The notes under the pieces were generated by a model. The model made no database searches and had not been told where the DNA came from. It saw only the letters and a program-made list of their open reading frames with translations. A stretch of 64,000 bases of DNA from an uncultured Verrucomicrobia subdivision 3 bacterium. Lineage in GTDB: Bacteria; Verrucomicrobiota; Verrucomicrobiia; Limisphaerales; UBA11358. A program made the position numbers and the translations under genes. The stretch covers positions 1 to 64,000 of the forward strand of contig CAILMI010000029.1 of assembly GCA_903835255.1 (NCBI GenBank), read 5' to 3'. Below are positions 1 through 64,000 of this stretch, piece by piece. The first letter of the stretch is position 1, and each line of letters begins with the position of its first letter.

Positions 1-1866
1 AAGAAAAAAGCCGTCATCTCCACCCACACCATCAATCTCCAGGAGCAGCTCACGGAAAAAGACCTGCCGATGCTGGCGGCCGTGCTGGGCGGGCTGCCGG
101 AGCCGGTGACCTTCAGCTACGCCATGCTCAAGGGGCGCGCGAACTACCTCTGCACGCGCCGCCTCCAGAAGGCGATGCAGCAAAGCGGCAGCCTGTTCAC
201 CACCTCGGAAGCCGCGGAGCTGCAGCGCATCTATGAATGGTCCAAAACGACCCGGGATGGCAGCCTCTCGGATTTCTCACTGGAGCCGGACCCGAAAGTC
301 TGGGCGCAGGTCTGCTCGGAACGGGGGCTGTGCTCCCCGAAAACCTGCGGCCATCAGTCCGATTTTGCGCGCGACCATGACGCCTGTTTTTTTCAGCGCG
401 TGCGCAGCCGCATCCTGTCGGCCGATGTGGTGATTGTGAATCACACGCTGTTCTTCACGCTGCTCGGCGGGGTGGACGAGGACTTGGAGGGCGGGATCCT
501 GTTCCGGAACGACTTCGTGATCTTTGATGAGGCGCACACGATGGAAGGGGTGGCCTCGCGGCACATCGGCCTGAGCGTGTCCAGCGGGCAGATGCGCTAT
601 TCGCTGAACCGGCTGTGGAATCCGCGCACGGAAAAAGGCCTTCTGGCAACCCTGCGCAAGGGCGCCGCAATCAAACTGGTCTCGGACATCCTGAGCGAGG
701 CGGACCAGTTTTTCCAGAATGTCGAGGCCGCCTGCGAGGAGATCCAGGCGGCGGCCCCCCCGAAGTTTTCCGGCGGCGACGCCGCTTCCGCCCGGCGCCG
801 GGCGTGGACGGAATTGCGCATCCGCCGGGCGGACCTGGTAGCCGACAACGTCACCCTGCCCCTCCAACGGCTGCGCGAAGCCGTCAGCGAGCTGATCAAG
901 CTCAGCGAGGACAAGGACATCGGGCAGGAGCTAATCGAGTGCAACCGGCGGCTGGGGGAATTGAAGCTGGAGGTGGCGGAATTCCTGGACCAGTCGGCGG
1001 CGGACCATGTTTACTGGGTGGAACGCGGCGGCAAGACGCAGCGGAACCTTTCGCTGAATGCCGCGCCCGTGGACGTGGCCGATTATCTGCGACGCCGCCT
1101 GTTTGCGAGCGACACGAGCGTCATCATGACGAGCGCGACCCTGGCGACGAGCACCGGCGGGGGGCGGCAGAAGCCGGGCGCCGCGAATTCCAAGCCGCTC
1201 TCCTATTTTTCAAAGCGGGTGGGCTGCGAATCCGCCACCCTTCTCCAGGTGGGCACGCCGTTTGATTACGAGCGGCAGATGAAACTATTCGCTGTCAAAA
1301 AAATGCCTGACCCGCGCGACCCGGGTTATGCCGACGCCCTCATTCATTGGGTCGAGCATTTTGTGAGGCAGACCCACGGCAAGGCGTTTGTGCTCTTCAC
1401 CAGCTACAAACTCATGCAGGAGGTGGCTGAGCGGATGCAGCCGTTCTTTGACGAATTGAGACTCAAGCTGTTCATCCAGGGCACCGGCATGCCGCGCTCC
1501 ACCCTGCTGGAGAAATTTAAGGAGGACACCGACTCCGTGCTATTCGGCACGGACAGCTTCTGGCAGGGCGTGGACGTGCCGGGCGAGGCATTAAGCAACG
1601 TCATCATCACGCGCCTGCCCTTCGCCGTGCCGGACCACCCGCTGATCGAGGCGCGGCTGGAAGCCATCGAGGCGCGCGGCGGGAATTCCTTCAGCGAATT
1701 TTCACTGCCGGAGGCGATCCTGAAATTCCGCCAGGGCGTCGGGCGCTTGATCCGCACCAAAAGCGATACCGGGATTGTCGTGGTCCTGGACAACCGGATT
1801 TTAACCAAGCAATACGGTCAGGCGTTCCTCGATGCGCTGCCGCCCTGCCCCGTGGAAATTGTCTAG
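1..1866 (+). CDS. DinG/XPD-like ATP-dependent DNA helicase, 5'-truncated by window edge
   Basis: Frame open from base 1 (KKKAVISTHTINLQEQLTEKDLPM...); contains VIFDEAHTMEG (DEAH), VIMTSATLAT, GTDSFWQGVDVPGEALSNVIITRLPF and FRQGVGRLIRT motifs. Confidence 0.9.
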   Translation, partial: KKKAVISTHTINLQEQLTEKDLPMLAAVLGGLPEPVTFSYAMLKGRANYLCTRRLQKAMQQSGSLFTTSEAAELQRIYEWSKTTRDGSLSDFSLEPDPKVWAQVCSERGLCSPKTCGHQSDFARDHDACFFQRVRSRILSADVVIVNHTLFFTLLGGVDEDLEGGILFRNDFVIFDEAHTMEGVASRHIGLSVSSGQMRYSLNRLWNPRTEKGLLATLRKGAAIKLVSDILSEADQFFQNVEAACEEIQAAAPPKFSGGDAASARRRAWTELRIRRADLVADNVTLPLQRLREAVSELIKLSEDKDIGQELIECNRRLGELKLEVAEFLDQSAADHVYWVERGGKTQRNLSLNAAPVDVADYLRRRLFASDTSVIMTSATLATSTGGGRQKPGAANSKPLSYFSKRVGCESATLLQVGTPFDYERQMKLFAVKKMPDPRDPGYADALIHWVEHFVRQTHGKAFVLFTSYKLMQEVAERMQPFFDELRLKLFIQGTGMPRSTLLEKFKEDTDSVLFGTDSFWQGVDVPGEALSNVIITRLPFAVPDHPLIEARLEAIEARGGNSFSEFSLPEAILKFRQGVGRLIRTKSDTGIVVVLDNRILTKQYGQAFLDALPPCPVEIV

Positions 1867-1868
1867 CG

Positions 1869-2450
1869 ATGAACGGGCACGATTTTCTCAAGCTGGCGGG
1901 CGGGCTGATGGCCATGGGCTTCTATGCGCCGATGATTGCAGAGATTCTCCGGTCGCGCGGCGCCGGCCAAAGCTTCGCCACTTGGGGGCTGTGGGCGGTG
2001 CTGGACATTGTGCTGACCCTCACGCTCTGGCAGCAGCATGGCAATTATTTGCTCTCGCTCGGATTTGCCGTCGGCGGCCTGGCCCTGGCGGGGGTCCTGC
2101 TGATTCAGCGCCAGTGGTCCTGGAACTGGTTTGATTCCACCATCACCCTTCTGGTGCTGGCAAGCTTGGCGGTATGGGCCTTGAGCGGCACCCGAAACGC
2201 CACCCTGGCGGTGACGGCCGCCGTCTGTGCCGCGGGCGTTCCGGGATTCATCGCGATGCTGCGCAATCCGCAGCCATCGGCCGGAAAAATCTGGGCGGGG
2301 TTCACAGCAGCCAATCTCCTCTCTTTTTTCGGCGGCACGGCCATGACCTTGGAGGAGCGGCTGGTGCCGGCCGCCTTCACAGTTTTATGCGGCCTGATGA
2401 TGGCCGCGTGCTGGCGGCCGGCAGGAAAGAAAACCAGCGCGACCCATTAG
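1869..2450 (+). CDS. multi-pass membrane protein of unknown function
   Basis: 193 aa, repeated hydrophobic segments, starts 3 bp after the helicase stop. Confidence 0.6.
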   Translation: MNGHDFLKLAGGLMAMGFYAPMIAEILRSRGAGQSFATWGLWAVLDIVLTLTLWQQHGNYLLSLGFAVGGLALAGVLLIQRQWSWNWFDSTITLLVLASLAVWALSGTRNATLAVTAAVCAAGVPGFIAMLRNPQPSAGKIWAGFTAANLLSFFGGTAMTLEERLVPAAFTVLCGLMMAACWRPAGKKTSATH

Positions 2451-2529
2451 AGCGCTGACAGGATAGCCGAAGCGTTGGGCAGCAAAGTTTTTCGCGGCGG
2501 CATCTGCGCAGCAAGGGGCTGAAAGCTCT

Positions 2530-2841
2530 CTACGAAGCCAATTCATCCAAAAGAAGCTGTCGAAAAACCTCATAGACGGTATGGCGCTCCATGGCAAAAA
2601 GACATTTGACCACGCGCTAACCGTTTTCAAAATCCTGACGGAAAACAACCCGCTGGCTTTTGATCCTTAATCGTGAAGAGCCCGATAAATCATCCTCCAA
2701 ATGGCAGATTGCCGGCGGATTTTCCCGCCCGTTCCAGGTGGAAAGTTTTTTTATTTCGCGCCCCATCACCCGCCTCAGCTCCGGCGACTGGCTGCGAACG
2801 TATTTCGCTATCTGAGCCGACCAAACCACTTTAGATTTCAC
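2530..2841 (-). pseudogene. RelE/ParE-type toxin interrupted by an in-frame TAG stop
   Basis: 74-aa ORF (2617..2841) continues in the same frame after TAG at 2617-2619 as RVVKCLFAMERHTVYEVFRQLLLDELAS to a TAG at 2530-2532; overlaps an antitoxin-like ORF. Confidence 0.6.
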
Positions 2842-3076
2842 TTGGCACCTCGGTATAAATCACCCTGCCAGCCCGATCCTGCTTAACCAGCTCCATCAAA
2901 CCGGAGTTTTTTTGCAATTCCAAGGTTTCTAAAATTGAGGCCATCTTCTCCCGCGACACCATGAACGCCTCCACCCGGCCGTTTTTTGAAACAGGAACCA
3001 CACCGTGCACCCGTGTTTGTTTCAGCAAATTAGAAAAGCCCGCCTGCCCCTGAGTCGCAGAAACTATATTTTTCAT
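2831..3076 (-). CDS. Phd/YefM-type antitoxin
   Basis: MKNIVSATQGQAGFSNLLKQTRVHGVVPVSKNGRVEAFMVSREKMASIL resembles Phd/YefM antitoxins; overlaps downstream toxin-like frame. Confidence 0.7.
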   Translation of the reverse strand: MKNIVSATQGQAGFSNLLKQTRVHGVVPVSKNGRVEAFMVSREKMASILETLELQKNSGLMELVKQDRAGRVIYTEVPSEI

Positions 3077-3215
3077 GTTCAAAATATATAATTCCCAGAT
3101 ACCCAAAGTCAAATTCCCCAGACCGCGGCGTCCGCCGGTTATCTTACCCTGGCGAATCATACTGGCGAATCACACTTGTTTCTAAAGGCGTTTTCCGCCA
3201 TCAATTCCCCCGCCC

Positions 3216-4391
3216 ATGACTGAAGCCCAATTCCTGCAACTCGCCCTGCGCCTGGCCCGGCGCGGCGCCGGCACCACCTCCCCCAATCCGATGGTGGGCG
3301 CGGTCCTGGTCCGGAATGGAAAAATTATCGGCCGCGGATGGCACCGACGCGCGGGCGGACCCCACGCCGAAGTCGAGGCGCTCCGCGACGCGGAACAAGG
3401 CGGCCACCCCACCCGGGGGGCCACCCTGTATGTCACGCTCGAGCCGTGCTGCACGCACGGCCGCACACCGCCCTGCACGAAGGCCATCCTCGCCGCAGGT
3501 CTCCGCCGGGTTGTCGTGGGCGCCACCGACCCAAACCCAAAACACGCGGGCAGGGCTTTTTCCATCTTAAAACGGGCGGGGATTGAAGTGACTCAGGCAG
3601 GATTATCCAACGCTTTCCCCGACCGGATTGCCAACGCCTGCACCGACCTGAATGAGGCCTTCAACCATTGGATCCTCCACCGCACCCCCTTCGTCACCGT
3701 CAAAGCCGCCCTGACACTGGATGGAAAGATCGCGACGGCGGACGGCCAGTCCCAGTGGATCACCGGTGAGAAATCCCGGGCACAGGGAATGAAGCTGCGC
3801 CGGAACAGCGATGCCATCCTAGTGGGCATTCAAACCATTCTGAAGGATGATCCGAGCCTGACCGTCCGCAGCCCAAAGGCGGTTGCGGGAAGCGGGAAGC
3901 CGTCCTTGCGGCTGCGACGGATCATCCTGGATTCTGGGGCGCGGACGCCGCTCGATTCCAAAATCGTGAGCGATGCGGCGGCTGGCGCGACGACGATTGT
4001 GGTGAGCCGGTCAGCGCCCCGAAAACGCGTGGCGGCTCTGGCCAAAAAAGTGAGGGTTTTAGTGGCGCCGGCCGCCCCATCCGCCGGCAGGAATCGGCGT
4101 CCCCCCCTTGATTTACGCTGGCTGCTGAAAAAACTCGGTTCAGAAAATGTCACGCGCCTGCTGGTGGAGGGCGGCGGCGAAGTGAACGCCTCCTTCCTGC
4201 TCGGCGGATTCGCCGAGCGCGTGGCGTTTTTCTACGCGCCTAAAATCCTGGGCGGGCAGGCATCGCGGCGGGGCGTCGCGGGCGACGGCGCAAAAAACCT
4301 GAGCGAGTGCGTCCCCCTGCGGAATATCCGGTGGCGGAGATTGGGAGAGGATTTGCTGCTGACAGCGCGGGTAGGCAATCCCAAACCCTGA
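3216..4391 (+). CDS. ribD: bifunctional riboflavin deaminase/reductase
   Basis: HAEVEALRDAEQ...YVTLEPCCTHGRTPPCTKAI zinc deaminase motif, C-terminal reductase domain; followed by ribE. Confidence 0.95.
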   Translation: MTEAQFLQLALRLARRGAGTTSPNPMVGAVLVRNGKIIGRGWHRRAGGPHAEVEALRDAEQGGHPTRGATLYVTLEPCCTHGRTPPCTKAILAAGLRRVVVGATDPNPKHAGRAFSILKRAGIEVTQAGLSNAFPDRIANACTDLNEAFNHWILHRTPFVTVKAALTLDGKIATADGQSQWITGEKSRAQGMKLRRNSDAILVGIQTILKDDPSLTVRSPKAVAGSGKPSLRLRRIILDSGARTPLDSKIVSDAAAGATTIVVSRSAPRKRVAALAKKVRVLVAPAAPSAGRNRRPPLDLRWLLKKLGSENVTRLLVEGGGEVNASFLLGGFAERVAFFYAPKILGGQASRRGVAGDGAKNLSECVPLRNIRWRRLGEDLLLTARVGNPKP

Positions 4392-4497
4392 AGCAGATCC
4401 CGACGCGCCGAGCCATCCCGCTGCGGGCGGCTTTGGAGATTCTTCACGGCATGAATCACGGCTCGACGCCATCCCGGCCCCCCGTTAAATTTTCACT

Positions 4498-5103
4498 ATG
4501 TTCACAGGTATTGTTCAGGAAACAGGAACGGTCGAGAGCATCCAGCCAACGTCGAAATCCATCCGTCTCACAGTGCGGGCCGGGGCGGCCGCGCGCGGCC
4601 TCAAACGGGGCGACAGCGTGGCGGTGAACGGCTGCTGCCTGACGGTCGTGACGATTGCCGCGCGCGGAAAATCCAAACTGCTCCAGTTCGACGTGCTGCA
4701 AGAGTCGTGGCGGCTGACCAACCTGTCGTGTGTCCGACCGGGTTCGGGGGTGAACCTGGAGAGGCCGCTCCGCGCCAGCGGGGAGTTTGGCGGACATTTT
4801 GTGACCGGCCATGTGGACGGAATGGGGAAGATTGTGCGGTGGGAAAAATCAGGTGCGGACCATGTTTTAGAAATCGCCGCCCCCGCGAACGTCATGCGCT
4901 ACGTCATCCGCAAAGGCTCCATTGCCATAGACGGCATCAGCCTGACGGTCGCGGGCGTGAAAAAAAAGACGTTCCGGGTCTGGATCATTCCCCACACCTT
5001 CACCGCCACCGCGCTCCGCGAACGGCAGGTGGGCGATGCGGTGAATCTGGAGGCGGACCTGCTGGGAAAATATGTGGAGCGATTTCTCGCCGGACGGCGC
5101 TGA
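4498..5103 (+). CDS. ribE: riboflavin synthase alpha subunit
   Basis: MFTGIVQETGTV start, duplicated lumazine-binding domain, GHFVTGHVDG. Confidence 0.95.
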   Translation: MFTGIVQETGTVESIQPTSKSIRLTVRAGAAARGLKRGDSVAVNGCCLTVVTIAARGKSKLLQFDVLQESWRLTNLSCVRPGSGVNLERPLRASGEFGGHFVTGHVDGMGKIVRWEKSGADHVLEIAAPANVMRYVIRKGSIAIDGISLTVAGVKKKTFRVWIIPHTFTATALRERQVGDAVNLEADLLGKYVERFLAGRR

Positions 5104-5147
5104 AGCCCGCCCGCAGTGAGGATCCCACGACCCCGAAAAACTCGGCG

Positions 5148-6428
5148 TTACTCGACCACAAAGGGCGCAAACTCGGCGTGCAGATGCGGTGGGATCCGCA
5201 CCTTGAAACGGGCGTTCCGGCCGGAATAGCGGCGGGTGACGACCTGTCCGACGGCATGAATGCGGGCAATGACGGCGGCTTTTTCCTGCGGCACGCGCAA
5301 ATCCAGAAACTCGCGGATGGGGCGGAGCCGTGTGCCGAGCTCTGCCAGCAGCGGCCCCATGCCCTCGCCTGTCCGCGCCGAAATAGCCACGGAATGAGGG
5401 TAGGCCTCACGGAGTCGGTTCAGGCCGCCGGCGCCGGAGATCTGATCCATCTTATTGAAGACCATCAACACCGGCTTCTCCGCCGCGCCGATCTCCGCCA
5501 ACACCGCGTCCACGGCCACAATCTGTTCCGCGGCCTGCGGATGGCTGACGTCCACCACATGCAATAGCAGATCCGCCTGCACCACCTCTTCCAGCGTGGC
5601 CTTGAACGCCTCCACCAGCCCGTGCGGGAGTTTTTTAATGAATCCCACCGTGTCTGTCAGCAACACGTTCTGATTGGTCGGCAGGCGCAGGCGCCGCGTG
5701 GTCGGGTCGAGGGTGGCGAACAACTTGTCCTCCGCCAAAACCCCCGAGCCGGTGAGCGCATTGAGCAGCGTGGATTTGCCGGCGTTGGTGTAGCCCACGA
5801 TGGAGGCGAGCGGCCACTGGCTGCGCTGGCGGCCGGCGCGCTGCGTCTCCCGCTGGCGCCGGACCTTGTCCAGCTCGCTGGAAATCTTCTCAATGCGTTC
5901 TGAAATCTTCCGGCGATCGGCTTCGAGCTGCGATTCCCCTTCGCCGCCGATGGACCCGGTGGAACCGCGCTGCCGCGACAAGTGCGACCAGAAGCGGGTG
6001 AGCCGGGGCAGCAGGTATTGCAGCTGAGCGTGTTCGATCTGTAACTTGCCTTCGCGCGTGCGGGCGCGCTGTCCGAAGATTTCCAAGATCAGCGCGGTGC
6101 GGTCCATGATCTTGCAGCCGAAGATCTTCTCCAGATTGCGCGTCTGCGCGGGGGAAAGCTCATCGTCAAAAACCACGGCGTCCACCCCGTTTGCCTTGCA
6201 ATGCTGGGCAAATTCCTCGGCCTTGCCGGGGCCCAGGTAGGTGGCGGCGACCGGGGCGGCCATCTTTTGAACGCCCTCACCCGCGATCTGCGCGCCGGCC
6301 GTCTCGGCCAGCTCCGCCAGCTCCGCCAGCGATTCGCGGATATCGGCGGCGGTGCGGGACTTGAGTTCCACGCCGATGAGAAAAACGCGCCGGAGGCGGG
6401 TGTCGCGGGTCTGGAGGAGTGATTTCAC
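5148..6428 (-). CDS. hflX: GTPase HflX
   Basis: GYTNAGKSTLLNALTG, LFATLDPTTR, LTDTVGFIKKLPHGLVEAFKATLEE. Confidence 0.95.
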   Translation of the reverse strand: MKSLLQTRDTRLRRVFLIGVELKSRTAADIRESLAELAELAETAGAQIAGEGVQKMAAPVAATYLGPGKAEEFAQHCKANGVDAVVFDDELSPAQTRNLEKIFGCKIMDRTALILEIFGQRARTREGKLQIEHAQLQYLLPRLTRFWSHLSRQRGSTGSIGGEGESQLEADRRKISERIEKISSELDKVRRQRETQRAGRQRSQWPLASIVGYTNAGKSTLLNALTGSGVLAEDKLFATLDPTTRRLRLPTNQNVLLTDTVGFIKKLPHGLVEAFKATLEEVVQADLLLHVVDVSHPQAAEQIVAVDAVLAEIGAAEKPVLMVFNKMDQISGAGGLNRLREAYPHSVAISARTGEGMGPLLAELGTRLRPIREFLDLRVPQEKAAVIARIHAVGQVVTRRYSGRNARFKVRIPPHLHAEFAPFVVE

Positions 6429-6549
6429 TGTTTCGTGACCGCCACGCTAGCAGAAAATTCGGCGAACGGAAGCGCGGACTGCACTCAAGGGGCGGGGCTC
6501 GAAATTAATCTATCAAAATTGACACCGCTTGAATAACGTCTTCCCATCT

Positions 6550-7800
6550 ATGAAAAAAGTTCTGATCCTAGCCCTGTTTGGCCTTACCCTTGCCGGCGAG
6601 GCGCAACCCCTGCCGACAATTGAGTTGCGACCTGTTTTTCCGGCATTGAAAGCCGAGCGGCCGGTCTGGATGACCGAGCCTCCCGACGGCTCCCGACGGC
6701 AGTTTGTTATCTACCAATCCGGGAAAATCCTAGTAGTCCGCCCGGGTTCTAACGGTGCGGATGCGAAAGAATTCCTGAACATCGAAGACCGCCATCCGGA
6801 TTTTGAAAACGAATGCGGCCTGCTGAGCCTGGCCTTTCATCCGGGATTTGCCACCAACCGGCTGTTCTACATCTATTACACCCAGAAAAATTCCCCGGAT
6901 CAGAATTCCCGGCCGCTGAACTTCCCTTTTCGCAGCGTCATCAGCGAGTTCAAAACGGCTGCGGGCGACCCCGACCGGGCGGATCTTGCCACCGAGCGCC
7001 CCCTGCTCGAGGTGCCGCAGCCATATGGAAATCACAAGGGGGGGCAGGTCAGCTTCGGTCCGGACGGCTATCTCTACATCGGATTGGGCGATGGCGGCGG
7101 GGGCAATGATCCGTTCGGGAATGGCCAGAACACGGCCACCCTGCTCGGAAAAATCCTGCGCCTGGACGTGAACGCGCAGGCGACCGTGGGGCGCGGGAAA
7201 AACCAGCGCCAGCTGCCCTATAGCATTCCCAACGACAACCCGTTCATGAAGGAGGCGGACATGGGGGACCGCGGGGCGCGCCGGGAGATTTTCGCCTACG
7301 GCCTGCGCAACCCCTGGCGCTACAGCTGGGACGCCAAAAACGGCGACCTGTGGGCGGGGGATGTCGGCCAAAATTTATGGGAGGAGGTGGACCTCATCCG
7401 CTCCGGCGGCAACTACGGCTGGAACGTCCGAGAAGGCGCGCACCACTTCAAGCCCGGCCCGGAAGGCGCGCGCTACATCGAGCCCGTCATCGAATACCCC
7501 CACCGGACAAGCCACCAGCCCCAGGCCCTTTTTCCTGACCACGGCATCGGGGTGTCCATCACCGGCGGCTATGTTTACCGCGGGAAAAAATTTCCCGCCC
7601 TCGAAGGAATCTACCTCTACGCCGATTACGGCAGCGGCACCATCTGGGGATTTCGCTACGATCGCGAGGCGCACGCCGTGACCGCGCACGGCGCACTGCT
7701 GGAGCAGAAAAAAAACATCACCAGCTTCGCGGAAGATCGGGAGGGCGAAGTGTATGCCCTGACTCAGGACGGCGGGATTTATTCCATCGCCGTGCCGTGA
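6550..7800 (+). CDS. PQQ-dependent sugar dehydrogenase-like (glucose/sorbosone dehydrogenase) secreted protein
   Basis: Signal peptide MKKVLILALFGLTLAGEAQ; LSLAFHPGFATN, GLGDGGGGNDPFGNGQN, YGLRNPWRYSWD. Confidence 0.85.
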   Translation: MKKVLILALFGLTLAGEAQPLPTIELRPVFPALKAERPVWMTEPPDGSRRQFVIYQSGKILVVRPGSNGADAKEFLNIEDRHPDFENECGLLSLAFHPGFATNRLFYIYYTQKNSPDQNSRPLNFPFRSVISEFKTAAGDPDRADLATERPLLEVPQPYGNHKGGQVSFGPDGYLYIGLGDGGGGNDPFGNGQNTATLLGKILRLDVNAQATVGRGKNQRQLPYSIPNDNPFMKEADMGDRGARREIFAYGLRNPWRYSWDAKNGDLWAGDVGQNLWEEVDLIRSGGNYGWNVREGAHHFKPGPEGARYIEPVIEYPHRTSHQPQALFPDHGIGVSITGGYVYRGKKFPALEGIYLYADYGSGTIWGFRYDREAHAVTAHGALLEQKKNITSFAEDREGEVYALTQDGGIYSIAVP

Positions 7801-7804
7801 GCCT

Positions 7805-9703
7805 TCAGGGTTTGAACCGCACCACATACCAGGGCTGCAACCCTTCGTTGACCTTCACCATGGCGTGGACGGTTCCGACCCATTCCGCGCCAGACCGATT
7901 GAGCCAGGCCTCGAAGGAGGTGCCCTGTTCGTGCAAATGATATCCCCCCACGACGACGTAGCGAACCTGCCGACAAATTTCCTCCGGGCTATCCGTGAGT
8001 AAAAAATGCTCCACCCGGCGTTCGCCAAACGGCCGCCACAGGGAGATGTCGGTGTCGTCGACCGTCCCAATGAAACCCACGGTTTTGAGATCCCGCGGCA
8101 GCAGGGCGCGCACCTCCGCGAGCGGGTCGTTGCGCTGGGAATACACGGTGTACACCTTCAGGGCGCGGGTAATGAGGCGCTGATCCGGATAGCGCTCGTG
8201 CAACCCGGATAAGATCGTCTTGGCGGGCCACAGGGGCCGGTCCGGCGACAGGATCAAAACCACGAACGCCAACAGAAGAACGCCGACGGACAGCCAGCGC
8301 CAACTGCGGCGACGGACGACATGGGATTGTCCGGGGGCCATGAGCAGCAGCGGCAGCAACAGTGGATAGTAGGGGGCGATCAGCCGTTGGGGCGTGACCA
8401 TCCCGGATTTCATGCTGTAGGCGAGCAGGGCAATCCACGGAGCCACTAAGACAAGCCGGCAAAAAGCCGACGGAATGACTGGCCGCAAAGCGGGGAGGGT
8501 CGCACCACCACTGTGCCTGAAGCGGGCGGCAATGAGGGAAGCGATGAGCAACAGGCTCAAGCCAAAGCCAATGCCGGCCCAGTCCTCCGTTTGCAATTCA
8601 CCGATGATTTCAAAGCCCTGTTCAAAGTTAGCCCGCAGGGGGGCGGCAATCAGATGGGGCAGAATGGCTAGCGCGTTTTGATTCCACCAGCCCGCCAACG
8701 GGCAGAGCGGCGGCACTAAATTATTAAAAGCGAGCAGCAGCGCATTGCCCCAAACTCCAACCCCGGGACTTTTCATCTCCATGCCCGGACGTTCGATCGA
8801 CAAACCCGACCAGTCCCCGTTGCAATAATGCATGTTCAGGAGCGCCGTCGGCAGAAAGGAGACCCCGGCGGCGAGCAGCACGAGGACCACCGAGGCCACC
8901 GGCTTTCGACGAAGCAATGGCAGGACGGCAAAAATCAGAATGGCCCACGGCAGCAGCAATGGGAGGTTGCTCGCCTTGGCCCCCGTCAGCAAGGCGGCCG
9001 CCATGAGCGAATGCCAGACGTCTGCCGTCCGCCGCGAAGACCACGCGCGGGCGGCAAAATCAACGGCCGCCAGCGCATAGACCGCAGGGAAAGTGTCATT
9101 GGAAATACCCCCTGCCTGGAGCAGGAAATTATAACCCGTTGGCAGCAGCCACATCCACTGCCAGGCCGCGCGCGCCCGGACCCCTAACCGGGTAAAAACG
9201 CTGTAGACCAGCCCCGGCAGCAGCAGGAACGGGAGGAAGTTGACCAAAAACAGCGCTCGGTCGGATTTAGTGAACAGCAACAGCGGCGCCGTCAGCCACT
9301 CAATGCCGCACGCGCGGTCGTTCATCCGGTAATTGGCCGTGTGGATCCAGAGCCAGTGGTCGTGCGACAGCCATTGCAGCACGCGCGCCTCGCGGTAGTT
9401 GAGTCCGGTATAACTCGTGGGCGGATACAGCACGCCCCCCAATAAAATGAGGGCCGCCAGCGCCGCGAAGCACAGCGGCAGCGGACGACAAAACCGACGC
9501 CGGATTTTCGCCCAGCCCCCATTCTTGCCGCCCGGCATCCCGCTCCATTCCCTCCGCGCGACCCACATCAAAAGAATGAAGACGGCCAGGGCGATTCCGT
9601 AGCCGGCGCGGTTCAACTGACCCAGCGCGGACAGCGTCCAACCCGCCGCGCTGGCAAAGACGGAAACCCAGATCCAGAGACGGACGAGAGGAAGAAATGA
9701 CAT
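7805..9703 (-). CDS. polytopic membrane protein, possibly GT39/ArnT-like glycosyltransferase
   Basis: 632 aa with many hydrophobic helices; general architecture only. Confidence 0.5.
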   Translation of the reverse strand: MSFLPLVRLWIWVSVFASAAGWTLSALGQLNRAGYGIALAVFILLMWVARREWSGMPGGKNGGWAKIRRRFCRPLPLCFAALAALILLGGVLYPPTSYTGLNYREARVLQWLSHDHWLWIHTANYRMNDRACGIEWLTAPLLLFTKSDRALFLVNFLPFLLLPGLVYSVFTRLGVRARAAWQWMWLLPTGYNFLLQAGGISNDTFPAVYALAAVDFAARAWSSRRTADVWHSLMAAALLTGAKASNLPLLLPWAILIFAVLPLLRRKPVASVVLVLLAAGVSFLPTALLNMHYCNGDWSGLSIERPGMEMKSPGVGVWGNALLLAFNNLVPPLCPLAGWWNQNALAILPHLIAAPLRANFEQGFEIIGELQTEDWAGIGFGLSLLLIASLIAARFRHSGGATLPALRPVIPSAFCRLVLVAPWIALLAYSMKSGMVTPQRLIAPYYPLLLPLLLMAPGQSHVVRRRSWRWLSVGVLLLAFVVLILSPDRPLWPAKTILSGLHERYPDQRLITRALKVYTVYSQRNDPLAEVRALLPRDLKTVGFIGTVDDTDISLWRPFGERRVEHFLLTDSPEEICRQVRYVVVGGYHLHEQGTSFEAWLNRSGAEWVGTVHAMVKVNEGLQPWYVVRFKP

Positions 9704-9725
9704 GCCGGGCGGCGCGGTTAGGGGA

Positions 9726-10640
9726 TTAAATCTGGAAATCCACCGTCGCCTTTTTATCCGCCTTGTTCAGCACCCGCATGTCCAGCCCGTCATAAACCAC
9801 CAGCGAGTTGGGGGCGACACTGTCCATGATGAACACGTTGCCGCCGATTGTGCTGCCCGCCCCAATGACCGTCTCGCCGCCCAGAATCGTCGCCCCGGGA
9901 TAGATGGTCACCCGGTCCTCAATCGTCGGATGCCGCTTTCGCCCCCGCAATTGCTGGCCGCCGGCGGTGGACTTCGCGCCCAGGGTCACGCCGTGGTACA
10001 TCTTCACGTGATGGCCGATGACCGCCGTCTCACCGACGACCGTGCCGGTGCCATGATCCACGAAAAAGTGCGACCCGATTTTTGCGCCCGGATGCAGGTC
10101 CATGCCCGTGCGCGCATGGGCCCACTCGCTCATGATGCGCGGGATGAGCGCCACTTTTTTCAAATAGAGCTGATGCGCCAGGCGCTGCACCGCGATGGCC
10201 TCCACGAAGGGATAGGAAACGATGATCTCCTCCCGGCTCGCTGCCGCCGGGTCCCCTTCAAACGCCGCCTCCACGTCGGTCTGCAATAGTTCCCGAATGG
10301 AGGGAAGCCCCCCCAGAAACTCCATGGTCAGCCGGTGCGCCTCGGCGGTGATGTCCTTCCGGGCCAGCCCGTCCGGCGGATTGTATTCGAGGCTCTTGCG
10401 AATTTCGTCCTCCAGTTTGCCGAGGACGACATCCAGCAGCGCCGCCGTTTCCACCTTGATCTCAGAAGAATGAATCAGCTGCTCATCGAAAAAACCGGGG
10501 AACAGCAACCGGAGCAGGTCGTGGGTGAGCGCGGTGACGACGCGCTTGGACGGCAGGTTTTTTCCGTCCAGATGATTGATGCCGCCGACGCGGGCATAGG
10601 AGGCGACGAGTTGATTTGTGAGTTGGGTGACGGTTTCCAC
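9726..10640 (-). CDS. cysE: serine O-acetyltransferase
   Basis: GMDLHPGAKIGSHFFVDHGTGTVVGETAVIGHHVKMYHGVTLGAK left-handed helix signature. Confidence 0.9.
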   Translation of the reverse strand: METVTQLTNQLVASYARVGGINHLDGKNLPSKRVVTALTHDLLRLLFPGFFDEQLIHSSEIKVETAALLDVVLGKLEDEIRKSLEYNPPDGLARKDITAEAHRLTMEFLGGLPSIRELLQTDVEAAFEGDPAAASREEIIVSYPFVEAIAVQRLAHQLYLKKVALIPRIMSEWAHARTGMDLHPGAKIGSHFFVDHGTGTVVGETAVIGHHVKMYHGVTLGAKSTAGGQQLRGRKRHPTIEDRVTIYPGATILGGETVIGAGSTIGGNVFIMDSVAPNSLVVYDGLDMRVLNKADKKATVDFQI

Positions 10641-10745
10641 CTGGGCGATTTACCACAAAACGGCAATGACACAAAGTCTAATTAAATCCGGCCACCGCAG
10701 AAGAGGGGCGGCGGCGCACCAGCCGTCGCCCCTAAAATTCGGGCT

Positions 10746-12809
10746 TCACTCCAGCACAGCTGGCTCCCGGCTGAGGGACTCCAAAACCGCCGCCGCCACC
10801 GGCTCGACGCGGAGACCGTCCATGCAGCGAAAATCGACGGGGCATTGGCGCAGAAAACAGGGCGCGCAGGGGGCATCGGAGGCGAGCAGGTGATGCCGCG
10901 GGTCGCCCGGGAGTCCGGGTCCGGTGAGCCCGGGCGAGGTGCTGCCGAACGGGACCACCACCGGCGTGCCCAGCGCCGCCGCCACGTGCATCGGGCCAGT
11001 GTCATTGGTCAACAGGACGCGGCAGGATTTGAGGAGCGCCATCAATTCTGGCAGCGAGGTTTTCCCGGCCAGATTGAAAACCGTTCCCGCCGGAAAGCGG
11101 AGGGCGGATTCGATTTCGCGGGTGAAGACGGCATCGTTCGCGCCGCCGAACAGCAGCCAGGTGCAGGGGATCTGGCGCTGGATCTCCCGGGCGACGGCAA
11201 TAAAACGCTCGAGGGGCCAGCGCTTGGCGGGGCCGTATTCCGCCCCTGGATTCAGGCCTAAAACCGGACGGACGGACGGTTCCAGCCCGAATTTTTTCAA
11301 AACCGATTCCATTTCTCCGGAATCCACCGCCAGCCGGGGGGCAAGCGGTTCGGGAATGGCGCCCAGCGCAGCGACCAGGTGCAGATACTCATGAATCTGA
11401 TGCGCGGCGGCGGGGAGTCCGGGCCGGGGCTGCGGAGCCTGGGAAATCAGCCCGGCAATTTCGGCCTCCGTGCGCTTCCGCATTTTCACCGCGCCGGCGC
11501 GGGGGGCGATGGATTGGGTGAGGAAAAAATTCCGCCACGGGCGCGCGGCGCCGATACGGCGCGGGATTCCCGCCAGCCACACCTCCAGCGCCGACCTCGG
11601 GGAATTGGGCAGGACGAGCGCGAGGTCGAAACGCCCCGCGCGCAATTTTTTACCGATGGCCCACAGCCCCTCCTGCGGGGCGAATGAAATCGTTTCGTTC
11701 ACCGCGGGATGATACCGCCACAGCCCTCGCAGTTTTTCCGGCGTGAGCAGCACAATCCGGGCGGCGGGAAATTTCTCGCGCAGACGCAAGAGCGCCGGAG
11801 TGGTCATCACCGCATCCCCCAACCAGTTCGGGCCGCGAACCAGAATGCGACGCGGAGAGACAGGGGAGGCGGGCGGGCGGGCGCCCATTTGAGGTTCGCC
11901 CGATTCCGTCGCGATTTCCGCCCCAACCAATTTTTCCGGTTTCCAGCGCTTGTGCACCCAGAACCAGTTGGCCGGGTCGCGGAGGACGGCCGCTTCAAAG
12001 GCGCGGTTGACGTCCCCCATGATGTCCTCAACCGACCGGGCCACGCCGTTGACGCGCGTAGGGATTTCGTTGCCCACTTCAATCCGCCACTGGGCTAGGC
12101 CCGTGCGATAGCAGATGGAGGTGTGCAGGGGGCAATGGTAACGCAGCGCAAAAACCGCCGGCGCGGCGGACGTGGAGCAGTCATGGCCTAGGAAGGGAAG
12201 GCGCAGCCCGTTGCGGCCCGCGTGCTGGTCGGCCAGCAGCCCGAGCAGCAGGCCGGTGTCGCTCATGGCGGCCTTGAGAGCGGCCGCCTCGGTGCGCCTC
12301 TCAAAAAAGCGGCAGGCGGTGGTCTGCCGCAGGGAGACCATGAGCCGGTTCAGGGCCGGCTGTTTCAGAGCGCGATAGGTTGCGGCGCATTTGAAGATGG
12401 GGACGAACTGCCCAAACCGGGCGTACAGCTCGAAGTTCCCGAAATGACCGACGGCCACGATCCGGCTTTGCGGGCCGGCATCGGCCTCGTGCGGCAGAAT
12501 GCTTTTTGCGAAGCTGAAGGTAAAGTGGGGGGCCATCTCCGCTGGACTCATCGCCGCCGTCTTGATGGCGCTGCAGTAATTCTCGCCAATGCGCCGAAAA
12601 TTTTCCTGCGCCAGGGCCCGGATTTCCGCCGGCGACTTTTCGGCGCCGAAGCACCGCGCAAGATTATCCAAAGCCACCCGCCGGTGCCGCCCGTCCAGCC
12701 GGAAGGCCAGCGCGCCCAGCGCCCGGCCCAGGCGAGCGACCGCGATCAGCGGCAGCGCCTGCAGGCAGGCCACCCCGGCGCGCGCCACCCAATAAATCAG
12801 CGTATCCAT
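10746..12809 (-). CDS. fusion of lipid A acyltransferase (LpxL/HtrB-like) and heptosyltransferase II (WaaF-like)
   Basis: N-terminal HFGNFE (HX4E) acyltransferase motif; after ~295 aa RILVRGPNWLGDAVMTTPALLRLRE...LTNDTGPMHVAAALGTPVVVPFGSTSPGLTGP heptosyltransferase motifs in one frame; preferred start MDTLIYWVARAG. Confidence 0.85.
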   Translation of the reverse strand: MDTLIYWVARAGVACLQALPLIAVARLGRALGALAFRLDGRHRRVALDNLARCFGAEKSPAEIRALAQENFRRIGENYCSAIKTAAMSPAEMAPHFTFSFAKSILPHEADAGPQSRIVAVGHFGNFELYARFGQFVPIFKCAATYRALKQPALNRLMVSLRQTTACRFFERRTEAAALKAAMSDTGLLLGLLADQHAGRNGLRLPFLGHDCSTSAAPAVFALRYHCPLHTSICYRTGLAQWRIEVGNEIPTRVNGVARSVEDIMGDVNRAFEAAVLRDPANWFWVHKRWKPEKLVGAEIATESGEPQMGARPPASPVSPRRILVRGPNWLGDAVMTTPALLRLREKFPAARIVLLTPEKLRGLWRYHPAVNETISFAPQEGLWAIGKKLRAGRFDLALVLPNSPRSALEVWLAGIPRRIGAARPWRNFFLTQSIAPRAGAVKMRKRTEAEIAGLISQAPQPRPGLPAAAHQIHEYLHLVAALGAIPEPLAPRLAVDSGEMESVLKKFGLEPSVRPVLGLNPGAEYGPAKRWPLERFIAVAREIQRQIPCTWLLFGGANDAVFTREIESALRFPAGTVFNLAGKTSLPELMALLKSCRVLLTNDTGPMHVAAALGTPVVVPFGSTSPGLTGPGLPGDPRHHLLASDAPCAPCFLRQCPVDFRCMDGLRVEPVAAAVLESLSREPAVLE

Positions 12810-12811
12810 GG

Positions 12812-13984
12812 TCAGCGGAAACAGATTTTGCGGACACAATCCTGAAAGTCGTCGGCCCCGGCCACGATCTTGATCTCCACGCGCATGAAAAAGATCGGCA
12901 GGTCGCGACGGTCGATCTTGGGGAAGCGGACGGCGTCCTTCTGCGTGGTCAGGATGATCTCGGCCTGTCGTTTTTTTCCGCGGTTGATGGTGTTGAGGAT
13001 TTCCTGCTGGGTGAAGCGGTGATGGTCGGCGAAGCGCTTGGCATAGACCAGTTCCGCGCCGAGCTTCACCAGGCTGTGCTCGAAGCTCTCCGGCTGGGCG
13101 ATGCCGCTGAGCGATCCGACTTTTTTGCCTTTTAGAAAATCCAGGCCCCGGCGTTCGCCGCTGAACACATCCTCGAAATACAGCGGGTGATGCACGCATT
13201 CGATCACGGCGGCCGTGGTGTTCAATTTCGCAATCCGCTCGCGGAGCGCTCCCGTGTTGCCGTCGCTCTTGGTGATGAAGATTGTGTGGGCGCGGGCGAG
13301 ATGCGAGGGCGGCTCGCGCAGCGTGCCGCGCGGAAGCAGATGCTCATTGCCAAACGGCTGCTGCCGGTCAATCAGCACCACATCGTGCCGGCGCCCCCGC
13401 AAATGCCAGTACTGAAATCCATCGTCCAGCAGCAGCGTGTCGCAGCCGAATTTCTCAATCGCATAGCGGCCGCTCTTCACCCGGTCCTTGTCCACCAGCA
13501 CGATCACATCCTTGAGATTGGAGGCCAGCATGTAAGGCTCATCCCCGGCCGTCTCCGAGTCGAGCAGCAGCGATTTCCCGTCGGAAACCACCCGCGGCGG
13601 GGTGTGGTCGCCGCGCAGGAGGAGCTTGTTGAGCAGTTTTTGGTGCAGGGGCGCGGGCTTGGAACGGTAGCCGCGCGACAGGATGGCGACGTTGCGACCG
13701 GCGTCGCGGAGTTCCCGGGCGAATTTTTCGACCACGGGGGTTTTGCCGGTGCCGCCCACGGTGAGGTTTCCTATGGCGATGACCTGGACGCCGAGGGTTT
13801 TGTCGCGGAGGATGCGGACGTTGTAGAGCCAGAGGCGCAATTTGACGGCGACCTGAAAGCACTTGGAGCCGCCAAACAAAATGGCGCGCGTCAGCTTGGC
13901 CTTATAATCGTGGCGCTCCTCAAAAACAACTTCGAGGAAGAAGGTTTCCAGGATTTCGGCCCAGGCACGGAATTTCTCACGCAT
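12812..13984 (-). CDS. lpxK: tetraacyldisaccharide 4'-kinase
   Basis: [40 protein letters not shown]; adjacent to LpxL-WaaF fusion. Confidence 0.93.
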
Positions 13985-14070
13985 TGTGCTTTAATGTGCC
14001 AAGGCCGCACCCGTGCGGCAAGGCTTCGTGGTGGAGAGGCAGCCCGTCCCCCAGGCGCCGGCGCGGCCGG

Positions 14071-14538
14071 TCAGAAGCCGAGCTTGGCGATCTCCCGCTG
14101 AAGCGCGGCTTGGAACTCCTGAACGTCGGCGGCCGACGGCTTATAGCCCGCCATCTTCGGCACGACGCCGAGCCGGCCGGTCTGATCCAGATACCAGTCC
14201 GCTTGCTGGCCGTCGCTGAAGGCGACCTTGCCGCTGATCATGGTGCCCGGCTTGGTCAGATGATCCACGGTCACAGCAACACCGCCGGCGGCCAGCGGAT
14301 CCTCGCCCGGCGCGGGGACCGCTCCGGCAGCCGGAGCCTGAGCGGCCGGCGGCGCGACCACTTTGGGCGGCTCGGGATCCTTGGGCGTCAACTTCAAATC
14401 ATCCACGAGGAAGCGGACTTCCATGTAGGTGAACTTTGCCCCGAATTCCGAGAGGAGCCGGTTTTGGATTTCCGATAATTTGGCGCCGGCGGCGATCCAG
14501 TCGGCAACGTGGTGGCGTTGGGCTTCGTCGAGATTCAT
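14071..14538 (-). CDS. hypothetical protein with Pro/Ala-rich linker
   Basis: 155 aa, same strand and adjacent to sufC (3 bp gap). Confidence 0.6.
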   Translation of the reverse strand: MNLDEAQRHHVADWIAAGAKLSEIQNRLLSEFGAKFTYMEVRFLVDDLKLTPKDPEPPKVVAPPAAQAPAAGAVPAPGEDPLAAGGVAVTVDHLTKPGTMISGKVAFSDGQQADWYLDQTGRLGVVPKMAGYKPSAADVQEFQAALQREIAKLGF

Positions 14539-14541
14539 TGC

Positions 14542-15315
14542 CTAGACCTTAGCCGTTTCGCGCTTGAGAATCCAATCGTAACCTTTCGCCTCAAGTTCGA
14601 GCGCAAGCTCTTTGCCGCCCGTCTTCACGATATAGCCGTCCACCAGAACGTGGACAAAATCGGGCACGATGAAGTTGAGCAGGCGCTGGTAATGCGTGAT
14701 GACCAGCTGCGCATTGTCGGGGCGCTTCAGGGCGTTAACGCCCTGAGAAACGACCTTGAGGGCGTCAATGTCCAGGCCGGAATCGGTTTCGTCGAGGATG
14801 GCGAGCTTGGGCTCGAGCACGGCCATCTGGAAAATCTCCGCCCGCTTTTTTTCGCCGCCGGAGAACCCCTCGTTGACCGAGCGCTTGAGCAGGTCTTCCT
14901 TGAGCTCGAGCAGCTTCATCTTGTCCTTCACCAGCGCGAGGAAATCAATCGCGTCGAGCTCCGGCTCGCCGCGGTGCTTGCGGATCTCATTGTAGGCGGC
15001 CTTAAGGAAATAGGTGCTGTTCACCCCGGGAATCTCGACCGGATACTGGAAGGCGAGAAACAGACCCTCGCGGGCGCGCTCCTCGGGGTCGAGGTCCAGC
15101 AGGTCCTTGCCGTTATAAAGCACCTCGCCGCCGGTGATGTCATAGCCATCGCGTCCGGCGAGGACGGCGGCCAGCGTGCTCTTGCCGCTGCCGTTCGGGC
15201 CCATGACCGCGTGCACCTGGCCGGGATAGATGGTCAGGCTGACACCCTTGAGGATCTGTTTGCCCTCAACGCCTGCGCTGAGGTTCTTGATTTCGAGAAT
15301 AGGTTGGTGGTTCAT
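14542..15315 (-). CDS. sufC: Fe-S assembly ATPase SufC
   Basis: GPNGSGKSTLAAVLAG, FSGGEKKRAEIFQMA, LDETDSGLDIDAL. Confidence 0.97.
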   Translation of the reverse strand: MNHQPILEIKNLSAGVEGKQILKGVSLTIYPGQVHAVMGPNGSGKSTLAAVLAGRDGYDITGGEVLYNGKDLLDLDPEERAREGLFLAFQYPVEIPGVNSTYFLKAAYNEIRKHRGEPELDAIDFLALVKDKMKLLELKEDLLKRSVNEGFSGGEKKRAEIFQMAVLEPKLAILDETDSGLDIDALKVVSQGVNALKRPDNAQLVITHYQRLLNFIVPDFVHVLVDGYIVKTGGKELALELEAKGYDWILKRETAKV

Positions 15316-15368
15316 TTTCTATAGAATATTAGTGATGGATCGACGGTGTTTTCACTCGCTCCCAGGGC

Positions 15369-16817
15369 CTAGCCGACGCTCCCCTCCAGGCTCACGCCCA
15401 GGAGCTTCTGGGCTTCGACGGCGAATTCCATCGGCAGCTCCTTGAACACTTCCTTGCAGAAGCCGTTCACGATCATGTTGACGGCGTCCTGGGTGGCGAT
15501 GCCGCGCGCGTTGCAGTAAAAAATCTGGTCCTCGCCGATCTTGGAGGTCGAGGCCTCATGCTCGACGGACGCCGACGTGTTCTTCACCTCAATGTAGGGG
15601 AAGGTGTGGGCGCCGCACTGGGAGCCGATCAGCATCGAGTCGCACTGCGAGAAGTTGCGCGCATTGGCGGCGCTCTTGTGGATTTTCACCAGGCCGCGAT
15701 AGCTGTTCTGGCCATGCCCGGCCGAGATGCCCTTGGAGATGATGGTGCTGCGGGTGTTCTTGCCGATGTGGACCATCTTCGTGCCGGTGTCGGCCTGCTG
15801 GTAATTATTCGTCACCGCGACGGAATAAAACTCCCCCACTGAATGGTCGCCCAGCAGAATGCAGCTCGGATATTTCCAGGTGATGGCCGAGCCGGTCTCG
15901 ACCTGGGTCCAGGTGATTTTCGAGTGGCGGCCCTTGCACAGGCCGCGCTTGGTCACGAAGTTATAGATGCCGCCCACGCCCTTCTCATCGCCGGGATACC
16001 AGTTCTGGACAGTGCTGTATTTGATCTCCCCGCGATCAAGCGCGACGAGCTCCACGACTGCGGCGTGCAGCTGATTTTCATCGCGCATCGGCGCGGTGCA
16101 CCCTTCCAGATAGCTCACCTGGGCGCCCTCGTCGGCGATGATGAGCGTGCGCTCGAACTGGCCGGTGTTCGCGGCATTGATACGGAAATAGGTGGAAAGC
16201 TCCATCGGGCAGCGCACGCCCTTGGGGATGTAACAGAACGAGCCATCCGTGAAGACGGCCGAGTTCAGCGCCGCATAATAGTTGTCCGTGTAAGGCACCA
16301 CCGAGCCGAGATATTTTTTAACGAGCTCGGGATGTTCATGGACCGCCTCGGTGAACGAGCAGAAAATGACGCCCTTTTCCGCCAGCTGCTTGCGAAAGGT
16401 GGTGCCGACGGAGACGGAATCAAAAATCGCATCCACCGCCACGCCGGCCAGACGCCCGCGTTCGCGCAAGGGGATGCCCAGCTTCTCATAGGTCTCCAGC
16501 AGCTTCGGATCCACCTCGTCGAGACTCTTCGGCGCGTCCTTCTTGGGCTTGGGCTGCGAAAAATAGCAGATCGCCTGGTAATCGATCTTTTCATGATGCG
16601 CCTTCTGCCAAGTCGGCTCGCTCAGGGTGATCCAGTGGCGATACGCCTTGAGCCGCCATTCGGTCAGCCATTCCGGCTCGCTCTTCTTGCGCGAGATCAT
16701 GCGGATGGTCTCCTCGCTCAACCCGGGCGGCGCCGACTCGGTTTCCACATCGGTGTAGAAGCCGTATTTGTATTCCGTCTTGACCAAATCTTCGATCGTC
16801 TCAGTGGCGGTGCTCAT
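15369..16817 (-). CDS. sufB: Fe-S assembly scaffold SufB
   Basis: [63 protein letters not shown]; start taken at [11 protein letters not shown]. Confidence 0.97.
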
Positions 16818-16822
16818 AAAAT

Positions 16823-17281
16823 TTATTTTTTTGTTTTTCCGGCGCAGGCGGCGCACAGGCCGTGAACCGCGATGTCAAAATGATCCACTTTGAAACCTTT
16901 CAGCCCGGTCTTCATGGGGGAATCTTTTTGCAGCGGCACGTCAAACACCTCCCCGCAGGCGTCGCAGAAATAATGGCAATGCTCCTCCATATTCGGGCAG
17001 TACCGCGTCGCGCCGCGCTCCAGCTGCACCGGGCGGACCAGACCGCAGGTGACCAGCGCATCCAGGCAGTTGTAAACGGTCGCGTGCGATATCTCCGGCA
17101 TCGTCCGCTTCGTGCGGATGAAAATCTCCTCCGCCGTCGGATGGTCGCGCTTCTGCAGGACCACGGCGTAGACGTGCTGGCGCTGCGGGGTGAAACGGAA
17201 GCCGCCCGTGCTGAGCCGCTCGCTCAGCTCACCGCCTATTTTTTTTGCGCCCACATGCATCGCCGGGCTGAAAATAAACAT
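16823..17281 (-). CDS. Fur-family (PerR-like) metalloregulator
   Basis: [36 protein letters not shown], two CxxC pairs (CDAC, CAAC); immediately upstream of sufB. Confidence 0.85.
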
Positions 17282-17301
17282 CCCGAGCAGCCGGGTCAAG
17301 A

Positions 17302-17318
17302 TTTAGAATAATTCTAAA
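17302..17318. promoter_or_regulatory. perfect palindrome TTTAGAAT-A-ATTCTAAA, PerR/Fur-box-like operator
   Basis: 8-1-8 perfect inverted repeat upstream of the Fur-like gene; close to the PerR box TTATAATNATTATAA. Confidence 0.7.
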
Positions 17319-17399
17319 CTGGAGACCCTGAGCACCGCCCCCCCAGCTCTCCCTAACCCTCTTCCCGAACAAACGGAGAGAGGGGATTTACACCCGATA

Positions 17400-17488
17400 G
17401 CCGAAGTGGGTAGCGGCATCGCGCTGCGATGCCTCCGCGCCGCATCCGGCGCAAAAGAGACTTGTGCGGGCGTCCTTTCCGGCACCCT
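17400..17488 (+). repeat. dispersed repeat family C (GCCGAAGTGGG...GGCATCGC/GCGATGCC...GCGCCG/CGGCGC...TGTGCGGGCGTCC)
   Basis: Inverted second copy at 24758..24840. Confidence 0.75.
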
Positions 17489-17588
17489 CCCTGACGCCTG
17501 CAGAACGCTACCAGTCTGGCGCAAACTCCTACTCTGGATTTTGGGTTGAACTAGAAACAGAGGGCCTCCCCCCCGGCCCGACGGGGCT

Positions 17589-18173
17589 TCACTTCTGAAA
17601 AACGCTGACGCGGGCGGGCGGGAAATTCAGCCAGACAATGCTGGAGGCGCGCAACTGGAAGCTGGAGGCGCCTCGGATCTGATTTTTGCCGAGGTGATAG
17701 CTGTACTGCACCCAGTGGCCGGCCGGCTCCAGCACCGCGCGGATTTTCCCGGTGAGCACCTCGGCTTCCTCCGGCGGGAAATTGAGCAGCGGCAGGCTGG
17801 AAATCACCGCGCCGACGGTTTCAATCGGCTCCCGACGGCCGCGAAGCAGGTCGTCAAGATTCCAGGCATCGCCGCTAACGATCTGGGCCTTCGGATATTT
17901 TTCGCGCAGGAGGCGGGCCATCTTCGGGTTTCTCTCGATAGCCACCAGCCGGTCCTCCCGCAGGCCGTGCTGGATGAGGGCCCGGGTAACAGCTCCCGTG
18001 CCTGGGCCAAGTTCCAGGACGAAGCTATCCGGGTTGGCAGGCAGCCAGCGCGCCATGGCGGCGGCGAGCTTGGGCGAACTGGGCGCCACCGAACCGGTGC
18101 GCTGCGGATTGGCCAGCCATTCCTGCAGAAACAGGGTGCTGTTGGTCAATGCCGCGATGAATTTTTTTGCCAT
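17589..18173 (-). CDS. SAM-dependent methyltransferase, phospholipid N-methyltransferase-like
   Basis: FLQEWLANPQRTGSVAPSSPKLAAAM...VLELGPGTGAVTRALIQHG. Confidence 0.8.
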   Translation of the reverse strand: MAKKFIAALTNSTLFLQEWLANPQRTGSVAPSSPKLAAAMARWLPANPDSFVLELGPGTGAVTRALIQHGLREDRLVAIERNPKMARLLREKYPKAQIVSGDAWNLDDLLRGRREPIETVGAVISSLPLLNFPPEEAEVLTGKIRAVLEPAGHWVQYSYHLGKNQIRGASSFQLRASSIVWLNFPPARVSVFQK

Positions 18174-18377
18174 GATGACGTCAAACTGCCCGACTCCATT
18201 GAATATCCTGAAACGCTACCGAAGACGGTCAGGGTCTGCAATGTTAGTTTGCGGCGGGAAAACCATTGCTGGGGTCCCGCCCGGTTGAAGAAGGATAAAA
18301 GGGAGGCATGCCCCAGACTCGGGGGGGACGCCCGGCGGGGACCCTCCTCCACCGGGCGCCATAAAAAATGGGGCCAC

Positions 18378-19076
18378 TCAGCGCCGGGACATCAGGAGGC
18401 GCAGGACATACCAGAGCATGAGGGCGACGGAGGCGAACAGTTCCAGCGAGGCCGCCACGTAGCGGTCTTCAGGATAATGATGCAGCACGTTCGAGGTGTC
18501 GTAGAGGATGGCCGCTCCGGCCAGGCCCACCATCGCCACCGAGAAAAAGGTGCCGAGCTGGAAGCCGAAAATCGCCCCGCCCAAAACCGTCACCAGCGCC
18601 AGGATCCCGCCCCACATCAGAATGCCGCGCAGGAAAGAGAAATCCTTGCGGGTCATGAACACCACCAGCGTCAGCACCGTGAAGGCGATGAAAGTGATGA
18701 TGGCCGCGCTGGCGATCGCCCCCGGCGCGTAATGGTCCGCGATATAAAGCAGCGGGACGAAGATAAGCGCCTGGCCGATGACATAGGCCAGCAGGGCGGC
18801 GTATTGCGAGGCTTTGGAAGTGGTCTTGTGCGCCACGCTCCGAGCGAACCAGGAGAGCACCATGAAGCCGCCCAGCACAAGCAGCCAGGAGCCGCCCAGC
18901 ATGGCCTTGGCGATGGGCTCGGCCAGACCGGACTTGAACAGGCCAATCTCAATCAGGGTGAACGCGCAGATGGCGCCGAACAGGTGGTTGTAGGTCTGCG
19001 CGATAAAACGGCCGCGCGATTGGGTGTCCAGTTCGATGACCGGCACGTTCACGGAATAAGTGTCAGGAGCATTCAT
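18378..19076 (-). CDS. Bax inhibitor-1/YccA family membrane protein
   Basis: Seven hydrophobic segments; FIAQTYNHLFGAICAFTLIEIGLFKSG and C-terminal ILYDTSNVLHHYPEDRYVAASLELFASVALMLWYVLRLLM. Confidence 0.88.
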   Translation of the reverse strand: MNAPDTYSVNVPVIELDTQSRGRFIAQTYNHLFGAICAFTLIEIGLFKSGLAEPIAKAMLGGSWLLVLGGFMVLSWFARSVAHKTTSKASQYAALLAYVIGQALIFVPLLYIADHYAPGAIASAAIITFIAFTVLTLVVFMTRKDFSFLRGILMWGGILALVTVLGGAIFGFQLGTFFSVAMVGLAGAAILYDTSNVLHHYPEDRYVAASLELFASVALMLWYVLRLLMSRR

Positions 19077-19213
19077 GATTTTAACAGTTTATTTCCGGGC
19101 GTCACTTTGATCCGCCCCGCGTTTGACCCGCCCAGCATACGGATCCATCCTCCAGTGTCAACCTGTCGGAACTCTCTTCAGAGCCAGCCTAGCCGGCCCC
19201 GACTCAGTGTATT

Positions 19214-20089
19214 TCAGTTCACGAACCCCTGTTCCTTGAGCCAGAACAGGCAGTCTCCGGCCCACGGATGCGGATGCGCGAAGGGCGGCTTGTCAGCCAG
19301 ACCAATCCCGTGCCGACCTTTCTGGTAAATATGCAGGTCGAACGGCACATGATTTTTCTGGAGCGCCGCGGCGAACAGGAGGCTGTTCTCGACCGGAACG
19401 GTTTTGTCCTCGGCCGTGGACCAGACGAAGCACGGCGGAGTGGCGGCGGTCACCTGCAGCTCGCTGGAAAGCTGCTGAACGAGCTCCGGTGGCGGGTTTG
19501 TACCAAGCAGGTTCCGCTTGGATCCCGGATGCGCAAAGTCGCCCAAGGAAATCACCGGGTAACACAGGATACCCAAATCGGGCCGCGAACTCTGCCGCTC
19601 GACTGCGTCAGCGGCGGCGGGGTTGCCGGCGTCAAAGTGCGTCACCAGGGTCGAGGCCAGATGGCCGCCCGCCGACGATCCCATGATGCCCACGCGCTTC
19701 AGATCGATCCGGTAATCCCCCGCGTGGGCGCGCACCCAGCGGACGGCTCGCGCGGCGTCGTTGAGCATTGCCGGATGATGGTAGCCGTGGGATCCAAGCC
19801 GGTATTGGAGGACGAAGCCGGCGACCCCTTGCTGGTTGAGCCAGAGCGCGTAGTCGTTGCCCTCGTGGGCGGCGAGGTGGGCATAGCCGCCGCCGGGGCA
19901 GATCACCATCGCCGCGCCGGTGGCCTTCCCGGCGTCCGGCAGATAGACCGTGAGCGTGGGAATGTCGTTGGTGGAGGTGCCGAGCGCCGCGGGCGCACCT
20001 TCCGGCCAGAGCGGAATGGGAGTCAACATATTAGCGTGGGACAGCATCAGGGAGGCACACCAGCAGGCCAGGATCAGGCTTTTTTTCAT
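19214..20089 (-). CDS. secreted alpha/beta hydrolase (esterase/lipase-like)
   Basis: Signal peptide MKKSLILACWCASLMLSHA; MVICPGGGYAHLAAHEGNDYALWLNQQGVAGFVLQYRL, GSSAGGHLAS. Confidence 0.85.
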   Translation of the reverse strand: MKKSLILACWCASLMLSHANMLTPIPLWPEGAPAALGTSTNDIPTLTVYLPDAGKATGAAMVICPGGGYAHLAAHEGNDYALWLNQQGVAGFVLQYRLGSHGYHHPAMLNDAARAVRWVRAHAGDYRIDLKRVGIMGSSAGGHLASTLVTHFDAGNPAAADAVERQSSRPDLGILCYPVISLGDFAHPGSKRNLLGTNPPPELVQQLSSELQVTAATPPCFVWSTAEDKTVPVENSLLFAAALQKNHVPFDLHIYQKGRHGIGLADKPPFAHPHPWAGDCLFWLKEQGFVN

Positions 20090-20106
20090 GAGGGGCGGAG
20101 CGATTT

Positions 20107-21105
20107 TTAGAACCACCGCTTCTTTTTGAAATAGAGATAGGTCGCTATTGTGGATAGCACCATCACCCCGGCGGCGAGGGGATAGGCATGCGCATGGCTC
20201 AGCTCCGGCATGTCCTTGAAGTTCATCCCGTACCAGGTGCCGACCATCATCAGCGGCGTGGTGATGACGGTGATGAGGGTGAGCAGTTTGACGACCTCGC
20301 CGGTCTGGTTGGACGACATGTTCAGATAGACCTGGAGGATGCCGGTGAGCGAATCTGTGTAGCCCTGGGCGGTTTGGCCAATGCGCAGCAGGGCGTCGTA
20401 CACGTTGCGGAAATAGGGGACCATTTTGGGCCGGATGAGCTTGAATTCGCCCTGGGCGAACCGGGAGAGGACCTCGCATTGCGGGCCGATGATCTGGCGC
20501 AGGTGCAGCACCTCTTTTTTAATCTGGAGGATTTTATTGAGGGTGTGCTTATCCGGCCGCTGCAGGGCCTGCTGCTCCAGTTCGCCGATTTCCATGGAGA
20601 GTTCGTCCAGCGCGGGCTTGTAGTTTTCCACCAGCAAATCCAGCAGCGAGTGCGCCACGCGATCCGGGGCGCGCGCGATGTGCGCGGTGCCCTTCAGGGT
20701 GCGCTCCTCGGTCAGCATCACGCTGCGCAGCGGCTTCTCGTGGTAGGTGACCAGAAAATTTTTGCCGAGGAAGAAATCCAGCTCGCTGGTGGCAAATAGC
20801 CCGTCCTGCCGGCTGTAATCCACCGCGTGGATAACCATGAACAGGTACGGCAGAAACAGGTCGTCTTCCTTGGGCGAATATTCCTCCACCTTGGGCGAGG
20901 AGCTGACCGTGACGCAGTCCTCGATGGACAGGGGATGAAAATGAAACACGCTCTCGAGGATGGTGTGGACCTCCTCGCGGGTCGGCGCCTCCAGATCGAT
21001 CCAGAGGAACAGGTTCGTGTCCGCCAGCAGCGTCGGCATCAGGAACAAATCAATGTCCTTGGTATGCAGGCTGCCCTTGGTCGTAAATGCAAGCGAACGG
21101 ATCAT
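20107..21105 (-). CDS. corA: CorA-type magnesium transporter
   Basis: C-terminal YGMNFKDMPE (GMN motif) and two TM helices. Confidence 0.95.
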   Translation of the reverse strand: MIRSLAFTTKGSLHTKDIDLFLMPTLLADTNLFLWIDLEAPTREEVHTILESVFHFHPLSIEDCVTVSSSPKVEEYSPKEDDLFLPYLFMVIHAVDYSRQDGLFATSELDFFLGKNFLVTYHEKPLRSVMLTEERTLKGTAHIARAPDRVAHSLLDLLVENYKPALDELSMEIGELEQQALQRPDKHTLNKILQIKKEVLHLRQIIGPQCEVLSRFAQGEFKLIRPKMVPYFRNVYDALLRIGQTAQGYTDSLTGILQVYLNMSSNQTGEVVKLLTLITVITTPLMMVGTWYGMNFKDMPELSHAHAYPLAAGVMVLSTIATYLYFKKKRWF

Positions 21106-21323
21106 GCGTCAATTTTCATCAGGCTGAGCCCAGCATAGAGACCCGCGGCGGCCCGAGGCAAGTTTGTTTGCAGGCCCTATCCCAACACCCGAAGAGCCTC
21201 TGAATCAGAACAGGCCAACTGGCGTGCCCTGTCACCAAAAAAGAAGACGAGGGCTCACTGGGGCGCGACTCTCTCCATCCCGCTTGGATTGACGCGACCG
21301 GGTTTCGCTTCTAATTTCCCCGC

Positions 21324-23417
21324 GTGTTCCAACTTGTGTCCGATTACGCGCCGGCCGGCGACCAGCCGCAGGCGATTGAAAAACTGACCGCCGGCATCCT
21401 GGCCGGGGCCAAGGCCCAGACGCTGCGCGGCGTCACCGGCTCGGGCAAGACCTTCACCGTCGCGAATGTCATCCAGAACACCAGCAAGCCCACGCTGGTC
21501 ATCTCCCATAACAAGACCCTCGCCGCCCAGCTCTACGCCGAGTTCAAGTCATTCTTCCCCCATAACGCCGTCGAATACTTCGTCAGCTACTTCGACTATT
21601 ACCAGCCGGAAGCCTACATCCCGCGCACCGACACCTTCATCGAGAAGGATTCCAGCATCAACGAGGAGATCGAGCGCCTGCGGCTCTCCACCATGAGCTC
21701 GCTGTTCTCGAGGCGCGACGTGATCGTCATCGCCAGCGTCTCCTGCATCTACGGCATCGGCAGCCGTGAGGATTACGCCGCCATGGTGCTGCCGATCTGC
21801 GCCGGCAGCGGCACCTCCCGCGAGCAGCTGCTCTCCCGCCTGGTGGACCTGCAATATGCGCGCAACGACATTGCCTTCGAGCGCGGCCAGTTCCGGGTGC
21901 GGGGCGACACGGTGGAGATCTGCCCGGCCGGCCGGGAGGATGCCCTGCGGGTGGAGTTTTTCGGCGAGGACATCGAGCGCATCACCCGGTTCGAGCCGCT
22001 CACGGGCAAAAAAATCGAGTCGCTGGTCGCCGAAACCATTTTCCCCGCCAAACAGTTTGTCACCACCGGCGACAAGCTGAAAAACGCCATCCTGGGCATC
22101 CGCGAGGAGCTCCGCGAACGGATCGTTTTCTTCGAGCGCCACGGCAAACTGCTGGAGGCGCAGCGCATCAAGATGCGGACGGAATACGACTTGGAAATGA
22201 TGGAGGAGATGGGGTTCTGCTCGGGCATCGAAAACTATTCGCGCCACATCGCCGCGCGCAGGCCCGGCTCCCAGCCCAACACGCTGTTCGACTTCTTCCC
22301 CCGGGATTTCCTCCTGGTGCTGGACGAATCGCACGTGACCGTCCCCCAGATTGGCGGGATGTACGAGGGCGACCGCTCGCGCAAGACGGTGCTGGTAGAC
22401 CACGGCTTCCGCCTGCCCAGCGCGCTGGACAACCGGCCGATGAACTTCCTCGAATTCCAGTCCATGCAAAACCAGACCCTCTACGTGAGCGCCACGCCGG
22501 CCCCGCGCGAGATCGAATGGTCCCGGCAAAGTGCCGGAAATACCCCGGGAACAGCCCGCTCCCCCGGCGCATCCGCAGCCCTGCCCCCCTCCTCTCTTCC
22601 CGGCGTTGTGGAGCTGGTCGTGCGCCCGACCGGACTGATTGATCCCCGGGTGACTATCAAGCCGCTCAAGGGCCAGATAGATGACTTGATGGAGGAAGTC
22701 CGCCGACGCGGCGACCAGAAAGAGCGCACCCTGGTCACCACCCTGACCAAGCGCACGGCGGAAGAATTGACCGATTACCTGCGGGACATCGGCATCCGGG
22801 TCCAATACCTGCACAGCGACATCGACGCCATCGAGCGGGTGGAGATATTGCGCGCGCTGCGGAAGGGGGAGTTCGACGTGCTGGTGGGCATCAATCTGCT
22901 GCGCGAGGGGCTGGACCTGCCCGAGGTGTCGCTCGTGGCGATTCTGGACGCGGATAAAGAGGGTTTTCTGCGCAGCGAAACCAGCTTGATCCAGACCGCC
23001 GGCCGCGCCGCACGCCATTTGAACGGCGAGGTGATCCTCTACGCCGATGTCATGACGGACAGCATCAAAAAATTCCTGGCCGTGACGGAATACCGCCGGA
23101 ACCGCCAGATCGCCTACAACACGGAGCACGGCATCACCCCGCGCAGCGTCGTCCGCGCGGTCGAGGAAAGCCTGGCGGTGTACCGGACGACGCGCGAGGA
23201 AGCGGATGCCGTGCTGCACGACGCCAAAATGGACCTGGACGTGACCGAGACCCTGCGGGAGCTGGAGGGCGAGATGGTCGTGGCTGCCGAGGCGTTGCAG
23301 TTTGAAAAGGCCGCCCTGCTCCGCGACCAGATCCAGGAGCTCAAGCGTCTGGCCGATGGCGGGAAACCGGGGGACAAGCCGGTGAGTTACAAAAAATCAA
23401 AACGGGCGAGGCGATAA
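21324..23417 (+). CDS. uvrB: excinuclease ABC subunit B (GTG start)
   Basis: [44 protein letters not shown]-terminal UVR domain. Confidence 0.97.
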
Positions 23418-23665
23418 TGATGACGACTTTGGCCTCACGAATGACTCTCAATTCTTACGGACATCTTCCATCGTTTTATGGTAAAGCCGTTGACCCGTCC
23501 TGAGATCAATGCGGCCGAAAAAATCAACCGGAACCCTGCAGCCCGAATGAACCGCCACGGCGCCAAGAGGCAAGATCTGAGCCGGATCCATTCGGTTGAG
23601 TTGCAACGCCGGCCGGATCCAACAAGACAACTATAGCAGTTCAACTTAACTTTGGAACATCGGCA

Positions 23666-23755
23666 GGTAGGGCGGGCAGTCCCCTGCCCGCCGCGATTGC
23701 CAACCCACGCGTCCTAGTTTACCACGCCGGCGCGCACGGAGTGGTACGCCCTACC
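23666..23755 (-). repeat. 90-bp two-hairpin repeat family A, copy 1
   Basis: GGTAGGGCG...CGCCCTACC ends; near-identical to copy at 23877. Confidence 0.9.
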
Positions 23756-23760
23756 ACCAC

Positions 23761-23840
23761 GACGCCACCAGCGTGACGCTGGACCCCATTATCAAGACAA
23801 AGACTGAGACACGAATTACACGAATTAACGCGAATGAGGG
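23761..23840 (+). repeat. dispersed repeat family D (GCCACCAGCGTGACGCTGGACC...ACACGAATTAACGCGAATG)
   Basis: Inverted copy at 38951..39034. Confidence 0.8.
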
Positions 23841-23876
23841 AAATGTGCCAAAAAAATGCTTTGACCTGTTTACGCG

Positions 23877-23966
23877 GGTAGGGCGGGCAGTCCCCTGCCC
23901 GCCGCGATTGCCAACCCACGCGTCCTAGTTTACCACGCCGGCGCGCACGGAGTGACGCGCCCTACC
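23877..23966 (-). repeat. 90-bp repeat family A, copy 2
   Basis: Same as copy 1 apart from a few bases near one end. Confidence 0.9.
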
Positions 23967-24142
23967 TGTTCCAAAGTTGACATGAACTGCCATATCCATG
24001 TGTGAACCCCTTGAAGAACTCCCTCCGACGGCATTGCAGTAGGATTTCCTCACGGTGGGGTGATCATTTGGCGATCCCATTGGAGAAGGCATAAAAATAG
24101 CGCCGAGCCCCTAACCCCGCGCGCGAGCAAGCCCATGCTTCG

Positions 24143-24320
24143 TTCGGCGGGTGAAAGGGGTTCATTTCAATCTCGATTCTGAATTTAAGATGGGGATACA
24201 ACGGCGAGGCGTCGCAACCTCACTCCCTCTCTTCCATGAAATGGAGGAGAGGGCGGGGAGAGGAGGCACTTTATCCGTTCGAAGGGCCGCGAGAGGCTAG
24301 ACCACTTTGGAAGTCGGGTT
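24143..24320 (+). repeat. dispersed repeat family B (TTCGGCGGGTGAAAGGGG...GGAAGTCGGGT)
   Basis: Second copy at 43696..43867 in the same orientation. Confidence 0.85.
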
Positions 24321-24410
24321 TAATCACGACATGAATCGGGCTCAGGTCTTGCCCCTTGGCGGTTCCTTCGGACGACATGCTTCCGGCTGAGAGCCTGTCT
24401 GAAAAAGGCA

Positions 24411-24439
24411 GCGGCGGGCAGGGGACTGCCCGCCCTACC
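24411..24439 (+). repeat. family A partial (half) copy
   Basis: GCGGCGGGCAGGGGACTGCCCGCCCTACC followed by the family flank CGCCGATGGGCCAAGGTT. Confidence 0.75.
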
Positions 24440-24757
24440 CGCCGATGGGCCAAGGTTCAGCTGAACTGCCATGGAAGGGCCTCCCTTGGAATTTTAAGCC
24501 CGAATCCCGAAGCGGGCCGTTCCGGAAAATGGTAGATGACAGCGCGCTGCGCCGTCCCCGCCCGCGCGGAGCGGCTGGAACAAATTGTGCCCGGTTCCAC
24601 CCGCCACCCCACTCGTTTCGTCGCCTGGCGCTGCGCTCGGCGACCTGGACGGCGCAGCGCGCCTTCCCTACCCCCACTTCGAAATTCGGGTTGAGCAATC
24701 TCCTTAAAGGTGGCCAAGAGATTTCCGGAAGAGATTCGGTGCAGCTTCTTCGAAGGC

Positions 24758-24840
24758 GGGATGCCGGAACGGACGCCCGCACACGTGCCTTCCGCGCCGG
24801 ATACGGCGCGGGGGCATCGCTGTGCGATGCCCACTTCGGC
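24758..24840 (-). repeat. dispersed repeat family C, inverted copy
   Basis: Reverse complement matches 17400..17488 with scattered differences. Confidence 0.75.
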
Positions 24841-24848
24841 GTTCCAGG

Positions 24849-26162
24849 TTAGTGGGAAAAGGCGCCGCGGGCGCCGGCGGCAGGGGAATTGATTGCCGCT
24901 TTGGCCTCCGCCAAATGGCCCTTGCCGATGGTGACGCCATTGTAGGCGCGGGCCGCCAGTTCCGGCGAGGCGGGATACGGCTTCGGTTTTGCTCCGAAAT
25001 TGTATTTAATATTTTTCCAGTTGTCGCCGCTTTGGTAATTCGTGCCCAGGGCGCCGCTCGGATCGTAGCCGCAATGCACCATGCAGTGTTCGCACCGCGG
25101 ATCCCGCGCCACGCCGTTCACCACACCGTATTTTTCCCACTGCACTTTCGAGAGCATTTCCTGATAGCCGGCGTAATGGCCGTCGGTCATCAAATAACAG
25201 GGCGCCTTCCAGCCCTTGACGTTATAGGTCGGAATGGCCCATGCCGTGCAGGTCAGCTCCCGCTTGCCCGCCAGGAACTCCTGGTACACCGGCGTGCCGA
25301 AAATGGTGAAGGCCTTGCCCCACTGCTCGATTTTGGCGAACTTTTGCCGGGTCATTTCGCGGGTGAGAAAGAACTGCTTGGGATCCTTGCCCAGGCGCGA
25401 CACCATGTCCTTCTTGGCCGCATCGTAATCGTATCCGGGCGAAATCGTGTGCCCATCCACCTCGAGCGAGCTCAGATACTTGAACATGTCCTCGATTTCC
25501 TGCACGTCGGTCTCCCTGTAAACCGTCGTGTTGGTGGCCACTTGGTAGCCGAGGATCTTCGCCATCTTGATGGCCTCAACACATTCCTTGAACACGCCCT
25601 CGCGTTCGACGATCAGATCGTGCGTGAATTCCAATCCGTCCACATGGACATTCCAATACATCCACTTGGACGGGCGAATGACGGATTTGACCTGAGCGGC
25701 CGGGTCGGATTTGCGGATGGTTTCCGCCTCTTTTTCCGTGATCAATTTCGCGGCCAGGAGCTGTTCCAGCTTCGGCTCGACCTCGGGCGCATAGACCGCC
25801 GCCAGATAATCGCGCATTTTCTTCCGCATGAACATCCCGTTGGTGCAGATGTAGAGGACGCGGCCCTGATCCAGCAGGCCGTTGATGAGCTCCTCAATCT
25901 TGGGATAAATGAGCGGTTCGCCGCCGCAGACGGAGACCATCGGCGCGTCGCATTCGATCGCCGCCTGGAGGCACTGCTCCAGCGGCACCATGTCCTTGAG
26001 CGACGTGGAATACTCGCGGATCCGGCCGCAGCCGGTGCAGGTCAGATTGCAGGTGTGGAGCGGTTCAAGCTGAAGGACCATCGCGAACTTGGGCGTCTTG
26101 CGGAGCTTGTGCTTGATGATGTGACTGGCGATTTTCTTCGTCAGCGCAAATGGGAAACGCAT
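24849..26162 (-). CDS. hpnH: HpnH-like radical SAM protein (adenosyl-hopene transferase)
   Basis: LEPLHTCNLTCTGCGRI radical SAM cluster, GGEPLIYPKI, WNVHVDGLEFTHD, CTAWAIPTYNVKGWKAPCYLM, CEHCMVHCGYDPSGA. Confidence 0.88.
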   Translation of the reverse strand: MRFPFALTKKIASHIIKHKLRKTPKFAMVLQLEPLHTCNLTCTGCGRIREYSTSLKDMVPLEQCLQAAIECDAPMVSVCGGEPLIYPKIEELINGLLDQGRVLYICTNGMFMRKKMRDYLAAVYAPEVEPKLEQLLAAKLITEKEAETIRKSDPAAQVKSVIRPSKWMYWNVHVDGLEFTHDLIVEREGVFKECVEAIKMAKILGYQVATNTTVYRETDVQEIEDMFKYLSSLEVDGHTISPGYDYDAAKKDMVSRLGKDPKQFFLTREMTRQKFAKIEQWGKAFTIFGTPVYQEFLAGKRELTCTAWAIPTYNVKGWKAPCYLMTDGHYAGYQEMLSKVQWEKYGVVNGVARDPRCEHCMVHCGYDPSGALGTNYQSGDNWKNIKYNFGAKPKPYPASPELAARAYNGVTIGKGHLAEAKAAINSPAAGARGAFSH

Positions 26163-26165
26163 AAA

Positions 26166-26378
26166 TTATTTAATTAAAGCTATCTGGGTGGAGATGTCCG
26201 GGAATGCGCCCGGCGCATTGGTGACGCCCGGGTCGGCCTTCATAAAGTGCCCCGCCCCCGGCAAAAAAAAGTCCAAGGGAGAAACGCTCTGGGTCGAATT
26301 GATGCCGCTGCAACCGGCAGCGAACAATCCGAACGCTGCCAGCATTGCCAGCCGGAGCGAATTCCAGTTTAATCTCAC
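26166..26378 (-). CDS. small lipoprotein
   Basis: 70 aa with lipobox LFAAGC; upstream of hpnH on the same strand. Confidence 0.55.
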   Translation of the reverse strand: MRLNWNSLRLAMLAAFGLFAAGCSGINSTQSVSPLDFFLPGAGHFMKADPGVTNAPGAFPDISTQIALIK

Positions 26379-26405
26379 TAGTCGATTATAAAAGAGCCCG
26401 ACCTG

Positions 26406-27185
26406 ATGGCAACAGTTAATTCAAAAGCGCGCGCAACCCGTTGGAAAATCGGGGCTGTCTTGATGGTGCTGCTGGCGGCGACGCTTCTTGCCGGGGAAAC
26501 GCAGCGGAGGATTTATACGGCGCGCGCCGATGCGGAATTCCAACGCGCCCAGGCCCGATTCCGGGCGGCGCCGGACAATCCCACCAACGCCTGGCAGTTC
26601 GCCCGCGCCGCCTTTGAGTGCGCCGAGTTTGCCGATAGCGACACCCGGCGCGCCGGGCTCGCCGCTCAGGGCATGGCCGCCTGTCGGCAGAGTCTTGCCC
26701 GCGAGCCCCACTCCGCGGCCGCGCATTATTATCTGGCCATGAATCTCGGCCAGCAGGCCCGCACGGAATTCCTCGGGGCGCTCAAGCTGGTGCGCGAAAT
26801 GGAGAGGGAATTCAAGGCGGCGGGCGAGCTGGACCCGCACTTTGACCAGGCCGGCCCGGAACGGAATCTCAGCCTGATCTACCGCGACGCGCCGGGCTGG
26901 CCGGCCAGCATCGGCAGCCGGCCCAAAGCACGGGCCTCCTCCGAACAGGCTGTGAGCCTCGCCCCGGATTACCCCGGCAACTCCCTGAACCTGATCGAAT
27001 GCTATTTGATTTGGGATGAGGGCGCCGCCGCCCAACGCGAACTTCAGCGTCTGGACGCACTCTGGCCGGCGGCCCAGACCACTCTGGCCGGCGCCCGCTG
27101 GGAATCTTTCTGGGACGATTGGTCCACCCGCCGCCAAACTGTCCGCAGGAAAATCAGCCTGCTCTTTCCGCCTCGGTCCCCTTAA
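26406..27185 (+). CDS. TPR-like membrane-anchored protein
   Basis: N-terminal TM segment plus helical repeat-like region; 259 aa. Confidence 0.5.
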   Translation: MATVNSKARATRWKIGAVLMVLLAATLLAGETQRRIYTARADAEFQRAQARFRAAPDNPTNAWQFARAAFECAEFADSDTRRAGLAAQGMAACRQSLAREPHSAAAHYYLAMNLGQQARTEFLGALKLVREMEREFKAAGELDPHFDQAGPERNLSLIYRDAPGWPASIGSRPKARASSEQAVSLAPDYPGNSLNLIECYLIWDEGAAAQRELQRLDALWPAAQTTLAGARWESFWDDWSTRRQTVRRKISLLFPPRSP

Positions 27186-27822
27186 GGCCAGCCCCAACTC
27201 CCCGACATGCGCGGCTAGATTTCCACCCCTGATTCCATCAGCGGCCTCTTCCAAACCCGCACTGCAACCCCAGCACCCGAAACGACTCCACAAATAGGGC
27301 AAGTCGGGCATGGCGCAGACGCTCCCAACGGAGTCTAAAAGCGCTATTGACGATGTGACGAACAGGGAATCGCCGTGTGAAAGCCTTCATCGCGCAACAG
27401 TAACGGCACGAGACGACGATGACACTGCAGTGGATTCGCGCCGAGTTTGAATCGTTCGCGCAGGCCGCGAAGGACATCATCCCCAACTGGTTTACCAATC
27501 CGGCAATGCGCCACGCCTTCGCGGATCGCGCTCGTCCGGTTTTTGAGGTGAACACCCAGGTCATCGAAGCCCGGCTCGACCGCGACGAAATTTGGCCCGC
27601 CTGTTAATGGGCGCGGACATACCGCGTCGTGTCTGGTCATGTAGTCGCCGCCAGGAACACGCATTGACGCTGCCCGCTTTTCCCAGCAAACTCATCCTTC
27701 CAATTTGCTTATGGGAAATCTCGCGAACATACATTTAGCCGTCGGCGAATCCGCCGAGCGGGCGAAACTTACAGAAACGATTATCGGCGCGGAAACGAAC
27801 TGGGGCATTTGAACTACACACC

Positions 27823-30800
27823 ATGAAAACCGTTCGCGACGCCTGCAAACTTCAGCCCAATGCGCTGGCCATCAAACTCAGTGACCAGATCGAGCAGCTC
27901 GACGAACTGATCCAAGCCGAAGGCGACGGCACGGCCTTTTTTGAGAAGACGTTCATCACGGCCGGCATGCAGGAACTCATCAGCGAGGGCGTCGCCCGTC
28001 TCGCATCCGTTTCTTCGACGTCCACCTTTCATCTTAAGCAAGCAATGGGCGGCGGCAAAACCCATTTGCTCGTCGGCTTCGGCCTGCTCGCCAAAAATCC
28101 TGCCCTCCGTAAAAAATACTGCGGTGGTGATGCGAACGCGCAGATGTTCAACAGCGCCAAAGTCGCTGCGTTCAACGGACGCAATAGCCCAGCCACATTT
28201 TTTTGGGGCGAAATCGCCCAGCAACTCGGCAAGGCCGACGTGTTTCAGGAGTATTGGTCATCCGGCCCCAAAGCCCCGGACGAAAAAGCCTGGCTCAAAT
28301 TATTTGAGGGCAAGGACCCAATCCTCATATTGCTGGATGAAATCCCGCCCTACTTTGAAGACCTCGCCACGCGCCCCATCGGCGCGGGCACCGTGGCGGA
28401 CATCGCCACGCGGGCCTTCGCCAATCTCCTGACTGCCGCCGGCAAGAAGGCCAATGTCTGCGTCGTGGTCTCCGACTTGTTTGCCGCCTACCAGACCGGC
28501 GGCGCCTTGATTACCAAGGCCCTCGACAACGCCCGTCAGGAACTGGGTCGCGCCGAGCGCCCCATCACCCCCGTTGACCTCGCCGCCAACGAAATTTACG
28601 ACATCCTTCGCAAGCGCCTGTTCACCGAGCTTCCCGACAAAAACGCGATTGATGACATCGCCGATGCCTACGGTAAAAAATTGGAGGAAGCCTCCAAATC
28701 CAAAGTCGCGAATCGCGGCGCAGAGGCCATCGCCGACGAAATCGTCGCGACCTATCCGTTCCACCCCCGGCTAAAAAACGTCATCGCCCTATTCAAGGAA
28801 AACGAAAATTTCAAACAAACGCGCGGACTCATCGAACTCGTTTCGCGCTTGTTGCGCTCCGTTTGGGATCGCAAGACCAACGACGTTTTTCTCATCGGCC
28901 CGCAGCACTTCGATTTGTCCATTGCCGAGGTGCGCGACAAACTCACGGAAATTTCCGGGATGCGCGACGTCATCGCCAAGGACCTCTGGGATTCCCAGCA
29001 GTCCGCGCACGCCCAGATCATTGACCTCAGCACCGGCAAGGAATCCGCCACGCAGATCGGCTCGCTTCTGCTCACCGCCAGCTTGTCCACGGCCGTCAAC
29101 GCCGTGAAAGGTCTCACCACCGCCGAGATGGTCGAATGCCTCGTGTCGCCCTTACGTGAACCGTCCGAATTTCTTGAGGCGTTTCAGCAGCTCGAAGAAT
29201 CCGCCTGGTATATTCACCACACGCCGGAGGGCCGTTACTATTTTGACCGGCAGGAAAACCTCACCAAGTTGCTCCAAAGCCTGGCGCACGACGCGCCGGA
29301 AAATCAGGTGGACGATCTCATCCGCCATCGCTTGCGCGACATGTTCAAGCCCACGCGCAAATCCGCTTACGAGGAAGTCCTGCCGCTGCCGAAACTGGAT
29401 GACATCGCCGACAAAGTGCGCCGCAGCCGCGTCCTGCTCATCGTCAGCCCGGACTCGAAAGTGCCGCCGGAGGAAGTTCAGAAATTTTTCGACGGCCTCA
29501 GCCAGAAAAATAACCTGTGCGTGTTGACCGGCGACAAAACCGCCATGGGCAGTGTCGAAAAAGCGGCGCGGCAGGTTTACGCCGTGAACAAAGCCGACGG
29601 CCGCATCCCCAAGGAACACCCGCAGCGCGATGATTTGGAAAAGAAGCAGCAGAGCTACGAACAGGATTTTAATTCCACCGTCCTGAATCTGTTCGACAAG
29701 GTGTTGTTCCCCATCCAGCGCGCCGGCAAGCCGCCGCAGCTCGCCCCCAAGAACCTCGACATGGCTCGCGATACCAAGCTGCCGTTTGACGGTGAAGCGC
29801 AGGTGGAAAAAACCCTCACGTCCAATCCGCTCAAATTGTATCTCGATGTCGAAAAGGAGTTCGATCCTATCCGCGACAAAGCCCAGGATTTGCTCTGGCC
29901 GGAGAATCAGGATGAAGCCCGCTGGTCCGACGTGGCCGACCGCTACACCGAACAGGCTGGCATGAATTGGCTCCCGCCCAAGGGCCTCGATACACTCAAA
30001 TCCATTGCCTGCAATCGCGGCCTCTGGGAAGATCTCGGCAACGGCTACGTCACCAAGAAGCCGAAAAAGAAGAAAACTTCAGTTCAGGTGATAGCGGAAT
30101 CCGATCCCAATGATGCGGGTGAAGTCCGCTTGCGGGTGAACGCCCAGAACGCCGGCCCGGCTCCGCGCATCCATTTTGCCGAGGATGCCCCGGTCACCGA
30201 GAAAAGTTCGCTGCTCAAGGACCAGTTCCATACCACCAAGGCGCTCCGGGTGAATTTCCTTGTCGTGGATCCGTCCGGCCAGAACCAAACCGGCGACGTC
30301 GTCACTTGGTCAAACAAGCTCGTCCTTCGCAACAACCTCACTGAAAAAGGCGGTAAGCGCAGTGTTGAGCTGCTCGTCGCGCCCACCGGCAAAATCCGCT
30401 ACACCCTCGGCGGTGAGGAACCCCGTGAAGGCGCGCTTTACGACAAGCCGGTCGAGATTGGTAACGGCGAGGTGATTCTCCGCGCTTTTGCCGAGGCTTC
30501 CGGTCTGGAGGATAAAAAAGAGTTCCGTTATCCCGCCTTGGGCAAAAAAGGCGTGCATGTGGATGACGTCAAACCCGCCCGTCTGGTTTCCCGCACTGGT
30601 CGCAAACTCGACTCGCGCACCAGGACTTTTGATGGCCTCAAGCAAGCCGCTGAAAAATCCGCCACCTTCGAGGGCGTCATGGTCAATGTCGGTCAGGGCA
30701 GCCAGATGGTTGGCTTAACCGTTGGTGATATTCCGGTGTCGGCCCCGTTCATCCAGGGCTTGCTCGAAAAAGTCCTCTCGCTGGAAAAATTCGAGCCGAC

Positions 30801-30912
30801 CACGCCCGTCACCATGACCTTCCGCAAGGCGCACTTCAATTCCGGCCATGACTTGAAGGATTTTGCTGAAAAACTCGGCATGGAGCTGCATACCGGCGAC
30901 GTGGAACAATGA
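27823..30912 (+). CDS. DUF499-type AAA ATPase, predicted anti-phage locus component
   Basis: FHLKQAMGGGKTHLLVGFGLLA Walker A, DPILILLDEIPPY Walker B; context with DUF3780/DUF1156/helicase. Confidence 0.85.
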   Translation: MKTVRDACKLQPNALAIKLSDQIEQLDELIQAEGDGTAFFEKTFITAGMQELISEGVARLASVSSTSTFHLKQAMGGGKTHLLVGFGLLAKNPALRKKYCGGDANAQMFNSAKVAAFNGRNSPATFFWGEIAQQLGKADVFQEYWSSGPKAPDEKAWLKLFEGKDPILILLDEIPPYFEDLATRPIGAGTVADIATRAFANLLTAAGKKANVCVVVSDLFAAYQTGGALITKALDNARQELGRAERPITPVDLAANEIYDILRKRLFTELPDKNAIDDIADAYGKKLEEASKSKVANRGAEAIADEIVATYPFHPRLKNVIALFKENENFKQTRGLIELVSRLLRSVWDRKTNDVFLIGPQHFDLSIAEVRDKLTEISGMRDVIAKDLWDSQQSAHAQIIDLSTGKESATQIGSLLLTASLSTAVNAVKGLTTAEMVECLVSPLREPSEFLEAFQQLEESAWYIHHTPEGRYYFDRQENLTKLLQSLAHDAPENQVDDLIRHRLRDMFKPTRKSAYEEVLPLPKLDDIADKVRRSRVLLIVSPDSKVPPEEVQKFFDGLSQKNNLCVLTGDKTAMGSVEKAARQVYAVNKADGRIPKEHPQRDDLEKKQQSYEQDFNSTVLNLFDKVLFPIQRAGKPPQLAPKNLDMARDTKLPFDGEAQVEKTLTSNPLKLYLDVEKEFDPIRDKAQDLLWPENQDEARWSDVADRYTEQAGMNWLPPKGLDTLKSIACNRGLWEDLGNGYVTKKPKKKKTSVQVIAESDPNDAGEVRLRVNAQNAGPAPRIHFAEDAPVTEKSSLLKDQFHTTKALRVNFLVVDPSGQNQTGDVVTWSNKLVLRNNLTEKGGKRSVELLVAPTGKIRYTLGGEEPREGALYDKPVEIGNGEVILRAFAEASGLEDKKEFRYPALGKKGVHVDDVKPARLVSRTGRKLDSRTRTFDGLKQAAEKSATFEGVMVNVGQGSQMVGLTVGDIPVSAPFIQGLLEKVLSLEKFEPTTPVTMTFRKAHFNSGHDLKDFAEKLGMELHTGDVEQ

Positions 30913-31484
30913 GCGAAAAACTTCAATTCGTGGATTTTGGTGCGCCCGACAAATTCGGCGCGCACCTGTTTCGCATCGAAATTCCGGCTGTGCGCACCGA
31001 GGGCGTTCGCATTGTGGAAGATTATGGGTATCGCGGCCAGGAAGGCGGCATCCCCAAGGATGAAGAACGCGCCGTCCTGAGCCGTCCGGCTTGGGCGGGC
31101 ATCGCGGACATCGCCCGGCGCGAGTTCAACGACCGCCTGAAAGCCGCCAAAGTCACCACCGGCCGGTGGCACAGCGGCACCAATCTCGTGGATCGGCTGC
31201 TCGGCAAAGAACTCTGTGTGCTCGCTTGGGCCGCAGAGACCGCGACCGACAACCAGCTTCCCGTGATTTGCAGCAAGTGGGCCGCGCTCCGCCCCGAGGA
31301 ACGCTGGTGGCTCTTTACCATGACCGTCGCCGAAGCCGGCCTGCCGGAAGACACCCAGCGCGGCTGGCGACGTGCCTTGTTTTTTGCGTTGTCGGACGGT
31401 GAGAAACCGCCGGAAGGCCGCAAACGCCGCCGCCCGGTCGAAAGCGACTTGTTCAGTCTTGCCCTGTTCAAAGCTGCACCATGA
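30909..31484 (+). CDS. DUF3780-like protein of predicted anti-phage locus
   Basis: 191 aa; ATGA overlaps with both neighbours. Confidence 0.8.
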   Translation: MSEKLQFVDFGAPDKFGAHLFRIEIPAVRTEGVRIVEDYGYRGQEGGIPKDEERAVLSRPAWAGIADIARREFNDRLKAAKVTTGRWHSGTNLVDRLLGKELCVLAWAAETATDNQLPVICSKWAALRPEERWWLFTMTVAEAGLPEDTQRGWRRALFFALSDGEKPPEGRKRRRPVESDLFSLALFKAAP

Positions 31485-34400
31485 GTCATTCCATCAAACC
31501 TTTTGCCCTCAAGGAAGCCCCGGCACTCATTGAGCGGCTTCTGCCCGTCCAGAAACTTTCCGCCGAGGTGTTCAAGGAGCGAAAAGCGGGCGCTGGACAA
31601 ACCCTTGTGCCTCTGGGTGCATATTGGAAAGGACGCAAGCCGCTCATCCTGAATAAAGCCTGCATTCTTGGTTGCCTCCTGCCGGCCACGGATAAACCCA
31701 AACGCGATCTTGAAATTTTCGAGAAGCTGATGGCCATGGATGACGAATCGTTCGTCGCCCGTTGGCCGCGTCGCGCCAAGCCCCGTGAAATTTTGGCAAC
31801 CCTGAGCATTGCGCGGATTGCCGATTATTTTAAATCGGACCCGCCCATGTTGCTCCCGCCATCGGCACCGGTGGATTGGTCCAAGCCGGAATTGGAAGAC
31901 GTGAAAGTTCAATGGTGCGACGAGTTCCTCGAGCGTCATGAATGGGAGAAGCTATACCCGAACGCCGACCCGTTAGATTTTAGCCCGCAGCCTTCAGCCT
32001 TGCTTTCTCGACGCCAGCTTGAAGTCCAGATGCTACCAAGAGACAACTACCGTAAACGAGTTGAGACAGCTAGTCGCCCTGAAGAAGTCATAGACACGGT
32101 TCACGTCCATATCTGGGAAGCCGTTAATGCTCACCTGGGCACAAATGCTCATTCGTTCCCGGAATTGATCGAGCAACTTGGCATGATGCGTTTTGGCCAT
32201 CGCCCACAGGTGGCTGATACGTTCAGCGGTTCAGGTCAAATCCCATTCGAGGCCGCACGTCTTGGCTGTGATGTATATGCCTCCGATCTGAATCCTGTGG
32301 CGTGCATGTTGACTTGGGCATCGTTCCGAATAGTTGGAAGCACTATTGATCAGCGCGCAGAGCAAGAGAACCAACAAGAAAAACTCATCAAAAAAGTTTT
32401 AGGGGAAATTGATAAGCTAGGGGTTGAAACGGACGGGCAAGGCTGGCGGGCTAAGGCATATCTTTATTGTGTTGAAGCTCGCTGCCCGCAGTCAGGCTGG
32501 ATGGTGCCATTGATACCCTCGTGTGTTCTTAGTTACGGCAAAAAGGCGATAGCTAATTTGATTCCGATTCCGTCAGAAAAACGCTACGACATCCAAGTTC
32601 ATTCGGGCGCCTCGGAGGATGAAATTCAGAGTGCATTGAAAGGCACAGTTCGTTCCGACGGACGCGGCAAGGACCCATATCTAATTCACAGCGTCAATGG
32701 CGTCGAGTATCGAACAAAAATCTCCACGCTTCGAGGCGATTACCGCAATTCTGATGGTAAAAACGGAAATAAGCTGCGTCTTTGGGAAAAATCTGAATTC
32801 AAGCCACAGCAAGATGACATTTTCCAAGAGCGACTATATGCCGTTCACTGGATGCGTCAGAAAATCGGTGGGAAAAAGTTTGATTATGAGTTCCGCACTG
32901 TTTCCGCCGAGGATGTGGAACGTGAGAAGGTAGTTGAAGGTTTTATATTTGAACACCTTAGAGATTGGCAGGATAAAGGTTGGCTGCCAGACATGCGTAT
33001 TGAGCCAGGAGAAAAGACAGACGAATTGATACGCACGCGAGGATGGACGTATTGGCATCATCTTTTCCCTGCCCGACATTTGATGCTTCTAGGGCTGATG
33101 CGAAAATACGGGGCTGACGCTAATTCGCTTACAATGTTTTCCCGAATTTTGAATTACGCCGGAAAACTGTGTATTTGGTCAACATCAAAGCCTGGATCAA
33201 GCAAGGCGGGTGAAGGTGGTAGAACTGGTGGCGGTAGCGACAACCCAGTAAATGTTTTCTACAACCAAGCACTGAACACACTTTTTAACTACGGATGTCG
33301 CGGAGCATTTCCTCTTTTGGAAATGTTCAATCTTGAGTTTGTTCCTTCGCCTTGCGCTGGGACGATGAAGGTAGCTTGCCACCAAGCATCTGAATTACCC
33401 ACTTCCCCAGATATTTGTCTCACGGATCCTCCCTACGGAGACGCTGTTAAATACGAGGAAATTCTTGAGTTTTTTATTGCATGGCTTAGGAAAAATCCGC
33501 CGCCAGAGTTCGCAGATTGGGTTTGGGACAGCCGCCGTTCGTTAGCTATCAAGGGAGAAGATGAAGACTTTCGACGCGGAATGGTGGCTGCCTACCAGCG
33601 CATGACCTCGTGTATGCCAGACAATGGCATTCAAGTAATCATGTTCACTCACCAGTCGGAAAGCATTTGGGCGGATATGGCGAATATCGTTTGGGCTTCC
33701 GGCCTCCAAGTCACCGCTGCGTGGTATGTTGTCACAGAAACGGAAAGCGCCCTGCGTGATGGTAGCAATGTGAAAGGCACTGTGTTGCTCGTTTTGCGAA
33801 AGCGAACCGGCGCTCTCAAGACCACTCGCGACGAACTTGCGTGGGAAATTCAAGAAGAAGTCGAAAAGCAAATCCGAGACCTCACTGGTCTAAATCAGGA
33901 AGCCAAGGGCCTTTACCGGGATGAAAACGTATTTGAGGACGCCGACATCCAGATGGCCGGTTACGCTGCTGCCCTGCGTGTGCTAACCCGTTACGCCATT
34001 ATTGATGGTCGAGATATGTCCACGGAAGCTATACGTCCCCGCGTGAAAGGTGAGACGACATTCGTGGACGGCCTCATCGCCTTCGCCGTTGACACCGCCA
34101 ATCAATGCCTCGTCCCGCAGGGAATCCCGGAGCGACATTGGAAGGAATATACCGGTGCAGAACGGTTTTACCTTAAGATGCTTGACCTTGAAGCTAGGGG
34201 GCTCAAGAAGCTCGACAACTACCAGAATTTTGCAAAGGCATTCAAAGTCCGCGAGTTTCACCCACTTATGGGCAGTCAGGAAGCAAACGAATCCAGACTC
34301 AAGACCGCTGTTGAGTTAGGCAAAAACGAAATGAGCGAAGGCTCGGAACTTCATTTATCCGTCCTTCGGGCCGTCCTCTACGCCATCATGGAACTCACGG

Positions 34401-34594
34401 GCAATATGGATAGCAATGATGTCCTCGCCCACCTCATCCTGAACGTGCCGGATTATTATTCCAACCAGACCCAGCGCGAGCGCGTCGTCGAACTCGCCGA
34501 TTACCTCGCCAAGAAACTGGAAATTCTTCGCCCGGACGAAGCCAGCGCCGCCCGCGTTCTGCGCGAGTTGGTAAAAAATCAGCGGCTTGGGTGA
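31481..34594 (+). CDS. DUF1156-type adenine-specific DNA methyltransferase
   Basis: VADTFSGSGQIPFEAARLGCDVYASDLNPVA (motif I) and ICLTDPPYGDAVKYEEI (motif IV); 1037 aa. Confidence 0.88.
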   Translation: MSHSIKPFALKEAPALIERLLPVQKLSAEVFKERKAGAGQTLVPLGAYWKGRKPLILNKACILGCLLPATDKPKRDLEIFEKLMAMDDESFVARWPRRAKPREILATLSIARIADYFKSDPPMLLPPSAPVDWSKPELEDVKVQWCDEFLERHEWEKLYPNADPLDFSPQPSALLSRRQLEVQMLPRDNYRKRVETASRPEEVIDTVHVHIWEAVNAHLGTNAHSFPELIEQLGMMRFGHRPQVADTFSGSGQIPFEAARLGCDVYASDLNPVACMLTWASFRIVGSTIDQRAEQENQQEKLIKKVLGEIDKLGVETDGQGWRAKAYLYCVEARCPQSGWMVPLIPSCVLSYGKKAIANLIPIPSEKRYDIQVHSGASEDEIQSALKGTVRSDGRGKDPYLIHSVNGVEYRTKISTLRGDYRNSDGKNGNKLRLWEKSEFKPQQDDIFQERLYAVHWMRQKIGGKKFDYEFRTVSAEDVEREKVVEGFIFEHLRDWQDKGWLPDMRIEPGEKTDELIRTRGWTYWHHLFPARHLMLLGLMRKYGADANSLTMFSRILNYAGKLCIWSTSKPGSSKAGEGGRTGGGSDNPVNVFYNQALNTLFNYGCRGAFPLLEMFNLEFVPSPCAGTMKVACHQASELPTSPDICLTDPPYGDAVKYEEILEFFIAWLRKNPPPEFADWVWDSRRSLAIKGEDEDFRRGMVAAYQRMTSCMPDNGIQVIMFTHQSESIWADMANIVWASGLQVTAAWYVVTETESALRDGSNVKGTVLLVLRKRTGALKTTRDELAWEIQEEVEKQIRDLTGLNQEAKGLYRDENVFEDADIQMAGYAAALRVLTRYAIIDGRDMSTEAIRPRVKGETTFVDGLIAFAVDTANQCLVPQGIPERHWKEYTGAERFYLKMLDLEARGLKKLDNYQNFAKAFKVREFHPLMGSQEANESRLKTAVELGKNEMSEGSELHLSVLRAVLYAIMELTGNMDSNDVLAHLILNVPDYYSNQTQRERVVELADYLAKKLEILRPDEASAARVLRELVKNQRLG

Positions 34595-34740
34595 GCAAAC
34601 AGATTGAAACATCATGCACCGCAACCCATTCCACCAAAAAGCTTTGGAATCGAATGCGAAGGGATGCAAAAAGGTGTTGATTTCCGCCGTGAACCAACCG
34701 ATAATTCCAGCACGTCTGAGTGAGATGCTATGCGCCTCAT

Positions 34741-34775
34741 GCAGGGCCTTAGGGACCTGCCTTAGACGTTTTTTT
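34741..34775 (+). terminator. weak intrinsic terminator or attenuator between methyltransferase and DUF3800 gene
   Basis: GCAGG-G-CC-TTAG-GG-A-CCTGC hairpin then T7 after 8 nt. Confidence 0.35.
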
Positions 34776-34794
34776 ATTCCCCGGGAGTCTTCTT

Positions 34795-35730
34795 ATGTAT
34801 TTTTGCTACCTTGATGAATCAGGCACGCCCCAATTAGGAGCGCAAACGTCACACTTCATTTTGTTGGGCATGGCGATTCCCGCCGCCGCCTGGCATCAAA
34901 AGGATCGGCGCGTGAATGTCATAAAGGCGCGCTATGGTCTGAAAGATGCGGAAATTCACACCGGCTACATTGCGCGCCGGTTTCCCGAGCAGGAACACAT
35001 CGCTAATTTTGAAAAGATGAATCCGACTCAGCGTCGGGCCGCAATGGCTCAGGAACGCAAAAATTCGCTGATCAAAGCCGCAGCCTTAAAAACGGGCGAC
35101 CGCCTGAAATCGCTCAAGAAACAATATGCGAAATCCGCCGACTACATCCACCTCACCCACGCAGAGCGAACCAAATTATTACAGGAATTAGCGGACGAAA
35201 TTGGTTCATGGAACGATGCCCGCTTGTTTGCCGAGGCGGTGGATAAAGTAACGATGCCACCAGGCGTCGATATTTTTGAAAAGGCTTTCGAACAGGTCGT
35301 CACCCGGTTTCACACTTTTCTGACCAAACGCGAAGGCGAGCGGGTGAAGCGGGGCGGCTCCTCTACGGGCATTTCTGTGGATAATCAGGGGCTTCTGATT
35401 CAAGACAACAATCAGACGGTCGCAAAAAACATCACGGCGTTGATGCGTAAGTTCCATCATCAGGGAACGCTCTGGGCCAAAGTGGACCGCATCATCGAGA
35501 CGCCGCTGTTTGTGGATAGCAGTCTGACCAGCATGGTTCAGATGGCGGATCTTTGTGCCTATGCCACACGCCGGTTTTTCGAAAATGGCGAGACAGATTT
35601 ATTCGACCGCATTATTGGACGGTTCGACCAGGCCGGTGGCAGAATCGTGGGTATCCGGCACTATGTGGGCGGAAAAAACTGCGCATGTAAAGTCTGTGCC
35701 GCCCATCGAGGACAAAAGAAAACGAAATGA
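34795..35730 (+). CDS. DUF3800-family protein (predicted RNase H-like nuclease fold)
   Basis: MYFCYLDESGTP...HFILLGMAIP; FVDSSLTSMVQMADLCAYATRRFFENGE; C-terminal CACKVCAAH; stop overlaps helicase start. Confidence 0.85.
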   Translation: MYFCYLDESGTPQLGAQTSHFILLGMAIPAAAWHQKDRRVNVIKARYGLKDAEIHTGYIARRFPEQEHIANFEKMNPTQRRAAMAQERKNSLIKAAALKTGDRLKSLKKQYAKSADYIHLTHAERTKLLQELADEIGSWNDARLFAEAVDKVTMPPGVDIFEKAFEQVVTRFHTFLTKREGERVKRGGSSTGISVDNQGLLIQDNNQTVAKNITALMRKFHHQGTLWAKVDRIIETPLFVDSSLTSMVQMADLCAYATRRFFENGETDLFDRIIGRFDQAGGRIVGIRHYVGGKNCACKVCAAHRGQKKTK

Positions 35731-38441
35731 CACAGCCCGGCGCCATCAACCGTTTTTCCTCCCGTCGCCAGCGGCTGGATCACGCGTTCCTGTCGAAGAA
35801 GCTCGCGGGCGCAAAATCCTACCGCCGCATTGCCGGTTATTTCCGCAGTTCGATTTTTGAACTCGTCGGCGAGGAAGTCGCCGGCATTGCCAAAGTCCAG
35901 ATTGTCTGCAACAGCGAGCTAGACGCCGCCGACGTCGCCATTTCCCAGCACGTCCGCGAAACCGCGTTGAAAGAGCGGTGGAATGAAGCCCCCGCCGAGG
36001 TCGAAGCGCTATTGCACAAAGACCGGTATCGCCAGCTTTACAATTTGCTCATAAGCGGTTGCGTGGAGATTCGCGTCGTGCCCAAGGATCGTGTCTTCAT
36101 TCACGGTAAGGCCGGGGTTATCGAAGCCGCCGATGGCAGCAAGACCTGTTTTCTCGGCTCCATCAACGAAACCAAGAGCGCCTTCGCTCATAACTACGAA
36201 ATTCTTTGGGAAGACCAATCGCCGGAGGGTGTCGCGTGGGTCGAGGAGGAGTTTGACGCGCTCTGGAAGGATTCGTATCCGTTGCCGGACGCCATCATCG
36301 AGGAAATCAAGCGCGTCGCCGACCGCGTCGAAATCCGCTTTGATGAGGTCAAACCCGCCGAATTGCCCGGTGCGGCGCTGGCCGAGACGCCCATCTATCG
36401 CGGCGGCGAACAGCTCCAGCCGTGGCAGCGGGCGTTCGTAACCATGTTCCTCAAGCACCGCGAAACCTACGGCAAGGCTCGTCTGCTGCTGGCCGATGAA
36501 GTCGGCGTCGGCAAAACGCTGTCGCTGGCGGCCAGCGCCATGATTTCGGCGCTACTCGACGACGGCGCGGTTCTCATCCTTTGCCCTTCCACCCTCACGT
36601 TGCAATGGCAGGTGGAGTTAAAAGACCGTCTGGGCATCCCCAGCGCGGTCTGGTTGTCCGGCCAAAAAGTCTGGGTTGATCCCTACGGTCACACCATAAA
36701 AACCCGTGGCCCGGAAGACATCACGCATTGCCCGTTCCAGGTGGCCATCGTCTCCACTGGTTTGATTGTGCATGAGTCTCCCGAAGCCCAGCTTTTGCTC
36801 GGCCGCAAGTTTGGCACGGTAGTTTTGGACGAAGCTCACAAGGCTCGCCGCAGCGGCGGCTTGGGCCAGAAAAAGGATGAACCCAACAACCTGCTCGATT
36901 TCATGCTGCGCATCGGGACGCGCACGAAAAATCTCCTGCTGGGCACCGCCACGCCGATTCAGACCGAGGTCAGCGAGCTTTGGGATTTGATGCGGATTTT
37001 AAATTCTGGCGCGGATTTCGTCTTGGGCCGCGAAGCCATGAGCATGTGGGTGAATTTGCAACGCGCCTTGCCCGTGGTAAAGGGCACCGAAATCCCGCTC
37101 GACGAGCGCGACGCCTGGGAATGGTTGCGTAATCCACTCCCGCCGGGTGACGAGGAACCGCTGGTTGCCAACTTGCGCCTCCAGCTCGGCATCCCTGAAA
37201 ACGCATTCTTCACCGACAAAGGATTCGGCTCGCTTGAATTTTTCGCCCAACAATCCGTCCTCCAGACGTTGGAGCCCGCCTTCTATCAGCAGCACAATCC
37301 CATTATTCGACACACCGTCCTGCGCCGTCGCGAGACTTTGGAAGAGGCTGGTTTACTCGAACGGATCGAAGTGAATGTCCATCCCGAACCCAATGCCCCC
37401 ACGACGGCTTACCTTGGAGTGCATTTTGACGGCCTCGGTTTGTTGACGAACCACCCGTTCGACTTGGCATATCAGGCCGCCGAGAATTTCACCGCCGCCT
37501 TGCAGCAGCGGACCAAGGCCGCAGGGTTCATGAAATCCATGCTGCTCCAGCGCATCTGTTCCAGCTTTGCCTCCGGTCGCAGCACCGCCAAAAAGATGTT
37601 AGGAAGGGAATTGCTGGATGACGATGAACAGGCCGAATTGTTACTTGATCAGCTCAGTTCACTAACTCCGACGGAGGCCGGCCATCTTCGGACCATCGTC
37701 GAGGAATTGTCCCGGCCCGAGGCGCACGACCCGAAACTCGCCGCCGTTCGCTACTTCCTGACCGAACACCGGACCGAGGGTAAAACCTGGTTGGAACACG
37801 GTTGCATCATCTTCAGCCAGTATTACGACACGGCATTCTGGATCGCGTCGGAACTCGCCAAGACCCTGCCGGGTGAGCCGGTGGCCGTGTATGCCGGCAC
37901 CGGCAAGAGCGGCATGTTTCGCGGCGAGGATTTCGCTTCCATCGAGCGCGAGGAAATCAAAAAGGCGGTCAAGAAACGCAGCGTGCGGCTCGTGGTCGCC
38001 ACCGATGCCGCGTGCGAAGGCTTGAACCTGCAAACGCTCGGCACGCTCATCAACGTGGATTTGCCGTGGAATCCGTCACGGCTCGAACAGCGGCTCGGCC
38101 GCATCAAACGCTTCGGTCAGGCGCGGCGTTCCGTGGACATGCTGAATCTTGTTTATCACGACACGCAGGATGAAAAGGTGTATTCGGTCATCTCCCGCCG
38201 CCTGAAAGACAAGTTCGATATCTTCGGCGGCGTGCCCGACACGATTGAAGATGAGTGGATAGACAATATCGAGAAGCTGGAGGAAAAAATGGATGAATAC
38301 ATCCATTTGCGAACGAAAGCTCGCGACGTGTTTGAACTCCGCTACAAGGAAACCATTGATCCCGATGCCAACCGCTGGGACCTCTGCTCCCGCGTCTTGG
38401 CCCGCAAAGACGTCGTCGAAAAATTGTCCGAATCCTGGTGA
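35727..38441 (+). CDS. PLD-like domain + SNF2/DEAH helicase
   Basis: HGKAGVI...GSINETKSAFAHNYE (PLD), LLADEVGVGKTLSLAA (Walker A), VVLDEAHKARR, helicase C-terminal DAACEGLNLQTLGTLINVDLPWNPSRLEQRLGRIKRFGQ. Confidence 0.92.
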   Translation: MTQPGAINRFSSRRQRLDHAFLSKKLAGAKSYRRIAGYFRSSIFELVGEEVAGIAKVQIVCNSELDAADVAISQHVRETALKERWNEAPAEVEALLHKDRYRQLYNLLISGCVEIRVVPKDRVFIHGKAGVIEAADGSKTCFLGSINETKSAFAHNYEILWEDQSPEGVAWVEEEFDALWKDSYPLPDAIIEEIKRVADRVEIRFDEVKPAELPGAALAETPIYRGGEQLQPWQRAFVTMFLKHRETYGKARLLLADEVGVGKTLSLAASAMISALLDDGAVLILCPSTLTLQWQVELKDRLGIPSAVWLSGQKVWVDPYGHTIKTRGPEDITHCPFQVAIVSTGLIVHESPEAQLLLGRKFGTVVLDEAHKARRSGGLGQKKDEPNNLLDFMLRIGTRTKNLLLGTATPIQTEVSELWDLMRILNSGADFVLGREAMSMWVNLQRALPVVKGTEIPLDERDAWEWLRNPLPPGDEEPLVANLRLQLGIPENAFFTDKGFGSLEFFAQQSVLQTLEPAFYQQHNPIIRHTVLRRRETLEEAGLLERIEVNVHPEPNAPTTAYLGVHFDGLGLLTNHPFDLAYQAAENFTAALQQRTKAAGFMKSMLLQRICSSFASGRSTAKKMLGRELLDDDEQAELLLDQLSSLTPTEAGHLRTIVEELSRPEAHDPKLAAVRYFLTEHRTEGKTWLEHGCIIFSQYYDTAFWIASELAKTLPGEPVAVYAGTGKSGMFRGEDFASIEREEIKKAVKKRSVRLVVATDAACEGLNLQTLGTLINVDLPWNPSRLEQRLGRIKRFGQARRSVDMLNLVYHDTQDEKVYSVISRRLKDKFDIFGGVPDTIEDEWIDNIEKLEEKMDEYIHLRTKARDVFELRYKETIDPDANRWDLCSRVLARKDVVEKLSESW

Positions 38442-38452
38442 ACCGGTTCAAG

Positions 38453-38893
38453 TCATGGCAAATAAGGCCATGCCCCTTTAGCTCCATAGTCTTCCATCAA
38501 TTCCACCATGGAGACACACGGCATTTCGTGAATTTTGAAAGCCGCATACGTTGGGTAAAGCGTAATCAAGGCCGGCAGGTTTTTTAACTCGGTTTCGACA
38601 TTGCCAAGAATTTTTCCGAGTAATTTACGGTTGTTGGCTAGCCAATCTATTTTTCTGCGAAGCTGCGCCATAAACGAATTTTTACCAATTGTAAACTGCG
38701 AGATTTCATTCCGAAACTGACGCGATTCAAAACCAACCTCAACCATCTTGGATTCCACCACGACAAGCGCGGCGTCGTTTTTTGAGTATCCCAAAAAGTC
38801 GAGTTACCCCACTTCAGGCGGAATATTAATCGTCGCACCATTGCCAATGATACGCCCCTTTCTGGAATGGGCTAAAAGGGGAATAGTAACGTG
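38453..38893 (-). pseudogene. remnant of a PD-(D/E)XK-like nuclease C-terminal region
   Basis: Same-frame peptide HVTIPLLAHSRKGRIIGNGATINIPPEVG*LDFLGYSKNDAALVVVESKMVEV... with TAA at 38804-38806 and truncated N-terminus. Confidence 0.5.
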
Positions 38894-38950
38894 TCATTTC
38901 CGTCAGTTCTTGATATTGATTATTCCTCCCCTCCCGCCTGCAAAACCATC

Positions 38951-39034
38951 CCCCATTCGCGTTAATTCGTGAAATTCGTGTCAAAGTCTGTGTCTTCATA
39001 AGTGGGTCCAGCGTCACGCTGGCGCTGGTGGCGT
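38951..39034 (-). repeat. dispersed repeat family D, inverted copy
   Basis: CATTCGCGTTAATTCGTGAAATTCGTGTC...GGGTCCAGCGTCACGCTGGCGCTGGTGGC matches 23761..23840 reverse complement. Confidence 0.8.
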
Positions 39035-39174
39035 GAGCAGCTCCAGCAACCGCGCCTGATCCGACGCCCATGTCTTCCGCGTACTCGCCTCCACCATTCC
39101 CCCGCCCCAGCGCATCCCGCTTCTCCCAGCGGTTCCGGCAGCATCGCCATGCCTGCTTCGGACGAGCGGCGGGA

Positions 39175-41055
39175 CTAAACAGCGGCGGGGTCAGGCGTCG
39201 GACGGAAGCTTCTCCACAGCCTTGCCGGCAGCAGTCCCAGCGCGATGAGGGCCAGCTGGCTCACCACAAATAGCACCAGCCATTGGAAGGCCGCATCGGT
39301 AAAGCCGTAGCTGTGCAACCCGATGCCCAGCATGTTCACCCCGAACCACGACCAGCTGGTGACGATGTTGCCGCCGATAGCGCAGAGGACTAGGCCGCGC
39401 TCGCGGATGAAGCCGCCCCAGCGCAGATGGAGGATGAGGGCATTCCACAGCACGATGATGAGCGCGCCGTTTTCCTTGGGGTCCCAGCCCCAGAACCGGC
39501 CCCAGGACTGGTCGGCCCAGATGCCGCCCAGCACCGTGCCGACGAAGCTGAACAGGGTGGCGAAGCAGACGATGCCGTAGATCATCCGCGCGAGTGATTT
39601 GCCCGTGTCGGCGTCCAGCGTTTTGGTGAACACGCCGCGCAGGATGTAGACCAGCGCCAAAAAGCCTGCCACAAACGTGCTCGCGTAGCCCACGGTCACC
39701 GCCACCACATGCGTGGCCAGCCAGAAATTGGTGTCCAGCACCGCCCGCATCATTTCCATCGTGTCCCCCTCCAGCGCAAGGTGGTGGGCGATGATAAGCG
39801 TGAGGAAGCCGATGCCCGCCGAGGCAACGCATCCGATGCCGTTCTTATAAAACTTTTCCAAGATCATACCCAGCAGCACCGCGCCCCAGCCGATGAAGAT
39901 GGCGGAGGAATACAGATTGGTCACGGGCGGCCGGCCTTCCAGCACCATCCGGAAAATCAGGCCGGCCGTGTGGATGACAAACGCCAGGCCGATCAGGCCC
40001 ACCGCCGAGCGTCGCAGGGTTTCCGACAGGTTAAACCAGGAAAAAACCGCCAGCAATCCGGCGAGGATGTAGAGGACCATCGCATGGTAAAACGGCTCCA
40101 TCCGGTTGAAGAACACTTCCCAGCGCGCTTTATTCATCGCCCTGGCCTGAGCCGGAACAAGCGAGGCCGTGTACTCTTGAAGTGCCGCATTGAATTCAGA
40201 GGGATGGTTCGCCGCCAGTGCGCCGGCCATTGTGGCGTAGTCGCGGAGCGATCTGTCGATTTCCCCATCGCGCGGCGCGGCCAGCAGCACGTCGCCCACG
40301 CGCCGCCATTCCGCCGAGCCCGCCGGGGGCAGGATCAAGGGCGACTCCAAACGGCTCATGAACTGGAACGACTCGACGTAGCCGGCGAAGCGGCGGAACA
40401 CCGCCGGATCAAAGGGCTGGCCCGCCTGCTGCGCTTTTACTGCGGCGATTCCCTCGGGAATGAAGGCTTCATAGGCTGCCAGTCCGGCGGGCCAATCCGG
40501 CGCGTCGGCGGGCTGCACGGTATTTTTCAACCGCACGTAGAGGGTCAGGCGGCGATGGAGCTTGGCGACGGCGTTCTCGTAGGCAGTGCGCCGGGCGGAC
40601 TCCACCGTTTGAACGCGCTCGTTTTCACGGTCGAACGCCTCCAGCGCCGGCTGGATCTGGTTCCAGGAAAAATGTTTTCCATCCGACTGCTTCGCTAGGT
40701 CCTTCTCGGGCAGCTTCAGCAGCGAGATCAAATCTGGGTTATCCACGCGGAAGGCTGGCCAAGCATCGGCCACGGAGGGATGCATCATCACGTTGGCCAG
40801 CCACTCGGTGGCGGAAAGGATGCGCGGCTTTTCGCTCCAGCCTTTCCAGGGCTCCGTGTTCAGCGTCTGTTTTTCCCGGATTTGCAGCAGGGAATTTCGC
40901 GCGAGCGAATCCATGGGCACAATGCGGCCGCCGGCGGTGAGGGGCAGCCGGGCGAATTGAGTGAAGCCAAAATCCTTATCCAGCGGCGGCCGCAGCTCAC
41001 CGAAAATCCACAGCGCCATCACGCACACGACTCCGGCGGGAATCCACTTTTTCAT
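39175..41055 (-). CDS. ccsA: cytochrome c biogenesis protein CcsA (System II)
   Basis: GGIWADQSWGRFWGWDPKENGALIIVLWNALILHLRWGG (WWD-type motif), multiple TMs. Confidence 0.93.
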   Translation of the reverse strand: MKKWIPAGVVCVMALWIFGELRPPLDKDFGFTQFARLPLTAGGRIVPMDSLARNSLLQIREKQTLNTEPWKGWSEKPRILSATEWLANVMMHPSVADAWPAFRVDNPDLISLLKLPEKDLAKQSDGKHFSWNQIQPALEAFDRENERVQTVESARRTAYENAVAKLHRRLTLYVRLKNTVQPADAPDWPAGLAAYEAFIPEGIAAVKAQQAGQPFDPAVFRRFAGYVESFQFMSRLESPLILPPAGSAEWRRVGDVLLAAPRDGEIDRSLRDYATMAGALAANHPSEFNAALQEYTASLVPAQARAMNKARWEVFFNRMEPFYHAMVLYILAGLLAVFSWFNLSETLRRSAVGLIGLAFVIHTAGLIFRMVLEGRPPVTNLYSSAIFIGWGAVLLGMILEKFYKNGIGCVASAGIGFLTLIIAHHLALEGDTMEMMRAVLDTNFWLATHVVAVTVGYASTFVAGFLALVYILRGVFTKTLDADTGKSLARMIYGIVCFATLFSFVGTVLGGIWADQSWGRFWGWDPKENGALIIVLWNALILHLRWGGFIRERGLVLCAIGGNIVTSWSWFGVNMLGIGLHSYGFTDAAFQWLVLFVVSQLALIALGLLPARLWRSFRPTPDPAAV

Positions 41056-41158
41056 TGGTTTGATTGGGTCAATCCGAGGCCCCATCCACTACACCCCGAC
41101 TCCCGGGAGGCCTTTACGTCCTCGAGCGGCGGGGATGTCAGTTGCAGGCGGGGGTTTT

Positions 41159-42403
41159 TCATGCGGGTTTCCGTTTGGTGACAAAACCGACAAGGTGATA
41201 CAGGAACTGGATAGCCAGGCCCAGGCCGACCATCGCACACCCGATGTAAGGCGTCAGCCAGCCCGGATTGCGGACCACCTGCAGCACCGAGGTGGGCGTG
41301 CGCGCGCCCGCCATCGCGGAGGCCCCGGCGTCCATCTGATATTGGTAATAAGTGTAGCCGCCATAGCGCAGCGGATGGTTCATGGAGATTTCCACCTCGC
41401 GCCGCTCGCCCGCCTGAGGATTGTTCAGCAGCACGCGGCTGCGAAAGTCCTTGGGGATATCCGTGCCCGGATAAACCGTATGGGTCGCCTGGAGCAGCGT
41501 GATCGAAAACGGGTTGTACACCCGCGCCGGCCGCAAGGTGAGGATGAATGATTTGCCCCCAGCCACAATGGTCTGCGGCGCGATCAGCAGGCCGGCGATT
41601 TTTTGCGCCAGTTCCGCGCCCATCGGCGCATAGTTATTCCGGACCGCCTCCACCAGCGACGCCTCGCCGGCCCAGCCGCTGGCCACCCAGGTACCGAGCG
41701 ATCCGGCGTCCGCGACCAATTCCAACACCACCGTCGGAACGTTGAGCTGGTCCATCTTCCGGACGTCCTCCACCTTTTTGAAATTGAAGTTCCGACCGAG
41801 GCCGTTCGTGGTGAGCGGGGCGCCATTCTGCAGCATCGGCGCGCGGAAGGTGAGGTCCGAGTTTTTCCAGGCCGACTTTACGCGGAGGGTGAACGGCAGG
41901 CTATCGCTCTTCAGTTCGCCGCCCTCCTTCAGCATTTTTTCCGGGATGGCGGTGACTTGATTGCCGGAAAGAAAGATGAGCTCGTAGGAGGTGGCGCTGT
42001 CGGCAAAATCCCGCGTCTCGCCCTCGGCCAGGTGCATCTGGAGTTCGCGGGAGAGCAGGTCGGTGGACAGCTGGCCGACGAGCAGCACGATGATGCCGGC
42101 GTGCGCCAGCTGGATGCCGATTTTTTTGGGCGTGAGTTGAAACCGGCAGATGTGGGCGCAGACGAGGTTGACCAGCAGCAGCGTGCCGAGCAGATAGCCG
42201 CCGGGGAGCAGCAGCGGGATCTTATGGCCAAAAAAACTCGCCCCCACCACCAGCCATCGCTTGAAGTAATGGGCCTGCGCGCCGTACAGGCCCTCATCCG
42301 CCTGGGCGATGGTGCCAATGAACACGAGGACGATGGCGAACGCCAGCAGCACGACCATGAGCCGCAGCGATGAAAACAACTCGACGATTTTTTTAATGGG
42401 CAT
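41159..42403 (-). CDS. resB: ResB/Ccs1-like cytochrome c biogenesis protein
   Basis: Follows CcsA; KIVELFSSLRLMVVLLAFAIVLVFIGTIAQ; QLAHAGIIVLLVGQ. Confidence 0.85.
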   Translation of the reverse strand: MPIKKIVELFSSLRLMVVLLAFAIVLVFIGTIAQADEGLYGAQAHYFKRWLVVGASFFGHKIPLLLPGGYLLGTLLLVNLVCAHICRFQLTPKKIGIQLAHAGIIVLLVGQLSTDLLSRELQMHLAEGETRDFADSATSYELIFLSGNQVTAIPEKMLKEGGELKSDSLPFTLRVKSAWKNSDLTFRAPMLQNGAPLTTNGLGRNFNFKKVEDVRKMDQLNVPTVVLELVADAGSLGTWVASGWAGEASLVEAVRNNYAPMGAELAQKIAGLLIAPQTIVAGGKSFILTLRPARVYNPFSITLLQATHTVYPGTDIPKDFRSRVLLNNPQAGERREVEISMNHPLRYGGYTYYQYQMDAGASAMAGARTPTSVLQVVRNPGWLTPYIGCAMVGLGLAIQFLYHLVGFVTKRKPA

Positions 42404-43562
42404 CGGGGTAGGTGGCGGATTGGACAAACCGGATCAGCGCCTCTTTTTGCTGCGCCACCAGCTCCGCGTCGCCCATGAGTTTGTAGAACCAGGTCTGGGC
42501 GCCCAGCGGCAACACCAGGCCGACCAGTCGCGCCGGCTTGCCGGTGCGGCCATCCGTGCCGGCAAACTCGATCACCGTCGCCTTGCCGCCGGAGGCGTCC
42601 ACCGTGGGGAGATTCAACAGATCGCTCTCCGCCAAGGGCGGCTTGCCGAGCTGCGTCCGCCAGCGATTGACGTTCGGCAGCAGGCCGCCGCCGTCGCCGG
42701 CGAGCTGGCTGATATTGACCGCGGCCTGCGCGCCCGCGGTGCCATGAATAACATATTTTGCCACCAGAAACTGTGCCAGCGGGCCCTCCTGCCAGCTGGC
42801 GGGAACCGTCCACGTAGGCTTGTCTCCGGCGGAGGACGTCATGGGCACAGAACCGGAATTCATTCCGCGGATGGGCGGATGGGAGGGCGGCAGCGTGCCC
42901 CTGTCGATTGGGGCGGAGGATGCAATGGGCGCCTCAAAGACGATGGATTTCAAAAAAGCGGTGAACGCCGTTTTTTGTTGCGCCACCCAGGCCGCCGGGC
43001 CGGTCATTTTAAAGAACCAGGCGGTGTCGTTGCGGTGCAAGATGACAGCGATTATCCGCTGCGGCCCGGCGATGCCCGGCATGGATCCAACGAGGTCGTA
43101 CAGATCGGCGGGCTGTTCGCCGACGGCGACTTTTTCCGCAAGTCCGGCCAGATCCGCCTCCGTCAGGGGATCCAGGCCCACCTGGCCGCGCCAGCGGTTC
43201 ACATTGGCGGGATCACTGCCGGCCGCGCCGCCCAAGGGAATCACGCTGATATCGGCCTGCTGGCCCCCCTGCGAAACCCCAAAACTGGCCACGCGCATCT
43301 GGCTCGGGGCCTTCGTCTCCCAGCCCGCCGGGAGCGTGTATTTCAAGGACGGCAAGCCGCTGTTGTCCGGCACCGGCATTCCGTCCGGCAGGGTGGTGGG
43401 CATCAGGCCGCCCGCAACGGGCATGGGCGCAACCGTATTGAAGTCGTTGGTTGCGTCCACCTGGTACACTTTGATTCCATCGCGCCCGCAACCCGCGACG
43501 GCGACCAGCAGCAGGGTTCCCGCGACGGCCGTCCCCAGTTTCAGAGGTTTGAATGACTTCAT
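42393..43562 (-). CDS. lipoprotein with two copies of one domain
   Basis: Lipobox VAVAGC; NVNRWRGQVGLDPLTEADL and NVNRWRTQLGKPPLAESDL show internal duplication. Confidence 0.7.
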   Translation of the reverse strand: MKSFKPLKLGTAVAGTLLLVAVAGCGRDGIKVYQVDATNDFNTVAPMPVAGGLMPTTLPDGMPVPDNSGLPSLKYTLPAGWETKAPSQMRVASFGVSQGGQQADISVIPLGGAAGSDPANVNRWRGQVGLDPLTEADLAGLAEKVAVGEQPADLYDLVGSMPGIAGPQRIIAVILHRNDTAWFFKMTGPAAWVAQQKTAFTAFLKSIVFEAPIASSAPIDRGTLPPSHPPIRGMNSGSVPMTSSAGDKPTWTVPASWQEGPLAQFLVAKYVIHGTAGAQAAVNISQLAGDGGGLLPNVNRWRTQLGKPPLAESDLLNLPTVDASGGKATVIEFAGTDGRTGKPARLVGLVLPLGAQTWFYKLMGDAELVAQQKEALIRFVQSATYPDAH

Positions 43563-43695
43563 TTTGTGCCTGTTAGATAACCGACAAAGCAACCAGCGGC
43601 AAAACTTTCTTTGGCTTTTAATGGTCCGATTTTAGGAACCGGTCACTGGCGGCCCCTCGCCCTCGAGGGCCTGCGCGGGATTGTGGCCTGCCTCA

Positions 43696-43867
43696 TTCGG
43701 CGGGTGAAAGGGGATTATTTCAAACTCGATTCTGAAGTTGAAATGGGGATGCAACGGCAAGGCGTCTCTGCCTGCACTCCCTCTCTTCCATGAAAATGGA
43801 GGAGAGGGCGGGGAGAGGAGGCCAGTTCGAAGGGCCGCGAGTGCCGGGCCCACTTCGGAAGTCGGGT
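43696..43867 (+). repeat. dispersed repeat family B, second copy
   Basis: Matches 24143..24320. Confidence 0.85.
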
Positions 43868-44997
43868 CAATCCAGGGTCTGCCGGTAGCGCTTGATGCCG
43901 AGGGCCAGCATGCCGATGACGAACAGCGCAATCGGCCACACATCGGGCGCGCATTCGGCCAGGCCGTTTCCCTTGAGTAAGATGCCGCGCACGATCCGCA
44001 GGAAATGTGTGAGAGGCAGGGCTTCACCCAGGGCCTGCGCCCATCCGGGCATGCCGCGGAAAGGAAACATGTAGCCGGAGAGCAGCAGCGAGGGCAGAAA
44101 GAAAAAGAACGCCATCTGCACCGCCTGCAGCTGATTCTTGGCGATGGTGGAGAAAGTGATGCCCACCGCCAGATTGGCCAGGATGAACAAAAGAGCCAGC
44201 GCCAGCAGCAGGGGAATGCTGCCCACCATCGGCACAGAGAACACCAGCCAGGAGGCCAGCAACACCAGCGTCACCTGAGCATAGCCGATTGTGAGATAGG
44301 GGATGATTTTTCCGAGCAGCACCTCTCCCGGATGCGCCGGCGTGGAGAGCAGGTTTTCCATCGTGCCGCGCTCGCGTTCGCGCGTGATGGCCAGGCCGGT
44401 GATCATCACCATCGTCATCGTCAACATCACCCCCATGAGACCAGGCACGATGTTGTACTGGCTGATGTTTTCGGGATTGTAATGGGGGTGAATCACCAGA
44501 TTGAACGGGGGTGGACTGCCGCGCAATCGCTGCAGCGGGCCGGTCAGATCCGGGTCCAGCACGGAGGAGGTCAGGGCGCTGATGGCCGCCGTGGCAAAAC
44601 CAACCGCCGCCGGATCCGTCGCGTCCGCCTCCAGCAGCAGATCCGGCCTTTCGCCCCGCAGCAGTTGGCGGGAGAAGTCCACCGGCACGGTCACGGCGAA
44701 CTGCACATCGCCCTCCGCAAGCAGCTCGCGGATTTCCCCCGCGCTGCGGGCCATGCGGACGATATCGAAATAGCTGCTGTTGCGGAGCGCCCAGACAAAC
44801 GTGCGCGCAAAGGGGCTGTTGTCCGCGGCGTAAACCGCCGTGGGCAGATGTTTGGGATTTGAATTGATGGCAAAGCCAAACAGGATGATCTGAATCATCG
44901 GAATGCCCACCATCATCCCGAACGTGAACCGGTCGCGCCGCATCTGGATAAACTCCTTGACGACGATTGCCCAGAACCGATGGAGATTGAAACTCAC
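43867..44997 (-). CDS. ABC-2 type exporter permease
   Basis: KEFIQMRRDRFTFGMMVGIPMIQIILFGFAINSNPKHLPTAVY; TRERERGTMENLLSTPAHPGEVLLGKIIPY. Confidence 0.92.
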   Translation of the reverse strand: MSFNLHRFWAIVVKEFIQMRRDRFTFGMMVGIPMIQIILFGFAINSNPKHLPTAVYAADNSPFARTFVWALRNSSYFDIVRMARSAGEIRELLAEGDVQFAVTVPVDFSRQLLRGERPDLLLEADATDPAAVGFATAAISALTSSVLDPDLTGPLQRLRGSPPPFNLVIHPHYNPENISQYNIVPGLMGVMLTMTMVMITGLAITRERERGTMENLLSTPAHPGEVLLGKIIPYLTIGYAQVTLVLLASWLVFSVPMVGSIPLLLALALLFILANLAVGITFSTIAKNQLQAVQMAFFFFLPSLLLSGYMFPFRGMPGWAQALGEALPLTHFLRIVRGILLKGNGLAECAPDVWPIALFVIGMLALGIKRYRQTLD

Positions 44998-45983
44998 TGG
45001 TAATTGTCCTTCGCGGTTTCCATCAGGCTGATGAAGGCATCCTCCAGTCCGGATTCAACTTTCGTCCATTCCAGCGCGGGGGTCATGAAGGGCGTGAGGC
45101 TGGCGCGCATTTTACCGGCGTCCCGGCCGCTAATATGCAGCGTCCGCCCAAAAGCGACCACCTGCTCCACACCCGGCCGGCCGCGGAGGGCGTCCGCCAG
45201 AGCCGACAGATTCCCGCCGGAGACCTCCCAGGTCGTCAGCCCGGCGGCCTGCACGACTTGGGCCACCGTGCCATGCGCGAGGAGATTGCCGTAGGCGATG
45301 TAGCCGAGCCGGTGGCAACGCGAGGCCTCGTCCATGTAGTGGGTGGTGATAAGAAACGTCAGGCCGCCCGCTGCAAGCCGATGGATCTCGTCCCAGAAAT
45401 CCCGGCGCGCTTTCGGGTCCACCCCCGCCGTGGGTTCATCGAGCAGGAGCAGCTGGGGCTCATGGATCAGGCACGCCGCGAGGGCGAGGCGTTGTTTCCA
45501 TCCACCCGACAGGGTTCCCGCCAATTGTTTGCGGCGTTCGGCCAACCCGAGCCGCTCCAGGCTCTGCTGCACGGCAGCCTTCCGCCCGCGGATCTGGTAC
45601 AGGCGCGCGATGAAATCCAGGTTCTCCTCGAGGGTCAGGTCCTCATAAAAGCTGAAGCGCTGCGTCATATAACCGACACGCTTCTTGATTTCGGAAGATT
45701 TGCGCCGGAAATCCAGGCCCAAGCAATGGCCTTCGCCGCCGTCCGGCGTCAGCAGGCCGCAGAGCATCCGCAGAAAGGTGGTTTTGCCGCTGCCGTTCGG
45801 GCCGAGAAACCCGTAGATCTCCCCGTGCCGCACCTGCATGGCGATATTGTTCACGACCGTGCGCCCGCCGAATTTTTTGGTGACGCCGCGCACGTCGATT
45901 GCGAGCCCAGCCCCTGCCCCGCCTCCCAGCCCATCGGCAGAGACGCAGGAGCGCGGTGGCGCGCTGGGGGGGATGGCGTTCAT
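44994..45983 (-). CDS. ABC exporter ATP-binding protein
   Basis: GPNGSGKTTFLRMLCGLL, LSGGWKQRLALAACLIHEPQLLLLDEPTAGVDP. Confidence 0.95.
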   Translation of the reverse strand: MNAIPPSAPPRSCVSADGLGGGAGAGLAIDVRGVTKKFGGRTVVNNIAMQVRHGEIYGFLGPNGSGKTTFLRMLCGLLTPDGGEGHCLGLDFRRKSSEIKKRVGYMTQRFSFYEDLTLEENLDFIARLYQIRGRKAAVQQSLERLGLAERRKQLAGTLSGGWKQRLALAACLIHEPQLLLLDEPTAGVDPKARRDFWDEIHRLAAGGLTFLITTHYMDEASRCHRLGYIAYGNLLAHGTVAQVVQAAGLTTWEVSGGNLSALADALRGRPGVEQVVAFGRTLHISGRDAGKMRASLTPFMTPALEWTKVESGLEDAFISLMETAKDNYQ

Positions 45984-45992
45984 TTCAAAACC

Positions 45993-46949
45993 TCATTTCC
46001 ATTCCACCTCCGCCGGCTGGCCGGGGCGCAACTCCTCCGCGTCCGCCGGGGCCAGAACCGCTTCGATCATGAAAACCAGGTTGGCGCGCGTCTCCCGGCT
46101 GAAAATCACCGGCGGCGTGTATTCGGCCCGGGTCGAAATATAATTGATGGTGGCGCTGAAGGGGCGCGGCGCGCCGTCGCAGTGGACGGAAACAGTTCTG
46201 CCAATGCCCACCTGCGAGAGCTGTCCCTGGGGCACGAAGAAACGGACTTTGACGCTGCCTGGCGGCAGCAGAACCACCACTGGGTTCCCCGCCCCCACCC
46301 ATTCGCCCTGCCGATACAGGGTGTCGTGCACCCGGGCGCTGCAGGGAGCGAACTGCTGCTTCTGGTCAAACGCCCACCGGGCCCGGTCGCGCGCGGCCTG
46401 CTGCGCGGCGACGGCGGCCTGCGCGGCGGCGACGGCATCCTCCCGCGCACCCAGCTGTGCCGTTGCCAGATCGGCTTCCAACTCAAGCACACGCGCCTGA
46501 GTCGCATCGCGCATCGCGCGGGCCATGTCCAGTTCCTCCCGGGACACCACGTCGGTGGCGTCAAGCTTTTCCCGCCGCGCAAGCTGCGTGGCAGCCAGCT
46601 TCAAATCCGCACGCACCCGGTCCCGCTGCGCCGCCAGCGACGCGATCTCCGTTGGCCGCTTACCCTTGGCAAGGTCGTCAAGTTGGGCCTGCGCCTGCGC
46701 CAGGTTTTTTTCCGCTTGGACAAGGGCGGCGGCTTCAGATTGCCGCTCCAATTCAAAGAGCGGCTGGCCGGGGCGGACGGAATCCCCGCGGGCGACGGCG
46801 AGCTTTGTGAGGGCTCCCCCGAGCGGCGCTGCCACGTACACATATTCGCCCTCGAGATAGCCCTGGACCTGGCCGCGGGGATGCGGGGAGCAGCCAGCGA
46901 GCAGCGCTCCCGCGAGAACGGGAAGCAGGATGTGCGGTAAAATCCTCAT
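45993..46949 (-). CDS. HlyD-family membrane fusion lipoprotein
   Basis: Lipobox GALLAGC, coiled-coil hairpin, VYVAAPLGGALTKLAVARGDSVRPGQPLFELE. Confidence 0.9.
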   Translation of the reverse strand: MRILPHILLPVLAGALLAGCSPHPRGQVQGYLEGEYVYVAAPLGGALTKLAVARGDSVRPGQPLFELERQSEAAALVQAEKNLAQAQAQLDDLAKGKRPTEIASLAAQRDRVRADLKLAATQLARREKLDATDVVSREELDMARAMRDATQARVLELEADLATAQLGAREDAVAAAQAAVAAQQAARDRARWAFDQKQQFAPCSARVHDTLYRQGEWVGAGNPVVVLLPPGSVKVRFFVPQGQLSQVGIGRTVSVHCDGAPRPFSATINYISTRAEYTPPVIFSRETRANLVFMIEAVLAPADAEELRPGQPAEVEWK

Positions 46950-47018
46950 ATGAAGCACGCCCTGATGATAGCAGGCCGATGCGTCTTGACGAGTCAAACG
47001 AAGAGTCGACTTTCAACT

Positions 47019-47030
47019 TACCGAATGGTA
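47019..47030. promoter_or_regulatory. TACC-GAAT-GGTA inverted repeat, TetR-type operator candidate
   Basis: Located in divergent gap between membrane fusion and TolC genes. Confidence 0.35.
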
Positions 47031-47046
47031 GGATGCGGCACCTGAA

Positions 47047-48414
47047 ATGAAATCTTGGACATTTTTATCGCTGGTCCTCGGCCTCACGGTGGCGGTGGGG
47101 GCGGAAACCCCGGCGCCCTTTTGGCTCTCGCGGCCGCTGTCGCTGGCGGAGTCGCTCAACATTGCCCTCGCTCAAAACCCCACCATCCTCAAGGCCCGGA
47201 GCGACCTGGAAGCCTCCAGCGGCGTGGTGGTGCAAACGCGCGCGGTGGCGCTGCCGCAGCTGCAGGCCGCCGGCCAGTACAAGGACACCGACCGGAGCTC
47301 GATTGAGAATTTTCCAGGCATTGCGAGCATGCCCGACCAGAACTGGAATGCGGGTCTGCGCCTGGTCCAATCCGTATATCAGGGGGGCAAGCTGCTGGCC
47401 TCCCTCCGCGCCGCCACAGTCACCCAGCAGCAGGCGCTGGCGCAATATCAGACGATCCTGGCAGACACGCTGCTGGTGGTGCGGCTGGCGTATTACAAGA
47501 TCCTCCTGACCGAGCAGCAGATCACCGTGAACCAGGCCTCGGTGGGGCTGTTGCAAAAGGAGCTGGACGACCAGCAAATCCGGTTCGACGCCGGCATGGT
47601 GCCGCACTTCAACGTGCTCCGCGCCAAGGTGGCCCTGGCCAATGCGCGCCCCCCGCTCATCAACGCGCAGAACAATTACCGGATCGCCAAGAACACCCTG
47701 GCGAACCTTCTGGGATACGATCTGCCGCGGGATATCTGGGACAATATTCCACTGAACCTCACGGACCCGCTCGACGCCGCGCCGTTTGCAATTAATCTGC
47801 CCGACGCCTTGCTGCGGGCGCTCGAGAAGCGTCCGGAACTGGTCGTGTTGCGCAAGACCGAGGAACTTCAAGGACTCAATATCATTGATGCGGCTTCCGG
47901 CTACAAACCGAACGTCCAGCTATTCGCCGGATACAACTGGATGAACCGGCAATTTGCCAATCCGCCCACGGGAGAGGGCCCCGCCCTCAACGATTACCTG
48001 GATGGCTGGAACGCCGGAGCGCAGGTGAGCTGGAACATTTTTGACGGGCTGCTCACGCACGGCAAAGTCGTCCAAGCACGGGCGCTCCATCAGAAATCAA
48101 AAACCGCCTTGGAAGAGAAAGCCCGCCAGATTGAGCTGGAGGTCCGCACAGCCTATTCCGACTTCATCGGTGCACAGGAGGTTTTGGAATCGCAAAAGAC
48201 CGTCCAGGACGAGGCGGAAGAATCGCTGCGCGAAGCCCATGCCCGCGCCAGTGCCGGGACCGCCACACAACTGGACGTGCTGGATGCCGAGACCGCGCTC
48301 ACCACCGCCCGCAGCACCCAGGTGCAGGCGCTGCACGACTACGATGCCGCGCGCGCGCGCTTTGAGCGCGCCATTGGCAACGACGCCGCCCCGCTATCCC
48401 CCACCAAGCCGTAA
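47047..48414 (+). CDS. TolC-family outer membrane efflux protein
   Basis: SLAESLNIALAQNPTILKARSDLEAS; duplicated coiled-coil architecture. Confidence 0.92.
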   Translation: MKSWTFLSLVLGLTVAVGAETPAPFWLSRPLSLAESLNIALAQNPTILKARSDLEASSGVVVQTRAVALPQLQAAGQYKDTDRSSIENFPGIASMPDQNWNAGLRLVQSVYQGGKLLASLRAATVTQQQALAQYQTILADTLLVVRLAYYKILLTEQQITVNQASVGLLQKELDDQQIRFDAGMVPHFNVLRAKVALANARPPLINAQNNYRIAKNTLANLLGYDLPRDIWDNIPLNLTDPLDAAPFAINLPDALLRALEKRPELVVLRKTEELQGLNIIDAASGYKPNVQLFAGYNWMNRQFANPPTGEGPALNDYLDGWNAGAQVSWNIFDGLLTHGKVVQARALHQKSKTALEEKARQIELEVRTAYSDFIGAQEVLESQKTVQDEAEESLREAHARASAGTATQLDVLDAETALTTARSTQVQALHDYDAARARFERAIGNDAAPLSPTKP

Positions 48415-48511
48415 TCGGTGGATAGACCGATTTGAAAACACGAGCTTCCCGCGCGATTTTCCTTAAGCCTTTTTAAAACCGCCCCCCGTTTAAAAAACTT
48501 CCCATTGACTT

Positions 48512-48536
48512 AAAAACGACTGGAAGTATCGTTTTT
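48512..48536. promoter_or_regulatory. operator-like inverted repeat 1 (AAAAACGA-N9-TCGTTTTT)
   Basis: Perfect 8-bp arms directly upstream of the Rrf2 gene. Confidence 0.65.
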
Positions 48537-48540
48537 CATC

Positions 48541-49002
48541 ATGTGGGTTTCCAAGAAGACGGATTATGCCTTGCGGGCCTTGTTCACGCTGGTGGACCAA
48601 TTTGGCGGCGCACCGATTCCCATCCGCGAACTGGCCCGGCGCAACGATGTCCCCAAGCGCTTCCTTGAGCAGATTCTGCTCGATTGCAAGGCCCGGGGCT
48701 GGGTCAGCAGCACGGCGGGCATCCGGGGCGGCTACGTGCTGGCCAAAAGCCCGGCCAAAATCACGATGGGCGAGGTGGTCCGCCATTTTGACGGTATTTT
48801 GGCCCCAATTGATTGCGTTTCCGTCGCGGGCTACAAACGCTGCTCCCAGGAATCGGTCTGCCGTTTCCGACGCGTTTTCCTCGACGTCAGAAACTACGTC
48901 GCCGGCGTGATGGACCGCTCCACGCTGGCCGAGGTGGCAAAAATCTCGCCGGTCACCCGGCAGGAAGTTTCCGGGGTCTTCGCCGGCGGCGAAGGCATCT
49001 AA
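48541..49002 (+). CDS. Rrf2-family transcriptional regulator
   Basis: KKTDYALRALFTLVDQFGG...VPKRFLEQILLDCKARGWVSSTAGIRGGYVLAKSPAKITMGEVV; three Cys (C-X8-C-X5-C). Confidence 0.92.
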   Translation: MWVSKKTDYALRALFTLVDQFGGAPIPIRELARRNDVPKRFLEQILLDCKARGWVSSTAGIRGGYVLAKSPAKITMGEVVRHFDGILAPIDCVSVAGYKRCSQESVCRFRRVFLDVRNYVAGVMDRSTLAEVAKISPVTRQEVSGVFAGGEGI

Positions 49003-49043
49003 AATAATTCAAAAAAAAGTTGACGCCTCCAAAATTTCCAGCA

Positions 49044-49070
49044 TAATAACGACAAGTCGAGTCGCTATTA
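49044..49070. promoter_or_regulatory. operator-like inverted repeat 2 (TAATAACGAC-N7-GTCGCTATTA)
   Basis: 10-bp arms with one mismatch. Confidence 0.65.
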
Positions 49071-49160
49071 AGGTGCAGCGCGGTTAAAGATAACAAATTC
49101 AATTCAGAGAACCTGTCTTGAAAAACTAACGGTCAAAACGATCTTTTTATTTAGGTTTAA

Positions 49161-49181
49161 TAACGACATATTAAGTCGTTA
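49161..49181. promoter_or_regulatory. operator-like inverted repeat 3 (TAACGAC-N7-GTCGTTA)
   Basis: Perfect 7-bp arms, same half-site as repeat 2, 8 bp before the next ORF. Confidence 0.65.
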
Positions 49182-49189
49182 ATTAATCA

Positions 49190-50383
49190 ATGATGATGAG
49201 TGCGGAACCAATTCAAATTGTGGGCGAGGGGAAGGGGCAGCCGAGCTGGCTGGAGCTGGTCCAGCGGCAGGTGGGATCGCTCCGCTACGGCGTGGTGCAG
49301 ATTGTGGTGCACGACTCGCAGGTAACGCAGATTGAAAAAACGGAGCGGGTGCGACTCAACCCAGCAGGTCCAACGAAAGACGGAACGATGAAAACACTTT
49401 TTATATTATTACTGGCAACATCGCTGGCGGCTACTGCCAGCGCCAAGGAAATCAAATTGCTCAACGTCTCCTACGATGCAACGCGCGAGCTTTACACCGA
49501 CTACAACGCCGCGTTCTCCAAGTACTGGCTGGCGAAAACCGGCGACACCGTCACCGTTTCCCAATCGCATGGCGGCTCCGGCAAGCAGGCCCAAGCGGTC
49601 GCCAATGGCCTCGAGGCCGACGTCGTCACCCTGGCATTAGCGTATGATGTGGATGCCATCGCCCGGCAGGCGAAGTTTCTGCCGCTGGACTGGCAAAATC
49701 GTCTGCCGCATAACAGCACCCCCTACACTTCGACCATTGTGTTCCTTGTCCGCAAAGGAAATCCCAAAGGCATCCGGGATTGGGACGACGTGGCCCGAAG
49801 CGGCGTGAGCGTGGTGACGCCCAACCCCAAGACCTCCGGGGGCGCCCGCTGGACTTATCTTGCCGCCTGGGCGTATGCGCTGGAGGCCAGCCAGCACGAT
49901 GAGGCCAAGGCCAAGGCGTTCGTCGCGCGGCTCTACAAAAATGTGCCGGTGCTGGATTCGGGCGCGCGGGGGTCCACGATTACATTTGTCCAACGCGGCA
50001 TCGGCGATGTGCTGTTGGCGTGGGAAAATGAGGCGCACCTGGCGCTCAAGGAATTCGGCACGAACCAATTTGAGATCGTCACACCCTCCTTGAGCATTCT
50101 GGCCGAACCGCCCGTGGCCGTGGTGGATAAAAACGCGCGCCGGCATGGCACGACGGATGCCGCGAAGGCCTACCTGGATTACCTGTATTCGGACGAAGGT
50201 CAGGAGATTGCGGGCAAGAATTTTTATCGCCCGCGGTCGCAGGCCGCCGCCGCCAAATACGGCAAAAATTTTGCGCCGCTGAAACTCGTCACCCTGGATG
50301 CAGAGTTCGGGGGCTGGGCGCTAGCGCAGAGAACACATTTTGCGGGCGGAGGAACCTTTGATCAGATTTACCATCCCCAGTAA
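49190..50383 (+). CDS. YezD-like (DUF2292) domain fused in frame to sulfate-binding protein Sbp
   Basis: [29 protein letters not shown], then without a stop [36 protein letters not shown]...[28 protein letters not shown]. Confidence 0.85.
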
Positions 50384-50486
50384 AAAGCGATCGGACAAGC
50401 CGGTCCAAAAAAAACAAAAAGAAAAACAAAAAAAGAGGCGCTGACCGGTCCACCGGAAGTTCCAAGCTAAAAAAACCATTGGAACT

Positions 50487-51299
50487 ATGAAAACAATAAA
50501 ACAAATCGTACGGACACCCAATAGAGCCGGACAGATTCGATCCGCTGGAAAATCCGCATTTACCCTGATTGAGCTGCTGGTGGTGATTGCCATTATCGCC
50601 ATTCTGGCAGCCATGCTGCTGCCGGCGCTGTCCAAGGCCAAGGACTCGGCCAAGCGCGCGGGCTGTGTTTCCAACACGCGGCAGATCGGGGTCGCCTTTA
50701 GAATGTTTGTCGACGACAACAACAGCCGTTTTCCCAAGGCGGTGACCGAGCGCGAAGCGACCGACTCTGCGCGATGGGGCGCCATTGCAGACACTCCCGA
50801 CGCGCGCGCGGCCTTTTCGATCCGCGGACAATTGCAGCCTTATATCGCGAGCACTAACTTCATCGCGACCGGGGCGAATTCAGATCCCGGCGCGAACGCG
50901 TTCCGTTGCCGCTCATCGCTGGACTGGCCGGCGCCGGGACCAGGCCAGTGGTTTACGACAGATTATGGATTTAATTTAAGCGAAGCCAATTATACGCCTG
51001 GCTTCGGGCAGTCCACATGGTACCAAGCAAATCCGAGCTATGGCTTCAATGAAAGCCAAACGGACGGCGCGATACAAAAGCCCTCCAATTTTATCATCCT
51101 CGCCGATGCCGGACGGGGAGATAATACGCCGTCGCGCGGCGGGCTGTATCCGATTCAGGTCATATCCCCTGGCACGACGACTCAGGCTCAAATGCTCGAA
51201 CGGCACAACAAGCGGGCCAACATTGGTTATGCGGACGGGCACACCGAGCAAAGTACTTTCACGAATTCGTGGTCGCTCGGAGAGTGGCAGCGATACTAA
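50487..51299 (+). CDS. type II pseudopilin-like protein (prepilin N-terminal methylation motif)
   Basis: [52 protein letters not shown]. Confidence 0.88.
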
Positions 51300-51322
51300 A
51301 CGGTAAAAAACTGTGCTCCCTA

Positions 51323-51511
51323 ATGAAAAACATTCTACTTCAGGTCGCGCTGTTGCCAGCGCCGGAGGGCGGCGGCTCCTGCCTGCCGCCCCCGGCCAAT
51401 TTTCACGCACTGGAAGAGTGCTCCTCCTGCCATGAAATGTTTTCCATCCATCAAGTGATGTTAGATGAAGAAGGAAATATCCTTTGCGCCGCCTGCACTA
51501 AAAATAAATAA
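51323..51511 (+). CDS. small zinc-ribbon-like protein
   Basis: ECSSCHEMF...ILCAACTKNK two CxxC pairs; lies in the operon. Confidence 0.5.
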   Translation: MKNILLQVALLPAPEGGGSCLPPPANFHALEECSSCHEMFSIHQVMLDEEGNILCAACTKNK

Positions 51512-51514
51512 AAA

Positions 51515-52339
51515 ATGACAATCACCGCACGAACCAACGCCGTTGCTAATCCACCGCTAAAACAGCGCCGATCTATTGCCGGCCTGCTAGCGCCACTGGA
51601 TAAAATTGCGGCGACCTCGGTCAATCTGGTGGCGAGCCCTGGTGCCACATTTGATTCAAACGGCGAGCGCTATGAACTGCCGCGCTATCTATTCGTCGGA
51701 CCGCGCGGCGGTGACGCGCCCATCCGTGTGGGGGTTTTTGCGGGCATTCACGGCGATGAGCCTGAAGGGGTTTATGCCATGGCTCAATTGATTGGGCTGC
51801 TGGAGGCGCGCCCCGAACTGGCGACAGGCTACTGCCTTTCCTTTTATCCGGTCTGTAATCCGACCGGCTTTGAGGATGGCACGCGCCATTCGCGCAGCGG
51901 CCGGGATTTGAATCGCGAGTTTTGGCGCAATTCTGCCGAGCCCGAAGTGCATTTGCTGCAAGCGGAACTCGCCTCAAACCAGTTCCAGGGCATTATCTCG
52001 CTGCACACCGACGACACGAGTGATGGTTTTTACGGCTACGCCCGCGGCGCGACGCTGACAAAAAACCTTATCGAGCCGGCGCTCACGGCCGCGGAACAGT
52101 TTTTACCGAGGAACGAGCTTCCGGTCATTGACGGCTTCAAGGCCCGCCGCGGCGTTATCCGCGATAGCTTTGAGGGAATCCTGGCCGCGCCGCCAAAATC
52201 CCGCCCGCGTCCATTCGAGATCATTCTGGAAACGCCTGCCACACCGCCGAACTATTTGAAAGAACTGGCTTTAGTGGCAGCACTCCAGTCCATTTTATCG
52301 GAATACAGGCAGTTCATCGCCTACGCTCCGAACCTTTAA
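51515..52339 (+). CDS. M14-family / AstE-AspA-like zinc carboxypeptidase
   Basis: GVFAGIHGDEPEG (HxxE), SGRDLNREFW, ISLHTDD. Confidence 0.85.
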   Translation: MTITARTNAVANPPLKQRRSIAGLLAPLDKIAATSVNLVASPGATFDSNGERYELPRYLFVGPRGGDAPIRVGVFAGIHGDEPEGVYAMAQLIGLLEARPELATGYCLSFYPVCNPTGFEDGTRHSRSGRDLNREFWRNSAEPEVHLLQAELASNQFQGIISLHTDDTSDGFYGYARGATLTKNLIEPALTAAEQFLPRNELPVIDGFKARRGVIRDSFEGILAAPPKSRPRPFEIILETPATPPNYLKELALVAALQSILSEYRQFIAYAPNL

Positions 52340-52342
52340 ACC

Positions 52343-53194
52343 ATGACGCCCAAATCCAGCACGGCAAAAAAAAATCGGGTGTTACCGGGCTTCAAGTTGA
52401 CGCTGGGGTTCACCCTTTTTTATCTCGGCCTCATCGTCCTCCTCCCCTTGGCAGCGGTCTTCGGGAAGACCTTTGAGCTGACCTGGCCGGAATTCTGGCA
52501 CACGATCACCATGCCGCAGGCGATGGCGTCTTATCGGCTGACCTTCGGAGCGTCTTTTTGCGCCGCGCTTGTGAACACATTCTTCGGGCTGATCGTCGCC
52601 TGGGTGCTGGTGCGCTATAATTTTTTCGGCAAAAAAATCGTCGATGCGCTGGTGGACCTTCCCTTTGCGCTGCCGACAGCCGTCGCCGGCATCACGCTGG
52701 CAATGCTGTACTCGCACAACGGCTGGATCGGTCAGCTGCTGGAACCGCTGGGCATCCAAGTGGCCAATACGCGGCTCGGTGTTTTCGTGGCGCTCACGTT
52801 CATCGGCCTGCCCTTCATTGTGCGGACGGTGCAGCCAATTCTCGAGGATCTCGACCCGGAGCTGGAGGAGGCGGCCGCCAGCCTCGGGGCCAACCGCTGG
52901 CAGATTTTCTGGCGGGTGATTCTCCCGATGCTCACTCCGGCGCTGCTGACGGGTTTCGCTCTGGCGTTTGCCCGCGCCCTTGGCGAATACGGCTCAGTCA
53001 TTTTTATCGCCGGCAATATCCCAATGAAAACCGTCATCACGCCGCTGCTCATCATGGGCGAGCTGGATATGTTTGATTATGCGAAAGCCACGGCGCTGGC
53101 GGTCGTGATGCTCGTTGCCTCCTTTGCGCTGCTGCTGACCATCAATATCCTGCAATGGTGGACGAATCGTTATAATACCAACAATCTCGCATGA
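52343..53194 (+). CDS. cysT: sulfate/thiosulfate ABC transporter permease
   Basis: [75 protein letters not shown]. Confidence 0.93.
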
Positions 53195-54117
53195 CTCCGG
53201 CCGCCACACCCTTCCAACTGCCGCAGCGCCTTCCGCAGCGACACGCGACAACCGAATCCCCTTTCGTGCGCCGGGGCCTGATTGGTATCGCCCTGGTTTT
53301 TTTGGGCCTGTTCCTGGTCGTCCCGCTCGTGTCCGTGTTCGTTCAGGCTTTCTCAAAAGGCATCGCCTTTTATATCCATACCCTAGGCGACCCAAACGCT
53401 TGGAGCGCCATCAAACTCACCCTGCTGGCGGCCGGCATCTCCGTGCCTCTGAACTGCGTCTTCGGCGTGGCGGCGGCGTGGGTAATCGCGAAGTTCGATT
53501 TTCGGGGCAAAAATGTTTTGCTCACGCTGATTGACCTGCCGTTCTCTGTTTCCCCTGTCATTTCGGGCATGATTTACGTTCTGGTCTTTGGCGCGCAAGG
53601 CTGGCTCGGACACTATCGCGATGCCGAGCACGCCTGGTTTCCATGGCTTCAGAGCTGGATCAATGACCACAACATCAAAATCATCTTTGCCGTACCGGGC
53701 ATCGTGCTGGCGACGATTTTTGTCACATTCCCGTTCGTCGCGCGCGAGCTGATTCCACTCATGCAGGCGCAGGGGCGCAGCGAGGAGGAAGCCGCTCGGG
53801 TTTTGGGGGCCAGCGGTTGGCAGACCTTCTGGCGGGTCACGGTGCCGAACATCAAATGGGGGCTTCTCTATGGCGTGATTCTGTGCAATGCCCGCGCGAT
53901 GGGGGAGTTCGGCGCAGTGTCCGTCGTGAGCGGGAAAATCAGGGGCGAAACCAACACCCTTCCTCTGCACATCGAAGCCCTGTACGATGATTATAATTTT
54001 GCCGGGGCATTCGCCATGGCGTCCTTGCTGGCGTTTCTCGCTCTTGTCACGCTGGGATTGAAGACGTGGGTGGAACACAAAAACGCCGCATCGAATGATA
54101 AGGGAGAAAAATTATGA
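53191..54117 (+). CDS. cysW: sulfate/thiosulfate ABC transporter permease
   Basis: [61 protein letters not shown]. Confidence 0.95.
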
Positions 54118-55187
54118 GCGTCGAAGTCATCAATGTTACAAAAAAATTCGGCCACTTCACCGCGCTCGACAGCGTAAGCCTCAAGGTCGAGTCGGGGGAA
54201 CTGGTCGCTCTGCTGGGCCCGTCCGGCTCCGGCAAGACGACGCTGCTTCGCACCATCGCCGGCTTGGAATTTCCCGATCCCGGCGCGGCGCGGGTTTTAT
54301 TTTATGGCGAGGATGTAACCCAGACTCCGGCGAGCGAGCGCAAGGCGGGCTTCGCCTTCCAGCATTATGCCCTGTTTCGGCACATGACCGTGTTTGAGAA
54401 CATCGCATTTGGCCTCCGGGTCCGCCCTAAAACAACCCGCCCGCCGGAGGAGGAAATCCGGGCCCGCGTTCAAAAACTGCTCAAGCTCATCCAACTGGAG
54501 CCCATGGCCGGACGGTATCCCTCGCAACTCTCCGGGGGGCAGCGCCAGCGCGTCGCGCTGGCACGCGCACTGGCGGTCGAGCCCAAAGTTTTATTACTCG
54601 ACGAACCGTTCGGCGCGCTGGACGCAAAGGTGCGGAAGGAACTGCGGCGCTGGCTCCGCCAATTGCATGACGAAATCCATGTCACCACCCTGTTTGTCAC
54701 GCACGATCAGGAGGAGGCGCTGGAGGTTTCCGACCGGGTGGCGATTTTGCGCGCCGGGCGCATCGAGCAAATCGGTACGCCCGAAGAGATTTACGACAGG
54801 CCTGCCTCGCCGTTTGTCTATGACTTTCTCGGCAACGTGAATCTGTTCAGCGGCCGCGTCCGGGACGGCTCGATGCTGATTGGAGGGACGGAATTTGCCC
54901 TGTCTGAAAAAACCAATGAGGCGAAGTCTGCGGCCGTTGCCTTTGTCCGGCCCCATGACATCCGCGTCACGCGCGCGTCCACAGGACCGGCGCTGCCGGC
55001 CTTAGTCATCCGGTCTAATGCGGCCGGCCCGGTAGCCACTCTCGAATTAAAGAGGCTGGATGGCGGCGACGATTTTGTGGTGCAGCTGAGCCGGGAGCAG
55101 TTTCAGGAATTACGCCCGAAGCCAGGCGAGCAAGTTTTTGTGGAGCTGAAGAATGTTAAAGTGTTCGCCGACGATTATTCCATCTGA
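54114..55187 (+). CDS. cysA: sulfate/thiosulfate ABC transporter ATPase
   Basis: [55 protein letters not shown]. Confidence 0.95.
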
Positions 55188-55363
55188 ATAGGCCTATGGA
55201 CATGGGTGGGATTTCACCCTTCGGACAGGCTTCTTCCCGCCGGGAATAAAGCAGAATCTCAAGATAGGACTCAAGACGGGTGGAAGGCGCGTCGGGCATC
55301 CAACTTGACTCTTCGTTTTCCTATCTGCAACGCACTTGATCCGTTCCTGGCAACTTTGGGACA

Positions 55364-55453
55364 GGTAGGGCGCGTCACTCCGTGCGCGCCGTCCCGGGGC
55401 CTAAGGTGACGCGGGTTGGCAGCCGCGGCGGGCAGAGGACTGCCCGCCCTACC
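55364..55453 (+). repeat. 90-bp repeat family A, copy 3
   Basis: GGTAGGGCGCGTCACTCCGTGCGCGCC...GGCGGGCAGAGGACTGCCCGCCCTACC. Confidence 0.9.
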
Positions 55454-55608
55454 CGCCGGTGTCCCAAGGTTAAGATTCACTACCCTTGCGCGAGTTCTTC
55501 TTTCGCCGTTTCTTTGATGCGCGGCGCAAACCAATATTTTCTGCTCAAATTGATTTCCGTGGTACCGTCCATTCTGAGGCCCTCGACGGCGGTCGTCGGA
55601 AATCAAAT

Positions 55609-57114
55609 TTGAAAATAAATACTTTATGGCTGATCGCGCTGCTGGCGGCCCCACTGGCCGGCGCAGCCGTGGCTGCTGGCCCCGCTGGCCCCGGTCAAAA
55701 TACCGACCTTGAGGCACTGAAAGAGCAGCTCCGGGAACTCAGCCAAAAAGTCCAGACATTGGAAAACCAGCGAGCGGAGGATCGACAGAGGGCCGACGAC
55801 GCAGCCCATGCGCAAACGGACGCCTTGGAACAGCAGGTTCGGAACCTGGAGCTTGAGCGCGGGCTGGAACGGGAGGCGTCCTTAGCGCGGGCCAAAAACC
55901 AGCCACAGCTGTCGCTCGGCTCCACCGGACTGATGGCCCGTTCCGCGGACTCGAATTTTGTCTTCAGCCTCAAGGGGCTGCTGCAGGTGGATAGCCGCAC
56001 GTTTTTTAACGGGAACGAAAGCCGGGGCAGCGATGGATTTCTCCTGCGCCGGGCGCGCCCGATTTTTCAAGGCACGCTCTATCGCGATTTTGATTTTGTG
56101 TTCGCCCCTGAGTTTGGGGGCTCCTCGGTTCAGATTTTCGACGCCTATGCCAATTATCGCTACGCGCCTTGGGCGCAGTTGCGGGCGGGCAAATTCAAAA
56201 CCCCGGTAGGCTTGGAGTACTTACAATCGGCGCTGAATAATGCGTTCAACGAGCGTTCGCTGGCCACCGATTTGATGCCGCTCCGGGATGTGGGCCTGCA
56301 GTTCTGGGGCGACATCGATGGCGGCGTACTGAGCTACGCGGCAGGCGTGTTCAACGGCGTGGGGGACTACAGGAATTCCAGCAACACCAACAACGACAAT
56401 GCCGGTGAATTCGCGGGCCGATTGTTCTCGCGTCCGTTCAAGAATTCGGATGTCGCCGCACTGCAATTTCTTGGGGTGGGCGTAGCGGGCAGCTCGGGCC
56501 ATGTTTCTTCGACCGCAAACGGCCTGCCCTCTACTACGGGCGGCAGCCTGCCCGGCTACACCACAGACGGCCAGCAGCAATGGTTCGCCTACAATCCAGC
56601 GTCCGGCGGGGTCGTGGCCGACGGCCTGCACTGGCGGCTTTCGCCGCAGGGCTATTATTATTATGGGCCGTTAAGCTTGCTGGGGGAATATGCCCTGTCG
56701 GATCAGCGGGTTCGCAACGGGTCGGCGGAGGCGGACCTGCGCCACTCGGCCTGGGAAATCACCGGCGGCTGGGTTTTAACCGGGGAAAGCGCCGCCTTCA
56801 ACGGGATCACGCCGCAGCATCCGTTCGATCCGCGCATGGGACAATGGGGGTCGTGGCAAGTGGTGGTGCGCTACGCGGAACTCGATATAGATCACCGGGC
56901 GTTTCCGGTGTTTGCCGATCCGGACACCTCCGCATCGCGAGCCCAAGCCTGGTCAGGAGGATTGAACTGGTATCTGAATAATAATATTCGCGTCAATGCC
57001 AGCTATTCCCATACCGTCTTCACCGGCGGCGGGGGTGCCGGCACCAGCGCGCCGGCCAGCACCACGCGCCAGCCGGAAAACGTCTTCTTCACCCGCCTGC
57101 AGCTGGCTTTTTAA
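55609..57114 (+). CDS. OprO/OprP-type outer membrane porin (probable TTG start)
   Basis: Signal-like NTLWLIALLAAPLAGAAVAA, coiled-coil then FSLKGLLQVDSRTFFNG, C-terminal aromatic VFFTRLQLAF. Confidence 0.8.
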   Translation: MKINTLWLIALLAAPLAGAAVAAGPAGPGQNTDLEALKEQLRELSQKVQTLENQRAEDRQRADDAAHAQTDALEQQVRNLELERGLEREASLARAKNQPQLSLGSTGLMARSADSNFVFSLKGLLQVDSRTFFNGNESRGSDGFLLRRARPIFQGTLYRDFDFVFAPEFGGSSVQIFDAYANYRYAPWAQLRAGKFKTPVGLEYLQSALNNAFNERSLATDLMPLRDVGLQFWGDIDGGVLSYAAGVFNGVGDYRNSSNTNNDNAGEFAGRLFSRPFKNSDVAALQFLGVGVAGSSGHVSSTANGLPSTTGGSLPGYTTDGQQQWFAYNPASGGVVADGLHWRLSPQGYYYYGPLSLLGEYALSDQRVRNGSAEADLRHSAWEITGGWVLTGESAAFNGITPQHPFDPRMGQWGSWQVVVRYAELDIDHRAFPVFADPDTSASRAQAWSGGLNWYLNNNIRVNASYSHTVFTGGGGAGTSAPASTTRQPENVFFTRLQLAF

Positions 57115-57163
57115 TTCAGCCACACCTTTCAGATATCTGTGCGGGAATCTTTGGAGGCTCAAA

Positions 57164-58057
57164 TCAGCGGGGGGCGGCAGGGAGCGGGGATTGCATCTGC
57201 GGCATCTGCTGGAAGGCGACCTGTCGGAGATAAAGTCGCTCCGCAATTTCTTTGAGTTTTCCCGTCCGCGCCAACTGCACCTGCAGCAGATTTTCCCGGG
57301 CGGCGGCCAGCGCCGCCAAGGATCCTTCATTTTGCGCTTGGACCACTTGCCGCTGAGCGGCATTGACCTCAGCCTCCCCGGCGGCGCCCACTTCGCCGCA
57401 TTCCTTGAGGAATTCGCTATGAAAAATCGCATCCGCCTCCGCCATCGAAACGGTCGTCCCATCCGGGAGGAGCCGGTGCAGAGAAGCGATGATTTCAACG
57501 CCGGGCCGGGCAACTTCCGGAGCAGAGCGGGCTGAGCCGGCGGCGGTCGCCACGCTGAAAATAGCGCGGGCGAGGTCGCATTCCAATGCCGCTTCCCATT
57601 CCGGTTGGAGGCGTGCAATCGTTTCCCGATGGGAACCGCTGGTGACCGCGATGCCCAGAAAACAGGCCTCCCCCTTGTCCAGGTTGAAGGGTCGGAGCCC
57701 GTCGGCGGCAGCGGTAGCGGGGCTGGTGCTGGACGGCGTGTCGCATAGGGAAAGTTGAATCTTGCCACCGCCGGCCGCCTGCACGGATTGGAGCAGTTGC
57801 ACCACGCGCCCGGCAAATGCCTGAAGCGTTGGGTCGGGGGAATCCAGCCGGCAATGATAGCGCAGGGTCACCGAAGCCGGCAATTGGCCCAAGAGGCTCC
57901 GCGTGGAGGCGCTCAGCCTCTCCGGTTCCGAGCTGGAGCGATGAAACCAAAGACCCGCCAGTATCCCGCCCAGCAGAAACGAAACACCCGCGAGCAGGAG
58001 CATGTGAACCCGGGCGGTTGGCGAGCGGCTGGGAGGGGCGAGTGTAGGGGATGTCAT
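57164..58057 (-). CDS. single-TM hypothetical protein
   Basis: 297 aa, N-terminal TM, C-terminal coiled-coil. Confidence 0.5.
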   Translation of the reverse strand: MTSPTLAPPSRSPTARVHMLLLAGVSFLLGGILAGLWFHRSSSEPERLSASTRSLLGQLPASVTLRYHCRLDSPDPTLQAFAGRVVQLLQSVQAAGGGKIQLSLCDTPSSTSPATAAADGLRPFNLDKGEACFLGIAVTSGSHRETIARLQPEWEAALECDLARAIFSVATAAGSARSAPEVARPGVEIIASLHRLLPDGTTVSMAEADAIFHSEFLKECGEVGAAGEAEVNAAQRQVVQAQNEGSLAALAAARENLLQVQLARTGKLKEIAERLYLRQVAFQQMPQMQSPLPAAPR

Positions 58058-58328
58058 AGCGTCCTCTTTATCCGATAGCGATCATCGGTGACGAACGCCG
58101 CTCATCTTCCACACGCCACCGCGCCAGTCAATTGAGAAATGAAGTGGTGACGCAAAACCGGGGGCGCGCACCAATTCCAGACTGACAAAGGACAATTAAG
58201 GGTGAGTTGGCTCCGGAAGGCGGCGCCTATAGTGGGCCCATGGAAGCCCACATTGGCGCGGATCGCGAACGCCAGAGGGGGTATGACGAAAGGCCAAGGA
58301 AGTGGATGAAGCAGCATTAATTCCCTAG

Positions 58329-60068
58329 ATGTTATTCATGGATTTAAACTGTTCTGCCCCCAAAAAAACTGCCGCGGCTCTGGCGGCAATCGGGCTCGGT
58401 ATTTTTGGCGGGCTGGAAGCGGCGTCCTCGCCGGTGCCGCACTTAACAGTCCTCCAGCCCGGCGGGTGGCCGGGCCTGCCGGTGATGACGGGCATTCTCT
58501 CTGGGACCAACGGTGTGCATCTCACCTGGTCGGGACCCTCCGGCTATTATCAGGTCTACCAAAAAAGCAATAGTCTGAAAGCCCCTTGGGCGACTTGGGG
58601 ATTGGGCACCAATCTGGGCTGCACGGCGACGGTTCCCCAGCTTTATAGCAACGCGTTTTTTCGTGTTTCGGGGCCGGCCCCGCATTACCTCGGATCCCAG
58701 TCCTGTACCGAGTGTCACGGCCCCATTCAAACCACGGTGCTGCAGACGGCTCATGCAACAGCCTTTACGGCGGCCGGCTTTGTGGCGGCCGGCGGCCCGA
58801 CCAACGCGGCATGCCTGCCCTGCCACACGGTGGGATACGGGGTGCCGACCGGATTTTCCAACCTAGCCAAGACTCCACTGCTGGCCAATGTGCAGTGTGA
58901 AAACTGTCACGGACCGGCGGCGAACCATGCCGCCAGCGAGAACGACCCGACCGTGCGGCCGCGCGTGGACATCGCTGCCACCGTCTGCGGCGGCTGCCAC
59001 AGTGTCAGATCCGCGGCCTGCAGCAATCCACCGACCTACGAGGAATGGTCCTCCAGCGGGCACGCCGCGGTCGTGCCGGAGGTGCTGCAAACCATGGGCG
59101 CCAGCACCAACAGCCTCCGGACCTGCGGCGTCTGTCATTCCGGATCCGCCCGCCTGGCAATGATCCGGGGACTGGATCCCGCCGCCACGCTGACCACGGA
59201 TTTCAATGTGCCCATCACCTGCGCCGTCTGCCACAGCCCCCATCAGACCAACGCGGCTCCAGACCAGTTGCGCAACCCGATTTTCTCTACGAACGCGTTT
59301 CACCTGACCTCCGCGGATGTGGCCACCGTGTCGGCGTTCACAAATCAGTACCGGACCAATGCTGCCATCAATCTGTGCGGCCAATGTCACAACGACCGAG
59401 GAGCGAGCTGGCAAGACACGGCCCGAGCCCCGCATCATTCAGGTCAGTATAATTTTCTGCTGGGCTCGGTGGGCGAGCTGCTGAGCGGACCGTCCACCTT
59501 TCATCCGGGGTCGCACGCAGGATTGCCGGCGTCGGCGATCTACTCCCTGTCCGGCACGTTTCGTCTGACAAATCAGTGTGCGGACTGCCACATGCAGAGC
59601 GACAGCCGCCAGGGGGACAGCCACACCTTTGCGGTGGGTGCGGACACGGTTTGTTTCGAGTGCCATATCACGCCGCCGGAATTGCTCGAACAATTTTACC
59701 TGACCCCCTCCATTTCCAACCACGTCACCACCCTGCTGACATCGTTGAACCGCTGGGCCGAAGCCGCTGCTAGGACGAATGCGCTTCTGGCCGGGCCCCA
59801 GGTGGTGGCTTGGGAATACACGGTTCCCGGCGGGTTAACGTGGCAGACCAACGGAGCGGGCCAGGTCATTAATTGGTCGCTGGACCAGCCGGTGACATTC
59901 CAGGGTTTGAGTTCCGCGCTCCAGACCAATGTGCCGCCCCAAGTCAAACGAGCCCGGTTCAACCTGTACCTCGTCTTGAACGATGGCAGCTGGGGGGTGC
60001 ACAACCCCACGCTGGCACTGGACTTATTGACGGCGGCAGAAATCTGGATGGTGCAGGTGTTGCAATGA
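58329..60068 (+). CDS. nonahaem c-type cytochrome with N-terminal beta-sandwich-like domain
   Basis: Nine CxxCH motifs: CTECH, CLPCH, CENCH, CGGCH, CGVCH, CAVCH, CGQCH, CADCH, CFECH. Confidence 0.9.
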   Translation: MLFMDLNCSAPKKTAAALAAIGLGIFGGLEAASSPVPHLTVLQPGGWPGLPVMTGILSGTNGVHLTWSGPSGYYQVYQKSNSLKAPWATWGLGTNLGCTATVPQLYSNAFFRVSGPAPHYLGSQSCTECHGPIQTTVLQTAHATAFTAAGFVAAGGPTNAACLPCHTVGYGVPTGFSNLAKTPLLANVQCENCHGPAANHAASENDPTVRPRVDIAATVCGGCHSVRSAACSNPPTYEEWSSSGHAAVVPEVLQTMGASTNSLRTCGVCHSGSARLAMIRGLDPAATLTTDFNVPITCAVCHSPHQTNAAPDQLRNPIFSTNAFHLTSADVATVSAFTNQYRTNAAINLCGQCHNDRGASWQDTARAPHHSGQYNFLLGSVGELLSGPSTFHPGSHAGLPASAIYSLSGTFRLTNQCADCHMQSDSRQGDSHTFAVGADTVCFECHITPPELLEQFYLTPSISNHVTTLLTSLNRWAEAAARTNALLAGPQVVAWEYTVPGGLTWQTNGAGQVINWSLDQPVTFQGLSSALQTNVPPQVKRARFNLYLVLNDGSWGVHNPTLALDLLTAAEIWMVQVLQ

Positions 60069-60095
60069 CCCCAAAAAACAAATTCGAATAGCCTG

Positions 60096-60956
60096 ATGAA
60101 TTTTTCAAAACTCATCCCACTCGGCCGCCCTCTCCAGTCCCGATACGGCTGGCTCGGAATCGCCAGCGCGGGAGCCCTTGTGCTGGTGGCCCTCTCCTGC
60201 AGCTCTATCTCCCGGCAGGCCGTGATGCTCCCCGAGGTGCCCGGGGCAAAATACATCGGCGCCGCGGAATGCGAACAGTGTCACGAAGAAATCACAAAGA
60301 GCTTCCCCACCGCGGATCATGCGCGCCTCGTGGCGATGGGGCTCAACGCACTGGGCGCCGGCTGCGAGTCGTGCCACGGCCCCTGCAGCCTGCACTCGGA
60401 TTCCGGCGGCGCCATCAAGCCCCCCTACAGCTTCGCCGCCGGACGCCCTTCGCCCATTGGGATGGATGGACCGATGCCCGGGGCGGCCCCGGCGCGGGCG
60501 AAGGAAACGGTTTGCTACACCTGCCATCTGGATGTCCGAGGCCAGTTTGAACTCCCCAGTCATCATCCCGTGCCCGAGGGCCGGATGACCTGTATCCAGT
60601 GTCATCCGCCGCACCGGGGCCTGGCCCATGCGGGCGGCAGCACGCAACTGCTCTCGCAGGAGGAAAACTGCCTGCAATGCCATCCCGCCCAGCGCGGGCC
60701 TTATGTGTTTGAACACGAGGCGGTGCGCGAGGGGTGCACCACCTGCCACACCGCTCACGGCAGCATCAATGCCCGCTTGCTCACGGTGCGCGATTCCAAC
60801 CTGTGCCTGAAATGCCATTTCCAGCAGCCCAAGGGGGGCGCCATCCTGATCGGGGGCTCCGACCACACCACCCGCCTGCAGCAGGGCTCGTGCTGGACGG
60901 CCGGCTGTCATGAAGCGGTTCATGGCTCGCGCGTCAACTCCTCACTCCGATTCTAA
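60096..60956 (+). CDS. DmsE/MtrA-like multihaem periplasmic cytochrome
   Basis: Seven CxxCH (CEQCH, CESCH, CYTCH, CIQCH, CLQCH, CTTCH, CLKCH) plus CWTAGCH (CX4CH). Confidence 0.9.
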   Translation: MNFSKLIPLGRPLQSRYGWLGIASAGALVLVALSCSSISRQAVMLPEVPGAKYIGAAECEQCHEEITKSFPTADHARLVAMGLNALGAGCESCHGPCSLHSDSGGAIKPPYSFAAGRPSPIGMDGPMPGAAPARAKETVCYTCHLDVRGQFELPSHHPVPEGRMTCIQCHPPHRGLAHAGGSTQLLSQEENCLQCHPAQRGPYVFEHEAVREGCTTCHTAHGSINARLLTVRDSNLCLKCHFQQPKGGAILIGGSDHTTRLQQGSCWTAGCHEAVHGSRVNSSLRF

Positions 60957-60971
60957 TCCCCCCGAAACCCG

Positions 60972-63110
60972 ATGAAAATTCAACCGCAAAAACAGCGCAC
61001 GCCGGCTGCAAGGCGGGTGGGGTGTTCTTGCGGCATCCTGATTGCGGCCTGGATACTGGTCAGCGAAGCCGCGGCCCAAGCCGGCACCACGAACGGTCCG
61101 GCGGCAAAACTGCTGACCCCGCTGGAAACGTTCGAGGGGGGACAGGCGACCTATGATAATTGGGTGGAGATTTATACCGGCGGCCTGATGACCCAGGGCA
61201 GCACCGCCCAGGCTCAGTCGCTGTACCAATGGCACAGCGGCCCTTTCGGCGGCATCCGCGACCTTCATTGGCAGCAGGCCGTCGCCAAAAAAACCACGCT
61301 GACGCTGGACGGCCACGCCCTGTTTGATCAGAACGACTATCAGGTGACGTTGGGCTTGCAGCGGGAGGAACTGGGTTATCTCCGGTTCAAGGCGGGCAAC
61401 TTCCGCACCTGGTACAATGGCGCCGGCGGCTATTACCCCCCCACCCGCCTCCAGTACCAGCTGGCGAATGACGCTCTGGCCCTCGATCGGGGCGAATTTT
61501 CCGTCGAGGCGGGCCTGACCCTGAAAGATCTGCCCCAGGCTGTTTTCAACTACACCCACAGCTACCGGGATGGTGAAAAAAGCTCCACCCTCTGGGGGCC
61601 GGTGCACCCCGATTCCACCACCGCGGTGAAGGGGCTGTTTCCATCCCTTTACAGCATCAATGAGCAGGTGGACCGCTTCGCCCTGGATCTGACCCACCAC
61701 ATCGCCACCACGGATTTTGGCGCCGGCGTGCGCTATGAAACCGCAAGCCTGGCGGACACGCGCCAGGAAACTTTTTATCACGGGGAACCCATCGAGCGTG
61801 ACGTAACGGATCGGCAGGGAACCTCGTATGACCTCCTCAACCTGCACGCCTTCAGCGAGACCTGGCTCAAAAAAAACCTCTTCCTCTCCACCGGCTACTC
61901 CTATGCCAATCTCAATGATTCCTATTCCGGCAGCCGCGTTTACGGCGATGACTTTGACGTGGCCTACCGGCCGGACACTCTGAACGGCTTAGGCTACACC
62001 AGCCTTCGCGGCGGGGCCCACCAGCAGGAGCACGTGGTGAATGTCAACCTGATGTCCACCCCAATCCCCAATCTGACCCTCGTGCCTTCACTCCGGGTCC
62101 TGCAGAACGACTGGGACGCCAATTCCAGCGGTATCGGAACGCTGGGCGATCATTCCGGGCCGTTCACCAGCGCCAGCGACGGGGGGGCTTTGGACGTGCG
62201 GGAACGGCTGGACCTGCGCTACACCGGGGTGACCAACTGGGTCTATTATTGCGGTGCGGAATGGACCGAGGGCGATGGCAACCTGGATGAAAGCGGGGGG
62301 CTGAGCCAAGTGAATGGTTTGGGGCCGCCGCCCGTGCAGCGGCACACGGAGGACACGCGTTTTTTTCAGAAATATTTCCTCGGCACACGTTGGTATCCCT
62401 ATCGACGCACCAGCATTGATCTCGGAGGCTATTACAAAAACAACCAGTACAACTACAACCATCCGCTCGATAGCACCGATAACGGGGCGGCCAGTCCCAA
62501 TCGCTATCCGGCCTACCTGATCCGGCAAGGCTTCGAAACTTACGATGCCAACCTGCGCCTGACCTTGCGGCCGGCCCGCGATCTCCTGCTGGTCACCCGC
62601 TGCGAATATCAGTGGTCAGCCATCGACACCACGCCCGATTCCCTTTCCGGGTTGAGTGAGTCCACCTCGGCCAAAATCACCAGCCAGATCCTCGGCCAAA
62701 ATGCGAGCTGGACGCCCTGGACGCGCCTTTGCCTTCAAGCGGGCGGCAATTATGTTTTGAGCGAGACCCGGACCCCCGCCTCCGATGCCACCCGGGCCGT
62801 GTCTGCCGCGCAGAACAATTATTGGACGGTGACGTTGAATGCGTCGGTGGTCCTCGATGATAAAACAGATCTCAATCTGGCCTATCTCTATTATCAGGCG
62901 AATGACGCAGGCCAATACACCACGGACGGCTTGCCGCTGGGCGCCGGGGCGGAGGAGCACACCGTCACGGCCTCCCTGACCCGGAGAATCAACCCGCATC
63001 TGCGGATCAGCCTCAAGTGCGCCTATTCCCACTATCACGACTGGGCTTCGGGGGGGAATAACAACGCCACCGCCGAGATGGTCTACACCAGCCTGCAATA
63101 CCGGTTTTAA
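60972..63110 (+). CDS. MtrB/PioB-like outer membrane beta-barrel
   Basis: 712 aa, signal peptide, alternating amphipathic strands, C-terminal YTSLQYRF; directly follows the cytochromes. Confidence 0.8.
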   Translation: MKIQPQKQRTPAARRVGCSCGILIAAWILVSEAAAQAGTTNGPAAKLLTPLETFEGGQATYDNWVEIYTGGLMTQGSTAQAQSLYQWHSGPFGGIRDLHWQQAVAKKTTLTLDGHALFDQNDYQVTLGLQREELGYLRFKAGNFRTWYNGAGGYYPPTRLQYQLANDALALDRGEFSVEAGLTLKDLPQAVFNYTHSYRDGEKSSTLWGPVHPDSTTAVKGLFPSLYSINEQVDRFALDLTHHIATTDFGAGVRYETASLADTRQETFYHGEPIERDVTDRQGTSYDLLNLHAFSETWLKKNLFLSTGYSYANLNDSYSGSRVYGDDFDVAYRPDTLNGLGYTSLRGGAHQQEHVVNVNLMSTPIPNLTLVPSLRVLQNDWDANSSGIGTLGDHSGPFTSASDGGALDVRERLDLRYTGVTNWVYYCGAEWTEGDGNLDESGGLSQVNGLGPPPVQRHTEDTRFFQKYFLGTRWYPYRRTSIDLGGYYKNNQYNYNHPLDSTDNGAASPNRYPAYLIRQGFETYDANLRLTLRPARDLLLVTRCEYQWSAIDTTPDSLSGLSESTSAKITSQILGQNASWTPWTRLCLQAGGNYVLSETRTPASDATRAVSAAQNNYWTVTLNASVVLDDKTDLNLAYLYYQANDAGQYTTDGLPLGAGAEEHTVTASLTRRINPHLRISLKCAYSHYHDWASGGNNNATAEMVYTSLQYRF

Positions 63111-63165
63111 AACCGTCCGCAACGGATCCCGCCGAAATATAGCCGTTCTTGGCAACTGTGGGACA

Positions 63166-63255
63166 GGTGGGGCGCGTCACTCCGTGCGCGCCGTCCCGGG
63201 GCATAAGGTGACGTAGGTTGGCAACCGCGGCTGGCAGAGGACTGCCCGCCCTACC
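63166..63255 (+). repeat. 90-bp repeat family A, copy 4
   Basis: As copy 3 with scattered substitutions. Confidence 0.88.
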
Positions 63256-63404
63256 CGCGGACTTTTTTGCGCAGGCGGATCGCTTTATTATTTGCCCGGC
63301 TTCAGTAGCAACAGCAGACCGGATACATTCGGATGGATGAAGGATGCCTGGATCCGGATTGATCGACCCAAGGACCGGCTGCCTCCCTCGCGGAATCGCT
63401 GTCA

Positions 63405-63496
63405 GGTAGGGCGCGTCACTCCGTGCGCGCCGTCCCGGGGCCTAAGGTGACGCGTGAATTACCAACCGCGGCGGGCAAAGGACTGCCCGCCCTACC
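63405..63496 (+). repeat. family A, copy 5 (92 bp)
   Basis: As copy 3; flank CGCCGATGGGCCAAGGTTAAAGTTGAACTG. Confidence 0.9.
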
Positions 63497-63762
63497 CGCC
63501 GATGGGCCAAGGTTAAAGTTGAACTGGCATAGAAAGCCGGCAAGGTGGCGATGAGGGTTCAGCGCACCTTGCCGGCTTAAGACGAAGGCTGATGAAGCAA
63601 TTGACGGCTCCACTATTGCCTTCACCCGGGACGAAGAACAATGAGGCGAACCGCCTGATGAATACCCGCCTTTGGCTTATGCCCCCTAGGAGCCATTCCA
63701 GCGGCACCCATTGGATTGGAAAAATTTACCTCAATCCGATCCGGCATCGTTTCGTACAGGGC

Positions 63763-63999
63763 TCAGTTGAAATCCGTCTGGGCACTTTCAGCGGCGAGCT
63801 GGCGCCGGGTCATCTCAATCTTCAATCTCAGCAGCTCTCGGTTTTCCTGGCTGCGCTCGGCCAGCTCTTTTTCAAGATTCAAAATCCGCTCTTCGTAGGA
63901 GCGCAGCCGGTCCTGCATCGGCGCCTTTAATTCATCCAGCCGGCGGATCAGGGCGCCTATTTCGGCGGCGGCAGCTTGCTGCGCCTGGAGCAGTTCATG
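63763..63999 (-). CDS. C-terminus of a coiled-coil protein, truncated by window edge
   Basis: Open frame without a start in the window: HELLQAQQAAAAEIGALIRRLDELKAPMQDRLRSYEERILNLEKELAERSQENRELLRLKIEMTRRQLAAESAQTDFN*. Confidence 0.55.
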   Translation of the reverse strand, partial: HELLQAQQAAAAEIGALIRRLDELKAPMQDRLRSYEERILNLEKELAERSQENRELLRLKIEMTRRQLAAESAQTDFN

Positions 64000-64000
64000 G

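Follow-up and report, generated by a model that had tools for sequence, protein, structure and literature searches.

The 64,000-nucleotide stretch analysed here (the window) probably holds two superimposed things, a standard Type-2 BREX-related (BR) operon and, in a recurrent slot within it, a mobile RNA-nuclease cassette that is possibly type III toxin-antitoxin-like. The operon core is known. The new part is the cassette, a structured RNA followed by a DUF3800 gene, and it is itself of a loosely known type.

Five genes on the + strand make up the operon, with open reading frames at the coordinates given in the first-pass annotation. The first encodes a DUF499 AAA+ ATPase of Type-2 BR (27823..30912; NF042962 equivalog, 1478 bits; full-length match to PDLC02192) with the Walker A motif GGGKT and Fn3-like domains near its C terminus (PF13287/PF13290 at 845-897). 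Next come a DUF3780 protein, the marker of Type-2 BR (30909..31484; NF042961 equivalog, 232 bits, cut-off 200; PF12635, E 2.5e-70), and a DUF1156 adenine-type DNA methyltransferase with FSGSG and DPPY motifs (31481..34594; NF042963 equivalog, 1275 bits; PDLC02189). The DUF3800 gene (34795..35730; PF12686, E 1e-15) precedes the PLD(HKD)-SNF2 helicase effector of Type-2 BR (35727..38441; NF042964 equivalog, 1233 bits; PDLC02193), which carries an N-terminal HKD (PLD) nuclease domain (PF13091 at 26-180) and the motifs HGKAGVIE (at 126), GVGKT, DEAH and RLGRIKRFGQ. Direct reading of the sequence shows the ATGA overlaps at 30909, 31481 and 35727. Pfam, NCBIfam and PADLOC agree with the domain names assigned earlier: their models match the four core genes over nearly the full length, and PF12686 matches DUF3800. 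Directly after the helicase, a 113-aa ORF on the opposite strand (38453-38794, - strand) is possibly a gene remnant.

The four core proteins match the curated equivalog models NF042961-NF042964 end to end and above cut-off, and by these matches the core belongs to an anti-phage system of four genes that is related to BREX and has been described before. The annotation had predicted an anti-phage operon with a core that was probably known, and both expectations hold: this is an ordinary member of the Type-2 BR system published in January 2026 (PMC12839542), which is distinct from the PADLOC HmaA/B/C models. Its set of DUF499, DUF3780, DUF1156 methylase and helicase was right and the name given to it, Hma, imprecise. 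The best PADLOC matches of the core genes are the separate DUF499, DUF3780, DUF1156_MTase and PLD_Helicase models, and HmaA/B/C models appear only as distant secondary matches. An identity with Hma (PADLOC HmaABC) was rejected on a score of 182 bits for HmaC versus 1588 bits for the DUF499 model. In such a core, methylation would be expected to mark self DNA and unmarked phage DNA to be degraded, with DUF3780 as a candidate reader.

The chain of overlaps is interrupted where ~200 nt separate the stop of the methylase gene (34594) from the start of DUF3800 (34795), exactly before the gene regarded earlier as the new part. This gap contains a promoter-like site and the gene of a structured RNA. 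The sigma-70-like promoter, TTGATT-17-GATAAT (34677..34705, + strand), sits just 5' of the RNA stem, a placement seen in most relatives, in which a TTGACA/TATAAT-like pair recurs at near-constant distance, with mostly 6-9 nt between the end of its second box and the stem. The RNA (34710..34777, + strand; match to covariance model R1) forms a predicted three-way junction with the outer stem ACGUCUGAG/CUUAGACGU, then a T-run (34769-34775). It was recognised only by comparing the upstream regions of DUF3800 relatives, where the element precedes nearly every DUF3800 gene in the set (consensus GCGTCTGGGATGAGTCGCCAAGCGTCTC...GGGGC...GCCCC...CCCAGTCGCTTTTTTT). The RNA escaped a simple terminator scan, since two hairpins, and not a short loop, lie within its stem.

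Comparative data support the fold. RNAalifold, applied to a MAFFT alignment of 50 sequences, returned a three-way junction of 18 pairs, 9 of them with compensatory changes. Standard pairs filled 95.7% of cells versus 34-48% in slid versions of the alignment, and double-changed cells numbered 43 versus 11 in shuffles. On four of five measures 500/500 shuffles fell below the observed value, in a kind of test that relatedness inflates somewhat. The window copy, from outside the training set, scored 41.4 bits with R1 (E 1.1e-7 over 1.28 Mb), is the only match in the genome and has an MFE z of -3.0. Searches of Rfam 15 gave nothing at gathering score in the window and nothing at E<=5 in the methylase-DUF3800 gap, and no weak match of the RNA was credible or belonged to an Rfam DUF3800 motif, a comparison that covers Rfam families only. 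GCGUCU pairs with AGUCGC in both the outer stem and the first hairpin, and each helix has a central mismatch. This is U-U in both helices of 40 of the 50 sequences, and in three others both helices carry A-A. This A-B-A-B strand repeat also permits alternative pairing.

The DUF3800 protein (PF12686, 59.2 bits, cut-off 21) yielded an AlphaFold model from 63 sequences with a mean pLDDT of 95.1 and a pTM of 0.92. Top Foldseek matches to the model were type 2 RNases H (2dff, 1uax, 1eke and 3puf), with probability up to 0.99, a modest best E of 5e-3 and TM of 0.29-0.47; the PDB, searched by sequence with the DUF3800 profile, held nothing credible. Four residues, D7, E8, D204 and D252, are invariant across 64 sequences, and the DESG at residues 7-10 resembles the DEAG motif of RNase HII. 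The model and these residues point to a predicted RNase H2-like nuclease. At the C terminus, the motif H289/C296-x-C298-x2-C301, with C296 and C298 invariant and C301 nearly so, may bind zinc. DUF3800 has also been called an RNase H-fold nuclease by others (PMC10910872, PMC12669027).

We built a profile from the window DUF3800 together with three relatives, scanned 85,462 species genomes with it and kept 80 loci. Upstream R1 matches accompany 65 of 67 intact DUF3800 genes; of the remaining two, L082 has an RNA of the same fold and L089 an RNA that scores when searched. The RNA is also kept in 12 of 13 broken or truncated copies, one of the 13 being merely cut by a contig end. Among 2.9 million viral contigs, eight have the exact RNA pattern, and all eight carry a DUF3800 gene or its remnant and were found independently by protein. 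An alignment-based viral scan for DUF3800 recovered 11 loci, and a single-protein viral scan for its relatives found none. Collectively, these counts show that RNA and protein go together almost without exception, in proviruses as well as across many phyla. One RNA unit stands upstream of nearly all DUF3800 genes, with extra separate copies only in L073 (3109-4511) and L092 (9694-9988), where two or three follow one another; the two extra copies in L073, both decayed, lie on either side of an apparent REP-type Y1 transposase gene.

That the RNA is kept beside broken protein, and that no intact protein occurs without RNA, fits a type III-like pair and fits a cofactor or a leader as well. A strictly cis-regulatory leader of DUF3800, an attenuator or riboswitch with no role as a separate molecule, would draw on the alternative pairing allowed by the four A-B-A-B strands (GCGUCU/AGUCGC) and on the position of the RNA, which mostly ends 1-60 nt before the start codon with a T-run. 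We regard this as unlikely. In the main fold the stem that precedes the T-run is paired, which would set the default state to off, and the RNA persists without an adjacent intact DUF3800 at L111, L112, L164 and L165, though these may be remnants. Copies that lack an intact downstream partner come from two genomes of the same phylum (L111 and L112, each at 1501-1571) and from two viral contigs in which no more than the first 28 codons can be recognised. Upstream of its RNA copy, L111 encodes a different DUF3800 protein (314-1168).

Comparison with the closest relative delimits the cassette, which comprises upstream DNA, RNA and the DUF3800 gene (34662..35730, + strand). The relative, L028 from another verrucomicrobial MAG, encodes a DUF3800 protein of 90% amino-acid identity. 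DNA common to the two is confined to 34662-35711, the gene with ~130 nt upstream, at 85% nucleotide identity, with nothing beyond it within the 10 kb compared; the 5' edge is thus approximate and the 3' edge lies somewhere from 35711 to the stop codon. The L028 copy sits after proA, in a neighbourhood unrelated to that of the window, and a search of its genome for DUF3780 had no match. Across the set, neighbour genes are common to only 36 of 2926 locus pairs, and DUF3800 neighbourhoods showed no recurrent partner gene. Clean empty sites were sought in three places: the proA region of the window's own genome had none (gene order after proA differs), Mesorhizobium had none (the upstream DNA is repeated sequence with many partial copies), and Nitrospira gave a right flank only, with no junction. 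Because no clean empty site was found, the case for mobility draws on the scattered neighbourhoods and one close pair. Taken together, the pairing, the decayed copies, the co-occurrence on viral contigs and the rarely shared neighbours lead us to describe RNA and DUF3800 as a putative horizontally moving, dispensable two-part unit.

A different kind of mobile or guided system must be weighed here. In such an RNA-guided or RNA-templated system, with a layout comparable to OMEGA, the RNA would load on the RNase H-fold protein and direct it to DNA or an RNA-DNA hybrid, or its hairpins would act as single-stranded DNA in transposition. The RNase H2-like fold, the constant RNA partner and the scattered distribution, proviruses included, would all suit such a system, as would the DUF3800 protein that accompanies Cas12a2 loci (PMC10910872). 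Against it, the RNA has no variable guide segment, its loops being short and its sequence conserved, and neither terminal repeats nor a conserved 3' edge of the cassette were found, and we consider it very improbable.

The first-pass annotation had proposed DUF3800 as a translationally coupled component of the operon, a claim that comparison of BR loci does not support. No DUF499, DUF3780 or methylase gene was found near the subfamily DUF3800 at any of the 80 loci, some on contigs so short that absence is uncertain locus by locus; a single locus, L047, has an SNF2 C-terminal match nearby. We examined 19 other BR loci, 14 of which have methylase and helicase both in reach, and none of these 14 junctions holds a DUF3800 of the subfamily. 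Methylase and helicase are 10-57 nt apart in 10 of the 14; in the other four, different genes intervene: Schlafen-AlbA_2 in L018 (3551-5236) and L131 (12549-14006), a PIN/VapC pair in L129 (13423-14183) and an unassigned gene in L122. The junction appears to be a reused insertion slot because 4 of 14 loci are interrupted by other genes. In Candidatus Thiodictyon, a VapC-type gene occupies the same slot with a 4-nt overlap with the helicase start. Another gap of a Type-2 BR locus, between DUF3780 and methylase, holds an embedded PIN/VapC-like or Schlafen gene in L124 (7674-9220). Such embedded PIN/VapC-like and Schlafen genes suggest reused insertion slots.

As a functional, coupled subunit or backup nuclease effector of the BR system, DUF3800 would have in its favour the ATGA overlap with the helicase, the commonness of auxiliary nucleases in BR loci and a distant DUF3800 protein, without the RNA, in the DUF3780-methylase gap of the verrucomicrobial BR locus L016. 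The subfamily, however, is absent from every other BR locus sampled, DUF3800 comes with a promoter-like site, an RNA and a T-run of its own, ~130 nt of upstream DNA moves along with the gene, the cassette is found in unrelated neighbourhoods, including beside proA and in proviruses, and DUF3800 goes unmentioned in the main text of the BR survey (PMC12839542). Within our sample DUF3800 stands at this position only here, which is the finding that the annotation itself had named as speaking against its proposal. We judge a coupled subunit improbable. Real as it is, the overlap with the helicase seems to be a side effect of insertion, and the cassette appears to have entered a BR operon in a single capture. 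Because the helicase start overlaps DUF3800, the two genes may be functionally coupled to some extent in this strain. Relatives lack a counterpart of helicase residues 1 to ~5 (MTQPG; 35727-35741), as though insertion of the cassette had renewed the start codon.

Two verrucomicrobial loci carry distant DUF3800 genes. L016 (G158:C70, 3297-8064) is a BR locus with about six ORFs between DUF3780 and methylase, among them the distant DUF3800, DUF5131 and an AAA ATPase. In L019 (G158:C146, 1048-4818), from a second verrucomicrobial genome, an SNF2 helicase and another large helicase-like gene precede a distant DUF3800 gene, after which comes a Schlafen AlbA_2-like gene; this appears to be a further defence locus.

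We return to the reading that we prefer, a mobile cassette in a standard operon. The cassette would be autonomous, ordered as promoter, ~65-nt three-way-junction RNA, T-run and DUF3800 RNase H2-like nuclease. The RNA would be transcribed from its own promoter with partial termination before the nuclease gene, and RNA and T-run would limit read-through into that gene. The nuclease is predicted to act on nucleic acid while controlled by its own RNA or in complex with it; the likeliest form would be a type III toxin-antitoxin-like pair in which the RNA binds or restrains the nuclease. Such a pair might survive as selfish or anti-phage cargo, here filling a slot that PIN or Schlafen nuclease genes take in other BR loci. 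Insertion would have placed a T-run and a new upstream gene before the helicase, expression of which may now depend on the cassette.

DUF3800 proteins occur in bacteria, phages and some CRISPR loci. The cassette is a compact two-part unit with a strongly conserved RNA and a confident protein model; its candidate catalytic residues are invariant, and nature supplies versions that are decayed or reduced to the RNA, which makes it a directly testable system. A more tentative proposal takes the uncatalogued RNA family and the RNase H2-like DUF3800 nuclease as a ribonucleoprotein module, immune or toxin-antitoxin in function, that is widespread and has moved horizontally across many phyla and prophages and can be captured in BREX-related operons as an RNA-controlled backup effector. 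The case also carries a caution: overlap-coupled genes in defence operons may be insertions in a reused slot and not components.

Compared with known systems, the core agrees with Type-2 BR in its DUF499 ATPase with Fn3-like domains, stand-alone DUF3780, DUF1156 methylase and helicase with N-terminal HKD and SNF2 domains, and its gene order is that of most BR loci seen here; it differs by the RNA-DUF3800 cassette between methylase and helicase, absent from the 14 other loci and from the main text of PMC12839542. Auxiliary or backup nucleases are reported within or beside BREX and BR cores, with PIN, Schlafen and HEPN beside BR cores (PMC12839542). The cassette is alike in placing a nuclease gene in or beside the core, in a slot also used by PIN and Schlafen genes, whereas an RNase H2-like DUF3800 with its own RNA is unmentioned in the main text of that paper. 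A general DUF3800-RNA association is already known (PMC10910872), and Rfam holds at least the DUF3800-associated RNA motifs DUF3800-I (RF02969) and DUF3800-IX (RF02968), named in PMC11701678. The window RNA resembles these as a structured RNA associated with a DUF3800 gene, but it is not catalogued in Rfam, matching no Rfam 15 family, and is set apart from them within Rfam only. With type III toxin-antitoxin systems (ToxIN-like), the cassette shares a layout of promoter, small structured RNA, terminator-like element and nuclease gene in one short locus, and an occurrence on both phages and chromosomes. The RNA antitoxins of type III systems are usually tandem repeats; here, in contrast, a single RNA unit precedes a predicted RNase H2-like protein and not one of the ToxN fold.
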